Below are positions 1 to 64,000 of a stretch of 64,000 nucleotides of DNA, one piece after another. Position 1 is the first letter of the stretch. Each line of letters begins with the position of its first letter. The stretch covers positions 1 to 64,000 of the forward strand of contig NZ_JOEZ01000008.1 of NCBI RefSeq assembly GCF_000721175.1. Direction: 5' to 3'. This DNA is from Streptomyces anulatus (GTDB lineage Bacteria; Actinomycetota; Actinomycetes; Streptomycetales; Streptomycetaceae). Made by a program: the position numbers and the translations under genes. The notes under the pieces were generated by a model. The model made no database searches, was not told the origin of the DNA, and was given only the letters and a program-made list of their open reading frames with translations.

Positions 1-93
1 AGATGTCGCAATCCACACCGAACCCGGAAGGCCCTCACTCGTTCAAGATCCCTAAGCCGTGGGATCCGTCACCAACCTCCATGGACAGAACAC

Positions 94-1104
94 CTAGAGG
101 TTTGTGATGTTGCCCGGGGTCATCCTCGGGGCCCTGCGGGACGGAGTGCGGCCCGAGAGCAGGATCAGCCGGGTCGCTCGGTGGCGTTGGCCCTCGTACG
201 GGGTCAGCAGGGCCAGCATCTCCTCGTCGTCCGCGTCGCGGTTGTCCGCCAGGGCGTGGCCCACGATGCCCGGGAGGTGCAGGTCGCCGACCGTGACCGC
301 GTCCGCCGCGCCGTTCGAACGCTGGAGGGTCTCGGACGAGGTCCAGGGGCCGATGCCGGGGATCAGTTGCAGGCGGGCCTGGGCCTCGGGGAGGTCCATC
401 GTCGCCGCCTCCTCCAGGCGGCGGGCCACGCGTACCGCGCGCAGGATCGTCGACGATCGTTTGGCGTCGACGTTCGCCTTGTGCCATTCCCAGGACGGGA
501 TCATGGCCCAGCCGCGCGGGTCCGGCATGACGTGCAGGCCCAGGTCCGCGGTCGGGCCCGGGGCCGGGGTGCCGAAGCGGCGGACCAGATGGCGCCAGGC
601 ACGGTACGCCTCGTCCGTGGTGACCTTCTGCTCCAGGATCGAGGGGATCAGCGATTCCATGACCAGCCCCGTACGCAGGAGGCGCAGGCCCGGGCGGCGG
701 TGCCTTGTCAGGGCCAGCAGGCGGTGGCGTGGGACGAACGCGTCCGGGTCGTCCTCCGCGCCCAGGAGTGCGGGGAGCCCCGCCAGCAGCCAGTGGGCGC
801 CGGGGCCCCAGGCCGCCGCCACCACCCGGTCGCCGCGCGCCGCCACCCGCAGGGTGCCGGGACCCTCGGGCGTGCGGGTGGCCCGCCAGAACGTGCCGTC
901 CGCGGCCATCCGGAACGTGGGGTCCGCCGGGCCGCGGCGGAGGGGGCCGAGGACCAGGCGGAGGTCCAGCGGGCCGGGTGGGGCCCATTCCCTGGTCAGC
1001 GGGGGGCCGTCGGGCGAGGAGGACGGCGCCGCCTTGACGGGCGGAGCGGCGGCCTGGTGCGGCAGCGCTGGTCGCGCGGTGCGGGGGGCGAATCGTCCTG
1101 CCAC
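94..1104 (-). CDS. DNA-3-methyladenine glycosylase, AlkA-like (HhH-GPD)
   Basis: Probable base-excision-repair glycosylase that removes alkylated purines from DNA in the cytoplasm. The 336-aa product has an N-terminal AlkA_N-like part (about 45-140) and a helical HhH-GPD core. A helix-hairpin-helix is visible at 246-262 (LIPGIGPWTSSE) and is followed by GDLHLP, where D274 sits at the usual catalytic Asp position. The fold match is what is seen; 3-methyladenine as substrate is inferred from the family. The first about 35 residues are Pro/Ala-rich and may not be conserved, so a downstream start is possible. It is transcribed in the same direction as the pyrophosphorylase upstream of it, 95 bp away, and no shared function is evident. 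Confidence 0.85.
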   Translation of the reverse strand: MAGRFAPRTARPALPHQAAAPPVKAAPSSSPDGPPLTREWAPPGPLDLRLVLGPLRRGPADPTFRMAADGTFWRATRTPEGPGTLRVAARGDRVVAAAWGPGAHWLLAGLPALLGAEDDPDAFVPRHRLLALTRHRRPGLRLLRTGLVMESLIPSILEQKVTTDEAYRAWRHLVRRFGTPAPGPTADLGLHVMPDPRGWAMIPSWEWHKANVDAKRSSTILRAVRVARRLEEAATMDLPEAQARLQLIPGIGPWTSSETLQRSNGAADAVTVGDLHLPGIVGHALADNRDADDEEMLALLTPYEGQRHRATRLILLSGRTPSRRAPRMTPGNITNL

Positions 1105-1199
1105 GGGGGCCTCGGTGTCTCAGTGTCTTGGTGTTGTTGCTGTTCTTGGTGCGGGGGGACTGTCCTTCTGCGGGTTCTTCGAGGGTACGGGTACGAGGG

Positions 1200-2291
1200 C
1201 TACTGGTCCGAGCTGAAGCGGACCGAGGCGTCCGGCAGGACCGCGCCGCACCAGATCCTGACCCCGTCGCGCAGTTCGTTGTCCGCGCCCACCTGCGCCC
1301 CGTCGCCGATCACCGCGCCGGCGAGCACCGTACGGTCGCCGACCCTGGCGCCTGCCCCGACCAGCGAGTCCGTGATGACCGCGCCCGCCTCGACGACCGC
1401 GCCCGCCAGGATCGTCGAGCCGTCTATCCTCGCGCCCGCGCCGATCACCGCGTCCGCGCCGACCACCGTGCCGCCGGTGAGCTTGGCGTCCGGGGCCACG
1501 GTGGCGGTCGGCAGGACCAGGCGGTCGCCGCAGCGGCCGGGGACCGCCGGGGACGGGGCGCGGCCGAGGACGAGGTCGGCGGAGCCGCGGACGAAGGCCC
1601 CCGGAGTGCCGAGGTCCAGCCAGTACGTGGAGTCGACCATGCCCTGGAGGTGGGCGCCGGAGGCGAGCAGTCCGGGGAAGGTCTCGCGTTCGACGGAGAC
1701 CGGGCGGCCGGACGGGATGCTGTCGATGACCGAGCGCCGGAAGATGTACGCCCCGGCGTTGATCTGGTCGGTGACGATCTCTTCCGGCGTCTGCGGCTTC
1801 TCCAGGAAGGCCGTGACCCGGCCCGTCGCGTCGGTCGGCACGAGGCCGAAGGCGCGTGGGTCCTCGACCCGGGTCAGGTGGAGGGAGACATCCGCACCGG
1901 AGTCGGTGTGCGAGGTGACCAGGGCCCGGATGTCGAGCCCGGTCAGGATGTCGCCGTTGAAGACCAGCACCGGTTCGTCCGGCCCCGAGAAGAGCTTCGG
2001 CGCGACGTTACGGATGGCTCCGCCGGTGCCGAGCGGCTCCTGCTCGGTGACGTACTCGATGTGCAGGCCGAGCGAGGAACCGTCGCCGAAGTACGGCTCG
2101 AAGACCTCCGCCAGGTAGGACGTGGCGAGCACGATGTGCTCCACCCCGGCCGCCCTGGCCCGCGCCAGCTGGTGGGTGAGGAAGGGGACCCCCGCCGCCG
2201 GGACCATCGGCTTCGGGGTGTGCACCGTGAGCGGGCGCAGCCGGGTGCCTTTGCCACCGACCAGGAGAATCGCTTCTTTTGCCTCTGTCAC
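1200..2291 (-). CDS. NDP-sugar pyrophosphorylase (mannose-1-phosphate guanylyltransferase-like)
   Basis: Nucleotidyltransferase that would make an NDP-sugar, most likely GDP-mannose, from NTP and sugar-1-phosphate. The 363-aa protein opens with the family signature GGKGTRLRPLT..PKPM (residues 12-29) and has the metal-binding FNGD at 111-114. The C-terminal third (about 274-345) is a left-handed beta-helix of hexapeptide repeats (VIGAGA, VVEAGA, VIGDGA). In this family that half acts in oligomerisation or as an acyltransferase-like domain. The location just before a long block of LCP and glycosyltransferase genes fits precursor supply for envelope glycans. Sugar specificity cannot be read from the sequence, and glucose-1-phosphate thymidylyl- or uridylyltransferase are alternatives. 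Confidence 0.85.
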   Translation of the reverse strand: MTEAKEAILLVGGKGTRLRPLTVHTPKPMVPAAGVPFLTHQLARARAAGVEHIVLATSYLAEVFEPYFGDGSSLGLHIEYVTEQEPLGTGGAIRNVAPKLFSGPDEPVLVFNGDILTGLDIRALVTSHTDSGADVSLHLTRVEDPRAFGLVPTDATGRVTAFLEKPQTPEEIVTDQINAGAYIFRRSVIDSIPSGRPVSVERETFPGLLASGAHLQGMVDSTYWLDLGTPGAFVRGSADLVLGRAPSPAVPGRCGDRLVLPTATVAPDAKLTGGTVVGADAVIGAGARIDGSTILAGAVVEAGAVITDSLVGAGARVGDRTVLAGAVIGDGAQVGADNELRDGVRIWCGAVLPDASVRFSSDQ

Positions 2292-2369
2292 AGCACCGTC
2301 TCTGCTTCCTGCTGGGCCTGGCCTGGTTGTGGCTGGCCAGTCTAAGCAGACCGGTCGGATACGCCCCGG

Positions 2370-4067
2370 TCAGCGGCCCTGCAGTTTGGCGGAGCTGGTC
2401 CGGGCCTTGCCGAGCTTCTTGTAGAGACGCGCTCCGGGGCATTCGGTTGCGAAACCGTCCCGATGACCCGAGATGACGTTCATCTTGACCTTCGTGCCGG
2501 CCCTGTACTTGTTGCTTCCGCCGGAGGTGAGGGTGACCTTCCCCTTGGGGTTGGCCCCGAACAGACCGAGCTTCCAGGCGGTGAGCTTGGAGACGGCGGT
2601 CACCGCGGCGGCGGGCGGGTTGGTGAAGGAGTAGCTGCCGAGCACCGCGATCCCCATGGTGTTCGTGTTGAAGCCCAGGGTGTGCGCTCCGAGGACCGCC
2701 TTCGCGACTCCTCCGGCCCGGCCCTCGTAGATGTTTCCGCACTTGTCGACGGCGAAGTTGTAGCCGAAGTCGCGCCAGCCGCTGCTCTTGACGTGGTAGC
2801 GGTAGATGCTGCGGAGCACCGAAGGGGCCTGCTTGCAGGTGTAGTTGTTGCCGGTCGCGCTGTGGTGCACGAAGGCCGCCCTGACGGACTTGGTGTACGC
2901 GAAGTTCCGCTCGCGGAGCCTCTCGTCCGCGCCCCAGCCCTTACGGGTGATGATCTTCGGCCGGGGTCCGATGTACGGCCTCGCCCCGGCTGCGACGATC
3001 GCCGCCGCCTCCTCCGTCTCCGCCTTGGTCAGCGCGGGGATGACGGCCGCGCCGAGCGGCGCGAGGTCCGCGTTGACGGCCGAGGTGGCGGCGGATTCGG
3101 CGGTGAGCGCCTCCGGCACGGCCGCTGTCGTCGTCGGCGGTGCCGGGTTGGCGGCGAACGTGGCCGGGGTGGCGGACCGGCCGACGGGGGCGGCACGGCC
3201 CGCGGGGGCCTCGCTGGCGGGTTCCGGCGCGGGGTCCTCGCCGGGGTCGACGAGTTCGAGCCGCAGTCCTTCGGGGAGCGGCACGGCGGCGGACCGGTGC
3301 TGCGGGTCGGCCGCCTCCGGGCGTACGCGTACCTCCACGCCGTCCGAGTCACCGACCCAGAGCGGGGCCGTCGCTCCGCGCACGGCGCCGGACGTCCGCT
3401 CGTCGCTCCCGAGGTCGGCGGCGTGCTCGGCGTTGTGGGTCTCGACGTCCTGCCAGTCCGACCAGCTCGTGCCGCCGGCCGCCCGGGTGCGGACCTGGAC
3501 CGTGCCGTGCAGTTCGGCCTCGGCATCGTCCCAGACCACGCCCACCAGGGAGAACGGGCGGGCGTCGCGCTGGGCCAGGCCCTGGCCGGCCGCCGCCGGG
3601 CCCACGACGCGGTCGGACGGTGCGGTGAGGGGCTCCAGGGGCAGGGACTGCGTCGAGCCGGCCGGCTCGGCCGCGCGGGTCTCGCCGGCCCGTGCCGACG
3701 GTGGGGCGGTGTCGGCCGCCCGGAAAGGTGCGGGTTCGGCCGGCGTGATTCCGGGGAGCTCGTTTCCGGCGGGCTCGTTTCCGGCGGGCTCGTTTTTTCC
3801 GGCAGGCTCGTTTCCGGCGGGTGCTGCTTCGAGGGCTTCCGCTTCGGCAGGTGCGGCTTCGAGGGCTTCCCCTTCGCCGGGGGCGGCTTCGGCCCGTGCC
3901 GACGGCGGCCCGGATCCCGGCGATTCGGGGGACACGGAAGGCGGCCGGGCGGAGTGCGGGGCCGGGGCGGACAGGGCGGGGGCGGCGAGCGGCAGAGTGA
4001 GGGCCGCCGCGCAGGTGACGCCGACTGAGGTGACCAATAGTGCACGCATACGCATGATCCTGGCCAT
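2370..4067 (-). CDS. Secreted PGRP-type N-acetylmuramoyl-L-alanine amidase
   Basis: Exported peptidoglycan amidase that cuts the bond between N-acetylmuramic acid and the stem peptide. The 565-aa protein starts with a signal peptide (about 1-35) and then an Ala/Glu/Pro-rich region with repeated PAGNE motifs (about 55-110). A beta-rich module follows at about 160-275 (GVVWD...SWSDWQ), which often precedes this amidase type in actinomycetes. The PGRP/amidase_2 domain covers about 375-548. The zinc ligands are visible: His in VHHSAT (401/402), H535 in SGHRDG and C543 in ECPGA, plus the family Tyr at 436. This set predicts real catalysis rather than binding only. MRMRAL, four codons downstream, is an alternative start. 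Confidence 0.9.
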   Translation of the reverse strand: MARIMRMRALLVTSVGVTCAAALTLPLAAPALSAPAPHSARPPSVSPESPGSGPPSARAEAAPGEGEALEAAPAEAEALEAAPAGNEPAGKNEPAGNEPAGNELPGITPAEPAPFRAADTAPPSARAGETRAAEPAGSTQSLPLEPLTAPSDRVVGPAAAGQGLAQRDARPFSLVGVVWDDAEAELHGTVQVRTRAAGGTSWSDWQDVETHNAEHAADLGSDERTSGAVRGATAPLWVGDSDGVEVRVRPEAADPQHRSAAVPLPEGLRLELVDPGEDPAPEPASEAPAGRAAPVGRSATPATFAANPAPPTTTAAVPEALTAESAATSAVNADLAPLGAAVIPALTKAETEEAAAIVAAGARPYIGPRPKIITRKGWGADERLRERNFAYTKSVRAAFVHHSATGNNYTCKQAPSVLRSIYRYHVKSSGWRDFGYNFAVDKCGNIYEGRAGGVAKAVLGAHTLGFNTNTMGIAVLGSYSFTNPPAAAVTAVSKLTAWKLGLFGANPKGKVTLTSGGSNKYRAGTKVKMNVISGHRDGFATECPGARLYKKLGKARTSSAKLQGR

Positions 4068-4186
4068 ACAGCCATAGCTCCGGCTACCCGGACATCGGCC
4101 TCGACGTGACGCTCCGTCTGCCGAACCGGTGTACGTGACACCCGTTCAGCCCGCCCCGCACAGCGTCCCCGCGTACGCTTGCGCGG

Positions 4187-4939
4187 ATGAACTCCAGCGA
4201 CCGCACCCCTGCCGACCTGCTGCGATCCGCCCTTGCCGCGGACCCGGCCCGCCCCTTGGTCACCTTCTACGACGACGCCACCGGAGAACGCGTCGAACTG
4301 TCGGTGGCGACCTTCGCCAATTGGGTGGCCAAGACCGCCAATCTGCTCCAGGGCGACCTCGCCGCGGAGCCCGGCGACCGGCTCGCCCTGTTGCTCCCCG
4401 CGCACTGGCAGTCCGCGGTCTGGCTGCTCGCCTGCTCCTCCGTCGGGGTCGTCGCCGATGTCCAGGGCGACCCGGCCGCCGCCGACCTCGTCGTGACCGG
4501 CCCGGACACCCTGGAGCGGGCGCGGGCCTGCCGGGGTGAGCGGGTCGCCCTCGCCCTGCGTCCGCTGGGCGGCCGGTTCCCGCAGGCGCCCGAAGGGTTC
4601 GCGGACTACGCGGTGGAGGTGCCGAGCCAGGGCGACCGCTTCGCGCCCTTCGCCCCGGTGGACCCCGAAGCTCCCGCGCTGGCCGTCGGCGGGATGGAAC
4701 TGACAAGTGCGCAGCTCGTCGCCAAGGCCCGCGAGGATGCCGGCGTCCTCGGGCTCGTACCGGGGTCCCGGCTGCTCACCGGGCGTACGTACGACACCTG
4801 GGACGGGCTGAGCGCCGGGCTTTTCGCGCCACTGGCGGCCGGTGCGTCCGTGGTGCTCTGCCGCCACCTCGGACAGCTCGACGCGGATGGACTCGCCAAG
4901 CGCACCGAGAGCGAGCGGGTCACCGACACCGCGGCATGA
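4187..4939 (+). CDS. TIGR03089 family protein (conserved actinobacterial, AMP-binding-like)
   Basis: A 250-aa cytoplasmic protein of the actinobacterial TIGR03089 family, whose function is unknown. It resembles the N-terminal part of acyl-CoA synthetases / AMP-binding enzymes (TPADLLRSAL...PLVTFYDDATGERVELS...NWVAKTANLL), but it lacks the C-terminal catalytic half and no clear adenylate-forming P-loop is visible. It is divergent from the amidase and is followed 177 bp later by the first LCP gene. In other actinomycetes the family also tends to lie near LCP genes (recall). The start is the first ATG, and no strong ribosome-binding site is visible before it. Confidence 0.8.
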   Translation: MNSSDRTPADLLRSALAADPARPLVTFYDDATGERVELSVATFANWVAKTANLLQGDLAAEPGDRLALLLPAHWQSAVWLLACSSVGVVADVQGDPAAADLVVTGPDTLERARACRGERVALALRPLGGRFPQAPEGFADYAVEVPSQGDRFAPFAPVDPEAPALAVGGMELTSAQLVAKAREDAGVLGLVPGSRLLTGRTYDTWDGLSAGLFAPLAAGASVVLCRHLGQLDADGLAKRTESERVTDTAA

Positions 4940-5116
4940 CATGCGCTCCGAGGTCCACCCGTCCGGCCCACAGCGGGCCGAGCCCCCGGTGCACAGCACC
5001 GGAGCGGGTAGATGATCGGGCGGTACAGACCACTCTCCTTGCTGTGCACAACCAAGCGTGAGTTTCAGCCGTCTACTCCTGCGACCGGCGGCCCCTCACG
5101 CCGCCGAACGTGAAGG

Positions 5117-6679
5117 ATGGACGCAGACGTGACCGACAGTGCTGGCCCGCCGTCCGACCCGGACAACCCGGCCGGGGACAAGCCGCAAGGCAGGTCGCAG
5201 GAAGAGTCCGGGGCCGAGGGCGGAGCCCCGGAGGACGTGACCCCGAAAGCCGTGACCCCGCAGGACGTGACCCCGAAAGCCTTGGCCCCGCAGGACGGAG
5301 CTTCCGAGGACGGGGCTCCTGAAGCCGCCGAGTCCGAGAAGGCCGAGGGCGCGGAGCGTGCGGAGAGCGCCGCGAACGCCGAGAGCTCGGAGACCTCGGA
5401 GAGTTCCGGGAAGGGTGAAGGCGAGGGCGCGGGCGGGGCCGAGGGTGATCCCGGCCCCGGTGACCCCGCCCCCGTCGGCGCGGCAGCGAGCGGTGACGGC
5501 GAGCAGACCTGGGCCGATCAGCCCAAGGACGGCGTCGTCGCCACGCGCAAGAGCCACTGGCTGCGCTGGACCGCGCTCGCCGCCTCGTTCCTCGTGCTGG
5601 TCGCGGCGGGGGCGGGCTGGTGGCTCTACAAGAAGCTCGACGGGAACATCACCACCGACACGAGCGCCGCCGCCGAGCTCAAGGCGTACGAGAAGGAACG
5701 GCCGGCCCCGGTCGTCATGGACGCGCAGAACATCCTGCTCATCGGGTCCGACAGCCGGGCCGGGGACAACCGTGAGTACGGCCGGGACGACGGCGGCAGC
5801 CAGCGCTCCGACACCACGATCCTGCTGCACCTCGCGGCGGACCGGAAGAGCGCGACGGCCGTGTCCCTCCCCCGCGACCTCATGGTGGAGATCCCCAGCT
5901 GCCGCACCGCGGACGGCAAGGAGACGCGGGAGCGGTTCACCCAGTTCAACGCGGCGTTCGAGCTCGGCGGCACCGCCTGCACGATCCGCACCGTGGAGCG
6001 GATGACCGGCATCCGCGTCGATCACCACATGGTCGTCGACTTCAACGGCTTCAAGGACATGGTCGACGCCGTGGACGGGGTCGAGATCTGCCTCAAGGAG
6101 CCGATCGACGACAAGGACGCGCACCTGGAGCTCCCGGCCGGCCGGCAGACGCTGAACGGCGAGGAGGCCCTCGGCTACGTACGGGCGCGCAAGTCGCTCG
6201 GCAACGGCAGCGACACCGAACGGATGGAGCGCCAGCAGCAGTTCCTGGGCGCCCTGGTGAACAAGATGCAGAGCAACGGCGTCCTGCTCAACCCGACGCG
6301 GCTCTACCCGGTGCTGGACGCGGCGACCAAGTCACTGACCACGGACCCGGGGCTGGACTCGCTGCGCGACCTCTACGACCTGGTGCGCGGGATGCGCAAC
6401 GTACCGACCGAGCAGGTGCAGTTCCTGACCGTGCCCCGGCAGCCGTACCGCAACAACGCGAACCGGGACGAACTCGTCGAACCGGACGCGGGTGACCTGT
6501 TCAAGCAACTCCGTGAGGACCGGCCCGTCGCCGTGGTCCCGGCCGACGAACTGGAGGAGGCGCAGCAGGACCAGAAGAAGGAGCAGCACGGAAAACCGGA
6601 CGACACCGGGTCCCGAAGCCCGACGCCCGCACCCACCTATTCGGGCTCGAGTGCGGCGGACGACCTGTGCAAGCAGTAA
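5117..6679 (+). CDS. LCP family glycopolymer transferase 1 (no LytR_C domain)
   Basis: LytR-CpsA-Psr protein. Members transfer lipid-linked glycopolymers (teichoic-acid-like polymers, polysaccharides) to peptidoglycan on the outer face of the membrane. The 520-aa protein has a long acidic, Ala/Glu/Pro-rich cytoplasmic tail (1-145) with a repeated VTP-type unit, one membrane segment (about 150-171) and the LCP domain (about 204-450). Conserved catalytic/lipid-binding residues are visible in NILLIGSDSR (D212, R214), SDTTILLHL (D232) and SLPRDL (R253, D254). No LytR_C domain follows. GTG at 5129 is an alternative start, with a better-spaced AAGG. It is the first of five LCP genes in 10 kb. Confidence 0.92.
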   Translation: MDADVTDSAGPPSDPDNPAGDKPQGRSQEESGAEGGAPEDVTPKAVTPQDVTPKALAPQDGASEDGAPEAAESEKAEGAERAESAANAESSETSESSGKGEGEGAGGAEGDPGPGDPAPVGAAASGDGEQTWADQPKDGVVATRKSHWLRWTALAASFLVLVAAGAGWWLYKKLDGNITTDTSAAAELKAYEKERPAPVVMDAQNILLIGSDSRAGDNREYGRDDGGSQRSDTTILLHLAADRKSATAVSLPRDLMVEIPSCRTADGKETRERFTQFNAAFELGGTACTIRTVERMTGIRVDHHMVVDFNGFKDMVDAVDGVEICLKEPIDDKDAHLELPAGRQTLNGEEALGYVRARKSLGNGSDTERMERQQQFLGALVNKMQSNGVLLNPTRLYPVLDAATKSLTTDPGLDSLRDLYDLVRGMRNVPTEQVQFLTVPRQPYRNNANRDELVEPDAGDLFKQLREDRPVAVVPADELEEAQQDQKKEQHGKPDDTGSRSPTPAPTYSGSSAADDLCKQ

Positions 6680-6903
6680 AGCAATTGCCAAGACCGAGAA
6701 CACAATCGACGCGTAATGGGAAGAATGCCCGGTTGTAAGGGGCGTTGAATGTGTCACGCACGTCGCTCGACGCGGAATCGGCCGGATAGTGTGACGCGAT
6801 CCGGTGCTTCCGGCCGTCAGGTCGTGCACTGCTGGAGCGAAGGAACGAGCGCCTTGCCGGGGGAGGGCGCCTCGCGTGGCACCGACGGAGGACGCAGGCA
6901 ACC

Positions 6904-8679
6904 GTGGACGCGCACAGTCGTGGACGGGCGGACGATATCGACCCCGCCGACCAGTGGGTACTCAACCCGCACACCGGTAATTACGAATTGCGACTGGACC
7001 ACTCCGCAGGGGAGTCGAGCAGTCCTTCGCGTACGGCCACGGCTGCCGAAGCAACCGGTCGCCGCGGTGACTCCCGGACCGGTTCGGGGCGTCGCGGGGC
7101 CGCCGGCACGCGTGAACGTGAGGGCGCTCCGGACGGGCCGCGCCGCGAGGTGCCCGGGCAGCGCAGCCGCCGCAGCTCCCAGGCGGCACGTGCGGCCGCC
7201 GAGCCGCCCGCGTCCGGCCGCCGGAAGCGCAAGCCGCAGAAGTCGCGCAAGAAGAAGGCGCTGCTGTGGACGGGCGGGGGCACGGCGTTCGTCGTCGTCG
7301 CCGCCTCGCTCGGCGTGTACCTCGTGTACCAGAAGCTCAACGGCAACATCGACACCATCGACGTGGGCGACGCCGGCAGCAAGAGCGTCCTCGGCGACGG
7401 CCCGATGAACATCCTGATCATCGGCACCGACAAGCGCACCGGCAAGGGCAACGAGGGGTACGGCGACAAGGGCAGCGAGGGCCACGCCGACACCACCATC
7501 CTGTTCCACGTCTCCGAGGACCGGACCAACGCGACGGCGATGAGCATCCCGCGCGACCTGGTGACCGAGATCCCCGAGTGCGAGGCGAAGAAGCCGGACG
7601 GCACCTCCACGATCATCCCCGGCACCCCGAACGAACGCTTCAACACCAGCCTCGGCCAGAACGGCCGTAATCCCGGCTGCACCATGAAGACGGTCGAGAA
7701 CATCACCGGCCTCAAGCCCGATCACTTCATGATGGTCGACTTCAACGCGGTCAAGGACCTGACGACGGCGGTCGGCGGCGTCAAGGTCTGCATGGCGAAG
7801 CCGATCGACGACCCGAAGTCGCATCTGGTGCTGCCCCAGGGCGAGTCGAAGGTGCAGGGCGAGAACGCGCTGGCCCTGCTGCGCACCCGGGACAGCTTCG
7901 GCAACAGGAGCGATCTCGACCGGATCAAGGTGCAGCAGCAGTTCCTCGGCTCCATGATCCGCGAGATGAAGTCGAGCGACACCCTGACCAACCCGAAGAA
8001 GCTGTACTCGCTGGCCGACGCGGCCACCAACGCGCTGACCGTCGACACGGGCATCGGCGACGCGAAGAAGCTGATGACGCTGGCCCAGGAGATCGGCAAG
8101 GTCGACACGAAGAACATCAGCTTCCTCACGATGCCGGTCGTCGACAACCCGGCCGAGCCGAAGCCCGTCACCGTGGTCGTGGACCCGGTCAAGGGTGAGC
8201 AGCTCTTCGCGATGATGCGCTCCGACACCTCGCTGACCGAGGTGAAGCAGAAGGAGAAGGCCGCCAAGGGCAAGCAGGCGGCCCTGCTCAAGGGCCCGAA
8301 GGCCGAGCCCGCCGACGTACGCGTGGACGTCCTCAACGGCGGTGGGATCCCCGGCGCGGCGGGTTCGACCGTCACCTGGCTCCAGAACGAGCAGGGGGTG
8401 CTGAAGTCCACCAACAAGGCCAACGCACCCGAGAAGATCAAGAAGACGACGCTGGAGTACGCGCCCAACCAGGCCGATCAGGCCCGGGCACTCGCCGCGA
8501 TGATGGGGCTGCCCGCCGCGGCCATGAAGCAGGGCACCGCCGACGCCGAGGGGCTTGAGGCGATGGTGCTCACGCTGGGGGCGGACTTCAAGGGCGCCGG
8601 CCAGCTCATCACCGGGCCGGCGAAGGCTCCGGAGGGCGTCGAGCAGGCAAGCGCCGACAAGGCGGTATGCGCCAAGTGA
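6904..8679 (+). CDS. LCP family glycopolymer transferase 2 with LytR_C domain
   Basis: Second LCP protein, 591 aa, starting at GTG after a GGAGG-containing ribosome-binding site. Residues 1-118 form a cytoplasmic Arg/Lys-rich tail ending in a basic patch, and a single membrane segment spans about 119-141. The LCP domain starts at NILIIGTDKR (170-179), with DTTILFHVS and SIPRDLV as the signature motifs. The C-terminal part (about 470-570) is a LytR_C domain (VRVDVLNGGG...), typical of actinobacterial LCPs and of unclear role. Expected reaction: transfer of an undecaprenyl-phosphate-linked polymer to the wall. The older label LytR transcriptional regulator would be wrong, since no DNA-binding domain is seen. 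Confidence 0.93.
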   Translation: MDAHSRGRADDIDPADQWVLNPHTGNYELRLDHSAGESSSPSRTATAAEATGRRGDSRTGSGRRGAAGTREREGAPDGPRREVPGQRSRRSSQAARAAAEPPASGRRKRKPQKSRKKKALLWTGGGTAFVVVAASLGVYLVYQKLNGNIDTIDVGDAGSKSVLGDGPMNILIIGTDKRTGKGNEGYGDKGSEGHADTTILFHVSEDRTNATAMSIPRDLVTEIPECEAKKPDGTSTIIPGTPNERFNTSLGQNGRNPGCTMKTVENITGLKPDHFMMVDFNAVKDLTTAVGGVKVCMAKPIDDPKSHLVLPQGESKVQGENALALLRTRDSFGNRSDLDRIKVQQQFLGSMIREMKSSDTLTNPKKLYSLADAATNALTVDTGIGDAKKLMTLAQEIGKVDTKNISFLTMPVVDNPAEPKPVTVVVDPVKGEQLFAMMRSDTSLTEVKQKEKAAKGKQAALLKGPKAEPADVRVDVLNGGGIPGAAGSTVTWLQNEQGVLKSTNKANAPEKIKKTTLEYAPNQADQARALAAMMGLPAAAMKQGTADAEGLEAMVLTLGADFKGAGQLITGPAKAPEGVEQASADKAVCAK

Positions 8680-8728
8680 CACCGGGTCACCGCGCCACAG
8701 CGGAAATCTGAACAGCATGGGGGGTCCG

Positions 8729-10417
8729 GTGGTACGGAGCAGCACGCGCGGGGAGGGGACGCGATCACGTGTCCGCCACGCTGATCAACTCGGCCGGGAC
8801 GAGAGCCTGCACGAGGGTGACGGCGACGGAGCGGGGGGCGGGGAGGGGCCGGGGACCGGCCATCGGTCGGCGAAGGGCCGACGCGGCAGCGGGGGCGGCG
8901 CCCAGGGGGCCGGCAGCCGCCGGGCCCCGAAGAGCGGCACGCGGCGCGCCCTGCGCTGGAGCGCCTCCGTGCTCGCCGTGCTGATACTCGGCACCGGCGG
9001 CGCCGGTTACCTCTACTACGAGTACCTCAACAGCAACATCAAGAAAGAGGATCTGACCCTCGGCGACAAGCAGATGGCCGACCACAAGGCCAATGCCGCC
9101 GGGCAGACCCCGCTCAACATCCTGCTCATCGGCTCCGACGCCCGGGACTCCGAGGCCAACCAGAAACTGGGCGGGGCGAAGGAGACCTTCGGAGCACCGC
9201 CGCTGGCCGATGTGCAGATGCTGCTCCACATCTCCGCGGACCGCTCCAACCTCTCCGTGATCAGCATGCCGCGCGACACCATGCTGAAGATGCCCAAGTG
9301 CACGGCCCCGGACGGCGAGGTCTTCCCGGCCAGCACCGGCGACGTGCAGACCAACGAGAGCCTGGGGCGCGGCGGTCCGGGGTGCACGGTGGCCACCTGG
9401 TACGAGCTGACCGGCATCCGGATCGACCACTTCATGATGATCGACTTCGCCGGTGTGGTGTCCATGGCCGACGCCATCGGCGGCGTCCCGGTCTGCGTCG
9501 ACGCCAACATCCGCTCGAGGAACGCCGACGGCAAGGGCTCCGGGCTGGAGCTGGAGAAGGGCACCACGTACATCCAGGGCGAGCAGGCCCTCCAGTGGCT
9601 GCGCACCCGGTACGGCTTCGAGGACAACACCGACCTCGGTCGGGCGAAGGCCCAGCACCAGTACATGAACTCCATGGTCCGCCAGCTGCGCAAGGGCACC
9701 AAGCTCACCGACCCGGCGAAGCTGACGAACCTCGCCGAGGCGGCCACCAAGGCGCTGACGGTCGACAAGGGCCTCGACACGGTCAAGAAGCTCTACGACC
9801 TGGCCGAGGAGTTCAAGAAGGTCCCCACGAAGCGCATCACGATGTCGACGATGCCCAACGTGTACGGCACCGGCTCGAACAACGGCCGGGTCTACCCGAA
9901 GGCCGGCGACGCGGAGCAGCTGTTCCGGATGGTCCGCGACGATGTGCCGCTGGACGGCAAGGCCTCCAAGCGGAAGAAGCCGGAGGAGCCCAAGGACCCG
10001 TCGGCGCCGGTCGGCGAGATCGCCGTCGCCGTACGGAACGGGACCGCCACCGACACGCTCGGACCGGCCTCGGGGCGTGCGGGGGACGTGGCGGACCAGC
10101 TGAAGGAAGCGGGGTTCGGGAGGACCACCGTCGACCCGAACAGCGTGACCGGGTCGGCACGGACGGCGATCCTGTATCCGAGCGCGGATCTGGAGGGCGA
10201 CGCGCAGGCGGTCGCCAAGGCGCTCGGGGTTCCGCTGTCGCAGGTGAAGAAGTCCACCGACGTCTCGGGGATCTCGCTCGCCGTGGGCGCGGACTGGCGC
10301 GAGGACGGGGCCTATCCGGTGTCCAAGGGCACGGAGAAGACTCCGGAGTCGGCGGGGGCCCTCAACGGCGAGGAAGAGGGGGCCTGCATGAAGGTCAACC
10401 CGAACTACACCTGGTGA
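8729..10417 (+). CDS. LCP family glycopolymer transferase 3 with LytR_C domain
   Basis: Third LCP protein, about 562 aa. A GTG at 8729 preceded by a G-rich Shine-Dalgarno-like run is preferred. ATG 8717 is the alternative and would add four residues. The N-terminal about 75 residues are Gly/Arg-rich and cytoplasmic, and the membrane segment is at about 77-98 (VLAVLILGTGGAGYLYY). The LCP core contains NILLIGSDAR, ADVQMLLHIS and SMPRDTM. A LytR_C domain (VAVRNGTATDTLG...) fills about 430-530. The gene lies only 49 bp after LCP2, so they are probably cotranscribed. A 17-bp tandem duplication spans its stop codon, and a strong hairpin terminator follows at 10458-10492. Confidence 0.92.
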   Translation: MVRSSTRGEGTRSRVRHADQLGRDESLHEGDGDGAGGGEGPGTGHRSAKGRRGSGGGAQGAGSRRAPKSGTRRALRWSASVLAVLILGTGGAGYLYYEYLNSNIKKEDLTLGDKQMADHKANAAGQTPLNILLIGSDARDSEANQKLGGAKETFGAPPLADVQMLLHISADRSNLSVISMPRDTMLKMPKCTAPDGEVFPASTGDVQTNESLGRGGPGCTVATWYELTGIRIDHFMMIDFAGVVSMADAIGGVPVCVDANIRSRNADGKGSGLELEKGTTYIQGEQALQWLRTRYGFEDNTDLGRAKAQHQYMNSMVRQLRKGTKLTDPAKLTNLAEAATKALTVDKGLDTVKKLYDLAEEFKKVPTKRITMSTMPNVYGTGSNNGRVYPKAGDAEQLFRMVRDDVPLDGKASKRKKPEEPKDPSAPVGEIAVAVRNGTATDTLGPASGRAGDVADQLKEAGFGRTTVDPNSVTGSARTAILYPSADLEGDAQAVAKALGVPLSQVKKSTDVSGISLAVGADWREDGAYPVSKGTEKTPESAGALNGEEEGACMKVNPNYTW

Positions 10418-10441
10418 CGCGCTGCACCTGGTGACGCCGTG
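10408..10441. repeat. 17-bp tandem duplication across the LCP3 stop codon
   Basis: Two adjacent 17-bp copies (10408-10424 and 10425-10441) share CACCTGGTGACGC and match at about 15 of 17 positions. The first copy contains the last codons and the TGA (10415-10417) of the third LCP gene. It is one of four stop-spanning duplications in this window. Confidence 0.85.
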
Positions 10442-10457
10442 CGGGGGGCGCACACGG

Positions 10458-10492
10458 CGAAGGTCCCCACCGCCGAGCGGTGGGGACCTTCG
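10458..10492. terminator. Bidirectional hairpin terminator between LCP3 and GT2
   Basis: Perfect 15-bp stem (CGAAGGTCCCCACCG / its complement) around a 5-nt loop, between two convergent genes. There is no long T-run, as is usual for Streptomyces terminators. Confidence 0.85.
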
Positions 10493-10504
10493 TGCGTCGT
10501 GGGC

Positions 10505-11536
10505 TCAGACGGTCTCGCTGCTGCTGCCGGTCATCGCCGGCCGACGGCTCGCGATGACCCGCCTGGCCAGGGACCGGGGGCTGGTGAGGAAGCCGAAGCC
10601 CCAGCACATGTGCATGGTCGCCAGCGCCACCGGGATCTGGGCGCGGGCCTTCAGCGAGAGGCCCTTGCCCGCGGGCAGCGACCCGGCGACGATCGCGGCC
10701 ACGTAACCGCCCGGGACGACCAGCGCCCACGGGGTGACGGCCGCGCCCAGGACCAGGCCGGCCGCGATGGCCACGACGGCGGTCGGCGGGGCCAGGTAGC
10801 GGAGGTTGATCGAGCCGGGGTGGTAGCGGGCCACGACGTGGCGCCAGCGGCCGTAGTCCTTGTACTGCTTGGCGAGCGCCTTCACCGTGGGGCGCGGGCG
10901 GTACTGCACCTTCAGTTCGGGCGAGAACCAGATCAGCCCGCCGGCCTCGCGGATGCGGAAGTTCAGCTCCCAGTCCTGGGCGCGGATGAACTCGACGTTG
11001 TAGCCGTCGGCCCGCTCCAGCGCCTCGCGGCGGAAGACGCCGAGGTAGACGGTCTCGGCCGGGCCCGCCTGACCGCCGGTGTGGAAGGCGGCGTTGCCGA
11101 CGCCGATCTTCGAGGTCATCGCGGCGGAGACGGCCTCCTCCCAGGCGTTCTCGCCCTCGGCGTGCATGATGCCGCCGACGTTCTGCGCGCCGGTCTCCTC
11201 CAGGAGGCGGACGGCGGTCGCGATGTAGTTCGGCGAGAGCATGCCGTGACCGTCCACCCGTACGACGACGGGGTGGCGGGAGGCCTTGATCGCCGCGTTG
11301 AGGGCGGCGGGGGTGCGGCCGGTGGGGTTGGGCACGGTGTGGACCCGGGGGTCCTCGGCGACCAGTTCGGCGGCGATCTCGTCCGTCCGGTCGGCGGAGG
11401 GGCCGAGCGCGATCACGACCTCCATCTCACCGGCGTACTCCTGCTCCAGGATGTGCCGGACCGAGTTCCTGAGATGGCGTTCCTCGTTGAGCACCGGCAT
11501 GATCACGGAGACGGCGGGGTACTGCGCGGCAGACAT
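10505..11536 (-). CDS. Family 2 glycosyltransferase
   Basis: GT-A fold glycosyltransferase of 343 aa that would transfer a sugar from a nucleotide-sugar to a glycan or lipid acceptor at the membrane. The start codon is placed at MSAAQYPAVSVIMPVLNEE, the canonical GT2 opening; a longer upstream frame lacks any family similarity. The nucleotide-binding strand (VSVIMPVLNE), VVRVDGHG in place of the DxD motif, and QDWELNFRIREAGG (the ED/QxxRW-like region) are visible. The C-terminal about 70 residues carry two or three hydrophobic segments that could anchor it in the membrane. Its place inside the LCP cluster suggests it builds the polymer the LCP proteins attach, but this is inference. Confidence 0.88.
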   Translation of the reverse strand: MSAAQYPAVSVIMPVLNEERHLRNSVRHILEQEYAGEMEVVIALGPSADRTDEIAAELVAEDPRVHTVPNPTGRTPAALNAAIKASRHPVVVRVDGHGMLSPNYIATAVRLLEETGAQNVGGIMHAEGENAWEEAVSAAMTSKIGVGNAAFHTGGQAGPAETVYLGVFRREALERADGYNVEFIRAQDWELNFRIREAGGLIWFSPELKVQYRPRPTVKALAKQYKDYGRWRHVVARYHPGSINLRYLAPPTAVVAIAAGLVLGAAVTPWALVVPGGYVAAIVAGSLPAGKGLSLKARAQIPVALATMHMCWGFGFLTSPRSLARRVIASRRPAMTGSSSETV

Positions 11537-11739
11537 GTGGTCCTCGGGGGGTCCTCGGGGGCGCCGGGGGTTCGCACCCCAGGGGGCGGCGTTATCCGGC
11601 CGCCACGTTACCGCGAATGGGGGACACCGGTGCGCGCCGCTGGGTCGTCGGCCGGGGTGGAGATCGTATGGACCTACCGTGTGATTGGTCCCCTCGCACC
11701 GCAGAGGTGTCTCCTTTGCACCCCGGAGGTGTCTCCCCC

Positions 11740-13245
11740 GTGCCCACACCGCAACGACCGCAGCGCCCGCCGCACCCCCGCACCACTCCCCCGCGACGCC
11801 GTGCACCCCAGGGCACCCGGCCGGTCCGCCCCCGCAAGCAGGACGAGCGGCCGCGCTGGGGCATGCGGGTGGCCACCGGTCTTTCGGTGCTGGTGCTCGG
11901 GGCGGGTGGGATCGGCCACGCCGTGGTGAGCAGCCTGGAGGGCGGGATCGGCCGGGTCGATCCGTTCAAGGACATGAAGAACCGTCCGCAGGGGGGCCAC
12001 GGCACGAATCTGCTGCTCGTCGGCACCGACGGCCGGGACACGATCACCAAGGCCGAGAAGAAGAAGTACAAGCTCGGCGGCGCGCCCTGCCACTGCACCG
12101 ACACGATGATGCTGGTCCATCTGTCGGCGGACCGGCAGCGGGCGAGCGTGGTCAGCCTCCCCCGGGACAGTTACGCGGAGATGCCCGCCCACACCGACCG
12201 CACCACGGGCAAGCACCACGAGAGTCACCCGGTGAAGCTGAACGCCGCGTACGCGGAGGGCGGGCCCACCCTGACCGTGCGGACCGTCGAGGACATGACC
12301 GGGGTGAAGGTCGACCACTATCTGGAGGTCGACTTCACCAGCTTCATGAAGACGGTCGACGCGGTCGGCGGCGTGAAGATCTGCACGGCCCGGCCGATGA
12401 AGGACTCGTACACCGGTCTGAACCTGCCCGCCGGCACCCATGAGCTGGACGGCGGCCAGGCGCTCCAGTACGTGCGCTCGCGCCATGTGGACGTGGCCTC
12501 CGACCTGGGCCGGATGGAGCGCCAGCAGAAGTTCGTGGCGGCGCTGATCAAGCAGGCGACGGGCAGCGGCGTGCTGCTGAACCCGGTGAGGTTCCAGCAG
12601 GTCGCCGCCTCGGCGCTCGGCTCGGTCCGGGCCGACACGGGCTTCGGTACGGAGCAGATGCTGGCGCTCGGCAAGGCGATGAAGGACTTCGGCCCGGCCT
12701 CGGCGGAATTCGCCTCCGTGCCCATCGGCAACCCCAGCTTCCTGGTCAAGGGCATCGGCTCCACGGTGCAGTGGGACGCGAAGAAGTCGAAGAAGCTGTT
12801 CCAGGCGCTGCGCGAGGACAAGCCGCTGGCCCCGGCGAAGCCGAAGCCCGCGGCCGGTCCGGAGCAGCCTCCGGCCACGCTCGTGGACGTGGCGCCGAAG
12901 GAGGTCCGGGTGCAGGTCTACAACGGGACCCCGAAGGACGGCCTCGGCGGGACCGTGGACGAGGCGCTGCGGGCCACCGGCTTCACCACCAACGAGGCCC
13001 CGCTCAACGGGGAGCTGCGGGATCTGAAGCGGACGCTCGTGGAGTACGACCCGCGCTGGGACCGCTCGGCGAAGTCCCTGGCCACCGCCCTGCCCGGGAG
13101 CGAGCTGAAGGCGGTGAAGGGCCAGGGCCCGCAGATGAAGGTGACGGTGGGTTCGGACTTCACGAAGGTGCAGCGGGTGAAGGCGGAGAGCCGGCAGACG
13201 GGCGAGTTCTCCACGGTGACGGGCGACGAGGTGGTGTGCCCGTAG
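11740..13245 (+). CDS. LCP family glycopolymer transferase 4 with LytR_C domain
   Basis: Fourth LCP protein, 501 aa, beginning at GTG 11740 eight bases after a GGAGG box. The frame is open further upstream, but that part is proline/arginine noise without a ribosome-binding site. A cytoplasmic Pro/Arg-rich tail (1-41) is followed by a membrane segment (about 42-63). The LCP domain has NLLLVGTDGRD, TDTMMLVHLS and SLPRDSY, with the conserved late motif DHYLEVDF..F. The LytR_C domain covers about 385-475 (VRVQVYNGTPKDGLG). It is divergent from the glycosyltransferase, with about 200 bp of shared promoter region. It converges on the thioesterase gene through the 30-bp repeat array. Confidence 0.92.
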   Translation: MPTPQRPQRPPHPRTTPPRRRAPQGTRPVRPRKQDERPRWGMRVATGLSVLVLGAGGIGHAVVSSLEGGIGRVDPFKDMKNRPQGGHGTNLLLVGTDGRDTITKAEKKKYKLGGAPCHCTDTMMLVHLSADRQRASVVSLPRDSYAEMPAHTDRTTGKHHESHPVKLNAAYAEGGPTLTVRTVEDMTGVKVDHYLEVDFTSFMKTVDAVGGVKICTARPMKDSYTGLNLPAGTHELDGGQALQYVRSRHVDVASDLGRMERQQKFVAALIKQATGSGVLLNPVRFQQVAASALGSVRADTGFGTEQMLALGKAMKDFGPASAEFASVPIGNPSFLVKGIGSTVQWDAKKSKKLFQALREDKPLAPAKPKPAAGPEQPPATLVDVAPKEVRVQVYNGTPKDGLGGTVDEALRATGFTTNEAPLNGELRDLKRTLVEYDPRWDRSAKSLATALPGSELKAVKGQGPQMKVTVGSDFTKVQRVKAESRQTGEFSTVTGDEVVCP

Positions 13246-13250
13246 CCGGT

Positions 13251-13370
13251 GATCCGGCGACCGCACGGGGCTGTACCGGTCACCCGGCGACCGCACAGGG
13301 CTGTCTCAGTCACCCGGCGACCGCACGGGGCTGTCTCAGTCACCCGGCGACCGCACGGGGCTGTCTCAGT
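13251..13370. repeat. Four 30-bp tandem repeats spanning the thioesterase stop codon
   Basis: Four head-to-tail units of exactly 30 bp (13251-13280, 13281-13310, 13311-13340, 13341-13370). Units 3 and 4 are identical, unit 2 differs by one base, and unit 1 is diverged at both ends. Each of units 2-4 ends in CTGTCTCAGT, which holds the reverse complement of the thioesterase stop codon (13366-13368 in unit 4). It fills almost the whole gap between two convergent genes. There are no spacers, so it is not a CRISPR array. Confidence 0.95.
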
Positions 13371-13914
13371 CGTCGATGCCGTCGGCGGCGCGCTTCTCGC
13401 GCAGTTCCTTGATCGCACGGCGGCGGGCGAGCCGGTGGGTGCGCCGGATCTGCGCCTCCTGGTAGCGCCGGTTGTCGCGCTCGGTCTCGGGGATCACCGG
13501 CGGTACGCGGCGCGGCTTGCCGTCCCCGTCGACGGCGGCGAAGACCAGATAGGCGCTGCCGACCTGCTGGGCGGGGGTCGACTCGTTCCAGCGTTCGGCC
13601 ATCACGCGGACGCCGACCTCCATGGAGGAGCGGCCGGTCCAGTTGACCTGCGCGCGTACGTGAACGAGGTCACCGACCCTGACGGGCTCCAGGAAGACCA
13701 TCTCGTCCATGGAGGCGGTCACGGCGGGCCCGCCGGAGTGCCGGCCGGCCACCGCGCCCGCGGCGTCGTCGACCAGTTTCATGATCACGCCACCGTGCAC
13801 CGTGCCGAGGAGGTTGGTGTCGTTGCCGGTCATGATGTGGCTGAGGGTGGTCCGGGACGCCGCGGTCGGCTTGCCCGTAATCTCGCCCTCCGGGCGGGTG
13901 GCCTGATCTGTCAT
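13366..13914 (-). CDS. Acyl-CoA thioesterase (hotdog fold, cytosolic type)
   Basis: Hydrolyses acyl-CoA to free fatty acid and CoA in the cytoplasm. The 182-aa protein contains one hotdog domain, with the characteristic N(D)TNLLGTVHGGVIMKLVDDAAG stretch near residues 32-52 carrying the catalytic Asn/Asp region, and VFLEPVRVGDLV in the central helix-strand. The C-terminal tail is very basic (RRTHRLARRRAIKELREKR). ATG 13914 (MTDQAT) is preferred over the ATG three codons earlier. Its presence inside an LCP cluster is probably positional. The stop codon lies within a four-copy 30-bp repeat. Confidence 0.88.
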   Translation of the reverse strand: MTDQATRPEGEITGKPTAASRTTLSHIMTGNDTNLLGTVHGGVIMKLVDDAAGAVAGRHSGGPAVTASMDEMVFLEPVRVGDLVHVRAQVNWTGRSSMEVGVRVMAERWNESTPAQQVGSAYLVFAAVDGDGKPRRVPPVIPETERDNRRYQEAQIRRTHRLARRRAIKELREKRAADGIDD

Positions 13915-14031
13915 ACAGTCCACCTTATGCGGGGGCCCGCGTCACGCGGAATGCATCAGGTTCGCAACAGCCCTGGTGCGATTTCCCTTACACCCTGTAA
14001 TAGCTGTGGGCCGGGACGGCACACTGTTCGG

Positions 14032-15357
14032 ATGAACGATTGGCCCGATCGACGGACCGGCGACCGCAGCGAGCGCTACGGGCGGGGCAGTGCCAGCCCC
14101 CAGCCCGAGAGTGCGCGGGCGATGCCGCACATCCAGCGCCGCCCGGCCCCGCCGCAGAGGCCTCAGGTCCCGCCGCAGAGGCCGCAGACCCCGCCGCAGA
14201 GCCATGGGTACGACGACCGCCACCAGGACGGCGGCTACGGCAACAGCCCCGACCCCGGTTACGACAGCGGCTACAACACGGGCCAGGTCTACGGCTCGGG
14301 CAGCGGCGGATCCGACGGCCGGGGCGGCGGCGGCCGTCGCGGCGGCGGTGACGGGGGTTACGTCCAGGGCGGCCCGGCACCGGACTGGCGCCGCCGGATC
14401 AAGCTCGGCGCGCTGACCCTGGTGGTCGTGGTGCTCGCGGTCTCGATCTCGACGTACTTCTGGGCCGACTCGAAGCTGAAGCGCGAGGTGGACCTCGCGA
14501 AGGTCATCGAACGGCCGGAGTCCGGCGACGGCACGAACTACCTGATCGTCGGGTCCGACAGCCGCGAGGGCATGTCGGACGAGGAGAAGAAGCGGCTGCG
14601 CACCGGTTCCGCCGAGGGCAAGCGCACCGACTCGATGATGATCCTGCACGACGGCTCCAGCGGCCCGACGCTGATCTCGCTGCCGCGCGACTCCAACGTC
14701 GAGATCCCGTCCTTCAAGGGCTCGGAGTCCGGGAAGATGTTCCAGGGCACCGGCCGGCAGGTGAAGCTGAACGCCGCCTACGCCGAGGACGGCCCCGAAC
14801 TGCTGGTCCGTACGGTCGAGTTCAACACCGGCCTGCGCATCGACCACTACGTCGAGATCGGCTTCGGCGGCTTCGCGAAGATCGTGGACGCGATCGGCGG
14901 GGTCGAGCTGGACATCCCGAAGGCCTTCAAGGACAAGAAGTCCGGAGCCGACTTCCAGGCGGGCAAGCAGACGCTGAACGGCGAGCAGTCACTGGCCTTC
15001 GTCCGTACCCGCTACGCGCTACCGGGCAGCGACCTGGACCGTACGAAGAACCAGCAGAAGTTCCTCGCGGCACTGGCGAGCCAGACGGCGACCCCGTCCA
15101 CGATCATCAACCCGTTCAAGCTGTACCCGACGCTGGGCGCGGGCCTGGACACGCTGATCGTGGACAAGGACATGTCGCTCTGGTCGCTGGCCAACATGTT
15201 CTTCGCGATGAAGGGCGTCACGGGCGGCGAGGGCACGTCGATGAACATGCCGATCTCGGGCACCACCGGCTCCAACCTGGTCTGGGACAAGGCCAAGGTG
15301 AAGCAGCTGGTGCAGCAGCTGAACAACGACGAGAAGGTCACGGTCAAGGGCAACTGA
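14032..15357 (+). CDS. LCP family glycopolymer transferase 5 (short, no LytR_C)
   Basis: Fifth LCP protein, 441 aa. The true start is taken as ATG 14032 (MNDWPDRR). Residues 1-120 form a disordered cytoplasmic tail with three PPQRPQ-type repeats (about 39-55) and long Gly/Tyr/Asp-rich stretches. The membrane segment is about 124-145. The LCP domain starts at NYLIVGSDSRE and shows TDSMMILHD, SLPRDSNVEIP and NAAYAEDGP. No LytR_C follows, as in LCP1. Upstream it is divergent from the thioesterase (117 bp). Downstream it ends 50 bp before a 15-bp-stem terminator. Confidence 0.93.
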   Translation: MNDWPDRRTGDRSERYGRGSASPQPESARAMPHIQRRPAPPQRPQVPPQRPQTPPQSHGYDDRHQDGGYGNSPDPGYDSGYNTGQVYGSGSGGSDGRGGGGRRGGGDGGYVQGGPAPDWRRRIKLGALTLVVVVLAVSISTYFWADSKLKREVDLAKVIERPESGDGTNYLIVGSDSREGMSDEEKKRLRTGSAEGKRTDSMMILHDGSSGPTLISLPRDSNVEIPSFKGSESGKMFQGTGRQVKLNAAYAEDGPELLVRTVEFNTGLRIDHYVEIGFGGFAKIVDAIGGVELDIPKAFKDKKSGADFQAGKQTLNGEQSLAFVRTRYALPGSDLDRTKNQQKFLAALASQTATPSTIINPFKLYPTLGAGLDTLIVDKDMSLWSLANMFFAMKGVTGGEGTSMNMPISGTTGSNLVWDKAKVKQLVQQLNNDEKVTVKGN

Positions 15358-15407
15358 GGCCCGATGCGCATCACGCGCTCGACGCGCACGACCGCGAACC
15401 GGGACCG

Positions 15408-15451
15408 CCGAGCGCGCTCAGCCGCCCATCGGGGCCGCTGAGCGCGCTCGG
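15408..15451. terminator. Bidirectional hairpin terminator after LCP5
   Basis: Perfect 15-bp inverted repeat (CCGAGCGCGCTCAGC / complement) with a 14-nt loop, between convergent LCP5 and the DUF397 gene. Each arm itself contains the 10-bp palindrome GAGCGCGCTC, so a cruciform or a protein-binding role is also conceivable. Confidence 0.85.
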
Positions 15452-15475
15452 GCCGTGCGGGGTGGTGCGTGGGCG

Positions 15476-15682
15476 TCAGCTGCCGGAGGCGTACGGGACG
15501 AAGTCCGCCCAGGCGGCGGGGGTGAAGCCGAGCGGAGACCTGGCGAGGTCCTTGGAGTCGCGGACGTACACAGTGCTGCGGGCGGCGGCGACCTCGACGC
15601 ATTCGGGGCCGTCGTTGCTGCTGTAGCTGCTCTTGAACCACTCCAGGGCGGAGCCGTCTCCGCTCGGGGCTATGCGTGTCAT
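15476..15682 (-). CDS. DUF397 domain protein
   Basis: Small 68-aa protein of the DUF397 family ([18 protein letters not shown]...VYVRDSKD...[11 protein letters not shown]). DUF397 proteins are abundant in Streptomyces and nearly always pair with an Scr1-type Xre regulator, as here: its start overlaps the regulator's stop by 4 bp (ATGA). Members of such pairs are reported to bind and antagonise the regulator, in the manner of BldB-like or WhiJ-linked small proteins. That role here is inferred from the pairing. Confidence 0.9.
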
Positions 15683-16590
15683 GTCTCTCCCAGCACTTTC
15701 TCGACGAAGGCCAGCGATTCCCGGGGAGTGAGACCCTGGGCCCGGACGAGACCGAGCCGCTGCTCCAGGATCCGGATTTCCTTGGGGTCGAAGGTCAGGC
15801 GGTTGAACAACTGCCCCTCCCAGTGTCCCACCGCCGTTCCGTCCTTGAACTTGAGGAGCTGGAGCTGACCTCCCATCCCGGCGTGGTCCTCCCGGTCGGT
15901 CGGCATCACCTGGATCTCGACGTTCCGCAACTGCCCCAGTTCCAGAAGGTGTTCGAGCTGGCGGCGCAGCACCGCACGTCCGCCGAGCGGTCGTCGGATC
16001 GTCACCTCCTCCTGGACGAAGGTGAGCATGGTTAATGGCTTCCGCCGGAAGATCTCCTGTCGCGCCATGCGTGCCGCGACGTACCGTTCGACCTCGTCTG
16101 GACCGAACGCCGGCCGCCGCATCTCATAGAGCGCGCGGGCGTATTCAGCGGTCTGGAGAAGCCCGTGCACGTTGTGATTACCGTACGCGCCGAGCTCGAC
16201 CGCTTCCCGTTCGAGCTTGGCAAGGTCTTTCACCTTCTTCGGGTAACGGGCCTCCGCCACGTCCTGCTTCATCGCGGAGATCTTGCCGCGCGCACCCACG
16301 ACCCTGTCCGTAGCGTCCAGGAACTCCGGCTTGGGAATGCGTCGTCCGCCCTCGACCTTGAAGACGAGGTTCTCGCTGTACCCGATGGCCGCGCCCAGCT
16401 CGGCGGCGCGCAGCCCCGCCGCCTCCCGCCAGAGTTTGATCTGCCGCCCCACGGCGGCCATGACCGCGCTCGAATCGTCGGCCGGATCGATGTCGAGGTC
16501 GAGATCCGGCTCGGACACGCTCTCGTCCGCCGCTGCTCCCGCTTCCATTTTGTGCGCTGCCGCGCCGCGCCTGCCGTCTTCGTCAGCCAT
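15679..16590 (-). CDS. Xre-family regulator with DUF5753 (Scr1/WhiJ-like), TTA-containing
   Basis: Transcriptional regulator of 303 aa. After an acidic N-terminal extension (about 1-35) comes a helix-turn-helix ([19 protein letters not shown]...[19 protein letters not shown], about 45-95). DUF5753 then runs to the C-terminus ([13 protein letters not shown]...LRHVEIQVMP-like region). The start MADEDG is preferred; an upstream ATG adds 15 non-conserved residues. It is translationally coupled to the DUF397 gene. Codon 186 is TTA (16033-16035), which makes translation depend on the bldA tRNA-Leu(UAA), so the pair is probably active in late growth or development. Two nested hairpins lie just upstream (16664-16737). 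Confidence 0.9.
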
Positions 16591-16663
16591 GGTGCGCAGC
16601 GTAGGGACGGCGGGCCGCAACAAGGGTCGGATCACCGGAAATCCACCCGAATTCGCTGCTCAC

Positions 16664-16737
16664 ACCGGGTCGTGGCGCGTCACGACCCGGTCGCGGTCCA
16701 CCGGGTCGTGGCCTACCGCGACCCGGTGGACCGCGAC
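16664..16737. promoter_or_regulatory. Two overlapping, mutually exclusive inverted repeats in a divergent promoter region
   Basis: The 382-bp gap 16591-16972 between divergent regulators holds no gene. At 16664-16691 there is an 11-bp perfect hairpin (ACCGGGTCGTG, 6-nt loop). At 16690-16737 there is a 19-bp hairpin (arms 16690-16708 and 16719-16737). The two share two bases, and the motif CACCGGGTCGTGG occurs in both left arms, so arms can re-pair. Either operators for the Xre protein or an attenuator on its leader RNA would fit. Confidence 0.6.
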
Positions 16738-16972
16738 ATCAAGTACTTAAAGAACCAAGAGAAATCACCCAACCCCACCCCACCCGATCCCGATGGTCAG
16801 CCGCAGGAGGGGCTGGTCACTCACACGGGTGAGGTTTGCCAACTGAGCTGGATTTCGTACCGGTTGGCAGGCATATGCTCACGCTGACCGCAACCCCAGA
16901 CATGAGACGGCCCCCGCCGGGACGGCAATCCCGGGCGAGGACCTGACCACCAAGGAAGGCACAAACTTCCCG

Positions 16973-17929
16973 ATGGATACCCAGCACGATATCGCCCTCA
17001 CCCGCGCCCTCGCGGGAGTTCCCAGGCCTCTCCCGTCCTCCGGCGTGATCCACGTCGCGGCCCCGCACCCGAACCGGTTCACGATCGTCGGCAACCACCT
17101 CGCGCAGCATGCCGAGTTGTCTCTCACCGCGATCGGGCTCGGCGTCCACATCCAGTCACTGCCCGCCGGGGCCAAGGTCGGCATCAAGGCGCTCACGGCC
17201 CACTTCACCGAGGGCGAGACGACGATCGCCTCCGCCCTGCGCGAACTGGAGGCCCACGGCTACCTGCACCGGACCCGCGTGAGGCTGGCGAACGGCCGGA
17301 TGGTCACCCGCACGGTTTTCTGCAACCAGCCGGGGGCGGTGCTGCGGGGCGGAGCCGTGGTGGTGCCGATCCCTGTGGTGGCGGCGCCGGTGCCGGTGCC
17401 GGAGGTGACGCCCGTGGTGGCGGCTGCGGTGCCTGAACCTGTGTCCGGCCCCACCCCCGTACCGGCAGAATCGCACCCGCCGGTCCGCTTGCCGTCGCGC
17501 ACCGCGCCCAAGCCGCCGCGCCCGCCGCTCCCCCAGCCCCGCGAACTCACCCCGGAGCTGCAACGGACCGCCTCCGCGCTCCTCGCCGGCCTTCGGCGTC
17601 ACGCGAAAGAGCTGGTGCTCTCCGAGGACGACGTCGAGGAGCTGATTCCCGGCGTGGCCGCCTGGCTGGAGCGCGACATGCACCCCGACGCGATCCGCCA
17701 TGCGTTGACGACCGAGCTCCCGTAGCCGCCGAAGTACCCGGCGAAGATCGTCAAGCACCGCCTCACCGTGCTCCTGCCACCACCGCTCCCCGGCACCGAG
17801 GACCTCGCGCCTCCCCGCAGAGCTGCGGCCACCCCTTTCCAGACCTGCGAGGGCTGCGACCGGGCCTTCCGCTCCCACCGCCCCGGCCACTGCCGCGACT
17901 GCCGGGCCCAGTACTGGGAGGCGGCCTAG
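16973..17929 (+). pseudogene. Helix-turn-helix regulator gene interrupted by in-frame TAG
   Basis: The reading frame from ATG 16973 gives a 250-aa product ending at TAG 17723-17725. The same frame continues open to TAG 17927-17929 and encodes a conserved-looking tail: HRLTVLLPPPLPG followed by a CxxC...CxxC zinc-ribbon-like motif (CEGCDRAF...CRDCRAQYW). In the intact Streptomyces family (recall) this tail is part of one protein of roughly 315-320 aa. The N-terminal part has a winged helix (about 45-115) and a Pro/Val-rich linker. A single change of GAG to TAG would explain the break. The gene therefore makes either a truncated protein lacking its Cys motif or, by readthrough, some full-length product. 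It is followed 49 bp later by a Uma2 remnant. Confidence 0.8.
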
Positions 17930-17978
17930 CATGAAGGGGACGACCCTGACCCCCGGGCACGATCGAGGAGCTCGCATC

Positions 17979-18156
17979 ATGACCATCGCCTCGGACGATG
18001 TACAGCGGGATGCTGCGCACTATCGGGCCATGCGCGACATCGTGGAGCAGATGCGGGAGCGCATCCCGGGCAAGTTCGAGATCACCAAGGAAGGGATCGT
18101 GCACGACATGATGGCCCCGGGGCGGCCCCACGAGCTGACGGCGGCCCAGGTGCGCC
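17979..18156 (+). pseudogene. Uma2-family (PD-(D/E)XK nuclease-fold) gene, 5' remnant
   Basis: From ATG 17979, with a GAGGAG box eight bases upstream, about 59 codons encode the typical N-terminus of Streptomyces Uma2 proteins (HYRAMRDIVEQM...GKFEITKEGIVHDMM...PHELTA). Similarity stops at about 18156, and the frame then runs in antisense through another gene fragment to 18389. The PD-(D/E)XK active-site half is missing, so no nuclease activity is expected. The 3' loss ends at exactly the base where the neighbouring remnant also loses its 3' end, so one deletion removed both. Confidence 0.8.
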
Positions 18157-18275
18157 TGACACAGGCTCTGCGGCAACGGCGGCTTCTCCACGTTGTCGGG
18201 CCAGACACTCGCCGTCACCACCGCCACTCCCGCGACGCCGAGCACCACGGTCAGCGGCAACCACTTCTTGTCCAT
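18157..18275 (-). pseudogene. 5' remnant of a third anchored Cys-rich protein gene
   Basis: From ATG 18275 the first 40 codons (MDKKWLPLTVVLGVAG...) match the start of the intact gene at 18919-19515 at 34 of 40 residues, up to LPQSLC. After that the frame passes antisense into the Uma2 remnant. The DNA homology to the intact copy begins at TGACACAGGCTCTGCGGCAA (18157). The fragment keeps the signal-anchor but has no further domain. It shows that the array once had at least three paralogues. Confidence 0.85.
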
Positions 18276-18304
18276 CGGTTGCTGTCCTCTTCGCTTGTCG
18301 TGTG

Positions 18305-18898
18305 TCAGGCGGCGCAGTCGTACTGCTTGGTCAGGTTTTCCACGGCCTCAAGGATCACGGTGCGCGAGTCCTTCTTCAGCGACGCGTAGTCCCAGTCCCG
18401 TCCGACGATGGCAACCGGTGAGACCTTGAGGGTGACGCTGATGTACTGCGCGTCGGGCCGCCTCATCTCCTTCGCGCACCTGTCCGGCAGTTGGACCTCA
18501 CTCCGCCGCTGGCCCACCCAGCCCGTGAGGCCGTCCCCGATGGGGGTGGCGCCCTTCGGGGGGTCGTTCAGCGTTTCGGTGGGCCGTACGTCCAAGGTGT
18601 ACTGGAGCCGCATGCCGCTCTTGTCGTCGGCGTTCTCCCGATTGACGAAGCAGATGGTGGAGAAGATCGGGTCCACCGACCTGGACACGGATCCCGAGCC
18701 CTCCGGGATGAGCCCGTCGACCACGACGGCTCCGCCCTTGCCGTCCTGGAGCAGGCCGGCGGTCCGCTCCGTCAGCATGCCCAGGCACAGGTTCCGCTCG
18801 CGCAGCTCCTTGAGCTCCGTCGGCCAGAGGTTGACCGTCGCGACGACCGCCGCCGCGACGGCGAGCACTGCGGGCAGCACCAGGTACTTCTTGTTCAT
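18305..18898 (-). CDS. Membrane-anchored Cys-rich protein, paralogue B
   Basis: Protein of 197 aa with an N-terminal signal-anchor (MNKKYLVLPAVLAVAAAVVATVNLW, about 1-25) and a predicted extracytoplasmic domain. I do not recognise a named family. Its four cysteines (NLC, TIC, DRC, YDC) occupy the same positions as in the adjacent paralogue (SLC, SC, AGC, YDC), and the C-terminal QYDCA is shared, so two disulfides are likely. A TTG at 18922 overlapping the upstream stop is a weaker start. It is the last intact gene of a four-gene operon behind the 749-aa protein, which suggests a partner or immunity/anchor role; that is inference. Confidence 0.75.
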   Translation of the reverse strand: MNKKYLVLPAVLAVAAAVVATVNLWPTELKELRERNLCLGMLTERTAGLLQDGKGGAVVVDGLIPEGSGSVSRSVDPIFSTICFVNRENADDKSGMRLQYTLDVRPTETLNDPPKGATPIGDGLTGWVGQRRSEVQLPDRCAKEMRRPDAQYISVTLKVSPVAIVGRDWDYASLKKDSRTVILEAVENLTKQYDCAA

Positions 18899-18918
18899 GG
18901 CTACGTTGGTCCCGACGG

Positions 18919-19515
18919 TCAATCCGCGCAGTCGTACCGCTTGGCGAGCCTGGTGGCCACTTCCCGCATCACGGTCACGTTGTTACGCAGCGCGATGTCC
19001 GCGTCGACAGGCCGCTTCTCCTCCAGCCTGGCCAAGCGCTCCTCATCCTGCGAGGGCACGTCGAGCGACACCTCGATGTACGGAGCAGTCGAGCCCATAC
19101 GGGCGGCGCAGCCGGCAGGCAACGTGACCTCGGCTTCGTCGGGAAGCGCCCAGCCGGCGAAGCCGGGACCGAGAGGGACGGAGTCCTTCTTGCGGCCGGG
19201 GGCGCTCCGGGTATCCGCGATGAGCAGCTTGTAGACCCCGCGCGGATAGTCGTTGTCCGAATTGGCGCGCAGCACGTAACACGATCTGAATACCGCGTAG
19301 TCAGTGGTCTTGCCCTTACTCTCCCACTCCTCCGCGCTGACCTCTCCCCCCTTGCCGTCGTCGATCAGCTCCGCCGTCTCCCGGCTGAGCGCACCATGAC
19401 ACAGGCTCTGCGGCAACCGCGGCTTCTCGACGTTCTCAGGCCAGACACTCGCCGTCACCACCGCCACCCCGGCGACGCCGAGCGTGATCGCCAACGGCAG
19501 CCACTTCTTGTCCAT
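18919..19515 (-). CDS. Membrane-anchored Cys-rich protein, paralogue A
   Basis: Protein of 198 aa with an N-terminal hydrophobic anchor (about 5-25) after a MDKKWL cap, then an extracytoplasmic domain with four conserved cysteines and a helical C-terminus ending YDCAD. It is homologous to the following gene and nearly identical at its start to the remnant at 18157-18275. It begins 3 bp after the 749-aa gene ends, so the genes are almost certainly cotranscribed. No family is recognised. The topology (short inside, large outside) and linkage to WXG-like and large helical proteins suggest a surface or secretion-associated component. Confidence 0.75.
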   Translation of the reverse strand: MDKKWLPLAITLGVAGVAVVTASVWPENVEKPRLPQSLCHGALSRETAELIDDGKGGEVSAEEWESKGKTTDYAVFRSCYVLRANSDNDYPRGVYKLLIADTRSAPGRKKDSVPLGPGFAGWALPDEAEVTLPAGCAARMGSTAPYIEVSLDVPSQDEERLARLEEKRPVDADIALRNNVTVMREVATRLAKRYDCAD

Positions 19516-19518
19516 CGA

Positions 19519-21768
19519 CTACTGCCCCATCAGCTTGTCGGCCTCGGTCAAGCCGTTCAGGTACCACTCCTTGGCCTTCGGCTGGAGATGGTCCTCGTAC
19601 TCGCCGGGGCTCGCGTCCAGATCCGTCATCGAGAGCCCTCGTTCCGTGGCCATCTGGCGCAACATGCCGTACATCTGCTTCTGGCCGTAGTCGTAGTGCT
19701 TGATCATGTTGTTGCGGGTCTCAGCATCAACCTTGGCGTTCTCCTTGTTCAGGTGCTCGTTCAGACCAGCGTCCACCGTTCGCTGCATCGCATCGCCAGC
19801 GAACGGGATGGGTGTGAGCAGCCCGCCGACGATGTGGTAATTGAGCACCCTCTTGTAGGCGTTGGCGTCCTTCTCCGCCTGGCCCAGGTCGTAGATGACA
19901 TCACCGCGCACGCCGTCGAGGTGACCGAGCACGAAGGCAGACTGCTTGACCCATGCCCGCAACTCTTCGTCTTTCTGGCGGAAGGAGTGTGCCTGGAAGC
20001 GATCGAGCCCCTCACTGGTGACCACGGACTGCGAGGCGTGAATCATCTTGTAGGCGTTGGGATCCTCTGCTGTCGCTCGGATGATCCGGGTGAGGTCACC
20101 CCGGTCGATCTCGAGCTGGTTGAAGTCGGTAACCCCGTCCATCTCCTTGCCGAGGATCTGGTGCACGTCGGAGCCGTAGTCGGCGATCATGTCGGCCATC
20201 GGCAGGCGCATGGTGACGGGGATGGCGCTCTGGTCCTTGTGGAGAGCCGCCGTGTACTCGCCCATCACCCGCTCGAAGATCGCGGTCTCGGCGGCGTCGT
20301 GGTGAGCCGGAACCAGGTGCATCGGGGAACCGGGCGCGCGGCCGGTGGCCGCGGCCTCAAGTGCGAGGCCGAGCTCGGCGCGGGCCGAGGTGTACTGCTT
20401 CTCGTCCGGCATCTTGCTCTGGACTTCGCCGCCGGGCCACTCCCGGTCCTCCAGGAAGTACTTGAGGTTGTCGGTGGTGTTCGGGTCGAAGTAGTGGGTC
20501 GAGGCGGACGGGTTGCGGCTCATGGCGTTCAGCAGGCCCTTCATCGGGTCCTCCTGCGTGCCCTGCCAGTGCCTCAGGGGGCCGTCGTAGGCGTCGTCGT
20601 TGCCCGTCTCCCACTCACGGATGGTGTCGCCGACCTCGGTCAGGAAGGCCTCGCTGTAGACCGGGTCGCCCGCGTCCTTCTTCCAGGGCGAGGACTTCTC
20701 CTTGGGATCCTTGTTCGGGTCGTACACGGCGTTGTCGCCGGCGTCGGCGGCCATCAGGTCCGTGAGGTTCTTCAGGGTCGCGGCACCGCCCCCGATGGTC
20801 CCGGGGTGCTGGCGGGGCAAGCCGTTGCCGTCGCGGGCCGTGGTGATGAGCTTGTCGGTCCAGGCCGAGGTGACACCACCGGGGGAACCGATCGAGGAGT
20901 CCGGTCCGGTGGCGGTGGCAAGAGAGCCGGACAGCGCCTTGTAGAGGCGGGCGTCGGTGCTGGAGACCTGGCTGTCCCGGCCGCCCGACTCCAGGCTGCT
21001 GGCGAGCAGCAGGACGGCCTCCTGCTGGTCACGGCCCCGGTAGCTGAGGTTCGTCATCAGCTGCTCGGCGAAGGCCGGCGAGTTCTTGCCTTCCTCGGCG
21101 AAGGTGAGGAGCCGCTCGCGCTCGTCGTCGTCGAGGTGTTCCCAGCGCGCGTAGAGCTTGGCAGCCTCACGGCCGTTCTCCGCCTGCTGCTTCTCCTCGG
21201 CGCGCATCCTCTTGGCGTCGGCGATGCCATTGAGGTCGGTGCTGCCGAAGTCGTTGGGGTGATTGCGGATCAGCGCGCGCAGGCCCCAGGCGCAGATCTC
21301 ATCGGCTTCGTTGGCACGTTTCAGGATCCCTTCGAGCTTGCCACGCAGCGCCTCGAACTGCGCCTCGGTGGCGAGGGGTTCGGTGCTGTCCTTGGAGCGG
21401 CGGTCGGGGTGGACTCGATGGCTGAGAACGCCGTTGGGGTAGATGATGATGCCCGGCGGCGGATTCTCGTACGCGTACTTGAGGTCGTCCTGAGCCGACT
21501 TGAAGAGGGTGTGGGCATCACTGAGAAGGTCGCGTACCGACTCCGCTTCGGTGACAGCGTCACTGAATTCATTGGCGGTCTTGGTGACGAACCCCTTGGT
21601 TACGGAGGCGTTTTCGCCCGCCCAGCTGGACTTGCCGGCCTTGGACTCCATTGCCTTGGCGTCGGTCTGGAGAGGCGATTTCAGCTTGCCGATCATCTCG
21701 GTCCACTGCGTCACCGCCGTGGCGAGCGGGGTGAGCCGGGCGGTGAGGAGCTGCTCGAAGGTGGGCAC
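19519..21768 (-). CDS. Large helical protein, DUF6571-like, possibly secretion-associated
   Basis: Protein of 749 aa with no signal peptide. The first about 130 residues are alpha-helical with a WAGENA motif and heptad-like pattern (FEQLLTARLTPLATAVTQW...), resembling the N-terminal helical modules of WXG100/LXG-type secreted proteins. The rest is largely helical and polar, with a hydrophobic patch at about 665-685 (VGGLLTPIPFAGDAM). It resembles Streptomyces proteins annotated DUF6571 (recall, moderate certainty). No enzymatic motif is recognised. It lies 12 bp after a small WXG-like gene and 3 bp before an anchored protein gene, so all act as one operon. A type VII-type effector/partner module is the leading inference. 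Confidence 0.7.
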   Translation of the reverse strand: MPTFEQLLTARLTPLATAVTQWTEMIGKLKSPLQTDAKAMESKAGKSSWAGENASVTKGFVTKTANEFSDAVTEAESVRDLLSDAHTLFKSAQDDLKYAYENPPPGIIIYPNGVLSHRVHPDRRSKDSTEPLATEAQFEALRGKLEGILKRANEADEICAWGLRALIRNHPNDFGSTDLNGIADAKRMRAEEKQQAENGREAAKLYARWEHLDDDERERLLTFAEEGKNSPAFAEQLMTNLSYRGRDQQEAVLLLASSLESGGRDSQVSSTDARLYKALSGSLATATGPDSSIGSPGGVTSAWTDKLITTARDGNGLPRQHPGTIGGGAATLKNLTDLMAADAGDNAVYDPNKDPKEKSSPWKKDAGDPVYSEAFLTEVGDTIREWETGNDDAYDGPLRHWQGTQEDPMKGLLNAMSRNPSASTHYFDPNTTDNLKYFLEDREWPGGEVQSKMPDEKQYTSARAELGLALEAAATGRAPGSPMHLVPAHHDAAETAIFERVMGEYTAALHKDQSAIPVTMRLPMADMIADYGSDVHQILGKEMDGVTDFNQLEIDRGDLTRIIRATAEDPNAYKMIHASQSVVTSEGLDRFQAHSFRQKDEELRAWVKQSAFVLGHLDGVRGDVIYDLGQAEKDANAYKRVLNYHIVGGLLTPIPFAGDAMQRTVDAGLNEHLNKENAKVDAETRNNMIKHYDYGQKQMYGMLRQMATERGLSMTDLDASPGEYEDHLQPKAKEWYLNGLTEADKLMGQ

Positions 21769-21780
21769 GGTGGCGACTCC

Positions 21781-22248
21781 TTACCGGAAGTACTTGCTGA
21801 TCTGGGAGGCGGGAACGGCCCCGTCCGCCTCTGGGGCAACGGGACCGATGATGCGCAGTTGCGCCTCGATCCACTCGTCGTCGGCCTTGCTCGACTTCTT
21901 CGTGTAATCGAGGTGATTGGAGATATGAGCACATGCCTGCAGGAGGGTCTTCACCTGCTTCTCCCAGGTCCCGATCACTTCCGTGAACGCCGCGCCGGTG
22001 TCGAACCCGTCGCCCTTGAGGCCCTTACCTGCGGTCTCGCTCGCCGCCTTCGCGTGCTTTCCGGTCGATTCGAGGCCGTTGAACAGGTCGAAGGCGGCGT
22101 GACCGATGTCCCCCAGCTCGTCGTCCGCGACCACGTAGTCGGCAGCCCCTTTCGGCCCGGAACCTCCGGTTCCGCCGGTGCCGCCGACCTGGTTCAGCCT
22201 CATCGCAGCGGCGGCCTTCAGCTCGCCCCACTCCTGTTCGAACGACAT
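21781..22248 (-). CDS. Small WXG100-like helical protein
   Basis: Protein of 155 aa, first gene of the operon. The start MSFEQEWG is preferred over an ATG three codons earlier. It has a helical N-terminus containing a W (EWGELKAAAAMRLNQ), a Gly-rich loop (GGTGGTGGSG) and a long amphipathic region with IGTWEKQVKTLLQACAHIS. Size and composition recall ESAT-6-like (WXG100) proteins of the type found in streptomycete gene pairs, but the classic WxG tripeptide is not present, so the label is tentative. The next gene starts 12 bp downstream. Confidence 0.65.
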   Translation of the reverse strand: MSFEQEWGELKAAAAMRLNQVGGTGGTGGSGPKGAADYVVADDELGDIGHAAFDLFNGLESTGKHAKAASETAGKGLKGDGFDTGAAFTEVIGTWEKQVKTLLQACAHISNHLDYTKKSSKADDEWIEAQLRIIGPVAPEADGAVPASQISKYFR

Positions 22249-22348
22249 GATCCACACCCCGTGTACTACTAGACAGTCGCCTCGCGCGCGTCACCCTACC
22301 TGTGTGATCAAACGATTCTCCAGCAGCGGATCTCCGGCTCTCCCCCCT

Positions 22349-23170
22349 CTACGCTCTCCCGCGCGCCAGCAACGCGGCGTGCGGCAGCGCCAGCAGCCCG
22401 TCCGCCGAACGGAATTCGGCGCACAGCTCGTCGTACGCACGCCGGGCCTCCGCAACGCCTTCCAGCCCCCCGCTGTTGAGGACCTGGCCGATCGCGCCGA
22501 TCCCCCGCTCGGCCCCCGCCCACCAGGTGTCGGGGTCACAGCGGTGCTCCCACGCGGCCTCGGAACACTCCGCCCCCATGAACCCGGCCGCGTCGAGCAG
22601 GGCCGCGAGCCCCTCCCGCGTACGGGGGAAGTCGTCCTCGGCGGCGAGTGCCGGGAGCCAGTCAGGGCGGGTGAGGCCGGCCTCCTGGGCGGCGCGGCCG
22701 ATCAGGGCCTGGCCGAGGGCTCCGGGTGATCGCCAGATGGTGACCGCCACCCGGCCGCCCGGGCGGGTGATCCGGCGCAGCTCGGCCAGCGCTTCGCGCG
22801 GGCGGCCCACGTGGTTGAGGACGAAGTTGCAGACGACCGCGTCGAACGTGTCGTCCGCGTAGGGCAGTTCGGGCAGACGGGCGATGTGCGCCGCCGCGAT
22901 GCCCGGCACGGCCAGGCGGGTCGCGGCCGCCATGCCGGGTTCGGCGTCGGCCGCGTACACCGTCGCTCCGCGCGCGACCGCCTCCGTGCTCACGGTCCCA
23001 CTGCCGCAGCCCACGTCCAGGACGCGGCTGCCGGGCCCGGCCTCGGCGGCATCGAGGAGGGCCGCCGCCGGGTGGGCGCAGAGCCGGGCATAGGTGCGGG
23101 CGTACGCCTCTGCCTTGCCGGACCAGATGCGCCGCTCGGCGCGGTCGAAGGGAGTGGTCACGTCGGTCAC
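22349..23170 (-). CDS. Class I SAM-dependent methyltransferase
   Basis: Cytoplasmic methyltransferase of 273 aa. The start is the GTG at 23170, which overlaps the stop of the upstream gene by 4 bp (GTGA); longer frames upstream show no similarity. The SAM-binding motif VLDVGCGSGT is at 50-59, the acidic ribose-binding residue is in AADAEPGM, and motif IV-like DAVVCNFVLNHVG and GGRVAVTIW follow, all typical of UbiE/Coq5-like enzymes. The acceptor cannot be predicted. Translation coupling suggests a link with the hypothetical protein before it. Confidence 0.88.
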   Translation of the reverse strand: MTDVTTPFDRAERRIWSGKAEAYARTYARLCAHPAAALLDAAEAGPGSRVLDVGCGSGTVSTEAVARGATVYAADAEPGMAAATRLAVPGIAAAHIARLPELPYADDTFDAVVCNFVLNHVGRPREALAELRRITRPGGRVAVTIWRSPGALGQALIGRAAQEAGLTRPDWLPALAAEDDFPRTREGLAALLDAAGFMGAECSEAAWEHRCDPDTWWAGAERGIGAIGQVLNSGGLEGVAEARRAYDELCAEFRSADGLLALPHAALLARGRA

Positions 23171-23637
23171 GGCCCGATCCCCTTCGGTTCGAGTTCGGCG
23201 AAGTCCTCGTGGAGGGCGTCGAGATGGCGGCCGGTCGGCACGCCGGCCGGGGTCAGTTCCGCCAGCCGCCAGCAAGGCAACTGCTCCTCGACCTCGGTGG
23301 GAAGCGACCCGTCCGCCGGGTCCGTCAGGGCGTACAGCACCCCGAACGCGGTCTCCCTGGCGACCTCGCGGGCCAGCGCGCCGAGGTCCTCGGCGGTGAG
23401 CCCGGCCGCGAGGGCCCGGTCGACGGCGTCGGCGGCCACCCCGTCGGTTCGGTAGGCGTCCACCCACTGCGGGGCGGCCGTGCCCCAGGCGTCGACGTCC
23501 TGCCACACCGTCCGCAGGAGGCGGTAGCGGGCGAGCTGCGGCAGCCCTTCCTCCGCCTCGGACTCGGCCCAGTCCCGGGCGTCGGCATCCGCCCCCAGGG
23601 CGCTGAAGAGGGCTGTCAGCCTGTCGAGTTCGGTCAT
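23167..23637 (-). CDS. Hypothetical protein, coupled to the methyltransferase
   Basis: Acidic 156-aa protein without signal or membrane segments. The start at MTELDRLTALF is chosen because upstream codons lie in the divergent promoter region. No family is recognised. It is mainly helical, with WQDVDAWG and a Trp-containing core. It shares a GTGA overlap with the methyltransferase and is divergent from the reductase gene (160 bp gap). Confidence 0.65.
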   Translation of the reverse strand: MTELDRLTALFSALGADADARDWAESEAEEGLPQLARYRLLRTVWQDVDAWGTAAPQWVDAYRTDGVAADAVDRALAAGLTAEDLGALAREVARETAFGVLYALTDPADGSLPTEVEEQLPCWRLAELTPAGVPTGRHLDALHEDFAELEPKGIGP

Positions 23638-23797
23638 GGGGAGGGAGGCTACCGGCCGTGGCAGGATCGTGGCCCGGGACGGTGGGCAGTGCGGGGACCG
23701 ATGAGTTCTCGTGGGGCGCGCGGTCAGTACATCCGTAAGAGTGAGAAGCGACGCCGGGCACCGACCGGGGCCCGCCACGACACAGCCAGGAGATCTG

Positions 23798-24370
23798 ATG
23801 CGCACCCTGATCAGCACCGCCTTCGTTTCGCTCGACGGCGTCATGGAGGCCCCGGGAGGCGAGCCCGGCTACCGGAACTCGGGGTGGACGTTCAAGGACG
23901 TGGAGTTCCTGCCGGAGGCGTACGAGCTCAAGAACCGGGAGCAGGAGGAGGCCACGGCCCTGCTGCTGGGCCGGGCCAGCTACGAGGCGTTCAGCCCGGT
24001 GTGGCCGGGCATGGAGGAGTTCGCCGGGTACAAGGCGATGCCGAAGTACGTCGTCTCCACCAAACTGACCGACGGCGACCTGGTGTCCGACTGGGGCGAG
24101 ACCACGATCCTGCGGTCGCTGGACGAGGTCGCCGCCCTCAAGGAGACCGAGGGCGGCCCGATCATCGTCCACGGCAGCACCGAGCTGAACCGGAACCTCG
24201 CGGACGCCGACCTCATCGACCGTTACCACCTGCTCGTCTTCCCGCTCCTGCTCGGCGCGGGCAAGCGCCTGTTCAGCACGACGGACAAGGACGCCCAGAA
24301 GCTGAAGCTGGTCGAGCACGAGGCGTACGCGAACGGCATCCAGAAGAACGTCTTCGAGGTCGTCCGCTGA
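23798..24370 (+). CDS. Dihydrofolate reductase family protein (RibD C-terminal-like)
   Basis: NADPH-dependent reductase fold of 190 aa. It starts at ATG 23798 after an AGGAG box. It begins with the family signature MRTLISTAFVSLDGVMEAPGG and has LLLGRASYEAFSPVWP, a nucleotide-binding GGPIIVHGSTELNRNL and the closing LLVFPLLLGAGKRLF, all of the RibD_C/YyaP type. Members are common orphan reductases in actinomycetes, and the substrate is unknown. It is convergent with the AAA gene, with no clear terminator in the 37-bp gap. Confidence 0.88.
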   Translation: MRTLISTAFVSLDGVMEAPGGEPGYRNSGWTFKDVEFLPEAYELKNREQEEATALLLGRASYEAFSPVWPGMEEFAGYKAMPKYVVSTKLTDGDLVSDWGETTILRSLDEVAALKETEGGPIIVHGSTELNRNLADADLIDRYHLLVFPLLLGAGKRLFSTTDKDAQKLKLVEHEAYANGIQKNVFEVVR

Positions 24371-24407
24371 CGCGCCCCCGCCCCCGCCCCCGACTCTGCC
24401 GGGCCGG

Positions 24408-24932
24408 TCAGCCGGTGCGTACTCCTTCCAGGACCGCCTCCGCGACCCGCGCGGGCACGATCCCCGTCGTGTCGATCACCTGAGCTTCCCGGCGGAGCCA
24501 GTGCAGGGCCTGCTCGTAGTCGGTCAGGTGGTCCAGGCGCCACCGCCGGGCGTCGGCGCTCTCCGGCGCGGTGTCGGTCTCGATGCGTCCGACGAGGGTG
24601 TCCCGGTCGGTGTGCAGCAGGAAGTGGTGCACGGGGATGCCGGCCTTCGTCAGGCCGTCGTGGATCTCCTGCCAGTACGCCTCGACCAGGACCGTCTGCG
24701 TGACCACCAGCGTTCCGCCCACGTGGTCGAGGACCTGCCGTGCGGCCTCCACCACAAGGCCCCGCCAGGGCGGGAAGTCCTGGAAGTCCTTCTCCGGCAC
24801 TCCCAGCACGTGACAGAGCATCTCGCCGACCTTCTCGGTGTCGAAGAGCCGGGACTCCGGAAGGAGCGAGGTCACCTCCTTCGCGGTGGTGGTCTTGCCC
24901 GCGCCGAAGGTGCCGTTCAGCCAGATGATCAT
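24408..24932 (-). CDS. P-loop ATPase/kinase, TmrB-like
   Basis: Small NTP-binding protein of 174 aa. A Walker A motif GTFGAGKTT sits at residues 7-15, and LFDTEKVGEML and LVVTQTVLV follow, as in shikimate/adenylate-kinase-like and TmrB-type proteins. TmrB-like members confer tunicamycin resistance in some bacteria, but this role is not established for Streptomyces paralogues. A role as a small-molecule kinase is an inference from fold only. It is a single gene, convergent with the reductase. Confidence 0.8.
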   Translation of the reverse strand: MIIWLNGTFGAGKTTTAKEVTSLLPESRLFDTEKVGEMLCHVLGVPEKDFQDFPPWRGLVVEAARQVLDHVGGTLVVTQTVLVEAYWQEIHDGLTKAGIPVHHFLLHTDRDTLVGRIETDTAPESADARRWRLDHLTDYEQALHWLRREAQVIDTTGIVPARVAEAVLEGVRTG

Positions 24933-25047
24933 GCCTCCACCCTAGGGCTCCGCCCCGATGGGTTCGCGGGAATCTTTCGATGCTCGGTCGGCATGGACGT
25001 ACCTCGCCCACCCTCCGTAGGCTGGTGATCACCTACGAGGGGGCAGA

Positions 25048-25383
25048 GTGAACGGCAATCCGCTGTACCACTGGATAGCGCTGGCAGTGTCCACGGCGCT
25101 CGTGTTGCCGGTGCCGGTGGCGATACTGGCAGGGTGGACACCGCCGTGGATGCGGAAGCGACGCGCCGGGATGCGGCTTCGCGCCTACGGCGTCCTGTGC
25201 GTCTACGCCTTCCTGCTCGTCAACAGCATCCCCCGGATCGCCGACGCCTCCTTCGACACGGTCATGGCCTGCATGAACGTCGGCTTGGGCTTCATTGCCG
25301 CCGGTGTCGTCCTGCTACTGCTCGCGGAGCGCAAGGATTCAGGCGCCCAGCACGCGAGCCCGGTCGAACCTGGGGAGGGCTGA
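25048..25383 (+). CDS. Small integral membrane protein
   Basis: Protein of 111 aa, GTG start after GAGGGGGCAG. Three hydrophobic segments are seen: about 8-29 (ALAVSTALVLPVPVAIL), about 46-63 (AYGVLCVYAFLLVNSI) and about 73-92 (MACMNVGLGFIAAGVVLLLL). A basic loop WMRKRRAGMRLR lies between the first two. No family is recognised. It is followed by about 400 bp without a supported gene. Confidence 0.7.
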   Translation: MNGNPLYHWIALAVSTALVLPVPVAILAGWTPPWMRKRRAGMRLRAYGVLCVYAFLLVNSIPRIADASFDTVMACMNVGLGFIAAGVVLLLLAERKDSGAQHASPVEPGEG

Positions 25384-25781
25384 GCGACGCTTCGCCGCGC
25401 CTGACCGACGCCCTCCGAGGCCGACGGCATCATCGTGCACCGGCAGCGCACCGCCTACGGCGGTCACTGACGCCAGACCAACGTGCAGCGCCACAACAGG
25501 CGTCGGCGCGGCCGGGCGCCGGGCAGAACTCGGCGGGCGGCCGGATCTCCGCTGCCCGATCCGATGTCCGGAGCTCTGTCGAAGCGCCTGGGAAGCTGCC
25601 GCATGATCCACCGGTGGTGGTGAGCGGTACGTTCCCACGGGTGGGCGGCTGTGGAATCGGCCGACCGTCTGAAGGACGCGGGCCGCATGGCCGCCACGGC
25701 AGGAAGTCCACCATCTCGGGAACGTGACTGCCAGAGGTCACAAGGACCCGGCGGTCCCAAGGACAAGGACAGGGAGCTCGC
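25384..25781. other. Gene-free stretch
   Basis: No reading frame here has a credible start, ribosome-binding site or family similarity. One frame at the left end (about 25425-25470, ...ADGIIVHRQ...) looks codon-like for a short distance and may be a gene scrap, but I could not identify it. The last 40 bases hold the leader and GGGAG ribosome-binding site of the next gene. Confidence 0.5.
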
Positions 25782-26369
25782 ATGGCATCCATCCACCGCA
25801 CCACCATGACGCCCACCAAACTGGAGCTCATCACCGGCTGGCTGCCGAAGCAGAGCTGGTACGTGGGCGGCGCGGGAACGCCGGACCTGGTCAAGGCCGG
25901 CGGGTTCCGTCTGGATGATCCGGAGGGGGCGGTCGGGATCGAGTTCATGGTCGTGGTGGACGTCGCCGCCGCGCAGGAGCCGGTGGCGTATCTGGTGCCG
26001 CTGGGCTACCGGGGAGCGGCGCTGGAGGGCGTCCCCGGCGAGGCGCTGATCGGCACCTCCGAGCATGGGGTTCTCGGTACGCGGTGGGTCTACGACGGGG
26101 CCCACGACCCGGTGGTGCTGGCGCAGTTGAGCGCTCTTCTGCGCGGTGAGGCGACACCGCAGCACCAGAGCCTGAGCGACACCCTTGACCCGACGGTCAC
26201 CGTGCACGGAACCGGCCCCGGCCACGACCACGGGTCCGACGTTCGGATCAGCCGCGTCCTGCGGCCGACGGAAGCCGAGCAGGGGCCGTCGGTACGTCTC
26301 GTCGCCGGATGGACCTGGCCGGACGGAACGGCCGCACGGGGAGTGTTCGCGGCCGTCGCGCCGCAGTAG
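25782..26369 (+). CDS. Maltokinase N-terminal cap-like domain protein
   Basis: Protein of 195 aa resembling the N-terminal cap domain of maltokinases and related fusion proteins (RTTMTPTKLELITGWLPKQSWY...FRLDDPEGAVGIEFMVV... TRWVYDGAHDPV). It lacks the kinase domain itself, so it is probably a free-standing cap or sugar-sensing/binding module rather than a kinase. Such stand-alone versions are frequent in Streptomyces, with unknown function. It ends 20 bp before a hairpin terminator. Confidence 0.75.
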   Translation: MASIHRTTMTPTKLELITGWLPKQSWYVGGAGTPDLVKAGGFRLDDPEGAVGIEFMVVVDVAAAQEPVAYLVPLGYRGAALEGVPGEALIGTSEHGVLGTRWVYDGAHDPVVLAQLSALLRGEATPQHQSLSDTLDPTVTVHGTGPGHDHGSDVRISRVLRPTEAEQGPSVRLVAGWTWPDGTAARGVFAAVAPQ

Positions 26370-26389
26370 GAGGAGCAGGAGGCACGCGA

Positions 26390-26421
26390 ACGGCCCCCGG
26401 CAGGTTGTCACCGGGGGCCGT
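26390..26421. terminator. Bidirectional hairpin terminator
   Basis: Perfect 11-bp stem (ACGGCCCCCGG / complement) with a 10-nt loop, between the convergent cap-domain and acyl-CoA dehydrogenase genes. Confidence 0.85.
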
Positions 26422-26447
26422 ACAAGAGGCGCTGCACAGAAGGCTGT

Positions 26448-26491
26448 TACGGCAGGTTGCGCGCCAGGCCGCTACGGCAGGTTGCGCGCCA
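26448..26491. repeat. 25-bp-period duplication of the acyl-CoA dehydrogenase 3' end
   Basis: The 19-mer TACGGCAGGTTGCGCGCCA occurs at 26448-26466 and again at 26473-26491. The second copy is the last codons plus the stop of the dehydrogenase gene, so the first copy is a duplicate of the gene end placed just beyond the stop and out of frame. Confidence 0.85.
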
Positions 26492-27629
26492 TCACGATGC
26501 GCTGGACCTGGTTGGTGCCCTCGTAGATCTGCGTGATCTTGGCGTCGCGCATCATGCGCTCCACCGGGTAGTCCCGCGTGTAGCCGTAGCCGCCGAGCAG
26601 CTGGACGGCGTCCGTGGTGACCTCCATGGCGACGTCGGAGGCGAAGCACTTCGCGGCCGCGCCGAAGAACGTGAGGTCGCCGTCGACGCGCTCGGACTTG
26701 GCGGCGGCCGCGTAGGTGAGCTGGCGGGCCGCCTCCAGCTTCATCGCCATGTCGGCGAGCATGAACTGTATGCCCTGGAAGTCCGCGATCGGCTTGCCGA
26801 ACTGCTTGCGCTCCTGGACATACCCCTTGGCGTAGTCCAGCGCGCCCTGGGCGATGCCGAGGGCCTGGGCCGCGATGGTGATGCGGGTGTGGTCCAGGGT
26901 CTTCATCGCCGTGGCGAAGCCGGTGCCCTCCTCGCCGATCATCCGGTCGGCGGGGATGCGGACGTTGTCGAGGTAGACCTCGCGGGTCGGCGAGCCCTTG
27001 ATGCCGAGCTTCTTCTCCGGGGCGCCGAAGGAGACGCCCTCGTCGGACTTCTCGACGACGAACGCCGAGATGCCCTTCGAGCGCTTGGCCGGGTCGGTGA
27101 CCGCCATGACCGTGTAGTACTCGGAGACGCCCGCGTTGGTGATCCAGCGCTTCACGCCGTTGAGGACCCAGAAGTCGCCGTCGCGCACGGCCTTCGTCTT
27201 CATGCCCGCCGCGTCGGAGCCGGCGTCCGGCTCGGAGAGGGCGTACGAGAACATCGCGTCGCCCTTGGCGAGCGGGCCCAGGTACTTGGCCTTCAGCTCC
27301 TCGGAACCGGAGAGGATCACCGGGAGCGAGCCGAGCTTGTTGACGGCCGGGATCAGGGACGAGGAGGCACAGGCGCGGGCCACCTCCTCGATCACGATGA
27401 CCGTGGCGAGCGCGTCGGCGCCGGCGCCGCCGTACTCCTCGGGCACGTGGACGGCGTGCAGGTCCGAGGCGACCAGGGCGTCCAGCGCCTCCTGCGGGAA
27501 GCGGCTCTCCTCGTCGACCGCGGCGGCGAAGGGGGCGATCTTCGTCTCGGCGAGCGCGCGGATGGTCTCGCGGAGCATGTCATGCTCCTCGGCCGGACGG
27601 TACAGGTCGAAATCGGTCGAACCCGCCAA
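26472..27629 (-). CDS. Acyl-CoA dehydrogenase
   Basis: FAD-dependent enzyme that introduces an alpha-beta double bond in acyl-CoA (fatty acid or branched-chain amino acid catabolism). The 385-aa length is normal for the family if translation starts at TTG 27629, which has GGGGAG eight bases upstream; GTG 27638 and an earlier ATG lack spacing or similarity. Visible signatures are MFSYALSEPDAGSDAAGMKT, the FAD-binding WITNAG, the catalytic-region IYEGTNQVQRIVMARNLP, and YGYTRDYPVERMMRDAKI. A set of TAAC/GTTA half-sites lies 21-38 bp upstream of the start and could be a TetR-type operator. Confidence 0.92.
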   Translation of the reverse strand: MAGSTDFDLYRPAEEHDMLRETIRALAETKIAPFAAAVDEESRFPQEALDALVASDLHAVHVPEEYGGAGADALATVIVIEEVARACASSSLIPAVNKLGSLPVILSGSEELKAKYLGPLAKGDAMFSYALSEPDAGSDAAGMKTKAVRDGDFWVLNGVKRWITNAGVSEYYTVMAVTDPAKRSKGISAFVVEKSDEGVSFGAPEKKLGIKGSPTREVYLDNVRIPADRMIGEEGTGFATAMKTLDHTRITIAAQALGIAQGALDYAKGYVQERKQFGKPIADFQGIQFMLADMAMKLEAARQLTYAAAAKSERVDGDLTFFGAAAKCFASDVAMEVTTDAVQLLGGYGYTRDYPVERMMRDAKITQIYEGTNQVQRIVMARNLP

Positions 27630-27649
27630 GACGCTCACTCCCCAGATGC

Positions 27650-27667
27650 TAACTACCGTTAAGTAAC
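27650..27667. promoter_or_regulatory. Candidate operator upstream of the acyl-CoA dehydrogenase gene
   Basis: Three alternating half-sites TAAC-N4-GTTA-N2-TAAC within 18 bp (27650-27667), notably AT-rich against a GC-rich background. The location 21-38 bp before the start fits repressor binding over the transcription start. The binding protein is unknown. Confidence 0.5.
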
Positions 27668-27836
27668 TCAATTTTAGTGCGACGACCGCCCGACGGCATA
27701 CGCGACGAGCACGTGAGCTTGCCGACAGGGGTGGGACATAGGTGATGTACCGGTCAGATGGAGCGATGAATCCCGCCCTCCCGGCCCCCGACTATGCTCG
27801 GTCCGCACGTCCGTCCGCATCTCCCAGGAGCACTCC

Positions 27837-29180
27837 ATGGCCCTCAGGATCACTGTGATCGGCACCGGCTATCTCGGCGCCACCCATGCCGCGGCCATGG
27901 CCGAGCTGGGCTTCGAGGTCCTGGGGCTGGACGTGGTGCCGGAGAAGATCGAGCTGCTCTCCACCGGCCGTGTGCCGATGTACGAGCCGGGGTTGGAGGA
28001 GATCCTCCAGAAGCACGTCGCGGGCATCGAGGGCTCCACCGGGCGGCTGCGGTTCACCACCTCCTGGGAGGAGGTGGGGGAGTTCGGCGACGTCCACTTC
28101 GTCTGTGTGAACACTCCGCAGAAGCACGGCGAGTACGCCTGCGACATGAGTTACGTCGACAGCGCCTTCGACTCGCTGGCCCCGCACCTGACCCGGCCCG
28201 TCCTGGTCGTCGGCAAGTCGACCGTCCCGGTGGGCTCCGCCGCCCGCCTCGCGGCCCGTCTCGCCGAGCTGGCCCCGGTGGGCGAGGGAGCCGAGCTGGC
28301 CTGGAACCCGGAGTTCCTCCGCGAGGGCTTCGCCGTGAAGGACACCCTGCACCCCGACCGGATCGTCGTCGGCGTCACGAGCGAGGGGGCCGAGAAGCTG
28401 CTGCGCGAGGTGTACGCCGGGCCGGTCGCGGATGGCTCGCCGTTCGTGGTGACCGACTTCGCGACGGCCGAGCTGGTGAAGACCTCCGCGAACTCCTTCC
28501 TGGCCACCAAGATCTCCTTCATCAACGCGATGGCCGAGGTCTGCGAGGCCGCCGACGGGGACGTCGTGAAGCTCGCGGAGGCCATCGGGCACGACGAGCG
28601 CATCGGGAAGAAGTTCCTGCGGGCCGGGATCGGCTTCGGCGGCGGCTGCCTGCCCAAGGACATCCGCGCCTTCATGGCGCGCGCCGGCGAGCTGGGCGCG
28701 GACCAGGCGCTCACCTTCCTCCGCGAGGTCGACTCCATCAACATGCGCCGCCGCGGCCACATGGTGGAGCTGGCCCGGGAGGCGGTGGGCGGCGACTCGT
28801 TCCTCGGCAAGCGGGTGGCGGTGCTCGGCGCCGCGTTCAAGCCCGACTCCGACGACGTACGCGACTCCCCCGCCCTCAACGTCGCCGGTCAGATCCACCT
28901 CCAGGGCGGCCAGGTGACCGTGTTCGACCCGAAGGGGATGGACAACGCCCGGCGCCTGTTCCCGACCCTCCGCTACGCCGACTCCGCGCTGGAGGCGGTG
29001 CGCGGCGCGGACGTGGTGCTGCACCTGACGGAGTGGCGCGAGTTCCGGGAGCTGGACCCGGCGGAGCTGGGCGAGGTGGCCGCCCGGCGGATCATCCTGG
29101 ACGGCCGTAACGCCCTGGACAGCGCGGTGTGGCGCGAGGCCGGGTGGACGTACCGGGCGATGGGCCGCCCGAAGGCGTAG
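27837..29180 (+). CDS. UDP-glucose 6-dehydrogenase
   Basis: Oxidises UDP-glucose to UDP-glucuronate with two NAD+ per sugar. The 447-aa protein has the N-terminal Rossmann motif VIGTGYLGATHA (7-18), the middle helical domain with WNPEFLREGFAV (156-167) and the catalytic Cys271 in GGGCLPKDI. The C-terminal UDP-binding domain shows GAAFKPDSDDVRDSP. It starts at ATG 27837 after AGGAG. UDP-glucuronate may feed wall polymers or secreted polysaccharides made by the LCP/GT block. A 12/13-bp hairpin terminator follows. Confidence 0.93.
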   Translation: MALRITVIGTGYLGATHAAAMAELGFEVLGLDVVPEKIELLSTGRVPMYEPGLEEILQKHVAGIEGSTGRLRFTTSWEEVGEFGDVHFVCVNTPQKHGEYACDMSYVDSAFDSLAPHLTRPVLVVGKSTVPVGSAARLAARLAELAPVGEGAELAWNPEFLREGFAVKDTLHPDRIVVGVTSEGAEKLLREVYAGPVADGSPFVVTDFATAELVKTSANSFLATKISFINAMAEVCEAADGDVVKLAEAIGHDERIGKKFLRAGIGFGGGCLPKDIRAFMARAGELGADQALTFLREVDSINMRRRGHMVELAREAVGGDSFLGKRVAVLGAAFKPDSDDVRDSPALNVAGQIHLQGGQVTVFDPKGMDNARRLFPTLRYADSALEAVRGADVVLHLTEWREFRELDPAELGEVAARRIILDGRNALDSAVWREAGWTYRAMGRPKA

Positions 29181-29209
29181 GGCGGTTCAGGGCCGGACAG
29201 GCCCTGGGA

Positions 29210-29254
29210 CCGGCACGGCTCCAGGGGGCGCGATGCCCTCCGGAGCCCTGCCGG
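29210..29254. terminator. Hairpin terminator between the UDP-glucose dehydrogenase and dipeptidase genes
   Basis: 13-bp arms (CCGGCACGGCTCC and GGAGCCCTGCCGG, one mismatch) in the convergent gap between the dehydrogenase and dipeptidase genes. Confidence 0.75.
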
Positions 29255-29256
29255 TT

Positions 29257-30474
29257 CTACCGGGTGCCCGGAGACCTCTGGCGGAAGGCCTGACCGTCCA
29301 GCTCGGCGATCGTCGCGTGGGACGGACCGCGCCCGCTCCGCTCGTCACGGGCCACGGCTTCCGCGTCGCGCAGCACCCGTACGGAGTTCTGCCAGGTCAG
29401 CTTGGCGAGGTCGCGCTCGGACCAGTTACGCCGCAGCAGCTCGGCGATCAGGTTCGGGTAGCCGGAGACGTCCTCCAGGCCGCGCGGGGTGAACGCCGTG
29501 CCGTCGTAGTCGCCGCCGATGCCGATGTGGTCGACGCCCGCGACCGCGCGCATGTGGTCCAGGTGGTCCGCGATGGTCGAGGCGGTGGCCTCGGGGCGTG
29601 GGTTGGCCGCCTCGAAGTCCTCGTGGATGCGCATCGCGACCGGGGTGGTGTCGAGGTGGTGCAGGCCGTGCTCACGCATGTTGCGGTCGGCGGCCAGGGT
29701 CCAGGCCACGGCCTCGGGCAGCACGAACTTCGGGACGAAGGTCGCCATCGCGACGCCGCCGTTGGCCGGGAGGGCCGCGAGCACGTCGTCGGGGATGTTG
29801 CGCGGGTGGTCGCAGACGGCGCGGGCCGAGGAGTGCGAGAAGATCACCGGCGCGGTGCTGGTGGCCAGCGCGTCGCGCATGACGCCGTCGGCGACGTGCG
29901 AGAGGTCGACCAGCATGCCGACGCGGTTCATCTCGCGGACGACCTCGTGGCCGAACGCGGAGAGGCCGCCGAGGCGCGGCAGGTCCGTCGCGCTGTCGGC
30001 CCAGTCGATGTTGTCGTTGTGCGTGAGCGTCATGTAGCGGACGCCCAGGTCGTACAGGGCGCGCAGGGTGCCCAGCGAGTTGTTGATCGAGTGGCCGCCC
30101 TCGGCGCCCATCAGGGAGGCGATGCGGCCCTCGGCGCGGGCCTTCTCCAGGTCGTCGGCGGTGAGCGCGCGGCGCAGGTGCGTCGGGTAGCGGGCGATCA
30201 GCTCGCCGACGACGTCGATCTGCTCCAGCGTGGCGCTGACGGCCGCGTCCCCGGTCAGGTCGGTGCGGACGTACACCGACCAGAACTGGCCGCCGACCCC
30301 GCCGGCCCGCAGCCGGTTCAGGTCGGTGTGGAGCAGGCCGCGCTGGTCGGCGGCGATGTCCCGGGCGTCGAGGTCGTAGCCGACCTGTTCGCGCAGGGCC
30401 CAGGGGAGGTCGTTGTGGCCGTCGACGACGGGGTGGGCGGCGAGGAGCTCGCGGGCCCGCTCCAGGTGGTCCAT
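29257..30474 (-). CDS. Membrane-dipeptidase family (M19) dipeptidase
   Basis: Zinc dipeptidase of 405 aa (peptidase M19), which hydrolyses dipeptides. The metal-binding [10 protein letters not shown] gives H20 and D22. The bridging Glu lies in [11 protein letters not shown], and the late His ligands lie in [12 protein letters not shown] and [18 protein letters not shown], while GIGGDYDG completes the family pattern. No signal peptide is seen, so it is probably cytoplasmic. It starts only 9 bp after purE and is likely in the purK-purE operon, as in other streptomycetes (recall). Confidence 0.92.
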
Positions 30475-30483
30475 GGTCCGCCC

Positions 30484-31020
30484 CTACTTTCCGAAGCCGA
30501 AGGAGTCCGCGCCCTGGACCTTGGCGCGCAGACGTTTGCCCTTCTCGGTGGCCTGGTCGTTCAGCTCCTGCAGGAACTCCTGCATCCGCTCCTGGAGCGC
30601 GGGGTCGGCCGCGGCGAGGATCCGGGCGGCCAGCAGGCCCGCGTTGCGCGCGCCGCCGACGGAGACGGTGGCGACGGGGACCCCGGCGGGCATCTGGACG
30701 ATGGAGAGCAGACTGTCCATGCCGTCCAGGTACTTCAGCGGCACCGGAACGCCGATGACCGGCAGCGGGGTGACCGAGGCCAGCATCCCGGGCAGGTGGG
30801 CCGCTCCGCCCGCGCCCGCGATGATCGCCTTCAGGCCGCGGCCCGCCGCTTCCTCGCCGTACGCGATCATCTCGCGCGGCATGCGGTGGGCGGAGACGAC
30901 GTCGACCTCGTACGGGATCTCGAACTCGTCGAGCGTCTTGGCCGCCGCCTCCATGACGGGCCAGTCGGAGTCCGAGCCCATCACGATGCCGACGAGAGGT
31001 GCGGTGCCGGGGGAAGTCAT
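30484..31020 (-). CDS. purE: N5-carboxyaminoimidazole ribonucleotide mutase
   Basis: Purine biosynthesis: converts N5-CAIR to CAIR. The 178-aa size is standard. [13 protein letters not shown] (substrate-binding SDSDW) and [10 protein letters not shown] (catalytic His) are plain, and PLPVIGVPV and [14 protein letters not shown] complete the family pattern. ATG 31020 overlaps the purK stop by 4 bp. A longer upstream frame has no similarity. The extended C-terminus ([19 protein letters not shown]) is typical of actinobacterial PurE. Confidence 0.96.
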
Positions 31021-32156
31021 TCGGTGATCGTTCCTCGCAGGTAGTCGGCCGCGTGCCGGGCGCGCTCCCGCACGTCCGCCAGGTCGTCGCCGTAGGTGTT
31101 GACGTGGCCGACCTTGCGGCCGGGCTTCACGTCCTTGCCGTACATGTGGATCTTGAGCTGCGGATCGCGGGCCATGCAGTGCAGGTACGCCTGGTACATG
31201 TCCGGGTAGTCGCCGCCCAGGACGTTGCACATGACCGTCCAGGGGGCGCGCGGGCGCGGGTCGCCGAGGGGGAGGTCCAGGACCGCCCGTACGTGGTTGG
31301 CGAACTGGGAGGTGATCGCGCCGTCCTGGGTCCAGTGGCCCGAGTTGTGCGGGCGCATCGCCAGCTCGTTGACCAGGATGCGGCCGTCACGGGTCTCGAA
31401 CAGCTCGACCGCGAGGTGGCCGACGACGTCCAGCTCGGCGGCGATGCGGAGCGCGAGCTGCTGGGCCTCGCCGGTCAGCGCCTCGTCCAGCTCGGGCGCG
31501 GGGGCGATCACCGTGTCGCAGACGCCGTCGACCTGGATGGACTCGACGACCGGGTAGGCGACGGCCTGGCCGTGCGGCGAGCGGACGATGTTGGCCGCCA
31601 GCTCCCGTACGAAGTCGACCTTCTCCTCCGCGAGGACCGGGACCCCGGCGCGGAACGGGTCGGCCGCCTCCGTCTCGGAGCGGACCACCCACACGCCCTT
31701 GCCGTCGTAGCCGCCGCGCACGGTCTTGAGGATGACGGGGAAGCCCCCGGCCTCCTCGGCGAACGCGGCGGCGTCGGCCGGGTCGCTCACGATGCGGTTA
31801 CGGGGGCAGGGGGCGCCGATCTCCGTGAGCTTGGCGCGCATCACCCCCTTGTCCTGCGCGTGCACCAGGGCATCGGAGCCGGGGCGCACGGGGATGCCGT
31901 CCGCCTCCAGGGCCCGCAGGTGCTCGGTGGGCACGTGCTCGTGGTCGAAGGTGATCACGTCGCAGCCGCGCGCGAAGGCACGGAGCGTGTCCAGGTCGCG
32001 ATAGTCGCCGATGACGACCTCGCTGACCACCTGGGCCGCCGAGTCCTGGGGCGTGTCACTGAGGAGCTTGAATTTCAGGCCGAGGGGGATACCCGCCTCG
32101 TGGGTCATACGGGCGAGCTGACCGCCGCCGACCATGCCGACTACCGGGAACGTCAC
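31017..32156 (-). CDS. purK: N5-carboxyaminoimidazole ribonucleotide synthase
   Basis: Purine biosynthesis: ATP-dependent carboxylation of AIR to N5-CAIR with bicarbonate. The ATP-grasp protein of 379 aa carries [12 protein letters not shown] at its N-terminus, [12 protein letters not shown], the ATP-binding [18 protein letters not shown], and the C-terminal [18 protein letters not shown] motif. It is translationally coupled to purE (ATGA) and divergent from the GtrA gene. Confidence 0.96.
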
Positions 32157-32334
32157 GCCTCCAGGGTATCCGGCGCGCCGACGGCTTCCGGACGGCCGTA
32201 GGGATGGCCGTACGGGCGCCGCCCCCGCGGACTCAGGGGCGCCACACGGGTGGGCTGGTTAGCATGGCGGAGTTGACGTGGTTACGTCGACACGTCATCC
32301 AGACGCCTTCCGACGGACGGGGACAGCGATCACC

Positions 32335-32856
32335 ATGAGCGAACGGGGCGCACTGCGGACCCGGCTTGAGCTGCTGTCCCGGGAGGTCGCCAAGTTCGGC
32401 GCGGTCGGCGCTTTCGGCCTGCTGGTCAATATCGTGGTCTTCAACCTGCTGCGGCACACGACGGACCTCCAGGTGGTCCGGGCGAGCGTGCTGGCGACGT
32501 TCGTCGCGATCCTCTTCAACTACGTGGGCTTCCGCCACTGGACCTACCGGGACCGCGACAAGACCGGGCGGACCCGTGAGCTGGCCCTCTTCCTGCTGTT
32601 CAGCGCGGCGGGCGCGGTGATCGAGACGGGCGTGCTGTACCTCGCGACGTACGGCTTCGGCTGGAACGGTCCGGTCCAGAGCAACGTCTTCAAGATCCTC
32701 GGCATCGGGATCGCCACCCTGTTCCGCTTCTGGTCCTATCGGACCTGGGTCTTCAAGAGCCTGCCCGCCAAGGAGGCCGTGCTGAGCGCGGAACGGTTTC
32801 TGGAACAGCGCAGGCCGGCGGAAGAGCGGGTAGCGCCCGACCCCGTACGGAACTGA
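32335..32856 (+). CDS. GtrA family membrane protein
   Basis: Integral membrane protein of 173 aa with four hydrophobic segments, the GtrA fold. Members help flip or transfer undecaprenyl-linked sugars in polysaccharide or wall-glycan decoration. KFGAVGAFGLLVNIVVFNLL and FNYVGFRHWTYR, then FWSYRTWVF, match the family. ATG 32335 is favoured because the 19 codons of open frame upstream are not conserved. It lies between purK and the DraK-like kinase. Its glycan target is unknown. Confidence 0.9.
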   Translation: MSERGALRTRLELLSREVAKFGAVGAFGLLVNIVVFNLLRHTTDLQVVRASVLATFVAILFNYVGFRHWTYRDRDKTGRTRELALFLLFSAAGAVIETGVLYLATYGFGWNGPVQSNVFKILGIGIATLFRFWSYRTWVFKSLPAKEAVLSAERFLEQRRPAEERVAPDPVRN

Positions 32857-32876
32857 CCCGCCGCCCCCGTCGTTGT

Positions 32877-34142
32877 TCAGCGCACCGGGCGCTCAGGAGT
32901 CCTGCGGTCCACCGGGACCCGGCTGAGGAAGAGCGCGAAGACCGCCGGGTGCTGCTGGAGCAGCTCCAGGCGCCCGCCGTCGGCCTCCGCGAGGTCGCGG
33001 GCGACGGCCAGGCCGATGCCGGTGGAGTTGCGGCCGCTGATGGTCCGCTCGAAGATCCGCGCCCCCAGTTCGGCGGGGACGCCGGGGCCCTCGTCGGTGA
33101 CCTCGATGACCGCCTGGTTCCCGGTGACGCGGGTGCGCAGGGCGACGGTGCCGCCGCCGTGCATGAGGGAGTTCTCGATCAGCGCCGCCAGGACCTGGGC
33201 GACCGCTCCCGGGGTGCCGACGGCCCGCAGCCCGTGCTTGCCGGAGCAGACCAGCGCGCGGCCGGCGCTGCGGTAGGCGGGGCGCCACTCCTCGAGCTGC
33301 TGCTTGACGATCTCGTCGAGGTCGAAGACGACGGCGGAGCCGGTGCGCGGGTCGCGGGAGTTCGTCAGGAGCCGCTCGACGACGTCGGTGAGGCGTTCGA
33401 CCTGGGTGAGGGCGATGTTCGCCTCCTCCTTCACCGTCTCGAGGTCGTCGGTGACGGAGATCTCCTCGATCCGCATGGAGAGCGCGGTCAGCGGCGTCCG
33501 CAGCTGGTGCGAGGCGTCCGCGGCCAGCCGGCGTTCGGCGGTCAGCATCCGGGCGATCCGCTCGGCCGAGGCGTCCAGGACGTCGGCGACCCGGTCCAGC
33601 TCGGGCACCCCGTACCGCTTGTGGCGTGGGCGGGGGTCCCCGGAGCCGAGGCGTTCGGCGGTCTCGGCGAGGTCGGTGAGCGGGGAGGTCAGCCGGTTGG
33701 CCTGGCGTACGGCGAGCAGCACGGCCGAGACGATCGCCAGCAGCGCCACCGCACCGATGATCAGGAGCGTGCGCCCGACCTCGCGGGTGACGGCCGAGCG
33801 GGACTCCTCGACGGTGACCGTCTCGCCCTGTTCCCCGGTCTCGGTGGCGCGCAGGACGCTGCCGACGGGGCGTTCGCCGACGGCGATGGGCTCGCGGCCG
33901 GGGATCTCGACCAGCGCGTAGCGCTTGGGGTCGATCTGCTCGGCCAGCACCCCGGGGTTGATCCGCTCCGCGCCCAGCAGCCGGCTGTCGACCACGCTGA
34001 TCAGCCGGAGCGCCTCGGACTCGACGCTCTCCTGGGCGCTGGCGCTGATGGTGCGTGTCTCCACGATCACCAGCGAGACGCCGAAGACGGCGATGACGAC
34101 GAGCACCACGGCGAGCGTGGAGTTGATCAGCCGGCGGCGCAT
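32877..34142 (-). CDS. draK: Sensor histidine kinase, DraK-like
   Basis: Two-component sensor of 421 aa. It has a first membrane segment (about 8-28), an extracytoplasmic sensing loop (about 30-122) and a second segment (about 124-146). HAMP follows (about 147-200), then HisKA with ASHQLRTPLTAL (phosphorylated H212), and HATPase_c with ALIENSLMHGG (N box) and EVTDEGPGVP (G1). It is downstream of the response regulator, 91 bp away, and the two are surely partners. The symbol rests on gene-order recall: in S. coelicolor the purEK-adjacent system is DraR-DraK, a regulator of antibiotic production whose kinase senses acidity. Sequence identity was not measured. Confidence 0.75.
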   Translation of the reverse strand: MRRRLINSTLAVVLVVIAVFGVSLVIVETRTISASAQESVESEALRLISVVDSRLLGAERINPGVLAEQIDPKRYALVEIPGREPIAVGERPVGSVLRATETGEQGETVTVEESRSAVTREVGRTLLIIGAVALLAIVSAVLLAVRQANRLTSPLTDLAETAERLGSGDPRPRHKRYGVPELDRVADVLDASAERIARMLTAERRLAADASHQLRTPLTALSMRIEEISVTDDLETVKEEANIALTQVERLTDVVERLLTNSRDPRTGSAVVFDLDEIVKQQLEEWRPAYRSAGRALVCSGKHGLRAVGTPGAVAQVLAALIENSLMHGGGTVALRTRVTGNQAVIEVTDEGPGVPAELGARIFERTISGRNSTGIGLAVARDLAEADGGRLELLQQHPAVFALFLSRVPVDRRTPERPVR

Positions 34143-34160
34143 ACCCGCCTCGTCAGGTCG

Positions 34161-34208
34161 TCGGGACGTACGTCGGCACGCACATCGGCACGCACGTCGG
34201 CGCGGTCT
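34161..34208. repeat. 12-bp tandem repeat in the draR-draK gap
   Basis: About four units of 12 bp (34161, 34173, 34185, 34197) around TCGGCACGCACG, with the last degenerate. On the minus strand they lie between the regulator stop and the kinase start and belong to a 30-codon open frame (ATG 34219 to stop 34127) that overlaps the kinase start. There is no ribosome-binding site, so it is probably untranslated. Confidence 0.75.
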
Positions 34209-34233
34209 TCAGGACGCATGGGAGCTTCGTACG

Positions 34234-34911
34234 TCAGCTCTTCTCGAACCGGAAGCCGACGCCCCGGACGGTGGCGATGTAGCGCGGATTGGCGGCGTCG
34301 TCGCCGAGCTTCTTGCGCAGCCAGGAGATGTGCATGTCCAGGGTCTTGGTGGAGGACCACCAGGTGGTGTCCCAGACCTCGCGCATCAGCTGGTCGCGGG
34401 TGACCACCCGGCCGGCGTCCCGGACCAGGACCCGCAGCAGGTCGAACTCCTTGGCGGTGAGCTGGAGTTCCTCCTCGCCCATCCAGGCCCGGTGCGACTC
34501 GACGTCGATCCTGACCCCGTGGGTGGCGGGCTGCGCGACGGGCTCGGAGGCGCCACGGCGCAGCAGGGCGCGGACCCGGGCGAGCAGCTCGGCGAGCCGG
34601 AACGGCTTGGTGACGTAGTCGTCGGCGCCCGCGTCCAGGCCGACGACCGTGTCGACCTCGTCGGCGCGGGCCGTCAGCACCAGGATCGGGATCGTGTGGC
34701 CGCCGGCCCGGAGCCTGCGGGCGACTTCGAGACCGTCCATCCCGGGCAGCCCCAGGTCGAGAACGACCAGATCGATGCCGCCCTGGAGTCCGGCGTCGAG
34801 TGCGGTCGGACCGTCCTGGCGGACCTCGACCTCGTAACCCTCCCGACGCAGTGCGCGCGCCAGTGGCTCCGAGATGGATGCGTCGTCCTCGGCGAGCAGT
34901 ACACGGGTCAT
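34234..34911 (-). CDS. draR: OmpR-family response regulator, DraR-like
   Basis: Response regulator of 225 aa. The receiver domain (1-115) has the acidic pair D9/D10, phosphoacceptor D52 in VVLDLGLPGMDG and the TKPF lysine. The C-terminal winged helix (about 130-225) contains LTAKEFDLLRVLV..AGRVVTRDQLM and ends in YIATVRGVGFRFEKS. It pairs with the kinase gene downstream. The identification as DraR is by neighbourhood (purEK, GtrA, POT transporter) from memory of S. coelicolor; it could alternatively be another OmpR paralogue. Confidence 0.78.
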   Translation of the reverse strand: MTRVLLAEDDASISEPLARALRREGYEVEVRQDGPTALDAGLQGGIDLVVLDLGLPGMDGLEVARRLRAGGHTIPILVLTARADEVDTVVGLDAGADDYVTKPFRLAELLARVRALLRRGASEPVAQPATHGVRIDVESHRAWMGEEELQLTAKEFDLLRVLVRDAGRVVTRDQLMREVWDTTWWSSTKTLDMHISWLRKKLGDDAANPRYIATVRGVGFRFEKS

Positions 34912-35106
34912 GGACTGAATGGTAGTCCGGACGGAGGTCCGGAAGAGAGGCCCACGACGTCACCTGCGGGTCAGCGCCACAAAGAGGACGGAGACCTTTG
35001 AATATGGGAGTGTGGTTCCACCAAGACCTGTGATCCACATCTCAAGTCCTTTCATATCCTGCGGTGTCGTGTCGTATGGTGTTCCGACGCCTGTTGCACT
35101 ACTCAA

Positions 35107-35139
35107 GGACCTTTGGGCAGCCATGAGCGCCAAAGGTCC
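35107..35139 (+). terminator. Attenuator-like hairpin with T-run upstream of the POT transporter
   Basis: Perfect 10-bp stem (GGACCTTTGG, 13-nt loop, CCAAAGGTCC) followed by CTTTT, a rare canonical intrinsic terminator for Streptomyces. It lies about 265 bp before the transporter start within the 490-bp gap 34912-35402, which otherwise holds no gene. A 19-codon open frame (35123-35182) starts in the loop. A leader-attenuation role is possible; it could also simply end upstream transcripts. Confidence 0.6.
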
Positions 35140-35402
35140 CTTTTGCGTGCGGGGCCGGTCCCCGCCGGCCCGCTTCGAGTGAATGACCTGTGAGCCGGGC
35201 CCGGAACGCGAGAGCGCGTGACGGGTGTGGATCCCGACGCGGTTCTTCCCCGCTCCGCCGCCGCAGCTCCGTCAGGAGTCCGGCCGCGCGGAGCACGTCC
35301 CCCTCAGGCGTGGGGACGGGGTGCGCCACGCCGGTGCCGGCTGCCCCCCACCGGGCGCGTACCGCTCACGAGGCGTCGCGTCCCGACCAGCAAGGATCGA
35401 CC

Positions 35403-36902
35403 ATGGCGTCCAGCCTGACGAAGGATTCGCCCAGTTCCGGCGAGAAGACCTTCTTCGGCCACCCCCGCGGTATGGCCACCCTGTTCATGACGGAGATGTG
35501 GGAACGCTTCTCCTGGTACGGGATGCGCGCCATCCTCACCCTGTACTTGGTGGCCGCTGTGCTCGACGGCCCCCTGGAGGGCCGGGAGGCGCTCGCCGCC
35601 TCCATCTACGGTGTCTACAACGCCGTCGTCTACATGGCCGCGATGCCCGGCGGCTGGGTCGCCGACCGTCTCTGGGGCGCCCGCAAGGCCGTCCTGGTCG
35701 GCGGCATCGTCATCGCGCTGGGCCACTTCACCCTGGCCCTGCCGAGCGACATCGCGTTCTTCTTCGGTCTGGCGCTGATCGCGGCCGGTACGGGCCTGCT
35801 GAAGCCGAACATCTCGGCGATGGTGGGCGCGCTCTACGAGGGCCAGTCCAGCGCCCGCCGTGACGCCGGTTTCACCCTCTTCTACATGGCGATCAACATC
35901 GGTGGCCTCGCCGCCCCGCTGCTGGTCGGCTACCTCGGAGAGAACGTCAACTGGCACCTCGGCTTCGGTGTCGCCGGTGTCGGTATGACCCTCGCGGTCA
36001 TCCAGTACGCGCTGGGCTCCAAGCACCTCGGTGACATCGGCAAGCTGCCCGCGAAGCCCGCCTCCCCCGTGGAGCGGCGGCAGATGCTGCGCAAGGTGGC
36101 CCTGTGGTCCGGCGTCGCGGTCGCCGCGCTGCTGATCGACCTGGCGCTGGGCACGTACGACATCGAGCACATCGTCAACGTCCTGGCCGTGCTGGGCGTC
36201 GCCGTGCCGATCGCCTACTTCATCACGATCTTCCGGGACCCGGCGCTGACCGAGGAGGACCGGCCGAAGATCAAGGCGTACGTGTGGTTCTTCGTCACCG
36301 CCGTGCTCTTCTGGATGATCTACGACCAGTCCGGCTCGCTGCTGACGATCTTCGCCGACAACAAGACGGACCGCTTCATCGGCGGCTGGGAGTTCCCGGC
36401 CTCCTGGCTGCAGTCGGTCAACCCGGCCATGGTCATCATCCTGGCCCCGGTCTTCGCCGGGCTCTGGGTCAAGCTGGCCACGCGCAACCGTGAGCCCAGC
36501 ACCCCGATGAAGTTCGCGCTGGCGATGCTCCTCATCGGCGGCTCCTTCGGCATCATGGGCCTGGCCGGCGCGGCCGCGGCGAACAGCGAGACCGGCAAGG
36601 TCACCGTGTTCTGGCTGCTCGCCGTCTACCTGGCGCAGACGATGGGTGAGATGTGCCTCTCCCCGGTCGGTCTGTCGCTGTCCACGAAGCTGGCGCCGAA
36701 GATGTTCGTCGGCCAGATCATGGGTCTGTGGTTCCTGGCCACCTCGACGGGCAACGCCCTGAACGGCTGGACCACGAAGCTCAACGCGCCGCTGGGCGAC
36801 GCCGCGTACTACACGCTGCAGGCGGTCGTGGCGGTCGCGGCGGGTGTCGCCTTCATGGTGGCGGGACGCAAGATCCGCGCGCTCATGGGCAACGTCAAGT
36901 AG
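35403..36902 (+). CDS. POT/PTR2 family proton-coupled oligopeptide transporter
   Basis: Membrane transporter of 499 aa with about 12-14 predicted helices. It imports di- and tripeptides with protons. The family E-x-x-E-R-F signature is present at MTEMWERFSWYGMRAIL. GTGLLKPNISAMVGALY matches the PTR2 motif, and LFYMAINIGGLAAPLL and SPVGLSLSTKLAP are the other hallmark segments. ATG 35403 is chosen. The longer open frame upstream encodes Arg/Pro-rich noise. A long untranslated leader with a T-tailed hairpin suggests extra control. Confidence 0.93.
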   Translation: MASSLTKDSPSSGEKTFFGHPRGMATLFMTEMWERFSWYGMRAILTLYLVAAVLDGPLEGREALAASIYGVYNAVVYMAAMPGGWVADRLWGARKAVLVGGIVIALGHFTLALPSDIAFFFGLALIAAGTGLLKPNISAMVGALYEGQSSARRDAGFTLFYMAINIGGLAAPLLVGYLGENVNWHLGFGVAGVGMTLAVIQYALGSKHLGDIGKLPAKPASPVERRQMLRKVALWSGVAVAALLIDLALGTYDIEHIVNVLAVLGVAVPIAYFITIFRDPALTEEDRPKIKAYVWFFVTAVLFWMIYDQSGSLLTIFADNKTDRFIGGWEFPASWLQSVNPAMVIILAPVFAGLWVKLATRNREPSTPMKFALAMLLIGGSFGIMGLAGAAAANSETGKVTVFWLLAVYLAQTMGEMCLSPVGLSLSTKLAPKMFVGQIMGLWFLATSTGNALNGWTTKLNAPLGDAAYYTLQAVVAVAAGVAFMVAGRKIRALMGNVK

Positions 36903-36938
36903 CTGCGTGAAGCAGTGCCCCCGACCGCCTCGGGGTAC

Positions 36939-36979
36939 GACAGCGGGTCCGCGCGAACCTCTCGTGCGGACCCGCTGTC
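36939..36979. terminator. Bidirectional hairpin terminator after the POT transporter
   Basis: Perfect 14-bp stem (GACAGCGGGTCCGC / complement) with a 13-nt loop, between convergent genes. Confidence 0.85.
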
Positions 36980-37013
36980 GTCGTGTGGTCCTGCGGTCAG
37001 GCCGTCGCCGTGA

Positions 37014-38438
37014 CTACTCGGCCTGGACCTCGACGCTCCGCAGCCTCCGCCACGGGGTGAAGGTGAACACCGCGCCGCCCAGCAGGATCGCCGTACCGGC
37101 GACCAGGCCGAGCGCCCGCAGCGAACCGTCGTCCTCCGCCCCGGTGGCGGCCAGGCCGCCGCCGGAGTCCGTGCCGCCACCGGACGCCGCCGCTCCGCCG
37201 GAGCCGGCCGCGCCGCCGCTCCCGCCGGACGCGCCGCCCGGCTGGGCGGAGGTGTCCAGTTCCAGGGAGACGGCCACGCCGTCGGGCGGGGTGCAAGTCG
37301 TCGTCGTACCGGCGGCCATCACCGTCAGGACGCCGGGGCTGAGCGTGGACGTACCGCTCGCGCCGGGCTTGTACGTGCCGGTGAGATCGGGGATCTCGAT
37401 CGGGGCTCCGGTCTTGATGACCTCCTTGTTCAGCGGCCCCTCGACCTTGACCGTGCCCTTGTCCGCCCCGCCGAGCCTGACGTCCATGGACGGCTTGACC
37501 TGGCCCGCCGGGATGTCGATCGGGCTGTCCATCACGGACTTGCTGAACTCCACCGTCAGGCCGTACTCACCGCCGTTCTTCCTGGCGCTGATCCGGACGG
37601 GCGAGGTGGCGTTCCTGTCCCCGATCGGGGTCTTGCACGCGTAGGCGACGGACACCTCCTTGCCGGGGAAGTCGGTCTGGCCGCCCCCGCCGCCGGTGCT
37701 CCCGCCGGAGTCGCTTCCTCCGGTGCCGGTTCCTCCGGAGTCGCTGCCTCCGGAAGTGGTGCCGCCCGAGTCCGTGCCGCCGTCAGCGCCTCCGTCGGCG
37801 CCGCCGGTCGTCGTACCGCCGGTGTCCGTGCCCCCCGTCGTGGTGCCCCCGCTGTCCGTGCCTCCGCTGGTCGTGCCGCCCGTGGTGGAGCCGCCCTCGG
37901 TGACCTTGATCGTGGCGCCCGGCCGGACCTCTTCCTTCGGCGCACATTTGGTGTCCGTGGAGATCGGCTTGGACACGTTGATGTCGTACGCGCCCGGCGT
38001 CAGCGTGATCTCCCCGGCGGCCTCCAGCTTCAGCGTGCCCTTCATGTCGGGCAGCACCATGGGGCTGTTCTTGGGAATGGGCGGGTTCTGCCGCGGGCCC
38101 TCCAGCTTCAGCTCGCCGCTCGCCGCACCGCCCAGGGTGACGGTCCCGGTCGGCTTGACCGTGTCCGCTCCCAGGTCCAGCACGTCCGGGTTCCTGGACG
38201 CGGCCTCGACCGTCTTCCAGACGACCTCGATCTCGTCGCCCACCTTCGCCTCGGCCGGGGCGGTCAGCTCCACCTTCGTGGTGCCCTGCACCGCGGGCAG
38301 TCCCGAGATCGGCGGCGGAACGCACTCCGTCGCGTAACTGACCTCGGCGGCCCGGGCCGGACTCGCGGCCATCAGGATGCCCGCGCCGCCGAGCATCAGC
38401 GCGACTCCGGCCGCGCTCATCCTCCGTTGCGTACTCAC
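37014..38438 (-). CDS. Sortase-anchored surface protein with two beta-rich domains (LAATG)
   Basis: Exported protein of 474 aa, GTG start overlapping the upstream stop by 4 bp. A signal peptide (about 1-30, ALMLGGAGILMAASPARA) is followed by domain A (about 31-150, SYATECVPPP...TKCAP). A roughly 80-residue Gly/Thr/Ser/Asp linker of imperfect repeats comes next, then domain B (about 255-395, VSVAYACKTPIG...TTTTCTP). The C-terminus has LAATG at 429-433, a hydrophobic helix and the basic tail WRRLRS. LAXTG is the known recognition pattern of Streptomyces class E sortases, so covalent attachment to the wall is predicted. Domains A and B resemble each other and the 238-aa protein of the operon (DUF6801-like, tentative). 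No sortase gene is in the window. Confidence 0.82.
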   Translation of the reverse strand: MSTQRRMSAAGVALMLGGAGILMAASPARAAEVSYATECVPPPISGLPAVQGTTKVELTAPAEAKVGDEIEVVWKTVEAASRNPDVLDLGADTVKPTGTVTLGGAASGELKLEGPRQNPPIPKNSPMVLPDMKGTLKLEAAGEITLTPGAYDINVSKPISTDTKCAPKEEVRPGATIKVTEGGSTTGGTTSGGTDSGGTTTGGTDTGGTTTGGADGGADGGTDSGGTTSGGSDSGGTGTGGSDSGGSTGGGGGQTDFPGKEVSVAYACKTPIGDRNATSPVRISARKNGGEYGLTVEFSKSVMDSPIDIPAGQVKPSMDVRLGGADKGTVKVEGPLNKEVIKTGAPIEIPDLTGTYKPGASGTSTLSPGVLTVMAAGTTTTCTPPDGVAVSLELDTSAQPGGASGGSGGAAGSGGAAASGGGTDSGGGLAATGAEDDGSLRALGLVAGTAILLGGAVFTFTPWRRLRSVEVQAE

Positions 38439-39556
38439 GCTTGTCCCTTCGTCGTGGGTCGGGGTCGGTTCTCTGACGGTGCGGAATCCGGGGTGAACCA
38501 CGGCAGCACGGCCGTGGTCGTGTTCGTGTCGTGGTCGGCGCTCGTGGGCGCGTTGTCCGTACGCGTGTCGTGGTCGGCGCCCGCGCCGCCGAGCCTGCCC
38601 GGCCCCGTCCACCTGGCCGGCGCCCGCGTACGGTGCGAGCCGGCGGGGCGGGGCCGGACCTTGTCCACGACCGCCATGCCGACGCGGAAGACGGCCGCCG
38701 GGACGACCAGGCAGAGCAGGACCCAGAAGAGCGTGACGCCCCAGGGGCGGCCGACCCCCCACGGCTGTTCGGCCAGCACCTTCTCCCCGTACCGCAGGGA
38801 CACCTGGTAGTCGCCGTGCGCGCCCGCCGACAATTCGACCGGCAGCTTGATCTGCGCCTTGCCGCCGGGGGCGACCGTGCCGCGCCACTGGCGTTCCTCC
38901 CACTGCGGCGCGTAGACGCCGTGCGCGGTGCCGATCTCGAAGACGGGGTCCTTGACGGGGGCGGACCCGAGATTGCCCACGGTGAAGACGAGTCGGCGTG
39001 CGGGCGGGGCCCCGAACCAGGTGAGCAGGGAGCTGTCGCCCTCCAGCCGTGTGGTGGCCAGCACCGCGAGCTTCCCGCCGCCGCTCTCCCGCGGCGGCTC
39101 GGCCGTGGGATGTCCCGCCACCGTGAACACCGCGTCGGCCAGCGCCTGTTCGCCCGTCACCGTGGCGACGTGCACCACGCAGGGACACGGCTTCGGCGGT
39201 TCGGTGACCGGCAGCTTCCTGCTGAAGGCGCCCTTCTCGTCGGTCGTGACGGCGCGGCCGTCGGCGTTGGCGCAGGAGTTGGTGCCGCCGATCACGCCCC
39301 GCTCCGGCGTGGACTGCCCGCAGATCAGCAGCATCAGCAACGCCTCGGCGCGCCAGCCGCTGCCGCTGACGGTGATCTCCCCGCCCTTGCCCGCCTCTTT
39401 CTCGGACAGGGTGACGGTGGGGTCGCCGTCGGCCGCCCGCGCGCCCGGCGCGGTCACGACGAACAGGGCGGGCAGGAGCGCCAGGAGGGCGGCCACGAAC
39501 AGCAGGACGGGCGACGCGGTGCGCCGGGAGGCTTCGGGGCCGGGCTGCTGCGTCAC
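38435..39556 (-). CDS. Exported protein with neocarzinostatin-like Ig domain and C-terminal membrane helix
   Basis: Protein of 373 aa with a signal peptide (LLFVAALLALLPALFVVTAPGARA). An Ig-like domain (about 38-145, DPTVTLSEKEAGKGGEITVSGSGW...VFTVAGHP) reminds of the neocarzinostatin/macromomycin fold. A second beta domain follows (RRLVFTVGNLGSAPV...GDYQVSLRYGEK). A membrane helix comes near 285-305 (WVLLCLVVPAAVF), then a basic/Thr-rich cytoplasmic tail. GTGA overlaps join it to both neighbours. It probably sits in the membrane with a large outside face and supports the surface proteins of the operon; the exact role is unknown. Confidence 0.75.
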   Translation of the reverse strand: MTQQPGPEASRRTASPVLLFVAALLALLPALFVVTAPGARAADGDPTVTLSEKEAGKGGEITVSGSGWRAEALLMLLICGQSTPERGVIGGTNSCANADGRAVTTDEKGAFSRKLPVTEPPKPCPCVVHVATVTGEQALADAVFTVAGHPTAEPPRESGGGKLAVLATTRLEGDSSLLTWFGAPPARRLVFTVGNLGSAPVKDPVFEIGTAHGVYAPQWEERQWRGTVAPGGKAQIKLPVELSAGAHGDYQVSLRYGEKVLAEQPWGVGRPWGVTLFWVLLCLVVPAAVFRVGMAVVDKVRPRPAGSHRTRAPARWTGPGRLGGAGADHDTRTDNAPTSADHDTNTTTAVLPWFTPDSAPSENRPRPTTKGQA

Positions 39557-40545
39557 GATTCCGCTCCCGCCTTCACCAGGGGTCCCGCCTTCACCAAGGG
39601 CCTCGTCTCTGTGGTCGGTGGCCGGTCGTCGTCGGTCTCCAGGGGATCTGGCGGTTCCTGGGGCTCCTGGGGCTCCTGGGTGCCGGGCCGCGTGCGTCGC
39701 CGCCGGTACGCGCCGGAGCCGAGCGCGGCCAGGACGCCGAGGACCAGCAGCCCGCCGCCGACGGCCGGGGCCACCGGGAGGTACGTCGCCGAGGCCTCCG
39801 CCTCGTCCCGGGCGCCCCCCGAAGCGGTGACCCTCAGCCGTACGGTGACCGCGTCCAGGGCCGGGGCGTCGGGCCAGGGTTCGGTCCGCTCCACCCGCCG
39901 GCCGGGGGCCAGCTCCAGCGGCAGGGGCCGTTCCGGGCGGTCCAGCAGCGTGCCGAACAGCCCGTCGGCGCGCACCGCCAGCCGGGGTTCCAGCACCGCG
40001 TTGCCCCGGTTGACCAGGGCGTACCGAATGGTCCCGCCGGATACCTCGACGTCCTCGACGGTGATCGCCGCCAGCGTCGGGCCACCGATCCGGACCCGTA
40101 CCGGTACGCGGACCTCCACGCCCCCGTCGACCGCCACGACCTCCCCGGAAGCGTCGCCGGGCACCGCGTCGGGCGGCACCGTGAGGGCGAGCGGCACCTC
40201 GGCGCGGGTCCGGGCCGGGACGCTGACCGTGTCCGCGGCGAACCGGATCCAGGCCCCGGCCCGGCCCGCGCCCCGCAGCCGTACCGTCAGCCGGGACCGG
40301 CCCGGGTTGGTCACCGCGAGGCGGTCCTGGAGGGCCGTGCCGGGGGTGCCCTCCAGATAGACGTACGGCCTGCTGTCCGGGCCGGTGCCGCCGGCGGGCC
40401 GGGCCGTCCAGTCCGCCGCCGGGCCGGCGTCGTCGTCGGCAGCGGCTGCGGCGGCCGGGGGCGACGTGAGCGCGCACAGCAGCGCGGCGAGCACCGCCGT
40501 GCGGACGAGCAGCCCACGGCGGAGGCGCGGGGTGGGTGGCGACAT
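39553..40545 (-). CDS. DUF916/WxL-locus-like exported protein
   Basis: Protein of 330 aa with a signal peptide (about 1-36), two stacked beta domains and one membrane helix near the C-terminus (about 263-285, VGGGLLVLGVLAALGSG), then an acidic/Pro tail. The pattern YVYLEGTPGTALQDRLAVTNPGRSRLTVRL...DTVSVPARTRAEVPLALTVP followed by GTIRYALVNRGNAVLEPRL resembles the DUF916 plus DUF3324 layout of peptidoglycan-binding partners in Firmicute WxL gene clusters. That link is a remote structural analogy rather than a demonstrated homology. It overlaps the next gene by 4 bp (GTGA). Confidence 0.72.
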   Translation of the reverse strand: MSPPTPRLRRGLLVRTAVLAALLCALTSPPAAAAAADDDAGPAADWTARPAGGTGPDSRPYVYLEGTPGTALQDRLAVTNPGRSRLTVRLRGAGRAGAWIRFAADTVSVPARTRAEVPLALTVPPDAVPGDASGEVVAVDGGVEVRVPVRVRIGGPTLAAITVEDVEVSGGTIRYALVNRGNAVLEPRLAVRADGLFGTLLDRPERPLPLELAPGRRVERTEPWPDAPALDAVTVRLRVTASGGARDEAEASATYLPVAPAVGGGLLVLGVLAALGSGAYRRRRTRPGTQEPQEPQEPPDPLETDDDRPPTTETRPLVKAGPLVKAGAES

Positions 40546-40570
40546 GGGCGGCTCCTCTGCCGGGGAGGGA

Positions 40571-41287
40571 TCAGCCTGCGGAGCGCTGTCCTCGCCGGGT
40601 CAGCCAGAGCACTCCGGCCGCCCCGGTCAGCAGCACGGTGCCGCCGAGCGTGCCGAGCGCCGCCGCCGAGTCCAGCGGTCCGGTGCGGGGCAGTTCGCCG
40701 CCGCCCGAAGCGCCACCTGAAGCGCCTCCCGAACTGCCGCCGGTCGAGCCGCCGGTGGAACCGCCGCCCGGTGAACCGCCGGCCCCCTGGACGTCGAGTT
40801 CGAGGGAGGGGCCGGGGCTGTTCCTGGGCGTACAGGTGGTCGTCGTACCGAGGGCCTTGATGGTGAGGACCCCGGCGGTGAAGGTGACCTTGCCGCTCTT
40901 CTTCGGGGTGTACGTCCCCGACAAGTCACTGATCTTGATCGGGGTGTTGGCCGGAATCGCCTCGGTGTTCGCCGCGCCGGAGACCTGGACCTTCCCCTGC
41001 TCCGCGCCGCCCAGCTCGATCACGGCGCTCGGATTCATGGCCCCTTTGCCCAGTTCGACCGGGCTGGAGGAGACGCCCTTCTGGAAGGACATGGTGAGCT
41101 TGTAGCCGGCGCCGCTCCTGACGCCCTTGATGTCGATGGGCGAGACCGCCCCTTTGGGCCCGATGGGCGTCACGCACTGGTAGTTGACGTCCACGACCTC
41201 GGCGTGCGCGGCGGGCGCGCCCGCCACCACGATCGAGCCTGCCAGCGCAGCCGCCAGCGCGAGAGTTGTCCGCTTCTGGTTCGACAC
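40571..41287 (-). CDS. Sortase-anchored surface protein with LPRTG motif
   Basis: First gene of the surface operon, 238 aa. A signal peptide (about 1-29, ALAAALAGSIVVAGAPAAHA) leads to one beta-rich domain (about 30-160, VNYQCVTPIG...GTTTTCTPRN) closely related to domain B of the 474-aa protein. A Gly/Ser linker with GGSTGGS repeats follows. Then comes LPRTG at 199-203, a hydrophobic helix and the basic end TRRGQRSAG, a classical cell-wall sorting signal. The two cysteines (YQC and TCTP) are conserved in both proteins, as a likely disulfide. The domain is DUF6801-like (tentative). It starts 25 bp before the DUF916-like gene. Confidence 0.85.
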   Translation of the reverse strand: MSNQKRTTLALAAALAGSIVVAGAPAAHAEVVDVNYQCVTPIGPKGAVSPIDIKGVRSGAGYKLTMSFQKGVSSSPVELGKGAMNPSAVIELGGAEQGKVQVSGAANTEAIPANTPIKISDLSGTYTPKKSGKVTFTAGVLTIKALGTTTTCTPRNSPGPSLELDVQGAGGSPGGGSTGGSTGGSSGGASGGASGGGELPRTGPLDSAAALGTLGGTVLLTGAAGVLWLTRRGQRSAG

Positions 41288-41532
41288 CTCGTGCTCCCCT
41301 CATGCCGGACGCCGCCGCGCGCCACGCCCCGTACGGGCGCCCATTACTGACGGCACATCAGATTTGGCGCCCAAGGTACGCCCGAGGTCTGATGGAGGGA
41401 AGACAAAGAGCGCGCCGATCCGGCGCGCTCTTCTCGGTGCGGGGGACAGGTACGGGTGAGGGGTGCGGCTGAGGCTTGCGGGTCAGGGGGGCTGAGGCGT
41501 ACGGGTCAGGGGCGCGGGCGAGGAGCGCACCC

Positions 41533-41709
41533 AGGGCGTGTTTCGAAAGTAGCGCCGTCCGTCCGGAGGGCGGACTCGGCGGCGTCTGGTGCGTGCGATC
41601 GCAAGGCGGAGGGTCGTCCCGATACCGGATGTATCGGGGTGATCCCGACAACGCGGCGAGCGTGCGTGCCAGGCGTCGCCGAGCAGGCGGGACTTTCGAA
41701 ACACTCCCT
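41533..41709. mobile_element. MITE-like inverted-repeat element
   Basis: Non-coding 177-bp element bounded by 18-bp terminal inverted repeats (41533-41550 and 41692-41709, one mismatch, core GTGTTTCGAAAGT). The arms continue inward with imperfect complementarity. A perfect 8-bp hairpin with a 5-nt loop sits at the centre (CCCGATAC / GTATCGGG). The whole element could fold as one long stem. It has no transposase. Its right end supplies the TAG stop of the anti-sigma gene (41708-41710). I recall similar copies in intergenic regions of other Streptomyces. The 41288-41532 stretch beside it holds only the upstream region of the surface operon. Confidence 0.8.
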
Positions 41710-42199
41710 AGGCGGGGGCGGCGAGCTCGGCCCAGACGGTCTTGCCCGGGGCGTCCGGCGTACGCGTGACACCCCAGTCGAGGCAGAGGCGCTGCACGAT
41801 GAACATGCCGTGCCCCCCGGGCCGCCCGGCGCGGTGCGGCGTACGGGGTGCGGGCTGTCCGGCCCCCCGGTCGACGACCTCCACCCGCAGCACCTTGGAG
41901 GTGCGGCCGATCCGGAGCTCCTCGGGGCCCTCCGCGTGCAGACAGGCGTTGGTCACCAGCTCGGAGACGACCAGCAGGACGTCCTCGGCGGCGGCCCGGC
42001 GGTCCGCGCTGGAGGCCGGGAGCCAGCCCCAGTCGTGCAGCGCCTGCCGGGCGAAGTCACGGGCCGTCGGGACGATGCCGCCGGCCTGCCCGAGTGAGAG
42101 CGTGCGCCACTGCCGCTCGGCCGGGGCGGGCGAGGCTCCGCCCGCTTCGTCCGGCTCGCGACCGAGGTCGCCCGGCGGATGCTGCCGGGTGGTGCTCAT
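41708..42199 (-). CDS. prsI: Anti-sigma factor / ATP-binding serine kinase (RsbW/SpoIIAB-like)
   Basis: Protein of 163 aa with a HATPase_c fold: N box ELVTNACLHA, G1 EVVDRGAGQPAP and G2 GGHGMFIVQRL. Such proteins bind a SigB/F-type sigma factor and phosphorylate the matching STAS antagonist. Both partners are encoded next door (42402-42770 and 43056-44036). The N-terminal 35 residues are Pro/Glu-rich and variable. The stop codon lies in the terminal repeat of a MITE-like element, so the last residues may have been altered by that insertion. The symbol is taken from recall of the S. coelicolor prsI-arsI-sigI locus. Confidence 0.8.
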   Translation of the reverse strand: MSTTRQHPPGDLGREPDEAGGASPAPAERQWRTLSLGQAGGIVPTARDFARQALHDWGWLPASSADRRAAAEDVLLVVSELVTNACLHAEGPEELRIGRTSKVLRVEVVDRGAGQPAPRTPHRAGRPGGHGMFIVQRLCLDWGVTRTPDAPGKTVWAELAAPA

Positions 42200-42401
42200 C
42201 AGCGCTTCACCTCACCGATTCGCCATGTCGCCATGTCGCCGTTGAACGGATAGTGATCAGTTACCGAGTGTGCAGGAGCCCTCGCGGGGCACCGCCGGGG
42301 TGTCTCCTGCCCTGCCGTTTCGCAACAACACCCACTTGGGGCACACGATCGCGTGACACGGCCGGCATCGGGGACGTCCGAGGTCACACGCTCGTGCCGG
42401 G

Positions 42402-42770
42402 TCAGCCGGCCAGGGCCTCTTCGAGCGAGGCGTGGACGGTGAAGACCGCCTCCGCACCGGTGATCTCGAACACCCTCGCCACGACGGGCAGCATTCCGGC
42501 CAGATGAACCCCTCCTCCGGCCGCCTCCGCCTTGAGGCGGGCGCCGAGCAGCACGTTCAGCCCGGTGGAATCGCAGAAATCCAGGCGGGAACAGTCGACC
42601 ACCAGGCGTGAGCGCCCCTGCTCGACCGCACTCTCCAGGGGCTCGCGCAGCAGATCGGCGGTGTGGTGATCGAGCTCACCCACCGGCGTCACGACCTCGC
42701 TGCGCCCCTCGGTCCGGGCCTCGACCTGAAGTCGACCCCGGTTCGCACTGCCGACCGTCCCGCGGTCCAT
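42402..42770 (-). CDS. arsI: STAS-domain anti-anti-sigma factor
   Basis: STAS protein of 122 aa: LVVDCSRLDFCDSTGLNVLLGAR holds the usual phosphorylated Ser in DSTG. In its unphosphorylated form such a protein binds the anti-sigma kinase and frees the sigma factor. ATG 42770 (MDRGTV) is preferred; an upstream start would add 11 residues. It is separated by 202 bp from the anti-sigma gene and is divergent from the sigma gene. Name by locus recall only. Confidence 0.82.
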   Translation of the reverse strand: MDRGTVGSANRGRLQVEARTEGRSEVVTPVGELDHHTADLLREPLESAVEQGRSRLVVDCSRLDFCDSTGLNVLLGARLKAEAAGGGVHLAGMLPVVARVFEITGAEAVFTVHASLEEALAG

Positions 42771-42944
42771 GCCTGTCCCTCTTCGCCGTTCGTCACTGTG
42801 CACGTCACTGCCCGTGCGGCTGTATGCGTAGCTGCCGCCGACGTGCGTGAAACAGTACGCGTTCCGTTCGCCACGCGGTAGTCGGAGACCTCAACAAACC
42901 GGACATATAGCAGCATTTGGCGCTTGTCACTGCTGGTCAGGACC

Positions 42945-42950
42945 GGGTAT
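42945..42950 (+). promoter_or_regulatory. Possible SigB-type -10 box upstream of the sigma gene
   Basis: GGGTAT at 42945-42950, about 105 bp before the sigma start, matches the -10 consensus of streptomycete SigB/F-family promoters and may reflect autoregulation. No convincing GTTT-type -35 is found at 14-17 bp, so confidence is low. Confidence 0.3.
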
Positions 42951-43055
42951 GGGTAGAGGGACACCCGAAACACGACCGGCTTCGGAGGCGCCGCTTCACC
43001 GCAGGAACACGTAGGGGCATCGGCAGCCATATGCCGAGAACGATGGAGGAGAACC

Positions 43056-44036
43056 ATGTCACCCCGGCTCGACGAAGCGCGTACCCGCAACGCGTCGTCG
43101 GCATGTCCTCAGGGACCGACCAATTCCGACTCCCCCGCCGCGAGCGCCGTTCCCGGCCCGCGCACCAGCACCACCAGCACCACCAGCACCACCTCAGACT
43201 TCCACGGCGCGGCCGGCGAGGAATTCGAGGGACTCGAAGGGCTTCCCGAGATCCCGCCGTACGCCGAAGTGGGCGCTCTGGACGCCAGGGCCCTGTCGAA
43301 GACGCTCTTCGAGCGGCTGGAGTCCCTCGAAGAGGGCACCCACGAGTACAGCTACGTACGCAACACCCTCGTCGAGCTGAACCTCGCGCTCGTCAAGTTC
43401 GCCGCCTCCCGGTTCCGCTCCCGCAGCGAGCCGATGGAGGACATCGTCCAGGTCGGCACCATCGGCCTGATCAAGGCGATCGACCGGTTCGAGCTGAGCC
43501 GCGGAGTGGAGTTCCCCACCTTCGCGATGCCGACGATCGTCGGCGAGATCAAGCGCTTCTTCCGTGACACCAGCTGGTCCGTGCGCGTGCCGCGCCGGCT
43601 CCAGGAGCTGCGGCTCGACCTGGCGAAGGCGGGCGACGAGCTCTCCCAGCAGCTGGACCGCGCGCCCACCGTGGCGGAGCTGTCCGAGCGCCTCGGCATC
43701 ACGCCGGAGGAGGTCGTCGAGGGCATGTCCGCGAGCAACGCGTACACCGCGAGCTCGCTGGACGCCAAGCCCGAGGAGGACGACAACGAGGGCGCCCTCG
43801 CGGACCGCATCGGCTACGAGGACCACGGCCTCGAAGGCATCGAGTACGTCGAGTCGCTGAAGCCGCTGATCGCCGCGCTGCCCTCCCGGGACCGGATGAT
43901 CCTCTCGCTCCGCTTCGTCAGCAACATGACGCAGTCGGAGATCGGCGAGGAGCTGAACATCTCGCAGATGCACGTGTCCCGGCTGCTCTCGCGGACGCTG
44001 ACCAAGCTCCGTAAGGGTCTGACCCTGGAGGAATGA
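43056..44036 (+). CDS. sigI: SigB/SigF-family RNA polymerase sigma factor
   Basis: Alternative sigma factor of 326 aa with a long variable N-terminus (1-75). That part includes a Ser/Thr run from a 9-bp DNA repeat at 43163-43193. Region 2 is at about 105-175 (NLALVKFAASRF, DIVQVGTIGLIKAIDRFELSRG, FPTFAMPTIVGEIKRFFRD). Region 3 (PTVAELSERLGI) and region 4 HTH (MTQSEIGEELNISQMHVSRLLSRTL) follow. The start has GGAGGAG at the right distance. It is expected to be controlled by the neighbouring anti-sigma and STAS proteins in a partner switch. Streptomyces has many paralogues, so the symbol is by position. Confidence 0.88.
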   Translation: MSPRLDEARTRNASSACPQGPTNSDSPAASAVPGPRTSTTSTTSTTSDFHGAAGEEFEGLEGLPEIPPYAEVGALDARALSKTLFERLESLEEGTHEYSYVRNTLVELNLALVKFAASRFRSRSEPMEDIVQVGTIGLIKAIDRFELSRGVEFPTFAMPTIVGEIKRFFRDTSWSVRVPRRLQELRLDLAKAGDELSQQLDRAPTVAELSERLGITPEEVVEGMSASNAYTASSLDAKPEEDDNEGALADRIGYEDHGLEGIEYVESLKPLIAALPSRDRMILSLRFVSNMTQSEIGEELNISQMHVSRLLSRTLTKLRKGLTLEE

Positions 44037-44092
44037 CCCCGCCCCGGCCCCGCCGCCCCGCCACGGGGCTCCACGGCCGTCGAGCACCGCGG

Positions 44093-44126
44093 AAGGACCC
44101 GCCCCGGATACCGGGAGCGGGTCCTT
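44093..44126. terminator. Hairpin terminator after the sigma factor gene
   Basis: 10-bp perfect outer stem (AAGGACCCGC / complement) enclosing a second stem CCCGG-ATA-CCGGG. The rest of 44037-44310 holds no gene. Confidence 0.85.
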
Positions 44127-44310
44127 GCGCGTGTCGGGCGGTGCGCCGGGTCCGGATCGGCTACTCAGCCACGCCGAGTACGCCACCGGAGGCGTCCGGG
44201 AACGTACGCCGTCAGCGCCCATGCGGACTGTGGGAAGCTCCCCACCGGCTTCGACGAGTACGCGTGGCCGGAGGCCGGCTGGGCCCCGGCTCCGGTCCCC
44301 GGACCGCCCG

Positions 44311-45483
44311 TCACACCACCCGCTGTCCGCTCCGCCAGACCGCGCTGACCAGCGGGACGCCCGGGCGGTAGGCGAGGTGGACGTGGCTCGGGGCGTCGAG
44401 GAGGACCAGGTCGGCGCGGGCGCCGGGGGTGATCCGGCCGATGTCGCTACGGCGCAGGGCGGCGGCCCCGCCGGCGGTGGCCGACCAGACCGCCTCGTCC
44501 GGGGTCATCCCCATGTCGCGCACGGCCAGCGCGATGCAGAACGGCAGGGACGAGGTGAACGACGAACCGGGGTTGCAGTCCGTGGAGAGCGCGACGGTTG
44601 CCCCCGCGTCGAGGAGGCGGCGGGCGTCGGGCCAGGTGGCGCGGGTGGAGAACTCCGCGCCCGGGAGCAGGGTCGCCACCGTGCTGCCCTGGCCGAGTGC
44701 GTCGACGTCCGCGTCGGTGAGGTGGGTGCAGTGGTCGGCCGATGCGGCGTCGAGCTCGACGGCGAGCTGGACACCGGGGCCGTACGTCAGCTGGTTGGCG
44801 TGGACGCGGGGGTGCAGCCCCTTGGCGCGGCCCGCGGTGAGGATGGCGCGGGCCTGGTCGCCGTCGAAGGCGCCCTGCTCGCAGAACACGTCGATCCAGC
44901 GGGCGTGCGGGGCACAGGCCTCCAGCATCGGGCCGGTGACCAGGTCGACGTACCCGGCGGGGTCGTCGGCGTAGTCGGGGGACACGATGTGGGCGCCGAG
45001 GTAGGTGACCTCGTCGGTGTGGCGGCCCGCGATCCGCAGGGCGCGGGCCTCGTCCTCGACGGTGAGGCCGTAGCCGGACTTGGTCTCGAAGGTGGTGGTG
45101 CCCTGGCGCAGGGCCTCGGCGAGGTAGCGGGCGACGTTGGCGGAGAGCTCCTCGTCGGAGGCGGCCCTGGTGGCGGCGACGGTGGTGCGGATGCCGCCCG
45201 CGCGGTAGGGCTGCCCGGACATCCGGGCGTTGAACTCCTGGGTGCGGTCGCCCGCGAAGACCAGGTGGGAGTGGGAGTCGACGAAGCCCGGGATCACCGC
45301 GCGGCCGGCCGCGTCGAGGACGTTGTCAGTGGCGGGTGCTTTGCTGGATTCACCGGTCCAGACGATGCGGTCGCCGTCGATGACGACGGCCGCGTCCTGG
45401 ATCAGGCCCAGGGGGGTCCCGTTGCCGAGGGAGGGGTCATTGGTGACCAGGCTGGCGATGTGGGTGACGGCGGTGGTCGTCAT
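44311..45483 (-). CDS. hutI: Imidazolonepropionase
   Basis: Histidine degradation: hydrolyses 4-imidazolone-5-propionate to N-formimino-L-glutamate. The 390-aa amidohydrolase-fold enzyme has the metal-binding [14 protein letters not shown], the substrate-loop [23 protein letters not shown] and the catalytic-region [10 protein letters not shown]. It lies 110 bp downstream of hutF in the same direction. A pair of competing hairpins lies in that gap. Cytoplasmic. Confidence 0.95.
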
Positions 45484-45549
45484 CTGGAGAGTGTTCTCCT
45501 TGCGTTCCGGGAGGTCCGGGGGGTGCGGGCTTCTTGCGCGTTCGGGCGG

Positions 45550-45589
45550 GTCCGGTTCCGCGGGCGCGTCCGCGGAACCGGACGCGCCC
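45550..45589 (-). promoter_or_regulatory. Competing hairpins in the hutF-hutI gap
   Basis: Two perfect stems share bases: 14 bp at 45550-45563/45570-45583 (GTCCGGTTCCGCGG) and 10 bp at 45562-45571/45580-45589 (GGGCGCGTCC). They cannot form at the same time. A partial terminator, processing site or regulated attenuator before hutI are options. Confidence 0.6.
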
Positions 45590-45593
45590 GCGG

Positions 45594-46961
45594 TCAGCCG
45601 TGCAGGGCGGCGACGGCCTCGGCGAGCGCCCGGGGCACGTCCTCGATCTGTGTGTGACGGCCGTCCCGGACGATGTGCCGGCCCGCCACGACCGTGTGCC
45701 GCACATCAGCGGCGGAGGCGGCGAATACGGCGGTCTCCGCTGCCAGTCGGGGCACCGGCCCGGCCGTTCTGACGGAGTCCAGGGCGACGGTCGTCAGGTC
45801 GGCGGGGGCGCCCGGTTCCAGCACGCCCGCGTCGGGGCGGCCGAGTGCGGCGTGCCCGTCGGCGGAGGCGGCCCGGAGCAGGGCGGCGGCGGTCCAGTGG
45901 CCCCGGATGTGCGTGCGCAGCCGCTCGTTGAGCTCCATCGCCCGCGCCTCTTCGAAGAGGTCGATCACGGCATGGCTGTCGCTGCCCAGCGAGAGCGGCG
46001 AGCCCGCCTTCTGGAGGGCGGCGGCGGGTCCGATGCCGTCGGCCAGGTCGCGTTCGGTGGTGGGGCACATGCAGGTGCCGGTGGCCGAGGAGCCCAGCAG
46101 TTCGATGTCCGCCTCGGTCAGGTGGGTGTTGTGGATGCCGGTGGTGCGTGGGCCGAGGACCCCGTGGTCGGCCAGCAGCCGGGTGGGGGTGCGGCCGTGG
46201 GCGGCCTGGCAGGCGTCGTTCTCCGCCGTCTGCTCGGAGAGGTGGACGTGCAGCGGGGCCTCGCGCTCCTCGGCCCACTGCGCGACGGTGGCCAGCTGTC
46301 CGGCCGGGACCGCCCGGACGGAGTGGACGGCCGCGCCGATCAGTGTGTGGTCGTCGCCCTTGAGGAGGGAGGCGCGCTCCGCCCAGGCCTCGGCGGTGAT
46401 GTCGGAGAAGCGCAGCTGGTGCCGGTTGGGCTTCTCGCCGAATCCGGCGGCGAGATAGGCGGTGTCCAGCAGGGTGATCCGGATGCCGGCCTCGGCGGCG
46501 GCCGCGATGAGCGCCTCGCCCATGGCGTTCGGGTTGGCGTAGGGGGTGCCGCCGGGGGCGTGGTGCAGATAGTGGAACTCGCCGACGGAGGTGATGCCGG
46601 CCAGGGCCATTTCGGCGTACGTGGCGCGGGCCAGGTCGAAGTAGGTGTCCGGGGTGAGCCGGGAGGCCGTGCGGTACATCAGCTCGCGCCAGGTCCAGAA
46701 GGTGCCCGAGCCGACCTGGACGGTGGCGCGCAGGGCCCGGTGGAAGGCGTGCGAGTGGGTGTTGGCGAGGCCGGGGAGGGTCAGGCCGCGCAGCACGGTC
46801 GCGCCGGGCGGCGGTGCCTCGACCCCGGTCCTGATCCCGGCGATGCGGCCGCCCGCGACGTCCAGGGTGACGCCCGGCTCGACGTGGGTGCCGAGCCAGG
46901 CGTGGTCCATCCAGTACGTCGCGGTGACGGGCCCGCCCGTCGTCCGGTGTGTCAGCTGCAC
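45594..46961 (-). CDS. hutF: Formimidoylglutamate deiminase
   Basis: Histidine degradation: converts N-formimino-L-glutamate to N-formyl-L-glutamate and ammonia. The 455-aa amidohydrolase has the metal motif [33 protein letters not shown] and [17 protein letters not shown], as in HutF. A GTG start with GGAAGG upstream overlaps the M20 gene by 10 bp, and a second GTG at 46928 is an alternative. HutF rather than HutG-type one-step cleavage implies that an N-formylglutamate hydrolase is needed; the next gene upstream may be that enzyme. Confidence 0.93.
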
Positions 46962-48253
46962 GCGAGACCTTCCAGTACGTCGGCGAGTGCCTCGATCCCG
47001 GCCGTGCAGTCGTCCTCGGCGGCGTGCTCGGCGGGTGAGTGCGAGATGCCGGTGGGGTTCCGTACGAAGAGCATGGCGGTGGGCACCGAAGCGGACAAAA
47101 TACCCGCATCGTGGCCGGCGCCGGTGCCGAGGACGGGCACGGGCCGTCCCGTGTCTCCGGTCCCCTCCAGGATCCTGCCGAGCTCGTCGCGCAGCGCGTG
47201 CTCGAACTCGACGACGGGTGTGAACGATTCGCGGACGACGTCGAGGTCGATCCCGGCCCGCTCGGCGTACTCCCGGGCGGCGCGCTCGATGCCGGTGACG
47301 ACGGCGTCCAGGGTGGCCTGGTCGGCGGCGCGGGAGTCGAGCCAGCCGCGTACGAGGGAGGGGATGGCGTTGACCCCGTTGGGCTCGACCGCGATCTTGC
47401 CGAAGGTGGCGAGCGCGCCGGTCAGTTCGGCCTCGCGGCGGGCGGCGAGGACGGTCTCGGCGTACGTGAGCATCGGGTCGCGGCGGTCGGCGAGGCGGGT
47501 GGTGCCCGCATGGTTGGCCTCGCCCCGGAAGTCGAACCGCCAGCGGCCGTGCGGCCAGATGGCGGAGGCGATGCCGACGGGGTCGCCGGTCAGGTCGAGG
47601 GCGCGGCCCTGCTCGACGTGGAGTTCGACGAACGCGCCGATCCGGGCGAGCCGTTGCGGGTCGGGGCCGATGGTCCCGGGGTCGTATCCGGCCCTCTCCA
47701 TGGCAGCGGGCAGCGTGACGCCGTCGGCGTCGCGCAGCCGCCGGGCGTCGGCGACGGCGAGCTGTCCGGCGGCGAGCCGGGATCCGACGCAGGCGAGGCC
47801 GAAGCGGGCGCCTTCCTCGTCACCGAAGTTGGTGATCGCCAGAGGGCGGGTGAACTCCACCCCTCTGCGGTGGAGTTCATCGAGCGCGGCGAAGGAGGAG
47901 ACCACGCCGAGCGGGCCGTCGAAGGCGCCGCCGTCCGGGACGGAGTCCAGGTGCGAGCCGGTGACGACGGCGTTCCCGGCCAGGGGGTCGCCGAGCCACG
48001 CCCACTGGTTGCCGTTGCGGTCGCTCTCGTGGGTGAGACCGCGCGCCTCGGCCTGCGCCCGGAACCAGGCCCGGCAGTCGACGTCCGCCGCCGACCAGGC
48101 GTAGCGCCGGTAGCCGCCGCTGTCGGGGTGGAGTCCGACGGGGGCCAGCTCCCGCCACATCGAGAGGAAGGAGTCACCCGCACGCCACTGCCGCGACGTA
48201 CCGGGAGAGGTGGCGGATGCGCCGGGCGGGCCCTTGGGCGTGCCGGACGGCAT
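46952..48253 (-). CDS. M20-family amidohydrolase (annotated allantoate/carbamoylase type); candidate N-formylglutamate hydrolase
   Basis: Zinc-dependent hydrolase of 433 aa from the hydantoinase/carbamoylase group of peptidase family M20. The metal ligands are in TGSHLDSVPDGGAFDGPLGV and DEEGARFG, and ELHVEQGRAL and HDAG near the C-terminus are also typical. Family members cleave N-carbamoyl or ureido groups (allantoate, N-carbamoyl amino acids). Here it lies between hutU (1-bp overlap, TGATG) and hutF (10-bp overlap), so its substrate is probably a histidine-pathway intermediate. N-formyl-L-glutamate is the natural candidate because no HutG is present. That substrate is inference. Confidence 0.85.
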   Translation of the reverse strand: MPSGTPKGPPGASATSPGTSRQWRAGDSFLSMWRELAPVGLHPDSGGYRRYAWSAADVDCRAWFRAQAEARGLTHESDRNGNQWAWLGDPLAGNAVVTGSHLDSVPDGGAFDGPLGVVSSFAALDELHRRGVEFTRPLAITNFGDEEGARFGLACVGSRLAAGQLAVADARRLRDADGVTLPAAMERAGYDPGTIGPDPQRLARIGAFVELHVEQGRALDLTGDPVGIASAIWPHGRWRFDFRGEANHAGTTRLADRRDPMLTYAETVLAARREAELTGALATFGKIAVEPNGVNAIPSLVRGWLDSRAADQATLDAVVTGIERAAREYAERAGIDLDVVRESFTPVVEFEHALRDELGRILEGTGDTGRPVPVLGTGAGHDAGILSASVPTAMLFVRNPTGISHSPAEHAAEDDCTAGIEALADVLEGLACS

Positions 48254-49911
48254 CAGTTGCCCTCCGTCATGGGGACGCGTACGCCTTGGTCGGCGGCGAC
48301 GTTCTCGGCGATGTCGTATCCGGCGTCCACGTGGCGGATGACACCCATGCCCGGGTCGTTCGTCAGGACGCGGCGGATCTTCTCGCCCGCGAGCTTCGTG
48401 CCGTCCGCGACGGAGACCTGGCCCGCGTGGATGGAGCGGCCCATGCCGACGCCGCCGCCGTGGTGGAGGGAGACCCAGGAGGCGCCGGAGGCGACGTTGA
48501 CCATGGCGTTGAGCAGCGGCCAGTCGGCGATGGCGTCGGAGCCGTCGAGCATGGCCTCGGTCTCGCGGTACGGGGAGGCGACCGAGCCGCAGTCCAGGTG
48601 GTCGCGGCCGATGGCCAGCGGGGCGGCCAGTTCGCCGCTCGCGACCATGTCGTTGAAGCGCTCGCCGGCCTTGTCGCGCTCGCCGTAGCCGAGCCAGCAG
48701 ATGCGGGCGGGCAGACCCTGGAAATGGACGCGTTCGCCGGCCATCTTGATCCAGCGGTGCAGCGACTCGTTCTCCGGGAAGAGCTCAAGCATCGCCTTGT
48801 CGGTCTTGTGGATGTCGGAGGCCTCGCCGGACAGCGCGGCCCAGCGGAAGGGGCCCTTGCCCTCGCAGAAGAGGGGGCGGATGTAGGCGGGGACGAAGCC
48901 GGGGAAGTCGAAGGCGCGGCCGTACCCGGCGAGCTGGGCCTCGCCGCGGATGGAGTTGCCGTAGTCGAAGACCTCGGCCCCGGCGTCCATGAATCCGACC
49001 ATGGCCTCGACGTGGCGGGCCATCGACTCGCGGGCGCGCCGGGTGAAGTCGGCGGGCTTCTCGGCGGCGAGGTCCGCCATGTCGTCGAAGTCGACGCCGA
49101 GCGGCAGGTAGGCCAGCGGGTCGTGGGCGCTGGTCTGGTCGGTGACGATGTCGATCGGCGCGCTCTCGGCGAGCATCCGGGGCAGCAGTTCGGCGGCGTT
49201 GCCGAGGAGGCCGATGGAGAGCGGGCGGCGGGCGTCGCGGGCCTCGACGGCGAGCTGGAGGGCGTGCTCCAGGCTGTCGGCCCGCACGTCCAGGAAGCGG
49301 TGCTCGATCCGGCGCTCGATGGCGCGCGGGTCGCAGTCGATGCAGATGGCGACGCCGTCGTTCATGGTGACGGCGAGCGGCTGGGCGCCGCCCATGCCGC
49401 CGAGCCCGGCGGTCAGGGTGATCGTCCCGGCCAGCGTGCCGCCGAACTTCTTGGCGGCGACGGCTGCGAAGGTCTCGTAGGTGCCCTGGAGGATGCCCTG
49501 GGTACCGATGTAGATCCAGGACCCGGCGGTCATCTGGCCGTACATGGTGAGGCCGAGCGCCTCCAGGCGGCGGAACTCCTCCCAGTTGGCCCAGTCGCCG
49601 ACCAGGTTGGAGTTGGCGATGAGCACGCGCGGCGCCCACTCGTGGGTCTGCATGACGCCGACCGGCCTGCCGGACTGGACGAGCATCGTCTCGTCCTGCT
49701 TGAGCGTCCGCAGCGTGCGGACCATCGCGTCGAAGGAGCGCCAGTCGCGGGCCGCCTTCCCGGTGCCGCCGTAGACGACGAGCTTGTCGGGGTGCTCGGC
49801 GACCTCGGGGTCGAGGTTGTTCTGCAGCATCCGCAGGGCGGCTTCCTGCTGCCATCCCAGGGCGCTCAGCGTGGTGCCTCGCGGTGCCCGTACGGGGCGG
49901 GGTCCTGACAT
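48253..49911 (-). CDS. hutU: Urocanate hydratase
   Basis: Histidine degradation: adds water to urocanate to give imidazolone propionate, using tightly bound NAD+. The 552-aa length is standard. The NAD-binding [12 protein letters not shown] and the conserved CDCDP-like region, [24 protein letters not shown] and [20 protein letters not shown] are all present. ATG 49911 is the start; a much longer open frame upstream runs through the divergent permease gene and is not real. It is the first gene of the hutU-M20-hutF-hutI transcription unit. A GTGAA/TTCAC palindrome lies 21-36 bp upstream. hutH (histidine ammonia-lyase) is not in the window. Confidence 0.96.
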
Positions 49912-49931
49912 GGCGGTGCCTCCTCGCGACG

Positions 49932-49966
49932 GTGAAAATCTATTCACATCCTGCTGCTCTGAATAG
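49932..49966. promoter_or_regulatory. Candidate hut operator
   Basis: A 16-bp palindrome GTGAAAATCTATTCAC (49932-49947) lies within a wider inverted repeat CTATTCA (49940-49946) / TGAATAG (49960-49966). It is AT-rich and sits between hutU and the divergent permease. CTATTCA also occurs upstream of the RpiR gene (55411), so that regulator may bind both. Confidence 0.55.
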
Positions 49967-50058
49967 TCGTAGTCAACAGGTGCGGTCCTCGCCGTGGCTG
50001 GGAACAGGTTCTCCCTAGCGACCCGGAGACCGGACCGGAGACCGAACCGGAGGCATCG

Positions 50059-51459
50059 ATGAGCACTGCCGGCACACCCGCACCGACGGAACCCGAGGGC
50101 CACGGGGGTACGGAGAGGCTCGGAGGGGCTCCGCCGCTCAAGCGTGCCCTCGGCCCCAAGCTGCTGATCCTCTTCGTCGTCGGCGACATCCTGGGCACCG
50201 GCATCTACGCCACCACCGGGGACGTGGCGGGCAAGGTCGGCGGCGCACTGTGGCTGCCGTTCGCGATCGGCTTCGTCGTCGCCCTGCTGACGGCGGCCTC
50301 GTACGTGGAACTCGTCGGGAAGTACCCGAAGGCGGCCGGGGCGGCGCTCTACACCCAGAAGGCGTTCAAGGTCCCCTTCCTGACCTTCGTCGTCGCCTTC
50401 ATGGTGATGTGCTCGGGCCTCTCCTCGGCGAGCGCGGCGGCACGGGCGTTCAGCGGCGACTATCTGGCGGAATTCACCGACGCGGTGCCGCCGACCCTGA
50501 TAGCGATCCTGTTCGTCCTCGCCCTCGCCGCGATCAACCTGCGCGGGGTCGCCGAGTCGGTGAAGGCGAACGTCGTCCTGACCCTGGTCGAGGTCAGCGG
50601 ACTCGCGGTGATCCTCGCGATCGGCGCGTACGCCGTGTTCAGCGGCGAGGGCGAGCCCTCCCGGCTGACCCAGATCGAGACCGGCGGCACCGGGTACGCA
50701 CTGATCACCGGGGTGCTCGGCGCCACCGCACTCGGCTTCTTCGCCTTCGTCGGCTTCGAGGACTCGGTGAACATGGCCGAGGAGACGAAGAACCCCGCCC
50801 GCGCCTTCCCCCGCGCGATCTTCATCGGAGTGGGCATCACCGGCACCATCTACGTCCTGGTCGCCCTGGTCTCCTCGCTGCTGGTCGACTCCCGCACCCT
50901 GGCGGGCTCCAGCGGCCCGCTGCTGGAGGTGGTGAAGGCCGGGGGCGTCGATTTCCCGCCGAAACTCTTCGCGCTGATCGCTTTGTTCGCCGTCACCAAC
51001 TCGGCGCTGATCAACATCATGATGGCCTCGCGACTCTGCTACGGCATGGCCAACGAGCGCATCCTGCCGCCCGCCATGGGCAAGGTGCTGGCCGGCCGGC
51101 GCACCCCCTGGGTCGGGATCGTCTTCGTCTCCGTCCTGGCGATCGGCCTGGTCTCCACCGGCGAGATCGAGGGGCTCGGCGACACCACCTCGTTCCTGCT
51201 GCTCTGCGTCTTCGCCGTGGTCAACGTCGCCGTGCTGGTGCTCCGAGGGGACCGGGTGGACCACCGCCACTTCCGTACGCCCACGGCGCTTCCGGTGCTC
51301 GGCGCGCTCACCTCGCTGATCCTGGCGAGCCCGCTCGCCGACCGGGGCTCAGACGTGTACGTACGCGCCGGGATCCTGCTGCTGATCGGCATCGGCCTGT
51401 GGGCGCTCAACAAGGTGGTGATGACGTCCCGCGAGAAGTCCGGGGCCCCGGACGCCTGA
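50059..51459 (+). CDS. APC-superfamily amino-acid permease
   Basis: Membrane permease of 466 aa with 12 predicted helices. The first TM carries the APC hallmark [21 protein letters not shown], and [29 protein letters not shown] is the typical APC helix 6-loop. It is divergent from hutU, with 147 bp shared, which suggests uptake of histidine or urocanate, but the substrate is not shown by the sequence. The N-terminal 35 residues are hydrophilic and cytoplasmic. Confidence 0.9.
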
Positions 51460-51617
51460 CGGGACGCCACCCGCCGCCCCCACCGCAGCATTCCGGCCGC
51501 CCCTTTACACCGCGGGCCGCATGTACCAAAGGAAAATGCCAGAACCTCCACCTGCCGTGAGCACGTTGCGTAGCCTCTGCGTCACAGCCGTACGCCACGT
51601 CGGGAGGGGAGATCCGC

Positions 51618-52025
51618 GTGCCCGGAATCGACGAGTGCCTGCTCGAAGTCATGAGGCTGCCCGGCGCCCGGGGCGCCTCGGTGGTCGACTGGACGAGCGG
51701 TCTCGCCCTCGGCACCATCGGGGAGTCCCCCAACGGCGACCATGAGGCGACCGCCGCGGAGACGGCGGAGGTCGCCCGGATGACCGCCGAACAGCCGGCC
51801 TTCACCCGCCTCGCCGCGGAGGGCGACCGGTCCGCTGACCCGCCGAGCACCCCCGTCGAGGACGTCATCGTCACCACCCACGACGGGTACCACATGCTCC
51901 GGTTCGTCGAGACGGCTTTCGACAGCAGCGTCTTCCTGCATCTGTGGCTGGACCGCTCCGAGGGCAATCTCGCCCTCGCCCGGATGCGGCTCGGCGAGCT
52001 GGCCGAGCGCCTGGTGCTGGCATGA
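51618..52025 (+). CDS. Roadblock-like protein 1
   Basis: Small protein of 135 aa, GTG start after GGGAGGGGAG. It has a roadblock-like alpha/beta fold: GIDECLLEVMRLPGARGASVVDWTSGLALGTIG and VEDVIVTTHDGYHMLRFV...FLHLWLDRSEGNLALARMRL. It is paralogous to the fourth gene of the same operon (shared VDxTSGxALGT and NLAxARxxL). Roadblock/LC7 proteins usually bind or activate small GTPases, but no GTPase is encoded here. Its last bases overlap the next gene (ATGA). Confidence 0.8.
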   Translation: MPGIDECLLEVMRLPGARGASVVDWTSGLALGTIGESPNGDHEATAAETAEVARMTAEQPAFTRLAAEGDRSADPPSTPVEDVIVTTHDGYHMLRFVETAFDSSVFLHLWLDRSEGNLALARMRLGELAERLVLA

Positions 52026-52831
52026 GTGCGATAGCCGCCGACCTCGACACCCCCGGGCCTGGCCGGCTCCCGGTACTGAGCCCGATGCTCCAGCGCCTCG
52101 CCGCCGAGCGGGCCACCGGCGCCCTCATGCGCGACCGCGGCACGCTCTACCTCGCCGACGGCCAGGTCGTGCACGCCGAGAGCCCCGCCACCCCCGGCAT
52201 CGACGTCCTGCTCACCACCGGCGGGACCCTGCGGCACGAGGGCTGGTGGGACGCCGTGGCGCAGGCGGGGGCGCACCGCCGGGTCGGCCGCTATCTCGTG
52301 GACAGCGGTCACGTGCCGGGCGGGGCACTGGAGTTGTGCCACCTGGGCGCGCTGTACGACGCCGCGTTCTTCGCACTCGCCCCGACCGGGACGCCCGCCC
52401 GCTTCCGTTACGGGGTGGCGCACTGGATCGGTCCGGTACGGCCCGTCCCGGTGGCCGCCGTGGAGCGCGAGACGCTGCGCAGACGGGAGTTCCTGGACCG
52501 GATCTGGCCCGACCCCGCCTGCGACGGCGCCCCGCTGCGGCGGACGGCGGCACACCCGGCCGACGCCCCGGTCCCGGCCCGGCAGCGCCGTCTCCTGGAG
52601 CTGGCCGACGGGGTCCGCACGGCCTCGGACATCGCGCAGTTACTGGGCCGTTCGGCGTTCCACATCCTGGTCGACCTGCGACGGCTGGCGGCGGCCGGTC
52701 TGGTGGAGGCGGTCCGCGCCCAGCCCCTGCCGGCCGCTTCCCCACCCGGCCGGATCACGCTCCCCGAGGTGACGGCCGACCCCGACATCGCCCTGCTGCG
52801 CCGGCTCCGAGACGCATTGGAGGCCCTGTGA
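52022..52831 (+). CDS. DUF4388-like plus winged-helix protein, TTA-containing
   Basis: Protein of 269 aa. The N-terminal part (about 12-130) looks like a PatA/DUF4388 domain (LQRLAAERATGALMRDRGTLYLADGQVVHAES), found in gliding/output regulators. The C-terminal part (about 190-235) is a winged helix (RRLLELADGVRTASDIAQLLGR...LVDLRRLAAAGLVEAV). It is likely a transcriptional or scaffold output of the roadblock operon. Codon 207 is TTA (52640-52642), which predicts dependence on bldA. Start ATGA overlaps gene 1. The stop is 38 bp before the preferred start of gene 3. Confidence 0.75.
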   Translation: MSAIAADLDTPGPGRLPVLSPMLQRLAAERATGALMRDRGTLYLADGQVVHAESPATPGIDVLLTTGGTLRHEGWWDAVAQAGAHRRVGRYLVDSGHVPGGALELCHLGALYDAAFFALAPTGTPARFRYGVAHWIGPVRPVPVAAVERETLRRREFLDRIWPDPACDGAPLRRTAAHPADAPVPARQRRLLELADGVRTASDIAQLLGRSAFHILVDLRRLAAAGLVEAVRAQPLPAASPPGRITLPEVTADPDIALLRRLRDALEAL

Positions 52832-52869
52832 TACGCGCGCTCAGACAGCGTGCCGGGAGGAGACAGCTG

Positions 52870-53343
52870 ATGGTGCCCGAGGCCGAAGTGCGTGATGTCC
52901 TCGACGAACTCCAGCGGTTACGCGCCCGGGTCCCCCTGCTCTCCGGGGCGCTGGCCGCCTCCACCGACGGGCTGGTGCTGGCCCACGACACCCCGGGCGT
53001 CGAGGCGGAGGGCGTCGCCGCCCTCACCGCCGCCGCCCTCGGCGTATCGATCCGGATGACCGACGCCACCGGGCGGGGCGGCTTCCGTGAACTGCTGGTC
53101 CGCGGCAACAGCGGCTACATCGCCACCTACGCCGCGGGCTCCTCCGCCGTCCTGACCCTGCTGGCCGAGGACCGCATCAACGTCGGCCGGCTCCATCTGG
53201 AGGGCCGCCGCGCGGGCGCCCGGATCGGCGAACTCGTCGACGCCGCGCTGGCACGCACCGAGCGCCCCGCCACCGCCGCCCGCGCCGCACCCCCGCACCC
53301 CGCCACCGCGCCCAACCGCACCCTGCCGCAACGCCCCACGTAA
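52870..53343 (+). CDS. Roadblock/LC7 domain protein (CvnB-like), TTA-containing
   Basis: Protein of 157 aa. ATG 52870 follows GGAGGAGA at the right spacing; GTG 52828, overlapping the previous stop, would add 14 residues. The LC7 domain is clear: VLDELQRLRARVPLLSGALAASTDGLVLAHDTP...VAALTAAALGV and GNSGYIATYAAGSSAVLTLLAEDRINVGRL. It resembles CvnB of the streptomycete conservons. Codon 17 is TTA (52918-52920). The C-terminal 30 residues are Ala/Pro-rich and disordered. Confidence 0.82.
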   Translation: MVPEAEVRDVLDELQRLRARVPLLSGALAASTDGLVLAHDTPGVEAEGVAALTAAALGVSIRMTDATGRGGFRELLVRGNSGYIATYAAGSSAVLTLLAEDRINVGRLHLEGRRAGARIGELVDAALARTERPATAARAAPPHPATAPNRTLPQRPT

Positions 53344-53417
53344 GACGCCCCCCGCAGAAGCCCGCACAGAATCGGACCCGGTCACCACGACCGGCCAGGG
53401 AAAGGAAACGAGCCTCC

Positions 53418-53792
53418 ATGGCGAACACCGAAGCGTCACTGAAGGAAGCGATGAGCTCGATCGAGGGCACCACGGGTGTCGCCCTCGTCGACTACACGAG
53501 CGGGATGGCCCTGGGCACGCTCGGCGGCGGCAAGGACTTCAATCTGGAGGTCGCCGCCGCGGGCAACACCGATGTGGTCCGCGCCAAGCTCCGCACCATG
53601 GAGCAGCTGGGCATCAAGGACGGGATCGAGGACATCCTGATCACGCTCGGCACCCAGTACCACCTGATCCGGCTGCTCAAGTCCCGTGGCAGCAGCGGTC
53701 TGTTCCTCTACCTGGTGCTGGACGCGAACCGGGCGAACCTGGCGATGGCCCGCCACCAGCTGAAGAAGATCGAGGCCGACCTGGAGGTCTGA
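53418..53792 (+). CDS. Roadblock-like protein 2
   Basis: Protein of 124 aa, same family as the first gene of the cluster (MSSIEGTTGVALVDYTSGMALGTLG...IEDILITLGTQYHLIRLL...LVLDANRANLAMARHQLKKIE). It has no signal or membrane segment. It lies 74 bp after the LC7 gene with its own AAGGAAACGAG ribosome-binding site. A homodimer or heterodimer with the other roadblock proteins is expected from the family. Confidence 0.8.
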   Translation: MANTEASLKEAMSSIEGTTGVALVDYTSGMALGTLGGGKDFNLEVAAAGNTDVVRAKLRTMEQLGIKDGIEDILITLGTQYHLIRLLKSRGSSGLFLYLVLDANRANLAMARHQLKKIEADLEV

Positions 53793-53807
53793 GCACCTCC
53801 GGAATCC

Positions 53808-54377
53808 TCACCGGCGGCGACGCCGCGCCCCGCCCGGCGCGGCGTCCCCCGCCTCCGGACCCGTCGTCCGGTGGGCCTTCACCCGCTTGCCGACCGGGCT
53901 CCCGGGTCCGGACCAGTCGGTGCGCACCCAGTACAGGACGTCCTCGCGGCGCTCGCGCTGTCCGATGCGTACGGCCTTCGCCCAGAGACCGGCACCCGTC
54001 CCCGCGAGCACCAGTCCGCCCGCGCCCGGCAGCGCGAACGAGGACGCCACCGCCACGACGAACGCGCCCAGCAGCCACCACCTGCGCCCGCGCCGCCACC
54101 CCCGTACGGTCACGGCCCGGTCCTGGAGGAAGTCGCCCCGCCCGGCGCGCGACGCGCTCCGGGCCAGCTCCGCGTACCGCTTGCCGCGCGCCAGGGCCAC
54201 GACGGCCGCGGTGACGACGAAGAGCGCCGCCCCGGCCAGCAGCCCGATCCGGCGCCCGGTCAGACCCGGAACGAACGCCCCCGCCGCCGCGGCCACCACA
54301 CCCGCCCACCACAGCGGCGCCGCCCCGGCCCGTACGGTCACGGCCACCCTCGCCAGCGACTGTCCTTGGCGCCCCAC
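53808..54377 (-). CDS. Integral membrane protein, unknown
   Basis: Protein of 189 aa with four hydrophobic segments (WWAGVVAAAAGAFV, LLAGAALFVVTAAVVALA, WWLLGAFVVAVASSFAL, GGLVLAGTGAGLWA) and very basic ends. No family is recognised. It is convergent with the roadblock operon, 15 bp from its end, so transcripts overlap unless termination occurs in the genes. Confidence 0.6.
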   Translation of the reverse strand: MGRQGQSLARVAVTVRAGAAPLWWAGVVAAAAGAFVPGLTGRRIGLLAGAALFVVTAAVVALARGKRYAELARSASRAGRGDFLQDRAVTVRGWRRGRRWWLLGAFVVAVASSFALPGAGGLVLAGTGAGLWAKAVRIGQRERREDVLYWVRTDWSGPGSPVGKRVKAHRTTGPEAGDAAPGGARRRRR

Positions 54378-54517
54378 GTCCGTACCCCTCTCTCCGCACT
54401 GCCGCGAAACCCGCGTTCCCGCGCACCGCCGACGCGGCGGTGTGTCTGGGCGCGGAGGTTAGCGGCCGCAGATGAGCGATGCCTGAGAATCCGCGAGACT
54501 GCCGGGCGGGCGGTGCC

Positions 54518-55363
54518 TCACTCCACGAACAGACCGCGCGTCGCCGCCCGTACGTCGAACTCCTCCAACCGCGCCTGGGCGTCGGGCAGTCCGTCGCACA
54601 TGGCCTCCAGCAGCACCCGGCCGAGCAGCATCGGCGCGCAGACGGTGTCGAAGGAGAGTCCGGAGCCGATCGCCGCGGGGAGCAGCAGATCGCTGTGCTT
54701 GGCGACGGGCGCGAAGGCGGAGTCGGCGACCGTCACCACGGTCAGCCCCTGGTCCCGGGCGTACGCGAGCGCGTCCACGCTCTCCTTGGGGTGGCGCGGC
54801 AGCGCGAAGCACATCAAAGCGGTGGCCCCGGCCCGGCGGGCGGAGTCGATCCGGTCGGGCAGCATGCTGCCGCCCTCGTCGAGCACCCGGACGTCGGGGT
54901 GCACCTTGGCGGCGAAGTAGCCGAACCCGCGCGCCTGCGAGGAGGCGGCGCGCAGCCCCAGCACCGGCAGCGGCCGGGAGCCGGCGAGCAGCCGCCCGGC
55001 CCGCTCGACGGGCGCGGGGTCGGCGAGCACGTCACAGAGGTGCTGGAGGTTCTCGATCTCGGCGCGGACGGCCTGCTGGTACTCGTTGTACGTCTCCCCC
55101 GCGTCCTCCTGCTCCGCGTCGGCGGGCGCGACCTCGCGCAGGTGCCTGCGCAGCGCCGGATAGCCGTCGAAGCCGAGGGCGACGGCGAAGCGGGTGACGG
55201 AGGGCTGACTGACCCCGGCCAGCTCGGCCAGCTCGACGCTGGAGAGGAACGGCGCGTCGGCGGCCCGGCGGACCATGCAGTGCGCGATGCGCCGCTGGGT
55301 GGGTGTGAGCCGGTGGCCCTCGAAGAGCCGCTGCAACCGTGCGGCGGGGCTGCTCCCACTCAT
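54518..55363 (-). CDS. RpiR/MurR-family regulator (HTH_6 plus SIS)
   Basis: Transcriptional regulator of 281 aa. The N-terminal HTH (about 15-85, RRIAHCMVRRAADAPFLSSVELAELAGVSQPSVTRFAVALGFDGYPALR) is followed by a SIS phosphosugar-binding domain (about 120-260, PLPVLGLRAASSQARGF, TVVTVADSAFAPVAKHSDLLLP). SIS regulators sense sugar phosphates, but in several actinobacteria and proteobacteria members of this group control hut genes (HutR-like; recall). The hut operon is only 5 kb away, and CTATTCA occurs upstream of both. The start has GGGGACAG at the proper distance. Confidence 0.85.
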   Translation of the reverse strand: MSGSSPAARLQRLFEGHRLTPTQRRIAHCMVRRAADAPFLSSVELAELAGVSQPSVTRFAVALGFDGYPALRRHLREVAPADAEQEDAGETYNEYQQAVRAEIENLQHLCDVLADPAPVERAGRLLAGSRPLPVLGLRAASSQARGFGYFAAKVHPDVRVLDEGGSMLPDRIDSARRAGATALMCFALPRHPKESVDALAYARDQGLTVVTVADSAFAPVAKHSDLLLPAAIGSGLSFDTVCAPMLLGRVLLEAMCDGLPDAQARLEEFDVRAATRGLFVE

Positions 55364-55410
55364 GCTGTCCCCTTGCTGGATCCGTCGCGCCACGACCGGC
55401 GCCGACCGTT

Positions 55411-55486
55411 CTATTCAGCCAGGAAGGCCGCTGTATGTCCATATGCAGGGCGGGGACGGGAGTGGGCGGACAGGGGGGTTAACCCC
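55411..55486. promoter_or_regulatory. Upstream elements of the RpiR gene and its divergent neighbour
   Basis: CTATTCAG at 55411-55418 copies a half-site of the candidate hut operator (49932-49966). A perfect 12-bp palindrome GGGGTTAACCCC lies at 55475-55486, 60 bp before the divergent membrane protein gene. Roles are unproven. Confidence 0.4.
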
Positions 55487-55545
55487 ACGGAACCTGGGGG
55501 CTGGCCCCACTGTCGGCGGGGGCCCGGATCCGTAACGTGGTCGGC

Positions 55546-55962
55546 ATGGAAGCCCGTGACCCCGAGCTCAAGAAGGAGCTCGCCGCCACCCTCCAGGCCC
55601 GCGGGGAGCTGGGCGCGGAGTACGAGACCGCGCTCATCGACTCGTTCCTGGAGAAGGTCGAGCAGCGCCTCGACACCACACTCGACCGCCGGGTCCGCCG
55701 TCAGCTCGCCGAGCAGCAGATGACCGTCGCCCGTGGTGCGCGCCCGGCCGGGCCGGGGAGCTTCGGGGAGCGGCACGGCCTGGGGATCGTCTCGCTGGTC
55801 ATGGCGGTCCCGCTGTCCGCGATCGGGGTCGTGAACGCCGGGATCGAGGGTCTGGTCGTGGCGTGGCTCGGGATCGTCGGCGTCAACGCGTTCCAGGCGG
55901 CGCGGGGCGGCGGGCTGTTCCGCCGCCGGGACGAGCGGGCGCCGTCCGACTGGAACGGCTGA
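55546..55962 (+). CDS. Small membrane protein, unknown
   Basis: Protein of 138 aa starting at MEARDPELKKELAATLQ. A helical cytoplasmic part (about 1-62, with an ELGAEYETALIDSFLEKVEQRLD motif) precedes two membrane segments (IVSLVMAVPLSAIGVV, GLVVAWLGIVGVNAFQA) and a basic tail. This layout is frequent in streptomycete hypothetical integral membrane proteins. No function is recognised. Confidence 0.7.
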   Translation: MEARDPELKKELAATLQARGELGAEYETALIDSFLEKVEQRLDTTLDRRVRRQLAEQQMTVARGARPAGPGSFGERHGLGIVSLVMAVPLSAIGVVNAGIEGLVVAWLGIVGVNAFQAARGGGLFRRRDERAPSDWNG

Positions 55963-56012
55963 GCCCGCCGCCCGAGGCCTCCCGGACACGGCAAAGGCCC
56001 CGCAGGCATGCC

Positions 56013-56121
56013 GCGCGGCCGGACCCACGGGGGGCCGGCCGCGCCGCTGTGTGCGGAAGCATGTCGCGGGGACCGCCGCACCCCCGGTCGCCCGGGGGGC
56101 GGGACGACGGCGGTCCCCGCG
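56013..56121. terminator. Two consecutive hairpin terminators
   Basis: Within the 429-bp convergent gap 55963-56391. One is a 10-bp stem at 56013-56022/56035-56044 (GCGCGGCCGG). The other is a 14-bp stem at 56065-56078/56108-56121 (CGCGGGGACCGCCG). Nothing recognisable lies in 56130-56391. Confidence 0.75.
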
Positions 56122-56391
56122 AGGGACGCGGTCCGGGTCAGGGCCGGGTGCCCGCGTCCGGGCGACGGTGGAGGTCCGGGAGCCGCTCCGTAGTCCGGTG
56201 TCGCCGTTCTGGGTGCCGGCGGGTTTCCCTGCCGACACCCACCAATGTGCCGGAGCCGTGTTAAGCGGGTGCTGCGCGGACGTGACACGCTCGTGCCGTT
56301 TTCGCGAACCGCGCTCCGGGGCGCCGGACCGGGCGACGGCCGGCTCCCGGCGCCGGTCCGCCGGACGCGCCCCGGCCCGGCGACCGCCCCG

Positions 56392-57798
56392 TCAGGCCTT
56401 CGCCGCGCCCGCGTCCTTGGCGAGGAACGCCAGCAGGTCCTGCCTGCTCACGACCCCCTTGGGCTTGCCCTCGACGAGCACGATCGCCGCGTCGGCCCCG
56501 TCCGTGCCGCTGAGCACGGCCATCAGGTCCTCGACCGGTTCGCCGGAGCCGACCTGCGGCAGCGGCGCCGACATGTGCTTCTCCAGCGGGTCGGTCAGCG
56601 AGGCGCGCCGGGTGAACAGCGCGTCCAGCAGTTGCCGCTCCACGACGGAGCCGATGACCTCGGCGGCCATCACGTCCGGGTGGCCGGCGCCCGGCTTCAC
56701 GATCGGCATCTGGGAGACGCCGTACTCGCGGAGCACCTCGATGGCCTCGCCGACCGTCTCCTCCGGGTGCATGTGGACGAGGGAGGGCATGGGGCCCTCC
56801 TTGAAGTCCAGGACCGCACCGACGTTGGCGGAGGCGCCGGTGTCCTCCAGGAAGCCGTAGTCGGCCATCCACTCGTCGTTGAAGATCTTGCTGAGGTAGC
56901 CGCGCCCGCTGTCGGGGAGCAGCACCACGACGACGTCCTCGGGGCCGAGCCGCTTGGCGACCTCCAGGGCCCCGACGACCGCCATGCCGCAGGAGCCGCC
57001 GACGAGCAGCCCCTCCTCCTTGGCGAGCCGGCGCGTCATCTGGAAGGAGTCCTTGTCGGACACCGCGACGATCTCGTCGGTGACGCTGCGGTCGTAGGCG
57101 CTCGGCCAGAAGTCCTCGCCGACGCCCTCGACCAGATAGGGCCGCCCGGAGCCGCCGGAGTAGACCGAGCCCTCCGGGTCCGCGCCGATGACCTGGACCG
57201 CGCCGTCGCTGATCTCCTTGAGGTAGCGCCCGGTGCCGCTGATCGTGCCGCCGGTGCCGACGCCCGCGACGAAGTGGGTGATCTTCCCCTCCGTCTGCTC
57301 CCACAGTTCGGGACCGGTGGTCTCGTAGTGCGAGCGCGGGTTGTTCGGGTTGGAGTACTGGTCCGGCTTCCAGGCGCCCGGCGTCTCGGTGACCAGCCGG
57401 TCGGAGACGTTGTAGTACGAGTCCGGGTGCTCGGGGTCAACGGCGGTGGGGCAGACGACGACCTCGGCCCCGTACGCGCGCAGCACGTTGATCTTGTCCG
57501 TGGACACCTTGTCCGGGCAGACGAAGATGCACTTGTAGCCCTTCTGCTGGGCGACGATGGCGAGCCCGACACCCGTGTTGCCACTGGTCGGCTCGACGAT
57601 CGTGCCGCCGGGCTTCAGCTCCCCGCTCTGTTCGGCCGCCTCGATCATGCGCAGCGCGATGCGGTCCTTCACCGACCCGCCGGGGTTGAAGTACTCGACC
57701 TTGGCCAGGACGGTCGCCTGGATACCTGCCGTGACGTTGCGCAGCCTCACCAGCGGGGTGTTGCCGACAAGACTGATCATCGAATCGTGGAATTGCAC
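56392..57798 (-). CDS. Cystathionine beta-synthase
   Basis: PLP enzyme condensing serine and homocysteine to cystathionine (reverse transsulfuration); a cysteine-synthase-like activity is also possible. The 468-aa protein starts at GTG 57798 after CCGGAG. The PLP lysine is K44 in GGSVKDRIALRM, and TSGNTGVGLAI, GTGGTISGTGRYLKE and GGSCGMAVVGAL are the fold-II motifs. Two CBS domains occupy about 345-460 (QMPIVKPGAGHP and ALFTRRASLTDP), and in other organisms bind SAM/adenosyl ligands. The longer upstream frame is not supported by similarity. Confidence 0.92.
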   Translation of the reverse strand: MQFHDSMISLVGNTPLVRLRNVTAGIQATVLAKVEYFNPGGSVKDRIALRMIEAAEQSGELKPGGTIVEPTSGNTGVGLAIVAQQKGYKCIFVCPDKVSTDKINVLRAYGAEVVVCPTAVDPEHPDSYYNVSDRLVTETPGAWKPDQYSNPNNPRSHYETTGPELWEQTEGKITHFVAGVGTGGTISGTGRYLKEISDGAVQVIGADPEGSVYSGGSGRPYLVEGVGEDFWPSAYDRSVTDEIVAVSDKDSFQMTRRLAKEEGLLVGGSCGMAVVGALEVAKRLGPEDVVVVLLPDSGRGYLSKIFNDEWMADYGFLEDTGASANVGAVLDFKEGPMPSLVHMHPEETVGEAIEVLREYGVSQMPIVKPGAGHPDVMAAEVIGSVVERQLLDALFTRRASLTDPLEKHMSAPLPQVGSGEPVEDLMAVLSGTDGADAAIVLVEGKPKGVVSRQDLLAFLAKDAGAAKA

Positions 57799-57940
57799 CG
57801 TGTACTCCGGGGTCTCCGAGATGGTCCGGCCCAGAGTATGCGTACAGGACGGACTCCGCGTACGGAAAGGAGTACACGGAGCCCCTCGCGGGGCAGGAAG
57901 GTACATACGGCTGTACGGCGAGGAGGAGGTGGACCGGACT

Positions 57941-58954
57941 GTGTCGAGCGCAAGAGTGGCACGGCGGATCGCGGCGGGCGCGGCCTACGGCGGTGGCAGC
58001 ATCGGATTGATCGGTGCGGCGGCCGTGGGCGTGTTCCTGGCGGAGGTCCAGCTCGCGAAGAGGCAGGTGGGCGGCGCGACGGCTCCGGTTCCGCCGAGCG
58101 CGGACGGACGGTACGGGGTGGCGTTCGCCGGGCCGAACGACCCGGTGCGGCTCGGGATGCTCGGGGACTCGACGGCCGCCGGCCAGGGGGTGCGGCGGGC
58201 CGGGCAGACCCCGGGGGCGCTGCTCGCGTCGGGGCTCGCGGCGGTGGCCGAACGGCCGGTGGACCTGCGGAACGTGGCCCTGCCGGGGGCCCGGTCGGAC
58301 GATCTGGAGCGGCAGGTGTCGCTCCTGCTCGCGGATCCGGCGCGGGTCCCGGACGTCTGCGTGATCATGATCGGGGCGAACGACGTCACCCACCGGATGC
58401 CCGCGACCCAGTCGGTGCGCTGTCTGACGACGGCGGTGCGCAGGCTGCGGACCGCGGGGGCGGAGGTGGTCGTCGGGACCTGCCCGGACCTCGGCACGAT
58501 CGAGCCGGTCTACCAGCCGCTGCGCTGGCTGGCCCGGCGGGTGAGCCGGCAGCTGGCGGCCGCGCAGACGATCGGGGCGGTGGAGCAGGGCGGGCGCACG
58601 GTGTCGCTGGGCGACCTGCTGGGCCCGGAGTTCGCGGCGAACCCGCGTGAGCTGTTCGGCCCGGACAACTACCACCCCTCCGCAGAGGGCTACGCCACGG
58701 CGGCCATGGCGATGCTGCCCACCCTGTGCGCGGTACTGGGCCTGTGGCCGGAGACCGACCGGCTGGACGGTGCGCGGCGCGAGGACATCCTCCCGGTGGC
58801 GAAGGCGGCCTCCCAGGCGGCCCGGGAGGCCGGTACGGAGGTCACGGGGGCGCGCGCCCCCTGGGCCCTTCTCAAGCACCGCAGGCGGCGGCGTCTGCCC
58901 GCCTCCACGGAGCCCGTCCCGCACCCGCACCCGGACGCCGCCGGACACGCGTAG
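57941..58954 (+). CDS. SGNH/GDSL hydrolase, membrane-anchored or secreted
   Basis: Esterase/lipase-fold protein of 337 aa. GTG 57941 is preferred because GAGGAGG lies at good spacing, while GTG 57929 overlaps that box. It has an N-terminal hydrophobic anchor (about 15-38, YGGGSIGLIGAAAVGVFLAEV), block I GMLGDSTAAGQGV (catalytic Ser), block III MIGANDVTH and block V DNYHPSAEGY (Asp, His). The C-terminus is basic/Pro-rich. It lies back-to-back with the cystathionine beta-synthase gene. The ester substrate is unknown. Confidence 0.88.
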   Translation: MSSARVARRIAAGAAYGGGSIGLIGAAAVGVFLAEVQLAKRQVGGATAPVPPSADGRYGVAFAGPNDPVRLGMLGDSTAAGQGVRRAGQTPGALLASGLAAVAERPVDLRNVALPGARSDDLERQVSLLLADPARVPDVCVIMIGANDVTHRMPATQSVRCLTTAVRRLRTAGAEVVVGTCPDLGTIEPVYQPLRWLARRVSRQLAAAQTIGAVEQGGRTVSLGDLLGPEFAANPRELFGPDNYHPSAEGYATAAMAMLPTLCAVLGLWPETDRLDGARREDILPVAKAASQAAREAGTEVTGARAPWALLKHRRRRRLPASTEPVPHPHPDAAGHA

Positions 58955-59114
58955 GAGCCCGCGGACACGCACAGGACCCCGCAGGCCTGAGCAAGCGCTT
59001 AGAAAAGAGTCCCGCATCACACGGCCTGCCGGGTGACCGCGGCGATACGTCCGGGTAACTTCCAGAGGAGTTCCGCCCGTCCACACAGCCTTCCAGCCCC
59101 CTTGGAGCCGCGTG

Positions 59115-60335
59115 ATGCCCGAAGCCGTGATCGTCTCTGCCGCCCGTTCGCCGATCGGCCGCGCCTTCAAGGGGTCCCTGAAGGACCTGCGCGCGGACGA
59201 CCTGACCGCCACGATCATCCAGACCGCACTGGCCAAGGTCCCCGAGCTGGACCCGAAGGACATCGACGACCTGATGCTGGGCTGCGGCCTGCCCGGCGGC
59301 GAGCAGGGCAACAACCTGGGCCGCGTCATCGCCGTGCAGATGGGGATGGACCACCTTCCCGGCTGTACGGTCACCCGCTACTGCTCCTCCTCGCTGCAGA
59401 CCAGCCGGATGGCGCTGCACGCGATCAAGGCGGGCGAGGGCGACGTCTTCATCTCGGCCGGTGTCGAGATGGTGTCCCGCTTCACCAAGGGCAACTCCGA
59501 CAGCCTGCCGGACACGCACAACCCGCTGTTCGCCGAGGCCGAGGCCCGCACCGCGGCCCGCGCCGAGGAGTCCGGCGCGAGCTGGCACGACCCGCGCGAG
59601 GACGGCATCGTCCCGGACGCGTACATCTCGATGGGGCAGACGGCGGAGAACCTGGCCCGGCTCAAGGGCATCACGCGCCAGGACATGGACGAGTTCGGCG
59701 TACGGTCGCAGAACCTCGCCGAGGAAGCCCTGAAGAACGGCTTCTGGGAGCGGGAGATCACCCCGGTCACCACCCCCGACGGCACGGTCGTCTCCAAGGA
59801 CGACGGCCCGCGCGCCGGCGTCACCCTGGAGGGCGTGCAGGGCCTGAAGCCTGTCTTCCGCCCCGACGGCCTGGTCACCGCGGGCAACTGCTGCCCGCTC
59901 AACGACGGCGCCGCCGCCCTGGTGATCATGTCCGACACCAAGGCGCGCGAGCTGGGCCTGACCCCGCTGGCCCGGATCGTCTCCACCGGCGTCTCCGGCC
60001 TCTCCCCCGAGATCATGGGCTACGGTCCGGTCGAGGCCAGCAAGCAGGCCCTGAAGCGGGCTGGCCTGACCATCGACGACATCGACCTCGCCGAGCTGAA
60101 CGAGGCGTTCGCCGCACAGGTCATCCCCTCCTACCGCGACCTCGGCCTGCCGCTGGACAAGGTCAACGTCAACGGCGGCGCGATCGCGGTCGGCCACCCC
60201 TTCGGCATGACCGGCGCCCGCATCACCGGCACGCTGATCAACAGCCTCCAGTTCCACGACAAGCAGTGGGGCCTGGAGACGATGTGCGTGGGCGGCGGCC
60301 AGGGCATGGCGATGGTGATCGAGCGCCTGAGCTGA
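59115..60335 (+). CDS. Acetyl-CoA C-acetyltransferase (thiolase)
   Basis: Thiolase of 406 aa catalysing acetoacetyl-CoA formation or acyl-CoA cleavage. [19 protein letters not shown] opens the fold. The nucleophile Cys is in [14 protein letters not shown], the catalytic His is in [16 protein letters not shown] and the second Cys is in [15 protein letters not shown] 59115 is used (a GTG directly precedes it). The end is followed by a very strong hairpin terminator. It could act in fatty-acid oxidation together with the acyl-CoA dehydrogenase of this window, but they are unlinked. Confidence 0.93.
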
Positions 60336-60396
60336 GCCCCTCCGCGTCCCTCACGGACGGGTCGCGAACCCCACCGAGCTCCGACCGTGACCGAAT

Positions 60397-60429
60397 CTCC
60401 CCCAGGATGTGATCTGCATCCTGGGGGAG
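60397..60429. terminator. Terminator after the thiolase gene
   Basis: Perfect 13-bp stem (CTCCCCCAGGATG / complement) with a 7-nt loop followed by GTCGTTTCT. Confidence 0.9.
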
Positions 60430-60579
60430 AGTCGTTTCTGCAGGTCATCGTCGTACAGGGCTAAACATCGGACCGAAAGACCTGTCCATTTCGTGACGTA
60501 ATGCACTGACAGCACGTACCGGTACAGGCCAAGCTGATGTAGGAAGTCGGGGGTATCGATTGAAACCGGGAGTACGTCA

Positions 60580-61455
60580 GTGAGCGCCATGTCATTTGCC
60601 CTGTTGCTGACCACCGCCGCTGCCACGGCCGTCGGCGCCGCCGCACTGCACGCCGCTCACGGGCTGCGCAAGCAGGTCGCGGCGCTGCGCACGGAGCTGG
60701 CCGCCGGCCACGCTCTCGGCGCGTCGGTGCCACCACAGAGCCGCAGTACGGCCACCCCCGCCGAGGAGATACGCGCGGCGGTCGCCGAGGCGCTCGCCGA
60801 GGAGCGGGAGCGCGAGCTGGCCGAGGCGCGCGCCTTCTGGGCCGCCCAGGAAGCCCGCGACGCCGCCGACGCCCCGTCCCTGCTGGGCGGTCTGTCCGGA
60901 CTCGGCGACGACGCCCCGTACTACCTCCCCCGGCAGGCCGACTTCGCCGGCCTGGAGTCGATGGACGCCGAAGCGGCCGAGGCGATGGAGGAGCTCGCGG
61001 AGCTGACCGAGCGGACCCTCGCGGAGCACGAGACCGGCGAGCTGACCGACCTTCCGGAGATCGCGGAGTTCCCCGAGGACTCCCCCGAGCTGGCCGCCGC
61101 CCGCCGCCGCCACCCCTCGCACCCGGACTTCGTCCCCGTCCAGACACCGGTGGTCACCGACCACGAGCGCACCGTGAACCGCCTCGAGGAGCTGGCCGAC
61201 ACCGCGACCGAGCTGACCGATGTGCGGCCCGGCCCGCTGGGCACGCTCGACGTGTACGTCTTCGCCGACGGCACCACGCTCTGCATGACCCCCGGCCACC
61301 GCGAGACGGCCGAGCGGCTCGCCGACGCCCTGCGGGCGGGCCGGCGGCCGGTGCTGCTGGGCGGCTCGGGCATCTCGGGCGCCTACGCCCTGACGTTCTC
61401 CTGCGGCGAGGACAACGTGTACATCCTCGCCGACCGCGTCATCGCCTCGTTCTGA
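60580..61455 (+). CDS. Conserved hypothetical protein with N-terminal anchor
   Basis: Protein of 291 aa, GTG start; an ATG three codons on (60589) is equally possible. A hydrophobic helix at about 5-25 (FALLLTTAAATAVGAAAL) precedes a coiled-coil-like acidic region rich in Ala/Glu (about 28-200). The C-terminal globular part (TLDVYVFADGTTLCMTPGHRETAERLADAL) has one Cys (T-L-C) and later CGEDNVYILADRVIASF. I recall similar proteins across Streptomyces, always of unknown function. Confidence 0.7.
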   Translation: MSAMSFALLLTTAAATAVGAAALHAAHGLRKQVAALRTELAAGHALGASVPPQSRSTATPAEEIRAAVAEALAEERERELAEARAFWAAQEARDAADAPSLLGGLSGLGDDAPYYLPRQADFAGLESMDAEAAEAMEELAELTERTLAEHETGELTDLPEIAEFPEDSPELAAARRRHPSHPDFVPVQTPVVTDHERTVNRLEELADTATELTDVRPGPLGTLDVYVFADGTTLCMTPGHRETAERLADALRAGRRPVLLGGSGISGAYALTFSCGEDNVYILADRVIASF

Positions 61456-61473
61456 CCGCCGGGCGCGGGCCGC

Positions 61474-61513
61474 TCACGCGAGAACCCGCGCCATCACGCG
61501 AAAGCCCGCGCCG
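61474..61513. repeat. 20-bp tandem duplication across the stop of the 105-aa gene
   Basis: Two adjacent 20-bp copies (61474-61493 and 61494-61513) match at 17 of 20 positions (TCACGCGA...CCCGCGCC). The second starts with the stop codon of the minus-strand gene. GGCGCGGG/CCCGCGCC at 61462-61492 also forms an 8-bp hairpin that may terminate transcription. Confidence 0.8.
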
Positions 61514-61811
61514 CCGCTTCCCCGACATACCGCACGGCCTCGTCCAGCTCCTGGGACGGGGCCGTTTCCAGTGCCACGGCCAGGTCCCGCCCGGCGACGG
61601 CGAGTTGGTCGCCCACGGCGAACACCCCGGCGTCCGGCAGCTCACGCGGCTCCGCGTCCGGGTTCTCCAGACGCTGGGCCCGTACGGCGAGTTCGCGGGC
61701 GGCGGCCAGCGCCTCGGCGGCCGCACCGCGCTGCAGACGGCTCTGCGGGGCCGAGCGCAGCCGGTCGGCGAAACGGTCCACGGCCAGGATGAGGGGTGTC
61801 GTATCGAGCAC
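61494..61811 (-). CDS. Small hypothetical protein
   Basis: Cytoplasmic helical protein of 105 aa (LDTTPLILAVDRFADRLRSAPQSRLQRGAAAEALAAARELA...). No known family or motif is visible. The downstream side carries a 20-bp duplicate of its own end. It is convergent with the 291-aa gene. Confidence 0.65.
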   Translation of the reverse strand: MLDTTPLILAVDRFADRLRSAPQSRLQRGAAAEALAAARELAVRAQRLENPDAEPRELPDAGVFAVGDQLAVAGRDLAVALETAPSQELDEAVRYVGEAAARAFA

Positions 61812-61944
61812 CCGGCCGACCCTACGCGCCCCTCCCGCACGGCCGCCAACGGCCGGCCGACGCCCCGGAACACGGAACGGCCCGCAGGCGCGATGCCTGC
61901 GGGCCGTTCCGGTGTCACGGGTACTGCGGGTGCCGAGCGGTCGG

Positions 61945-62826
61945 TCAGTCGTCGCCGCTGAGGATCGCGACCAGGCGCAGCATCTCGATGTAGATCCACA
62001 CCAGCGTCACGGTGAGGCCGAAGGCCGCCAGCCAGGACTCCTCGCGCGGAGCGCCGTACGCGATGCCGTCCTCGACCTGCTTGAAGTTCAGGGCGAGGAT
62101 GCACGCGCCGATGACGATGGCCACGATGCCGAAGACGACACCGAGCGCGCCGCTGCGGAAGCCGAGGCCGTCACCGCCGCCGAACACGGCGAACAGGAGG
62201 TTGACCATCATCAGCAGCATGAAGCCGATGGCGGCCGCCATCACGAAGCCGTAGAAGCGGCGCGTGACCCGGATCAGTCCGGTGCGGTAGGCGATCAGCA
62301 CACCGGCGAAGACCGCCATGGTGCCGAGCACCGCCTGCATCGCCGCCCCGGGGGCGACGTACATGCTGACGATGTTGCTGACGATGCCGAGGAAGACACC
62401 CTCGAACGCCGCGTACGTCAGGATCAGCGGCGGCGAGGGCCGGCGCTTGAACGAGTTGACCAGCGACAGCACGAAGCCGATGATCGCGGCGCCGATGGCC
62501 ACGCCGTAGGCGCTGCCGAGGTTCGCCTGGTCGACCGGCATGATCCACCAGGCGGCGGCCGCGGCCACGATCACCGTGCCGAGCGTCATCGCCGTACGCG
62601 TCACCACGTCGTCGATGGTCATCACGTCGGGACGGGCGGGTGCCTGCGGGGCGCCCTGGATGTCCGTCTGCGCGTAGGGGTTGGTGGCGTACGGGTTGGC
62701 GGCGGTGCCCTGCGCGTACGGGTTGCCCGTCGCGGTGGCCCCGGCCTGCGGCGGCGCGTTGAAGCCCGCGTGGCCGTTGTCGCGGCTGAACCCCCGTCGC
62801 GAGAAGACCGGGTTGCTGCTCCTCAT
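61945..62826 (-). CDS. Bax inhibitor-1/YccA family membrane protein
   Basis: Membrane protein of 293 aa. The start MRSSNPVFSRRGFSR is preferred, since the open frame upstream is not conserved. A hydrophilic N-terminus with repeated NPYA units (about 40-65) is followed by seven predicted helices typical of the BI-1 fold (LGTVIVAAAAAWWIM, GVAIGAAIIGFVLSLV, FLGIVSNIVSMY, FGIVAIVIGACILALNF). Bacterial relatives act as pH-sensitive calcium leak channels or FtsH modulators; the role in Streptomyces is unknown. Confidence 0.88.
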   Translation of the reverse strand: MRSSNPVFSRRGFSRDNGHAGFNAPPQAGATATGNPYAQGTAANPYATNPYAQTDIQGAPQAPARPDVMTIDDVVTRTAMTLGTVIVAAAAAWWIMPVDQANLGSAYGVAIGAAIIGFVLSLVNSFKRRPSPPLILTYAAFEGVFLGIVSNIVSMYVAPGAAMQAVLGTMAVFAGVLIAYRTGLIRVTRRFYGFVMAAAIGFMLLMMVNLLFAVFGGGDGLGFRSGALGVVFGIVAIVIGACILALNFKQVEDGIAYGAPREESWLAAFGLTVTLVWIYIEMLRLVAILSGDD

Positions 62827-63046
62827 CTCACTCCTCCATGGCCACACTGCGTGGCCTTGCCACAAGAGTAATGGGTAGGCAAAAGAATCACCCTAGTGCC
62901 AGGGGAGGATCTTTGCGGCAGCCGAAACGGCGGGGCTCCGCGAAGGGCCCGGGAGGGGCAGTCACGCAAGGCCGGGAGGCCAGGAACCCCGGGAGCCGGA
63001 CGCCGGTCACGGACTGGGCCGTCCGGGTCACGCACGGTGCGGCGCG

Positions 63047-63074
63047 TGGTGCCCGGAGCCGGACTCGAACCTGC
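63047..63074 (-). other. Detached tRNA 3' end (T arm, acceptor strand, CCA), probable att site
   Basis: Read on the minus strand, 63074 to 63047 gives a T-stem, a T-loop TTCGAGT, the second T-stem strand, a 7-base acceptor strand TCCGGGC, discriminator A and encoded CCA. The acceptor strand fits a tRNA-Leu ending. No matching 5' acceptor (GCCCGGA), D arm or anticodon arm is found upstream, so it is not a functional tRNA. A lone tRNA 3' end is the usual footprint of site-specific integration into a tRNA gene. Confidence 0.75.
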
Positions 63075-63139
63075 TCCGCCCTGACGCCCTGACCAGCAGA
63101 AACGCCCTCACCTGCAAAAACCCACCCCGCGTCAGACCC

Positions 63140-63175
63140 AGCCAGACCTAGCCAGGGGCAACCAGAGGGAGCCAG
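63140..63175 (+). repeat. Four iterons with exact 10-bp spacing
   Basis: A[G/A]CCAG at 63140, 63150, 63160 (AACCAG) and 63170. The one-helical-turn spacing puts all copies on the same DNA face, as in binding sites for excisionase, replication initiator or integrase arm-binding domains. It lies in the gene-free patch 62827-63278, together with the tRNA 3' end and a palindrome. Confidence 0.7.
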
Positions 63176-63185
63176 TCAGGCCCCT

Positions 63186-63215
63186 GTGCGCCAGATGGCG
63201 CACGGCTTGGCGCAC
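63186..63215. promoter_or_regulatory. Palindrome plus third half-site
   Basis: GTGCGCCA-GA-TGGCGCAC (63186-63203), with another TGGCGCAC at 63208-63215. It looks like an operator. Which protein binds is unknown. Confidence 0.55.
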
Positions 63216-63228
63216 CCCCGGGAACGGC

Positions 63229-63258
63229 GAAGGCCCAGCAGTCACCTGCCGGGCCTTC
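63229..63258. terminator. Terminator of the methyltransferase gene
   Basis: Perfect 8-bp stem GAAGGCCC/GGGCCTTC with a 14-nt loop, 20 bp after the stop of the minus-strand methyltransferase gene. Confidence 0.75.
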
Positions 63259-63278
63259 ATCTGCACGCGGGTGACGGG

Positions 63279-63932
63279 TCAGCGGCGAGCGGTCACGAGG
63301 AGCGTGCCGATGTGCCCGGCCGTCGGCGCGTCGAGGACCCGGGCGTCGACGTCACGGAACCCCGCCGCCTCCAGGAGCTCGGTCCAGCCGCGCGGCGTGT
63401 AGCTGTACCGGTAGGTGTACATCGCCTTACCGGCAAACCCGCCCTTGTACATGCCCTGCGGCCCGTACGCCCCGGGGATCGCCGGAGGGTGGGAGAACGC
63501 GAACGTCCCGCCCGGCCGGAGCCGCTCGGCGACGAGCGGGAGCAGCTTCGCCGGGTCGGTGAACCAGACCGCACCGAAGATCGAGTAGACGGCGTCATAG
63601 GTCGCCTCGTCAGCCGCGAGCGCCTCCAGTACCTCGCCACAGACGAAGTCGGCCCCGGTGCCGGCCCACCGCTCCGTCACCTTCTTCACCATCACCGGGG
63701 ACAGGTCGATGCCCGTTGCCTTGACCCCGCGCCCGGCGAGCAGGGCGAGCGCCCGGCCGGTACCGCACCCCAGCTCCAGCACCGACCCCGGATCACCGAG
63801 GATCTCCGGTCCCGGGCCGTGCCCGGCGTACTGCGTCCAGCAGAACGTGGGTTCCATGTCGTCCTGGAACGCGCTGCCGGCGTAGGTGTCCCAGAGCTCG
63901 GTCTCGGCTGCGATGTCGTGGTGTGCGGGCAC
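63279..63932 (-). CDS. Class I SAM-dependent methyltransferase
   Basis: Methyltransferase of 217 aa, GTG start after GAGAGG. SAM motif I SVLELGCGTGRAL is at 50-62, the ribose-binding Asp is in TGIDLSPVM, and DAVYSIFGAVWF and GGTFAFSHPP follow. It has an unusual N-terminus, ETELWDTYAGSAFQDDMEPTFCWTQYAG, of a kind I recall near integrated elements in Streptomyces. Being to the right of the tRNA 3' end, it may belong to an integrative element that extends past the window. Confidence 0.85.
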   Translation of the reverse strand: MPAHHDIAAETELWDTYAGSAFQDDMEPTFCWTQYAGHGPGPEILGDPGSVLELGCGTGRALALLAGRGVKATGIDLSPVMVKKVTERWAGTGADFVCGEVLEALAADEATYDAVYSIFGAVWFTDPAKLLPLVAERLRPGGTFAFSHPPAIPGAYGPQGMYKGGFAGKAMYTYRYSYTPRGWTELLEAAGFRDVDARVLDAPTAGHIGTLLVTARR

Positions 63933-63960
63933 GGCGCCTCTCTCAGCGGTTGACGGGGAA

Positions 63961-63997
63961 GGCCCCTGCCCTCCGCGCGAGAGGAGAGGCAGGGGCC
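63961..63997. terminator. Hairpin at the right edge
   Basis: 10-bp stem GGCCCCTGCC/GGCAGGGGCC extended by CTC/GAG with a one-base bulge. It lies upstream of the methyltransferase start, so it probably ends a transcript arriving from beyond the window. Confidence 0.7.
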
Positions 63998-64000
63998 AGC

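Follow-up and report, generated by a model that had tools for sequence, protein, structure and literature searches.

Organization and distribution of the S-L-R cassette

The window analyzed here (the whole stretch of 64,000 nucleotides of Streptomyces anulatus DNA) carries on its minus strand a gene array whose order, S, L, R1, R2 and a fragment of a third R gene (R3), could be read directly off the sequence. Its features are as follows.

21781-22248, minus strand: S, 155 aa from the ATG at 22248, with an alternative GTG start upstream at 22257
19519-21768, minus strand: L, 749 aa, GTG start, DUF6571 protein
21379-21768, minus strand: L residues 1-130, the modeled WXG hairpin domain (helices), with W22 and W49 invariant
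19522-20568, minus strand: L residues 401-749, the half that tends to match the type of the adjacent R (permutation and tree test)
18919-19515, minus strand: R1, 198 aa, signal-anchored, four conserved cysteines (39, 79, 136, 196), predicted extracytoplasmic alpha/beta domain
18305-18898, minus strand: R2, 197 aa from the ATG (a longer start giving 205 aa is possible), R1 paralogue of a second type, beginning with MNKKYLVL
18157-18275, minus strand: R3 remnant, 39 codons from the start of another R gene, which breaks off near 18157

The intergenic gaps of 12 bp (S-L), 3 bp (L-R1) and 20 bp (R1-R2) bear out the preliminary description, which had reported four genes running in one direction with these spacings. 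Its further claim, that a third R paralogue survives as a fragment, was confirmed by the match of the R3 remnant to positions 1-46 of the R profile (E 5.3e-12). A methyltransferase gene upstream of S was considered as an operon member and dropped, with none present beside S in several close cassettes (e.g., L031, L036-L039, L042).

Among 81 L proteins of at least 600 aa, drawn from 80 sampled loci, seven loci of the same genome, four plasmid loci and the window, S was the next upstream gene on the same strand for 69 and R the next downstream gene for 55, as judged from in-house gene calls and labels. Since this gene order recurs across L loci, the cassette is not a chance assembly. The window cassette does not itself adjoin an ESX cluster. 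Its type was patchy, with close L proteins (E up to 1e-150) in 8 of 392 genus genomes, the window genome included (two candidates scored per genome), and was also found on plasmids. Several L relatives per genome were common.

Families and predicted structures of the three proteins

The L protein scored 42.1 bits against PF20211 (DUF6571) over residues 366-725, above the gathering cut-off of 27. L is therefore not wholly uncatalogued, because it falls in a Pfam family of unknown function. This was the only family returned in a Pfam scan at E up to 1, with no LXG, RHS or toxin match, and no signal peptide was seen. The AlphaFold2 model (pLDDT 85.1) placed W49-A50-G51 at the turn between two helices, residues 13-46 and 52-101; in sequence, W22 and W49 were invariant in all 87 aligned L rows, and WxG occurred at residues 49-51 in 86 of them. 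The WXG-like helical hairpin that structure prediction had been expected to reveal was thus found. The description of the first 130 residues as WXG/LXG-like held for the WXG hairpin in the model but not for an LXG domain in the Pfam scan. Neither the window S nor the window L matched WXG100 (PF06013; cut-off 27.3 bits) at E up to 1. One scanned L relative touched WXG100 (17.6 bits, E 0.0048), with FUSC matching slightly better (E 0.0014), so that this similarity may reflect helices in general. A short L relative approached PPE (PF00823) at E 0.046, below the cut-off, with no match for the window L at E up to 1. In structure comparison, the core (residues ~193-697) matched a helical solenoid; its structural matches were helical-repeat scaffolds, with no recognised enzyme among them. 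The earlier statement that no toxin motif is recognised in L agrees with both the Pfam and the structure comparisons. The C-terminal half evolves faster, yet L is conserved along its entire length.

Sequence links between S and the WXG families were faint. An initial S profile widened to take in Esx proteins, and a strict one was therefore rebuilt from L-linked S only; eight of its nine matches weaker than 1e-4 were again Esx-like proteins. Among 32 S members, two matched PF06013 (best 1.7e-5) and two matched PF10824 (EspC; best E 0.0052), and the window S matched no Pfam family at E up to 1, DUF3130 and DUF3958 included. Some S relatives are annotated in UniRef as 'AG1 protein'. A PDB sequence search with S gave six rows, three of them Esx-like chains (4lws, which we take to be an Esx protein, 3fav and 1wa8) at E 0.21-0.67, which is suggestive only. 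Profile-profile comparison with Esx proteins yielded probabilities of 6.7% and 1.5% (P 0.0054 and 0.035), and these weak scores were set aside as a basis for a WXG claim. In 20 of 32 S rows, the column that holds residue 120 of the window S shows a relaxed [YFHW]xxx[DE] pattern, comparable to the YxxxD/E export motif, but the window S itself reads SxxxD there. At two other places in the same genome, S-like genes (E 3.3e-9 and 1.1e-7) precede PF06259 alpha/beta-hydrolase proteins (1.2e-35 and 3.3e-33). The proposal of S as a WXG-like partner was thus upheld in part: relatives show a weak sequence link to WXG100 and EspC, but the window S stays below the WXG100 cut-off.

The four conserved cysteines that the preliminary description gave for the R proteins were confirmed, being invariant in 32/32 and 53/53 aligned R proteins. 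R2 is 35% identical to R1, shares the same four cysteines and matches the profile at E 4.7e-69. A hydrophobic N-terminus precedes a confident alpha/beta domain in the model, which shows one anchor only and lacks a transport domain; a lipobox was present in 7 of 53 R relatives. R is therefore predicted, from these models, to face outward, either anchored or as a lipoprotein. Tandem R genes occurred in 5 of 18 close cassettes. Sequence searches of Pfam, NCBIfam and the PDB aimed at a function for S, L or R gave DUF6571 alone, with nothing usable for R, which matched no Pfam family. The best structural match of R was a Corynebacterium protein of unknown role, followed by RseB and TiME domains; TipC was not named among the 50 matches listed in either R structure search.

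Association with ESX loci and coupling within the cassette

In other Streptomyces, S-L relatives adjoin eccC within ESX loci. An eccC gene was found in the flank (up to 10 kb) of 17 of 80 L loci, with S as the next gene in 13 of the 17. When 150 L and 150 EccC rows among the matches listed were compared, using only genomes with both types listed, 22 of 120 L rows lay within 12 kb of EccC versus about 0.46 expected (~47x among the matches listed). The genome of the window has three eccC genes, and its C25 carries S and an interrupted L between eccC and the esx pair. Presence followed the same pattern across 200 genomes of the window's family (five candidates scored per genome): an L relative (E up to 0.001) occurred in 154 and EccC above the cut-off in 190. 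L matched in 2 of the 11 genomes whose best EccC E was weaker than 1e-150 (Fisher p 3.5e-5); with 10 genomes below the EccC cut-off used instead, p was 1.4e-4 or 7.7e-6, depending on the genome left out. L was thus nearly confined to genomes with a strong EccC among these 200. The co-occurrence of L relatives with eccC, a check named in the preliminary description, was found both by presence and by physical linkage, and the type VII link holds at the level of the L family, as shown on relatives rather than in the neighborhood of the window copy.

Coupling among S, L and R was traced in close cassettes, of which 20 rows gave 18 with a clear R type and 17 that also had a called S. A later R-type test used 21 cassettes; of seven further regions, four matched loci already included (L032, L034, L036, L043) in contig size, and three were added. 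S covaried with L residues 1-130 (Mantel r 0.77, 17 cassettes), and the correlation of S with the L N-terminal half was retained given the C-terminal half (r 0.70), with -0.10 for the converse (17 cassettes). S therefore couples chiefly to the N-terminal domain of L, although it also correlates with L 301-600 (r 0.33-0.36). R correlated with the C-terminal half given the N-terminal half (r 0.34, p 0.004, 17 cassettes), and also with the N-terminal half (r 0.38; 0.24 given the C-terminal half, p 0.013). R type tracked L from about residue 301 onward and not over L 201-325, and windows from residue 401 on gave permutation p values of 0.0000-0.009 (21 cassettes). On the tree of the L C-terminal half, R type changed three times, against a shuffled mean of 7.1, with none of 500 shuffles as low. 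Exceptions were 4 of 12 R1 cassettes (L024, L129, L038, L036), whose C-terminal half groups with those of R2 cassettes in the tree. The L C-terminal half looks to be swapped jointly with R. Both couplings can also stem from linkage of neighboring gene parts alone.

A candidate type VII effector cassette and its alternatives

The S-L-R cassette resembles the LXG/Lap1/Lap2/TipC/TsaI systems of Firmicutes (T7SSb) in its small helical partner, large leaderless protein with a helical N-terminus and tandem membrane proteins. TipC, which has several paralogues, combines a membrane segment at its N-terminus with a domain that faces outward (PMC6193138), as predicted for R; the genes esaG, tsaI and tipC likewise stand in tandem (PMC9484751, PMC6193138). 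The window cassette differs from LXG systems in having one S gene instead of two Lap-type genes, an L C-terminal part that is a conserved solenoid instead of a swapped enzyme, and R proteins with four invariant cysteines and no Pfam family. By this comparison it appears analogous to the Lap-LXG-TipC/TsaI cassettes, yet not a member of them. Among the mycobacterial ESX substrates (T7SSa), PE/PPE and EspA/EspC/EspB likewise combine a small helical protein and a larger partner with a WXG hairpin, encoded next to ESX genes; however, the matches of S to EspC and of the short L relative to PPE are weak and below cut-offs, and we know of no R counterpart among these substrates. RHS toxins with a WXG100_2 domain are type VII polymorphic toxins (PMC3482391) and share an N-terminal WXG domain with L, which lacks an RHS match. 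In the same genome, another S-L cassette (L019) adjoins a WXG100_2 RHS-type gene whose Ntox27 match stays below threshold (19.7 bits against a cut-off of 24). Classical polymorphic toxins have replaced C-termini, whereas L is conserved throughout. For DUF6571 itself, to which L belongs by the cut-off, the Pfam name gives no function; this study adds its S and R partners and the link to ESX.

Our best explanation, to which we give an even chance of being correct, is that S-L-R is a type VII (ESX, T7SSa) effector cassette in which L is the effector, S its export partner and R the outward-facing cognates, most likely acting in immunity. In the cytoplasm, S would bind the WXG hairpin at the L N-terminus and deliver L to an EccC ATPase, as in the Lap-LXG and PE-PPE cases, and L would be exported whole without a signal peptide. 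Outside the producer, the solenoid and C-terminal half might act on the envelope of neighboring kin, and a hydrophobic P-x-x-G-D segment near L residues 640-660 could perhaps insert into the membrane; both steps are speculative. Tethered to the outer face of the membrane, R would bind the C-terminal half of L and shield the producer, with tandem and broken additional copies serving as spare or collected immunity genes. The suggestion of a type VII-secreted factor with surface partners is thus strengthened by the L hairpin and the eccC linkage of relatives, but export and toxicity of L are still putative. Likewise, predicted outward facing, tandem copies and the tendency of R type to follow the L C-terminal half favor immunity-type or receptor partners, but protection remains putative.

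An ESX-exported structural or developmental L, such as an EspB-like scaffold in hyphae or sporulation with R as surface docking partners and no toxicity, is unlikely but carries appreciable weight: the L core resembles solenoid scaffolds, other species carry such cassettes within their core ESX locus, and a role of Streptomyces ESX in sporulation has been published (the EsxA/EsxB paper, as cited in PMC8401907). Against this stand the occurrence of the window type in only 8/392 genus genomes, its presence on plasmids and the several L relatives per genome, and the apparent joint exchange of the L C-terminal half and R suits conflict genes better than development. The same covariation would also fit a ligand-receptor pair, in which L, once exported, captures a metal or nutrient for uptake by membrane R. 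ExsI and ExiR of Corynebacterium glutamicum, proposed as a carrier/receptor pair (PMC12607788), offer a precedent, and the leading structural matches of R (the Corynebacterium protein, then RseB and TiME) are compatible with such a role; nevertheless, the cassette showed no gene for a transporter, the R model has one anchor and lacks a transport domain, and receptors do not usually come as several copies per L or leave remnants, which makes this scenario rather improbable. That S-L is a cytoplasmic pair, present in ESX loci by chance or hitch-hiking, fits the absence of ESX linkage at the window copy and the unreached WXG100 cut-offs. Against it stand the ~47-fold eccC linkage among the matches listed, the L/EccC co-occurrence test (Fisher p 3.5e-5) and the predicted outward orientation of R beside an L with no visible signal peptide, and we consider it highly improbable.

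Returning to the effector reading, its broader form is tentative and falls somewhat short of an even chance: S-L-R would be standard Streptomyces ESX cargo, an effector-immunity family with a solenoid effector, present within the core ESX locus of many species, spread by plasmids and reshuffled by joint swaps of the L C-terminal half and R. It would be the actinobacterial equivalent of the LXG arsenal, having evolved partner and immunity families of its own. We found no paper naming DUF6571, SCO5727 or a Streptomyces 'AG2 protein', nor one on such a cassette among the wider T7SS papers listed, judging by titles and abstract openings. The claim of an undescribed system accordingly stands for the cassette only in that these searches gave no paper on it, and not for the L family, which is already in Pfam. 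To our knowledge, few Streptomyces ESX substrates beyond EsxA/EsxB have been reported. The position of cassette relatives inside ESX clusters suggests what the Streptomyces type VII machine exports, and S-L-R provides a concrete, widespread candidate ESX cargo together with its likely partners for export and at the surface. If it is ESX effector-immunity cargo, Streptomyces ESX would serve kin competition, and an antibacterial L would bring a large group of soil bacteria, and a novel type of effector, within the range of type VII competition. If L is instead a carrier or scaffold, the cassette would help to explain ESX function in Streptomyces.

Anatomy and recurrence of the cassette

Contig C8 of the 8.4-Mb assembly, which its relatives mark as a Streptomyces genome, carries the window, and the four genes lie on the minus strand at the place given in the preliminary description, with gaps of 12, 3 and 20 bp. 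The operon opens with:

S, minus strand, 155 aa: small helical protein, first of the four genes
L, minus strand, 749 aa: DUF6571 (PF20211) protein with an N-terminal WXG hairpin

R1 and R2, paralogous signal-anchored four-cysteine proteins, follow; the third paralogue said to survive as a fragment (R3) was confirmed as a 39-codon remnant after R2. L scored 42.1 bits against PF20211 (cut-off, 27), and S, R1 and R2 gave no useful match to any Pfam or NCBIfam family. No paper on DUF6571 or the S-L-R cassette was found in a literature search reaching few subscription journals. A plus-strand ORF (window 17931-18160) that looks like the beginning of a gene for a Uma2-type nuclease meets the R3 remnant head-on at about 18157, and since two gene starts abut there, this looks like a deletion junction. 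Near the cassette, window positions 15476-16635 hold a gene for a helix-turn-helix regulator (16635-15679) and, after it in the same direction, a 68-aa gene resembling DUF397; such pairs are common in Streptomyces.

Of 292 confirmed loci in a species-level genome collection, the best 80 were compared, together with seven regions of the window's genome and four plasmid loci; genes were predicted by script and labelled with iterated profiles. L proteins of 600 aa or more numbered 81, and on the same strand S was directly upstream of 69 of them (gap between -4 and 21 bp in 55 of these S-L pairs) and R directly downstream of 55. Database searches with L, S and R matched 96, 581 and 164 proteins, respectively, the window's own included, and the named matches were nearly all from Streptomyces (for S and R, among the 120 matches listed for each). 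In a class-wide sample, 61 of 296 genomes had L matches, 34 of them outside the genus, where most matches were weak and lay over the solenoid, some instead over the N-terminus. Five loci (L020, L027, L067, L068, L077) have short L forms, 316-328 aa long, that retain the WXG domain (about residues 1-194); those of L020 and the plasmid-borne L027 have a different tail, glycine-rich and hydrophobic. At L023 (7597-9140; contig C14 of the window's genome), L gene remnants precede an intact orphan R-family protein of 358 aa with eight cysteines. Downstream of L in L078 (12334-13254) and L079 (12416-13366), 306-316-aa proteins with a hydrophobic start were profile-labelled L-related, a possible domain exchange between L and an anchored partner.

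Type VII linkage and the nature of S

Co-occurrence of the L family with genes of the type VII secretion system (ESX), including the ATPase gene eccC, had been proposed as a check and was found by both presence and physical linkage. L was present in 154 and EccC above cut-off in 190 of 200 genomes of the window's family; among the 11 genomes whose best EccC E value was weaker than 1e-150, two had L, one of them with an E value of 3.3e-9 (p 3.5e-5 by Fisher's test, or 1.4e-4 or 7.7e-6 when ten genomes are counted). Of 150 L matches listed, 120 were in genomes with EccC matches likewise listed, and 22 of these 120, in 20 genomes, lay at most 12 kb from EccC (about 0.46 expected). Within flanks reaching up to 10 kb, eccC occurred in 17 of 80 loci, with S as the next gene, 57-466 bp downstream, in 13. 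The recurring order was eccD, eccC, S, L, R, esx pair, mycP, eccB, with some extra genes interspersed (e.g., L046, L047, L100). The window's genome has three EccC genes above the family cut-off; on contig C25, another S and an L gene that is interrupted stand between eccC and two esx-type genes. For the L family, the type VII link is well supported and likely. Some ESX-embedded cassettes (L017, L085, L100, L104) carry a 186-212-aa gene between S and L, whose product has a lipobox in the case of L100 and L104. At L019 (1230-6092, minus strand), a 1620-aa RHS protein with WXG100_2 and an Ntox27 match under cut-off adjoins another S-L cassette of the window's genome.

The description of S as WXG-like held in part: its family gave weak Esx, WXG100 and EspC matches and missed the formal cut-off. 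WXG100 was matched by 2 of 32 S proteins, as was EspC, and the profile-profile score against Esx was weak. With a strict profile built from L-linked S proteins alone, eight of the nine matches weaker than 1e-4 were Esx-like proteins encoded in the compared loci, with E values from 5.8e-4 to 2.7e-3 in a set of 1553 proteins. By sequence, S stands near the WXG100 proteins, under the formal cut-off. S-like genes also precede two alpha/beta-hydrolase-domain proteins elsewhere in the window's genome, so the S family may act as a general partner. One of these two proteins belongs to a second kind of cassette (L120; contig C14, 52000-68000; 7378-11101), in which an S-like gene and a 602-aa Abhydrolase_8 protein (E 1.2e-35) are followed by two proteins similar by eye, one with a lipobox; on C11 (L121), an S-like gene accompanies a 601-aa homologue (E 3.3e-33). 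On C3 (L122; 280000-294000; 6892-8615), a weak S-like match (111-aa gene) opens a pair with a 463-aa protein whose SLT transglycosylase match was under cut-off (E 0.0064).

Coupling of S and R with parts of L

Mantel tests on 17 cassettes revealed that S follows L residues 1-130 best (r 0.77), residues 301-600 more weakly (r 0.33-0.36) and residues 601-749 not at all (r 0.09, p 0.15), with nothing remaining for the C-half given the N-half (r -0.10). R follows residues 451-600 best (r 0.49) and also correlates with the N-half (r 0.38); its partial correlations were 0.34 for the C-half given the N-half (p 0.004) and 0.24 for the converse (p 0.013). This is the pattern expected from an N-terminal export partner (S) and a C-terminal cognate partner (R), which it supports and does not prove, because physical neighbourhood predicts the same gradient.

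The first R after L in cassettes close to the window's is one of two types, compared in 18 cassettes and again in 21 (12 R1, 9 R2). In both sets, L identity within and between R types was equal at residues 201-325 (p 0.26-0.35) and differed from about residue 301 (p 0.0000-0.0175), most at 501-575 (difference, 0.073); the first segment of L (1-75) gave a small difference of 0.015 (p 0.0285). The R label needs three changes on the tree of L 401-749, with none of 500 shuffles as low, and five on that of L 1-300, reached by 32-45 of 500. For the window's L, the N-half falls in an eight-row group of four R1 and four R2 cassettes, whereas the C-half groups with R1 cassettes only, eight in all (support, 100/100), so C-half and R appear to have been swapped jointly. 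The fit is incomplete: the four remaining R1 cassettes (L024 and its near-copy L129, L038, L036) lie on the side holding all nine R2 cassettes.

Function of L and comparison with known systems

The main doubt concerns the function of L: the reported absence of a recognised toxin motif was borne out, no toxin domain being found, and L is conserved over its full length with a scaffold-like core. These three features allow for a structural role or for a carrier role such as that described for ExsI and ExiR (PMC12607788). For R, immunity and a receptor or dock function appear about evenly balanced.

The closest working model for the cassette is offered by the Lap1/Lap2-LXG cassettes, whose immunity genes stand in tandem and encode membrane-tethered proteins. 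According to the respective papers, the LXG domain is bound by small WXG-like partners required for export (PMC9600955); TipC combines a membrane segment at its N-terminus with an inhibitory domain facing outward, and tipC occurs in multiple paralogues (PMC6193138); tandem immunity genes recombine, with little such evidence reported there for tsaI (PMC9484751); and TspA is a membrane-depolarising LXG protein encoded far from the secretion locus (PMC7456083). Because the layout is alike whereas the sequence families differ, we read S-L-R as an analogue, and the cassette is treated as one that would work like the Lap-LXG cassettes without being a member of them.
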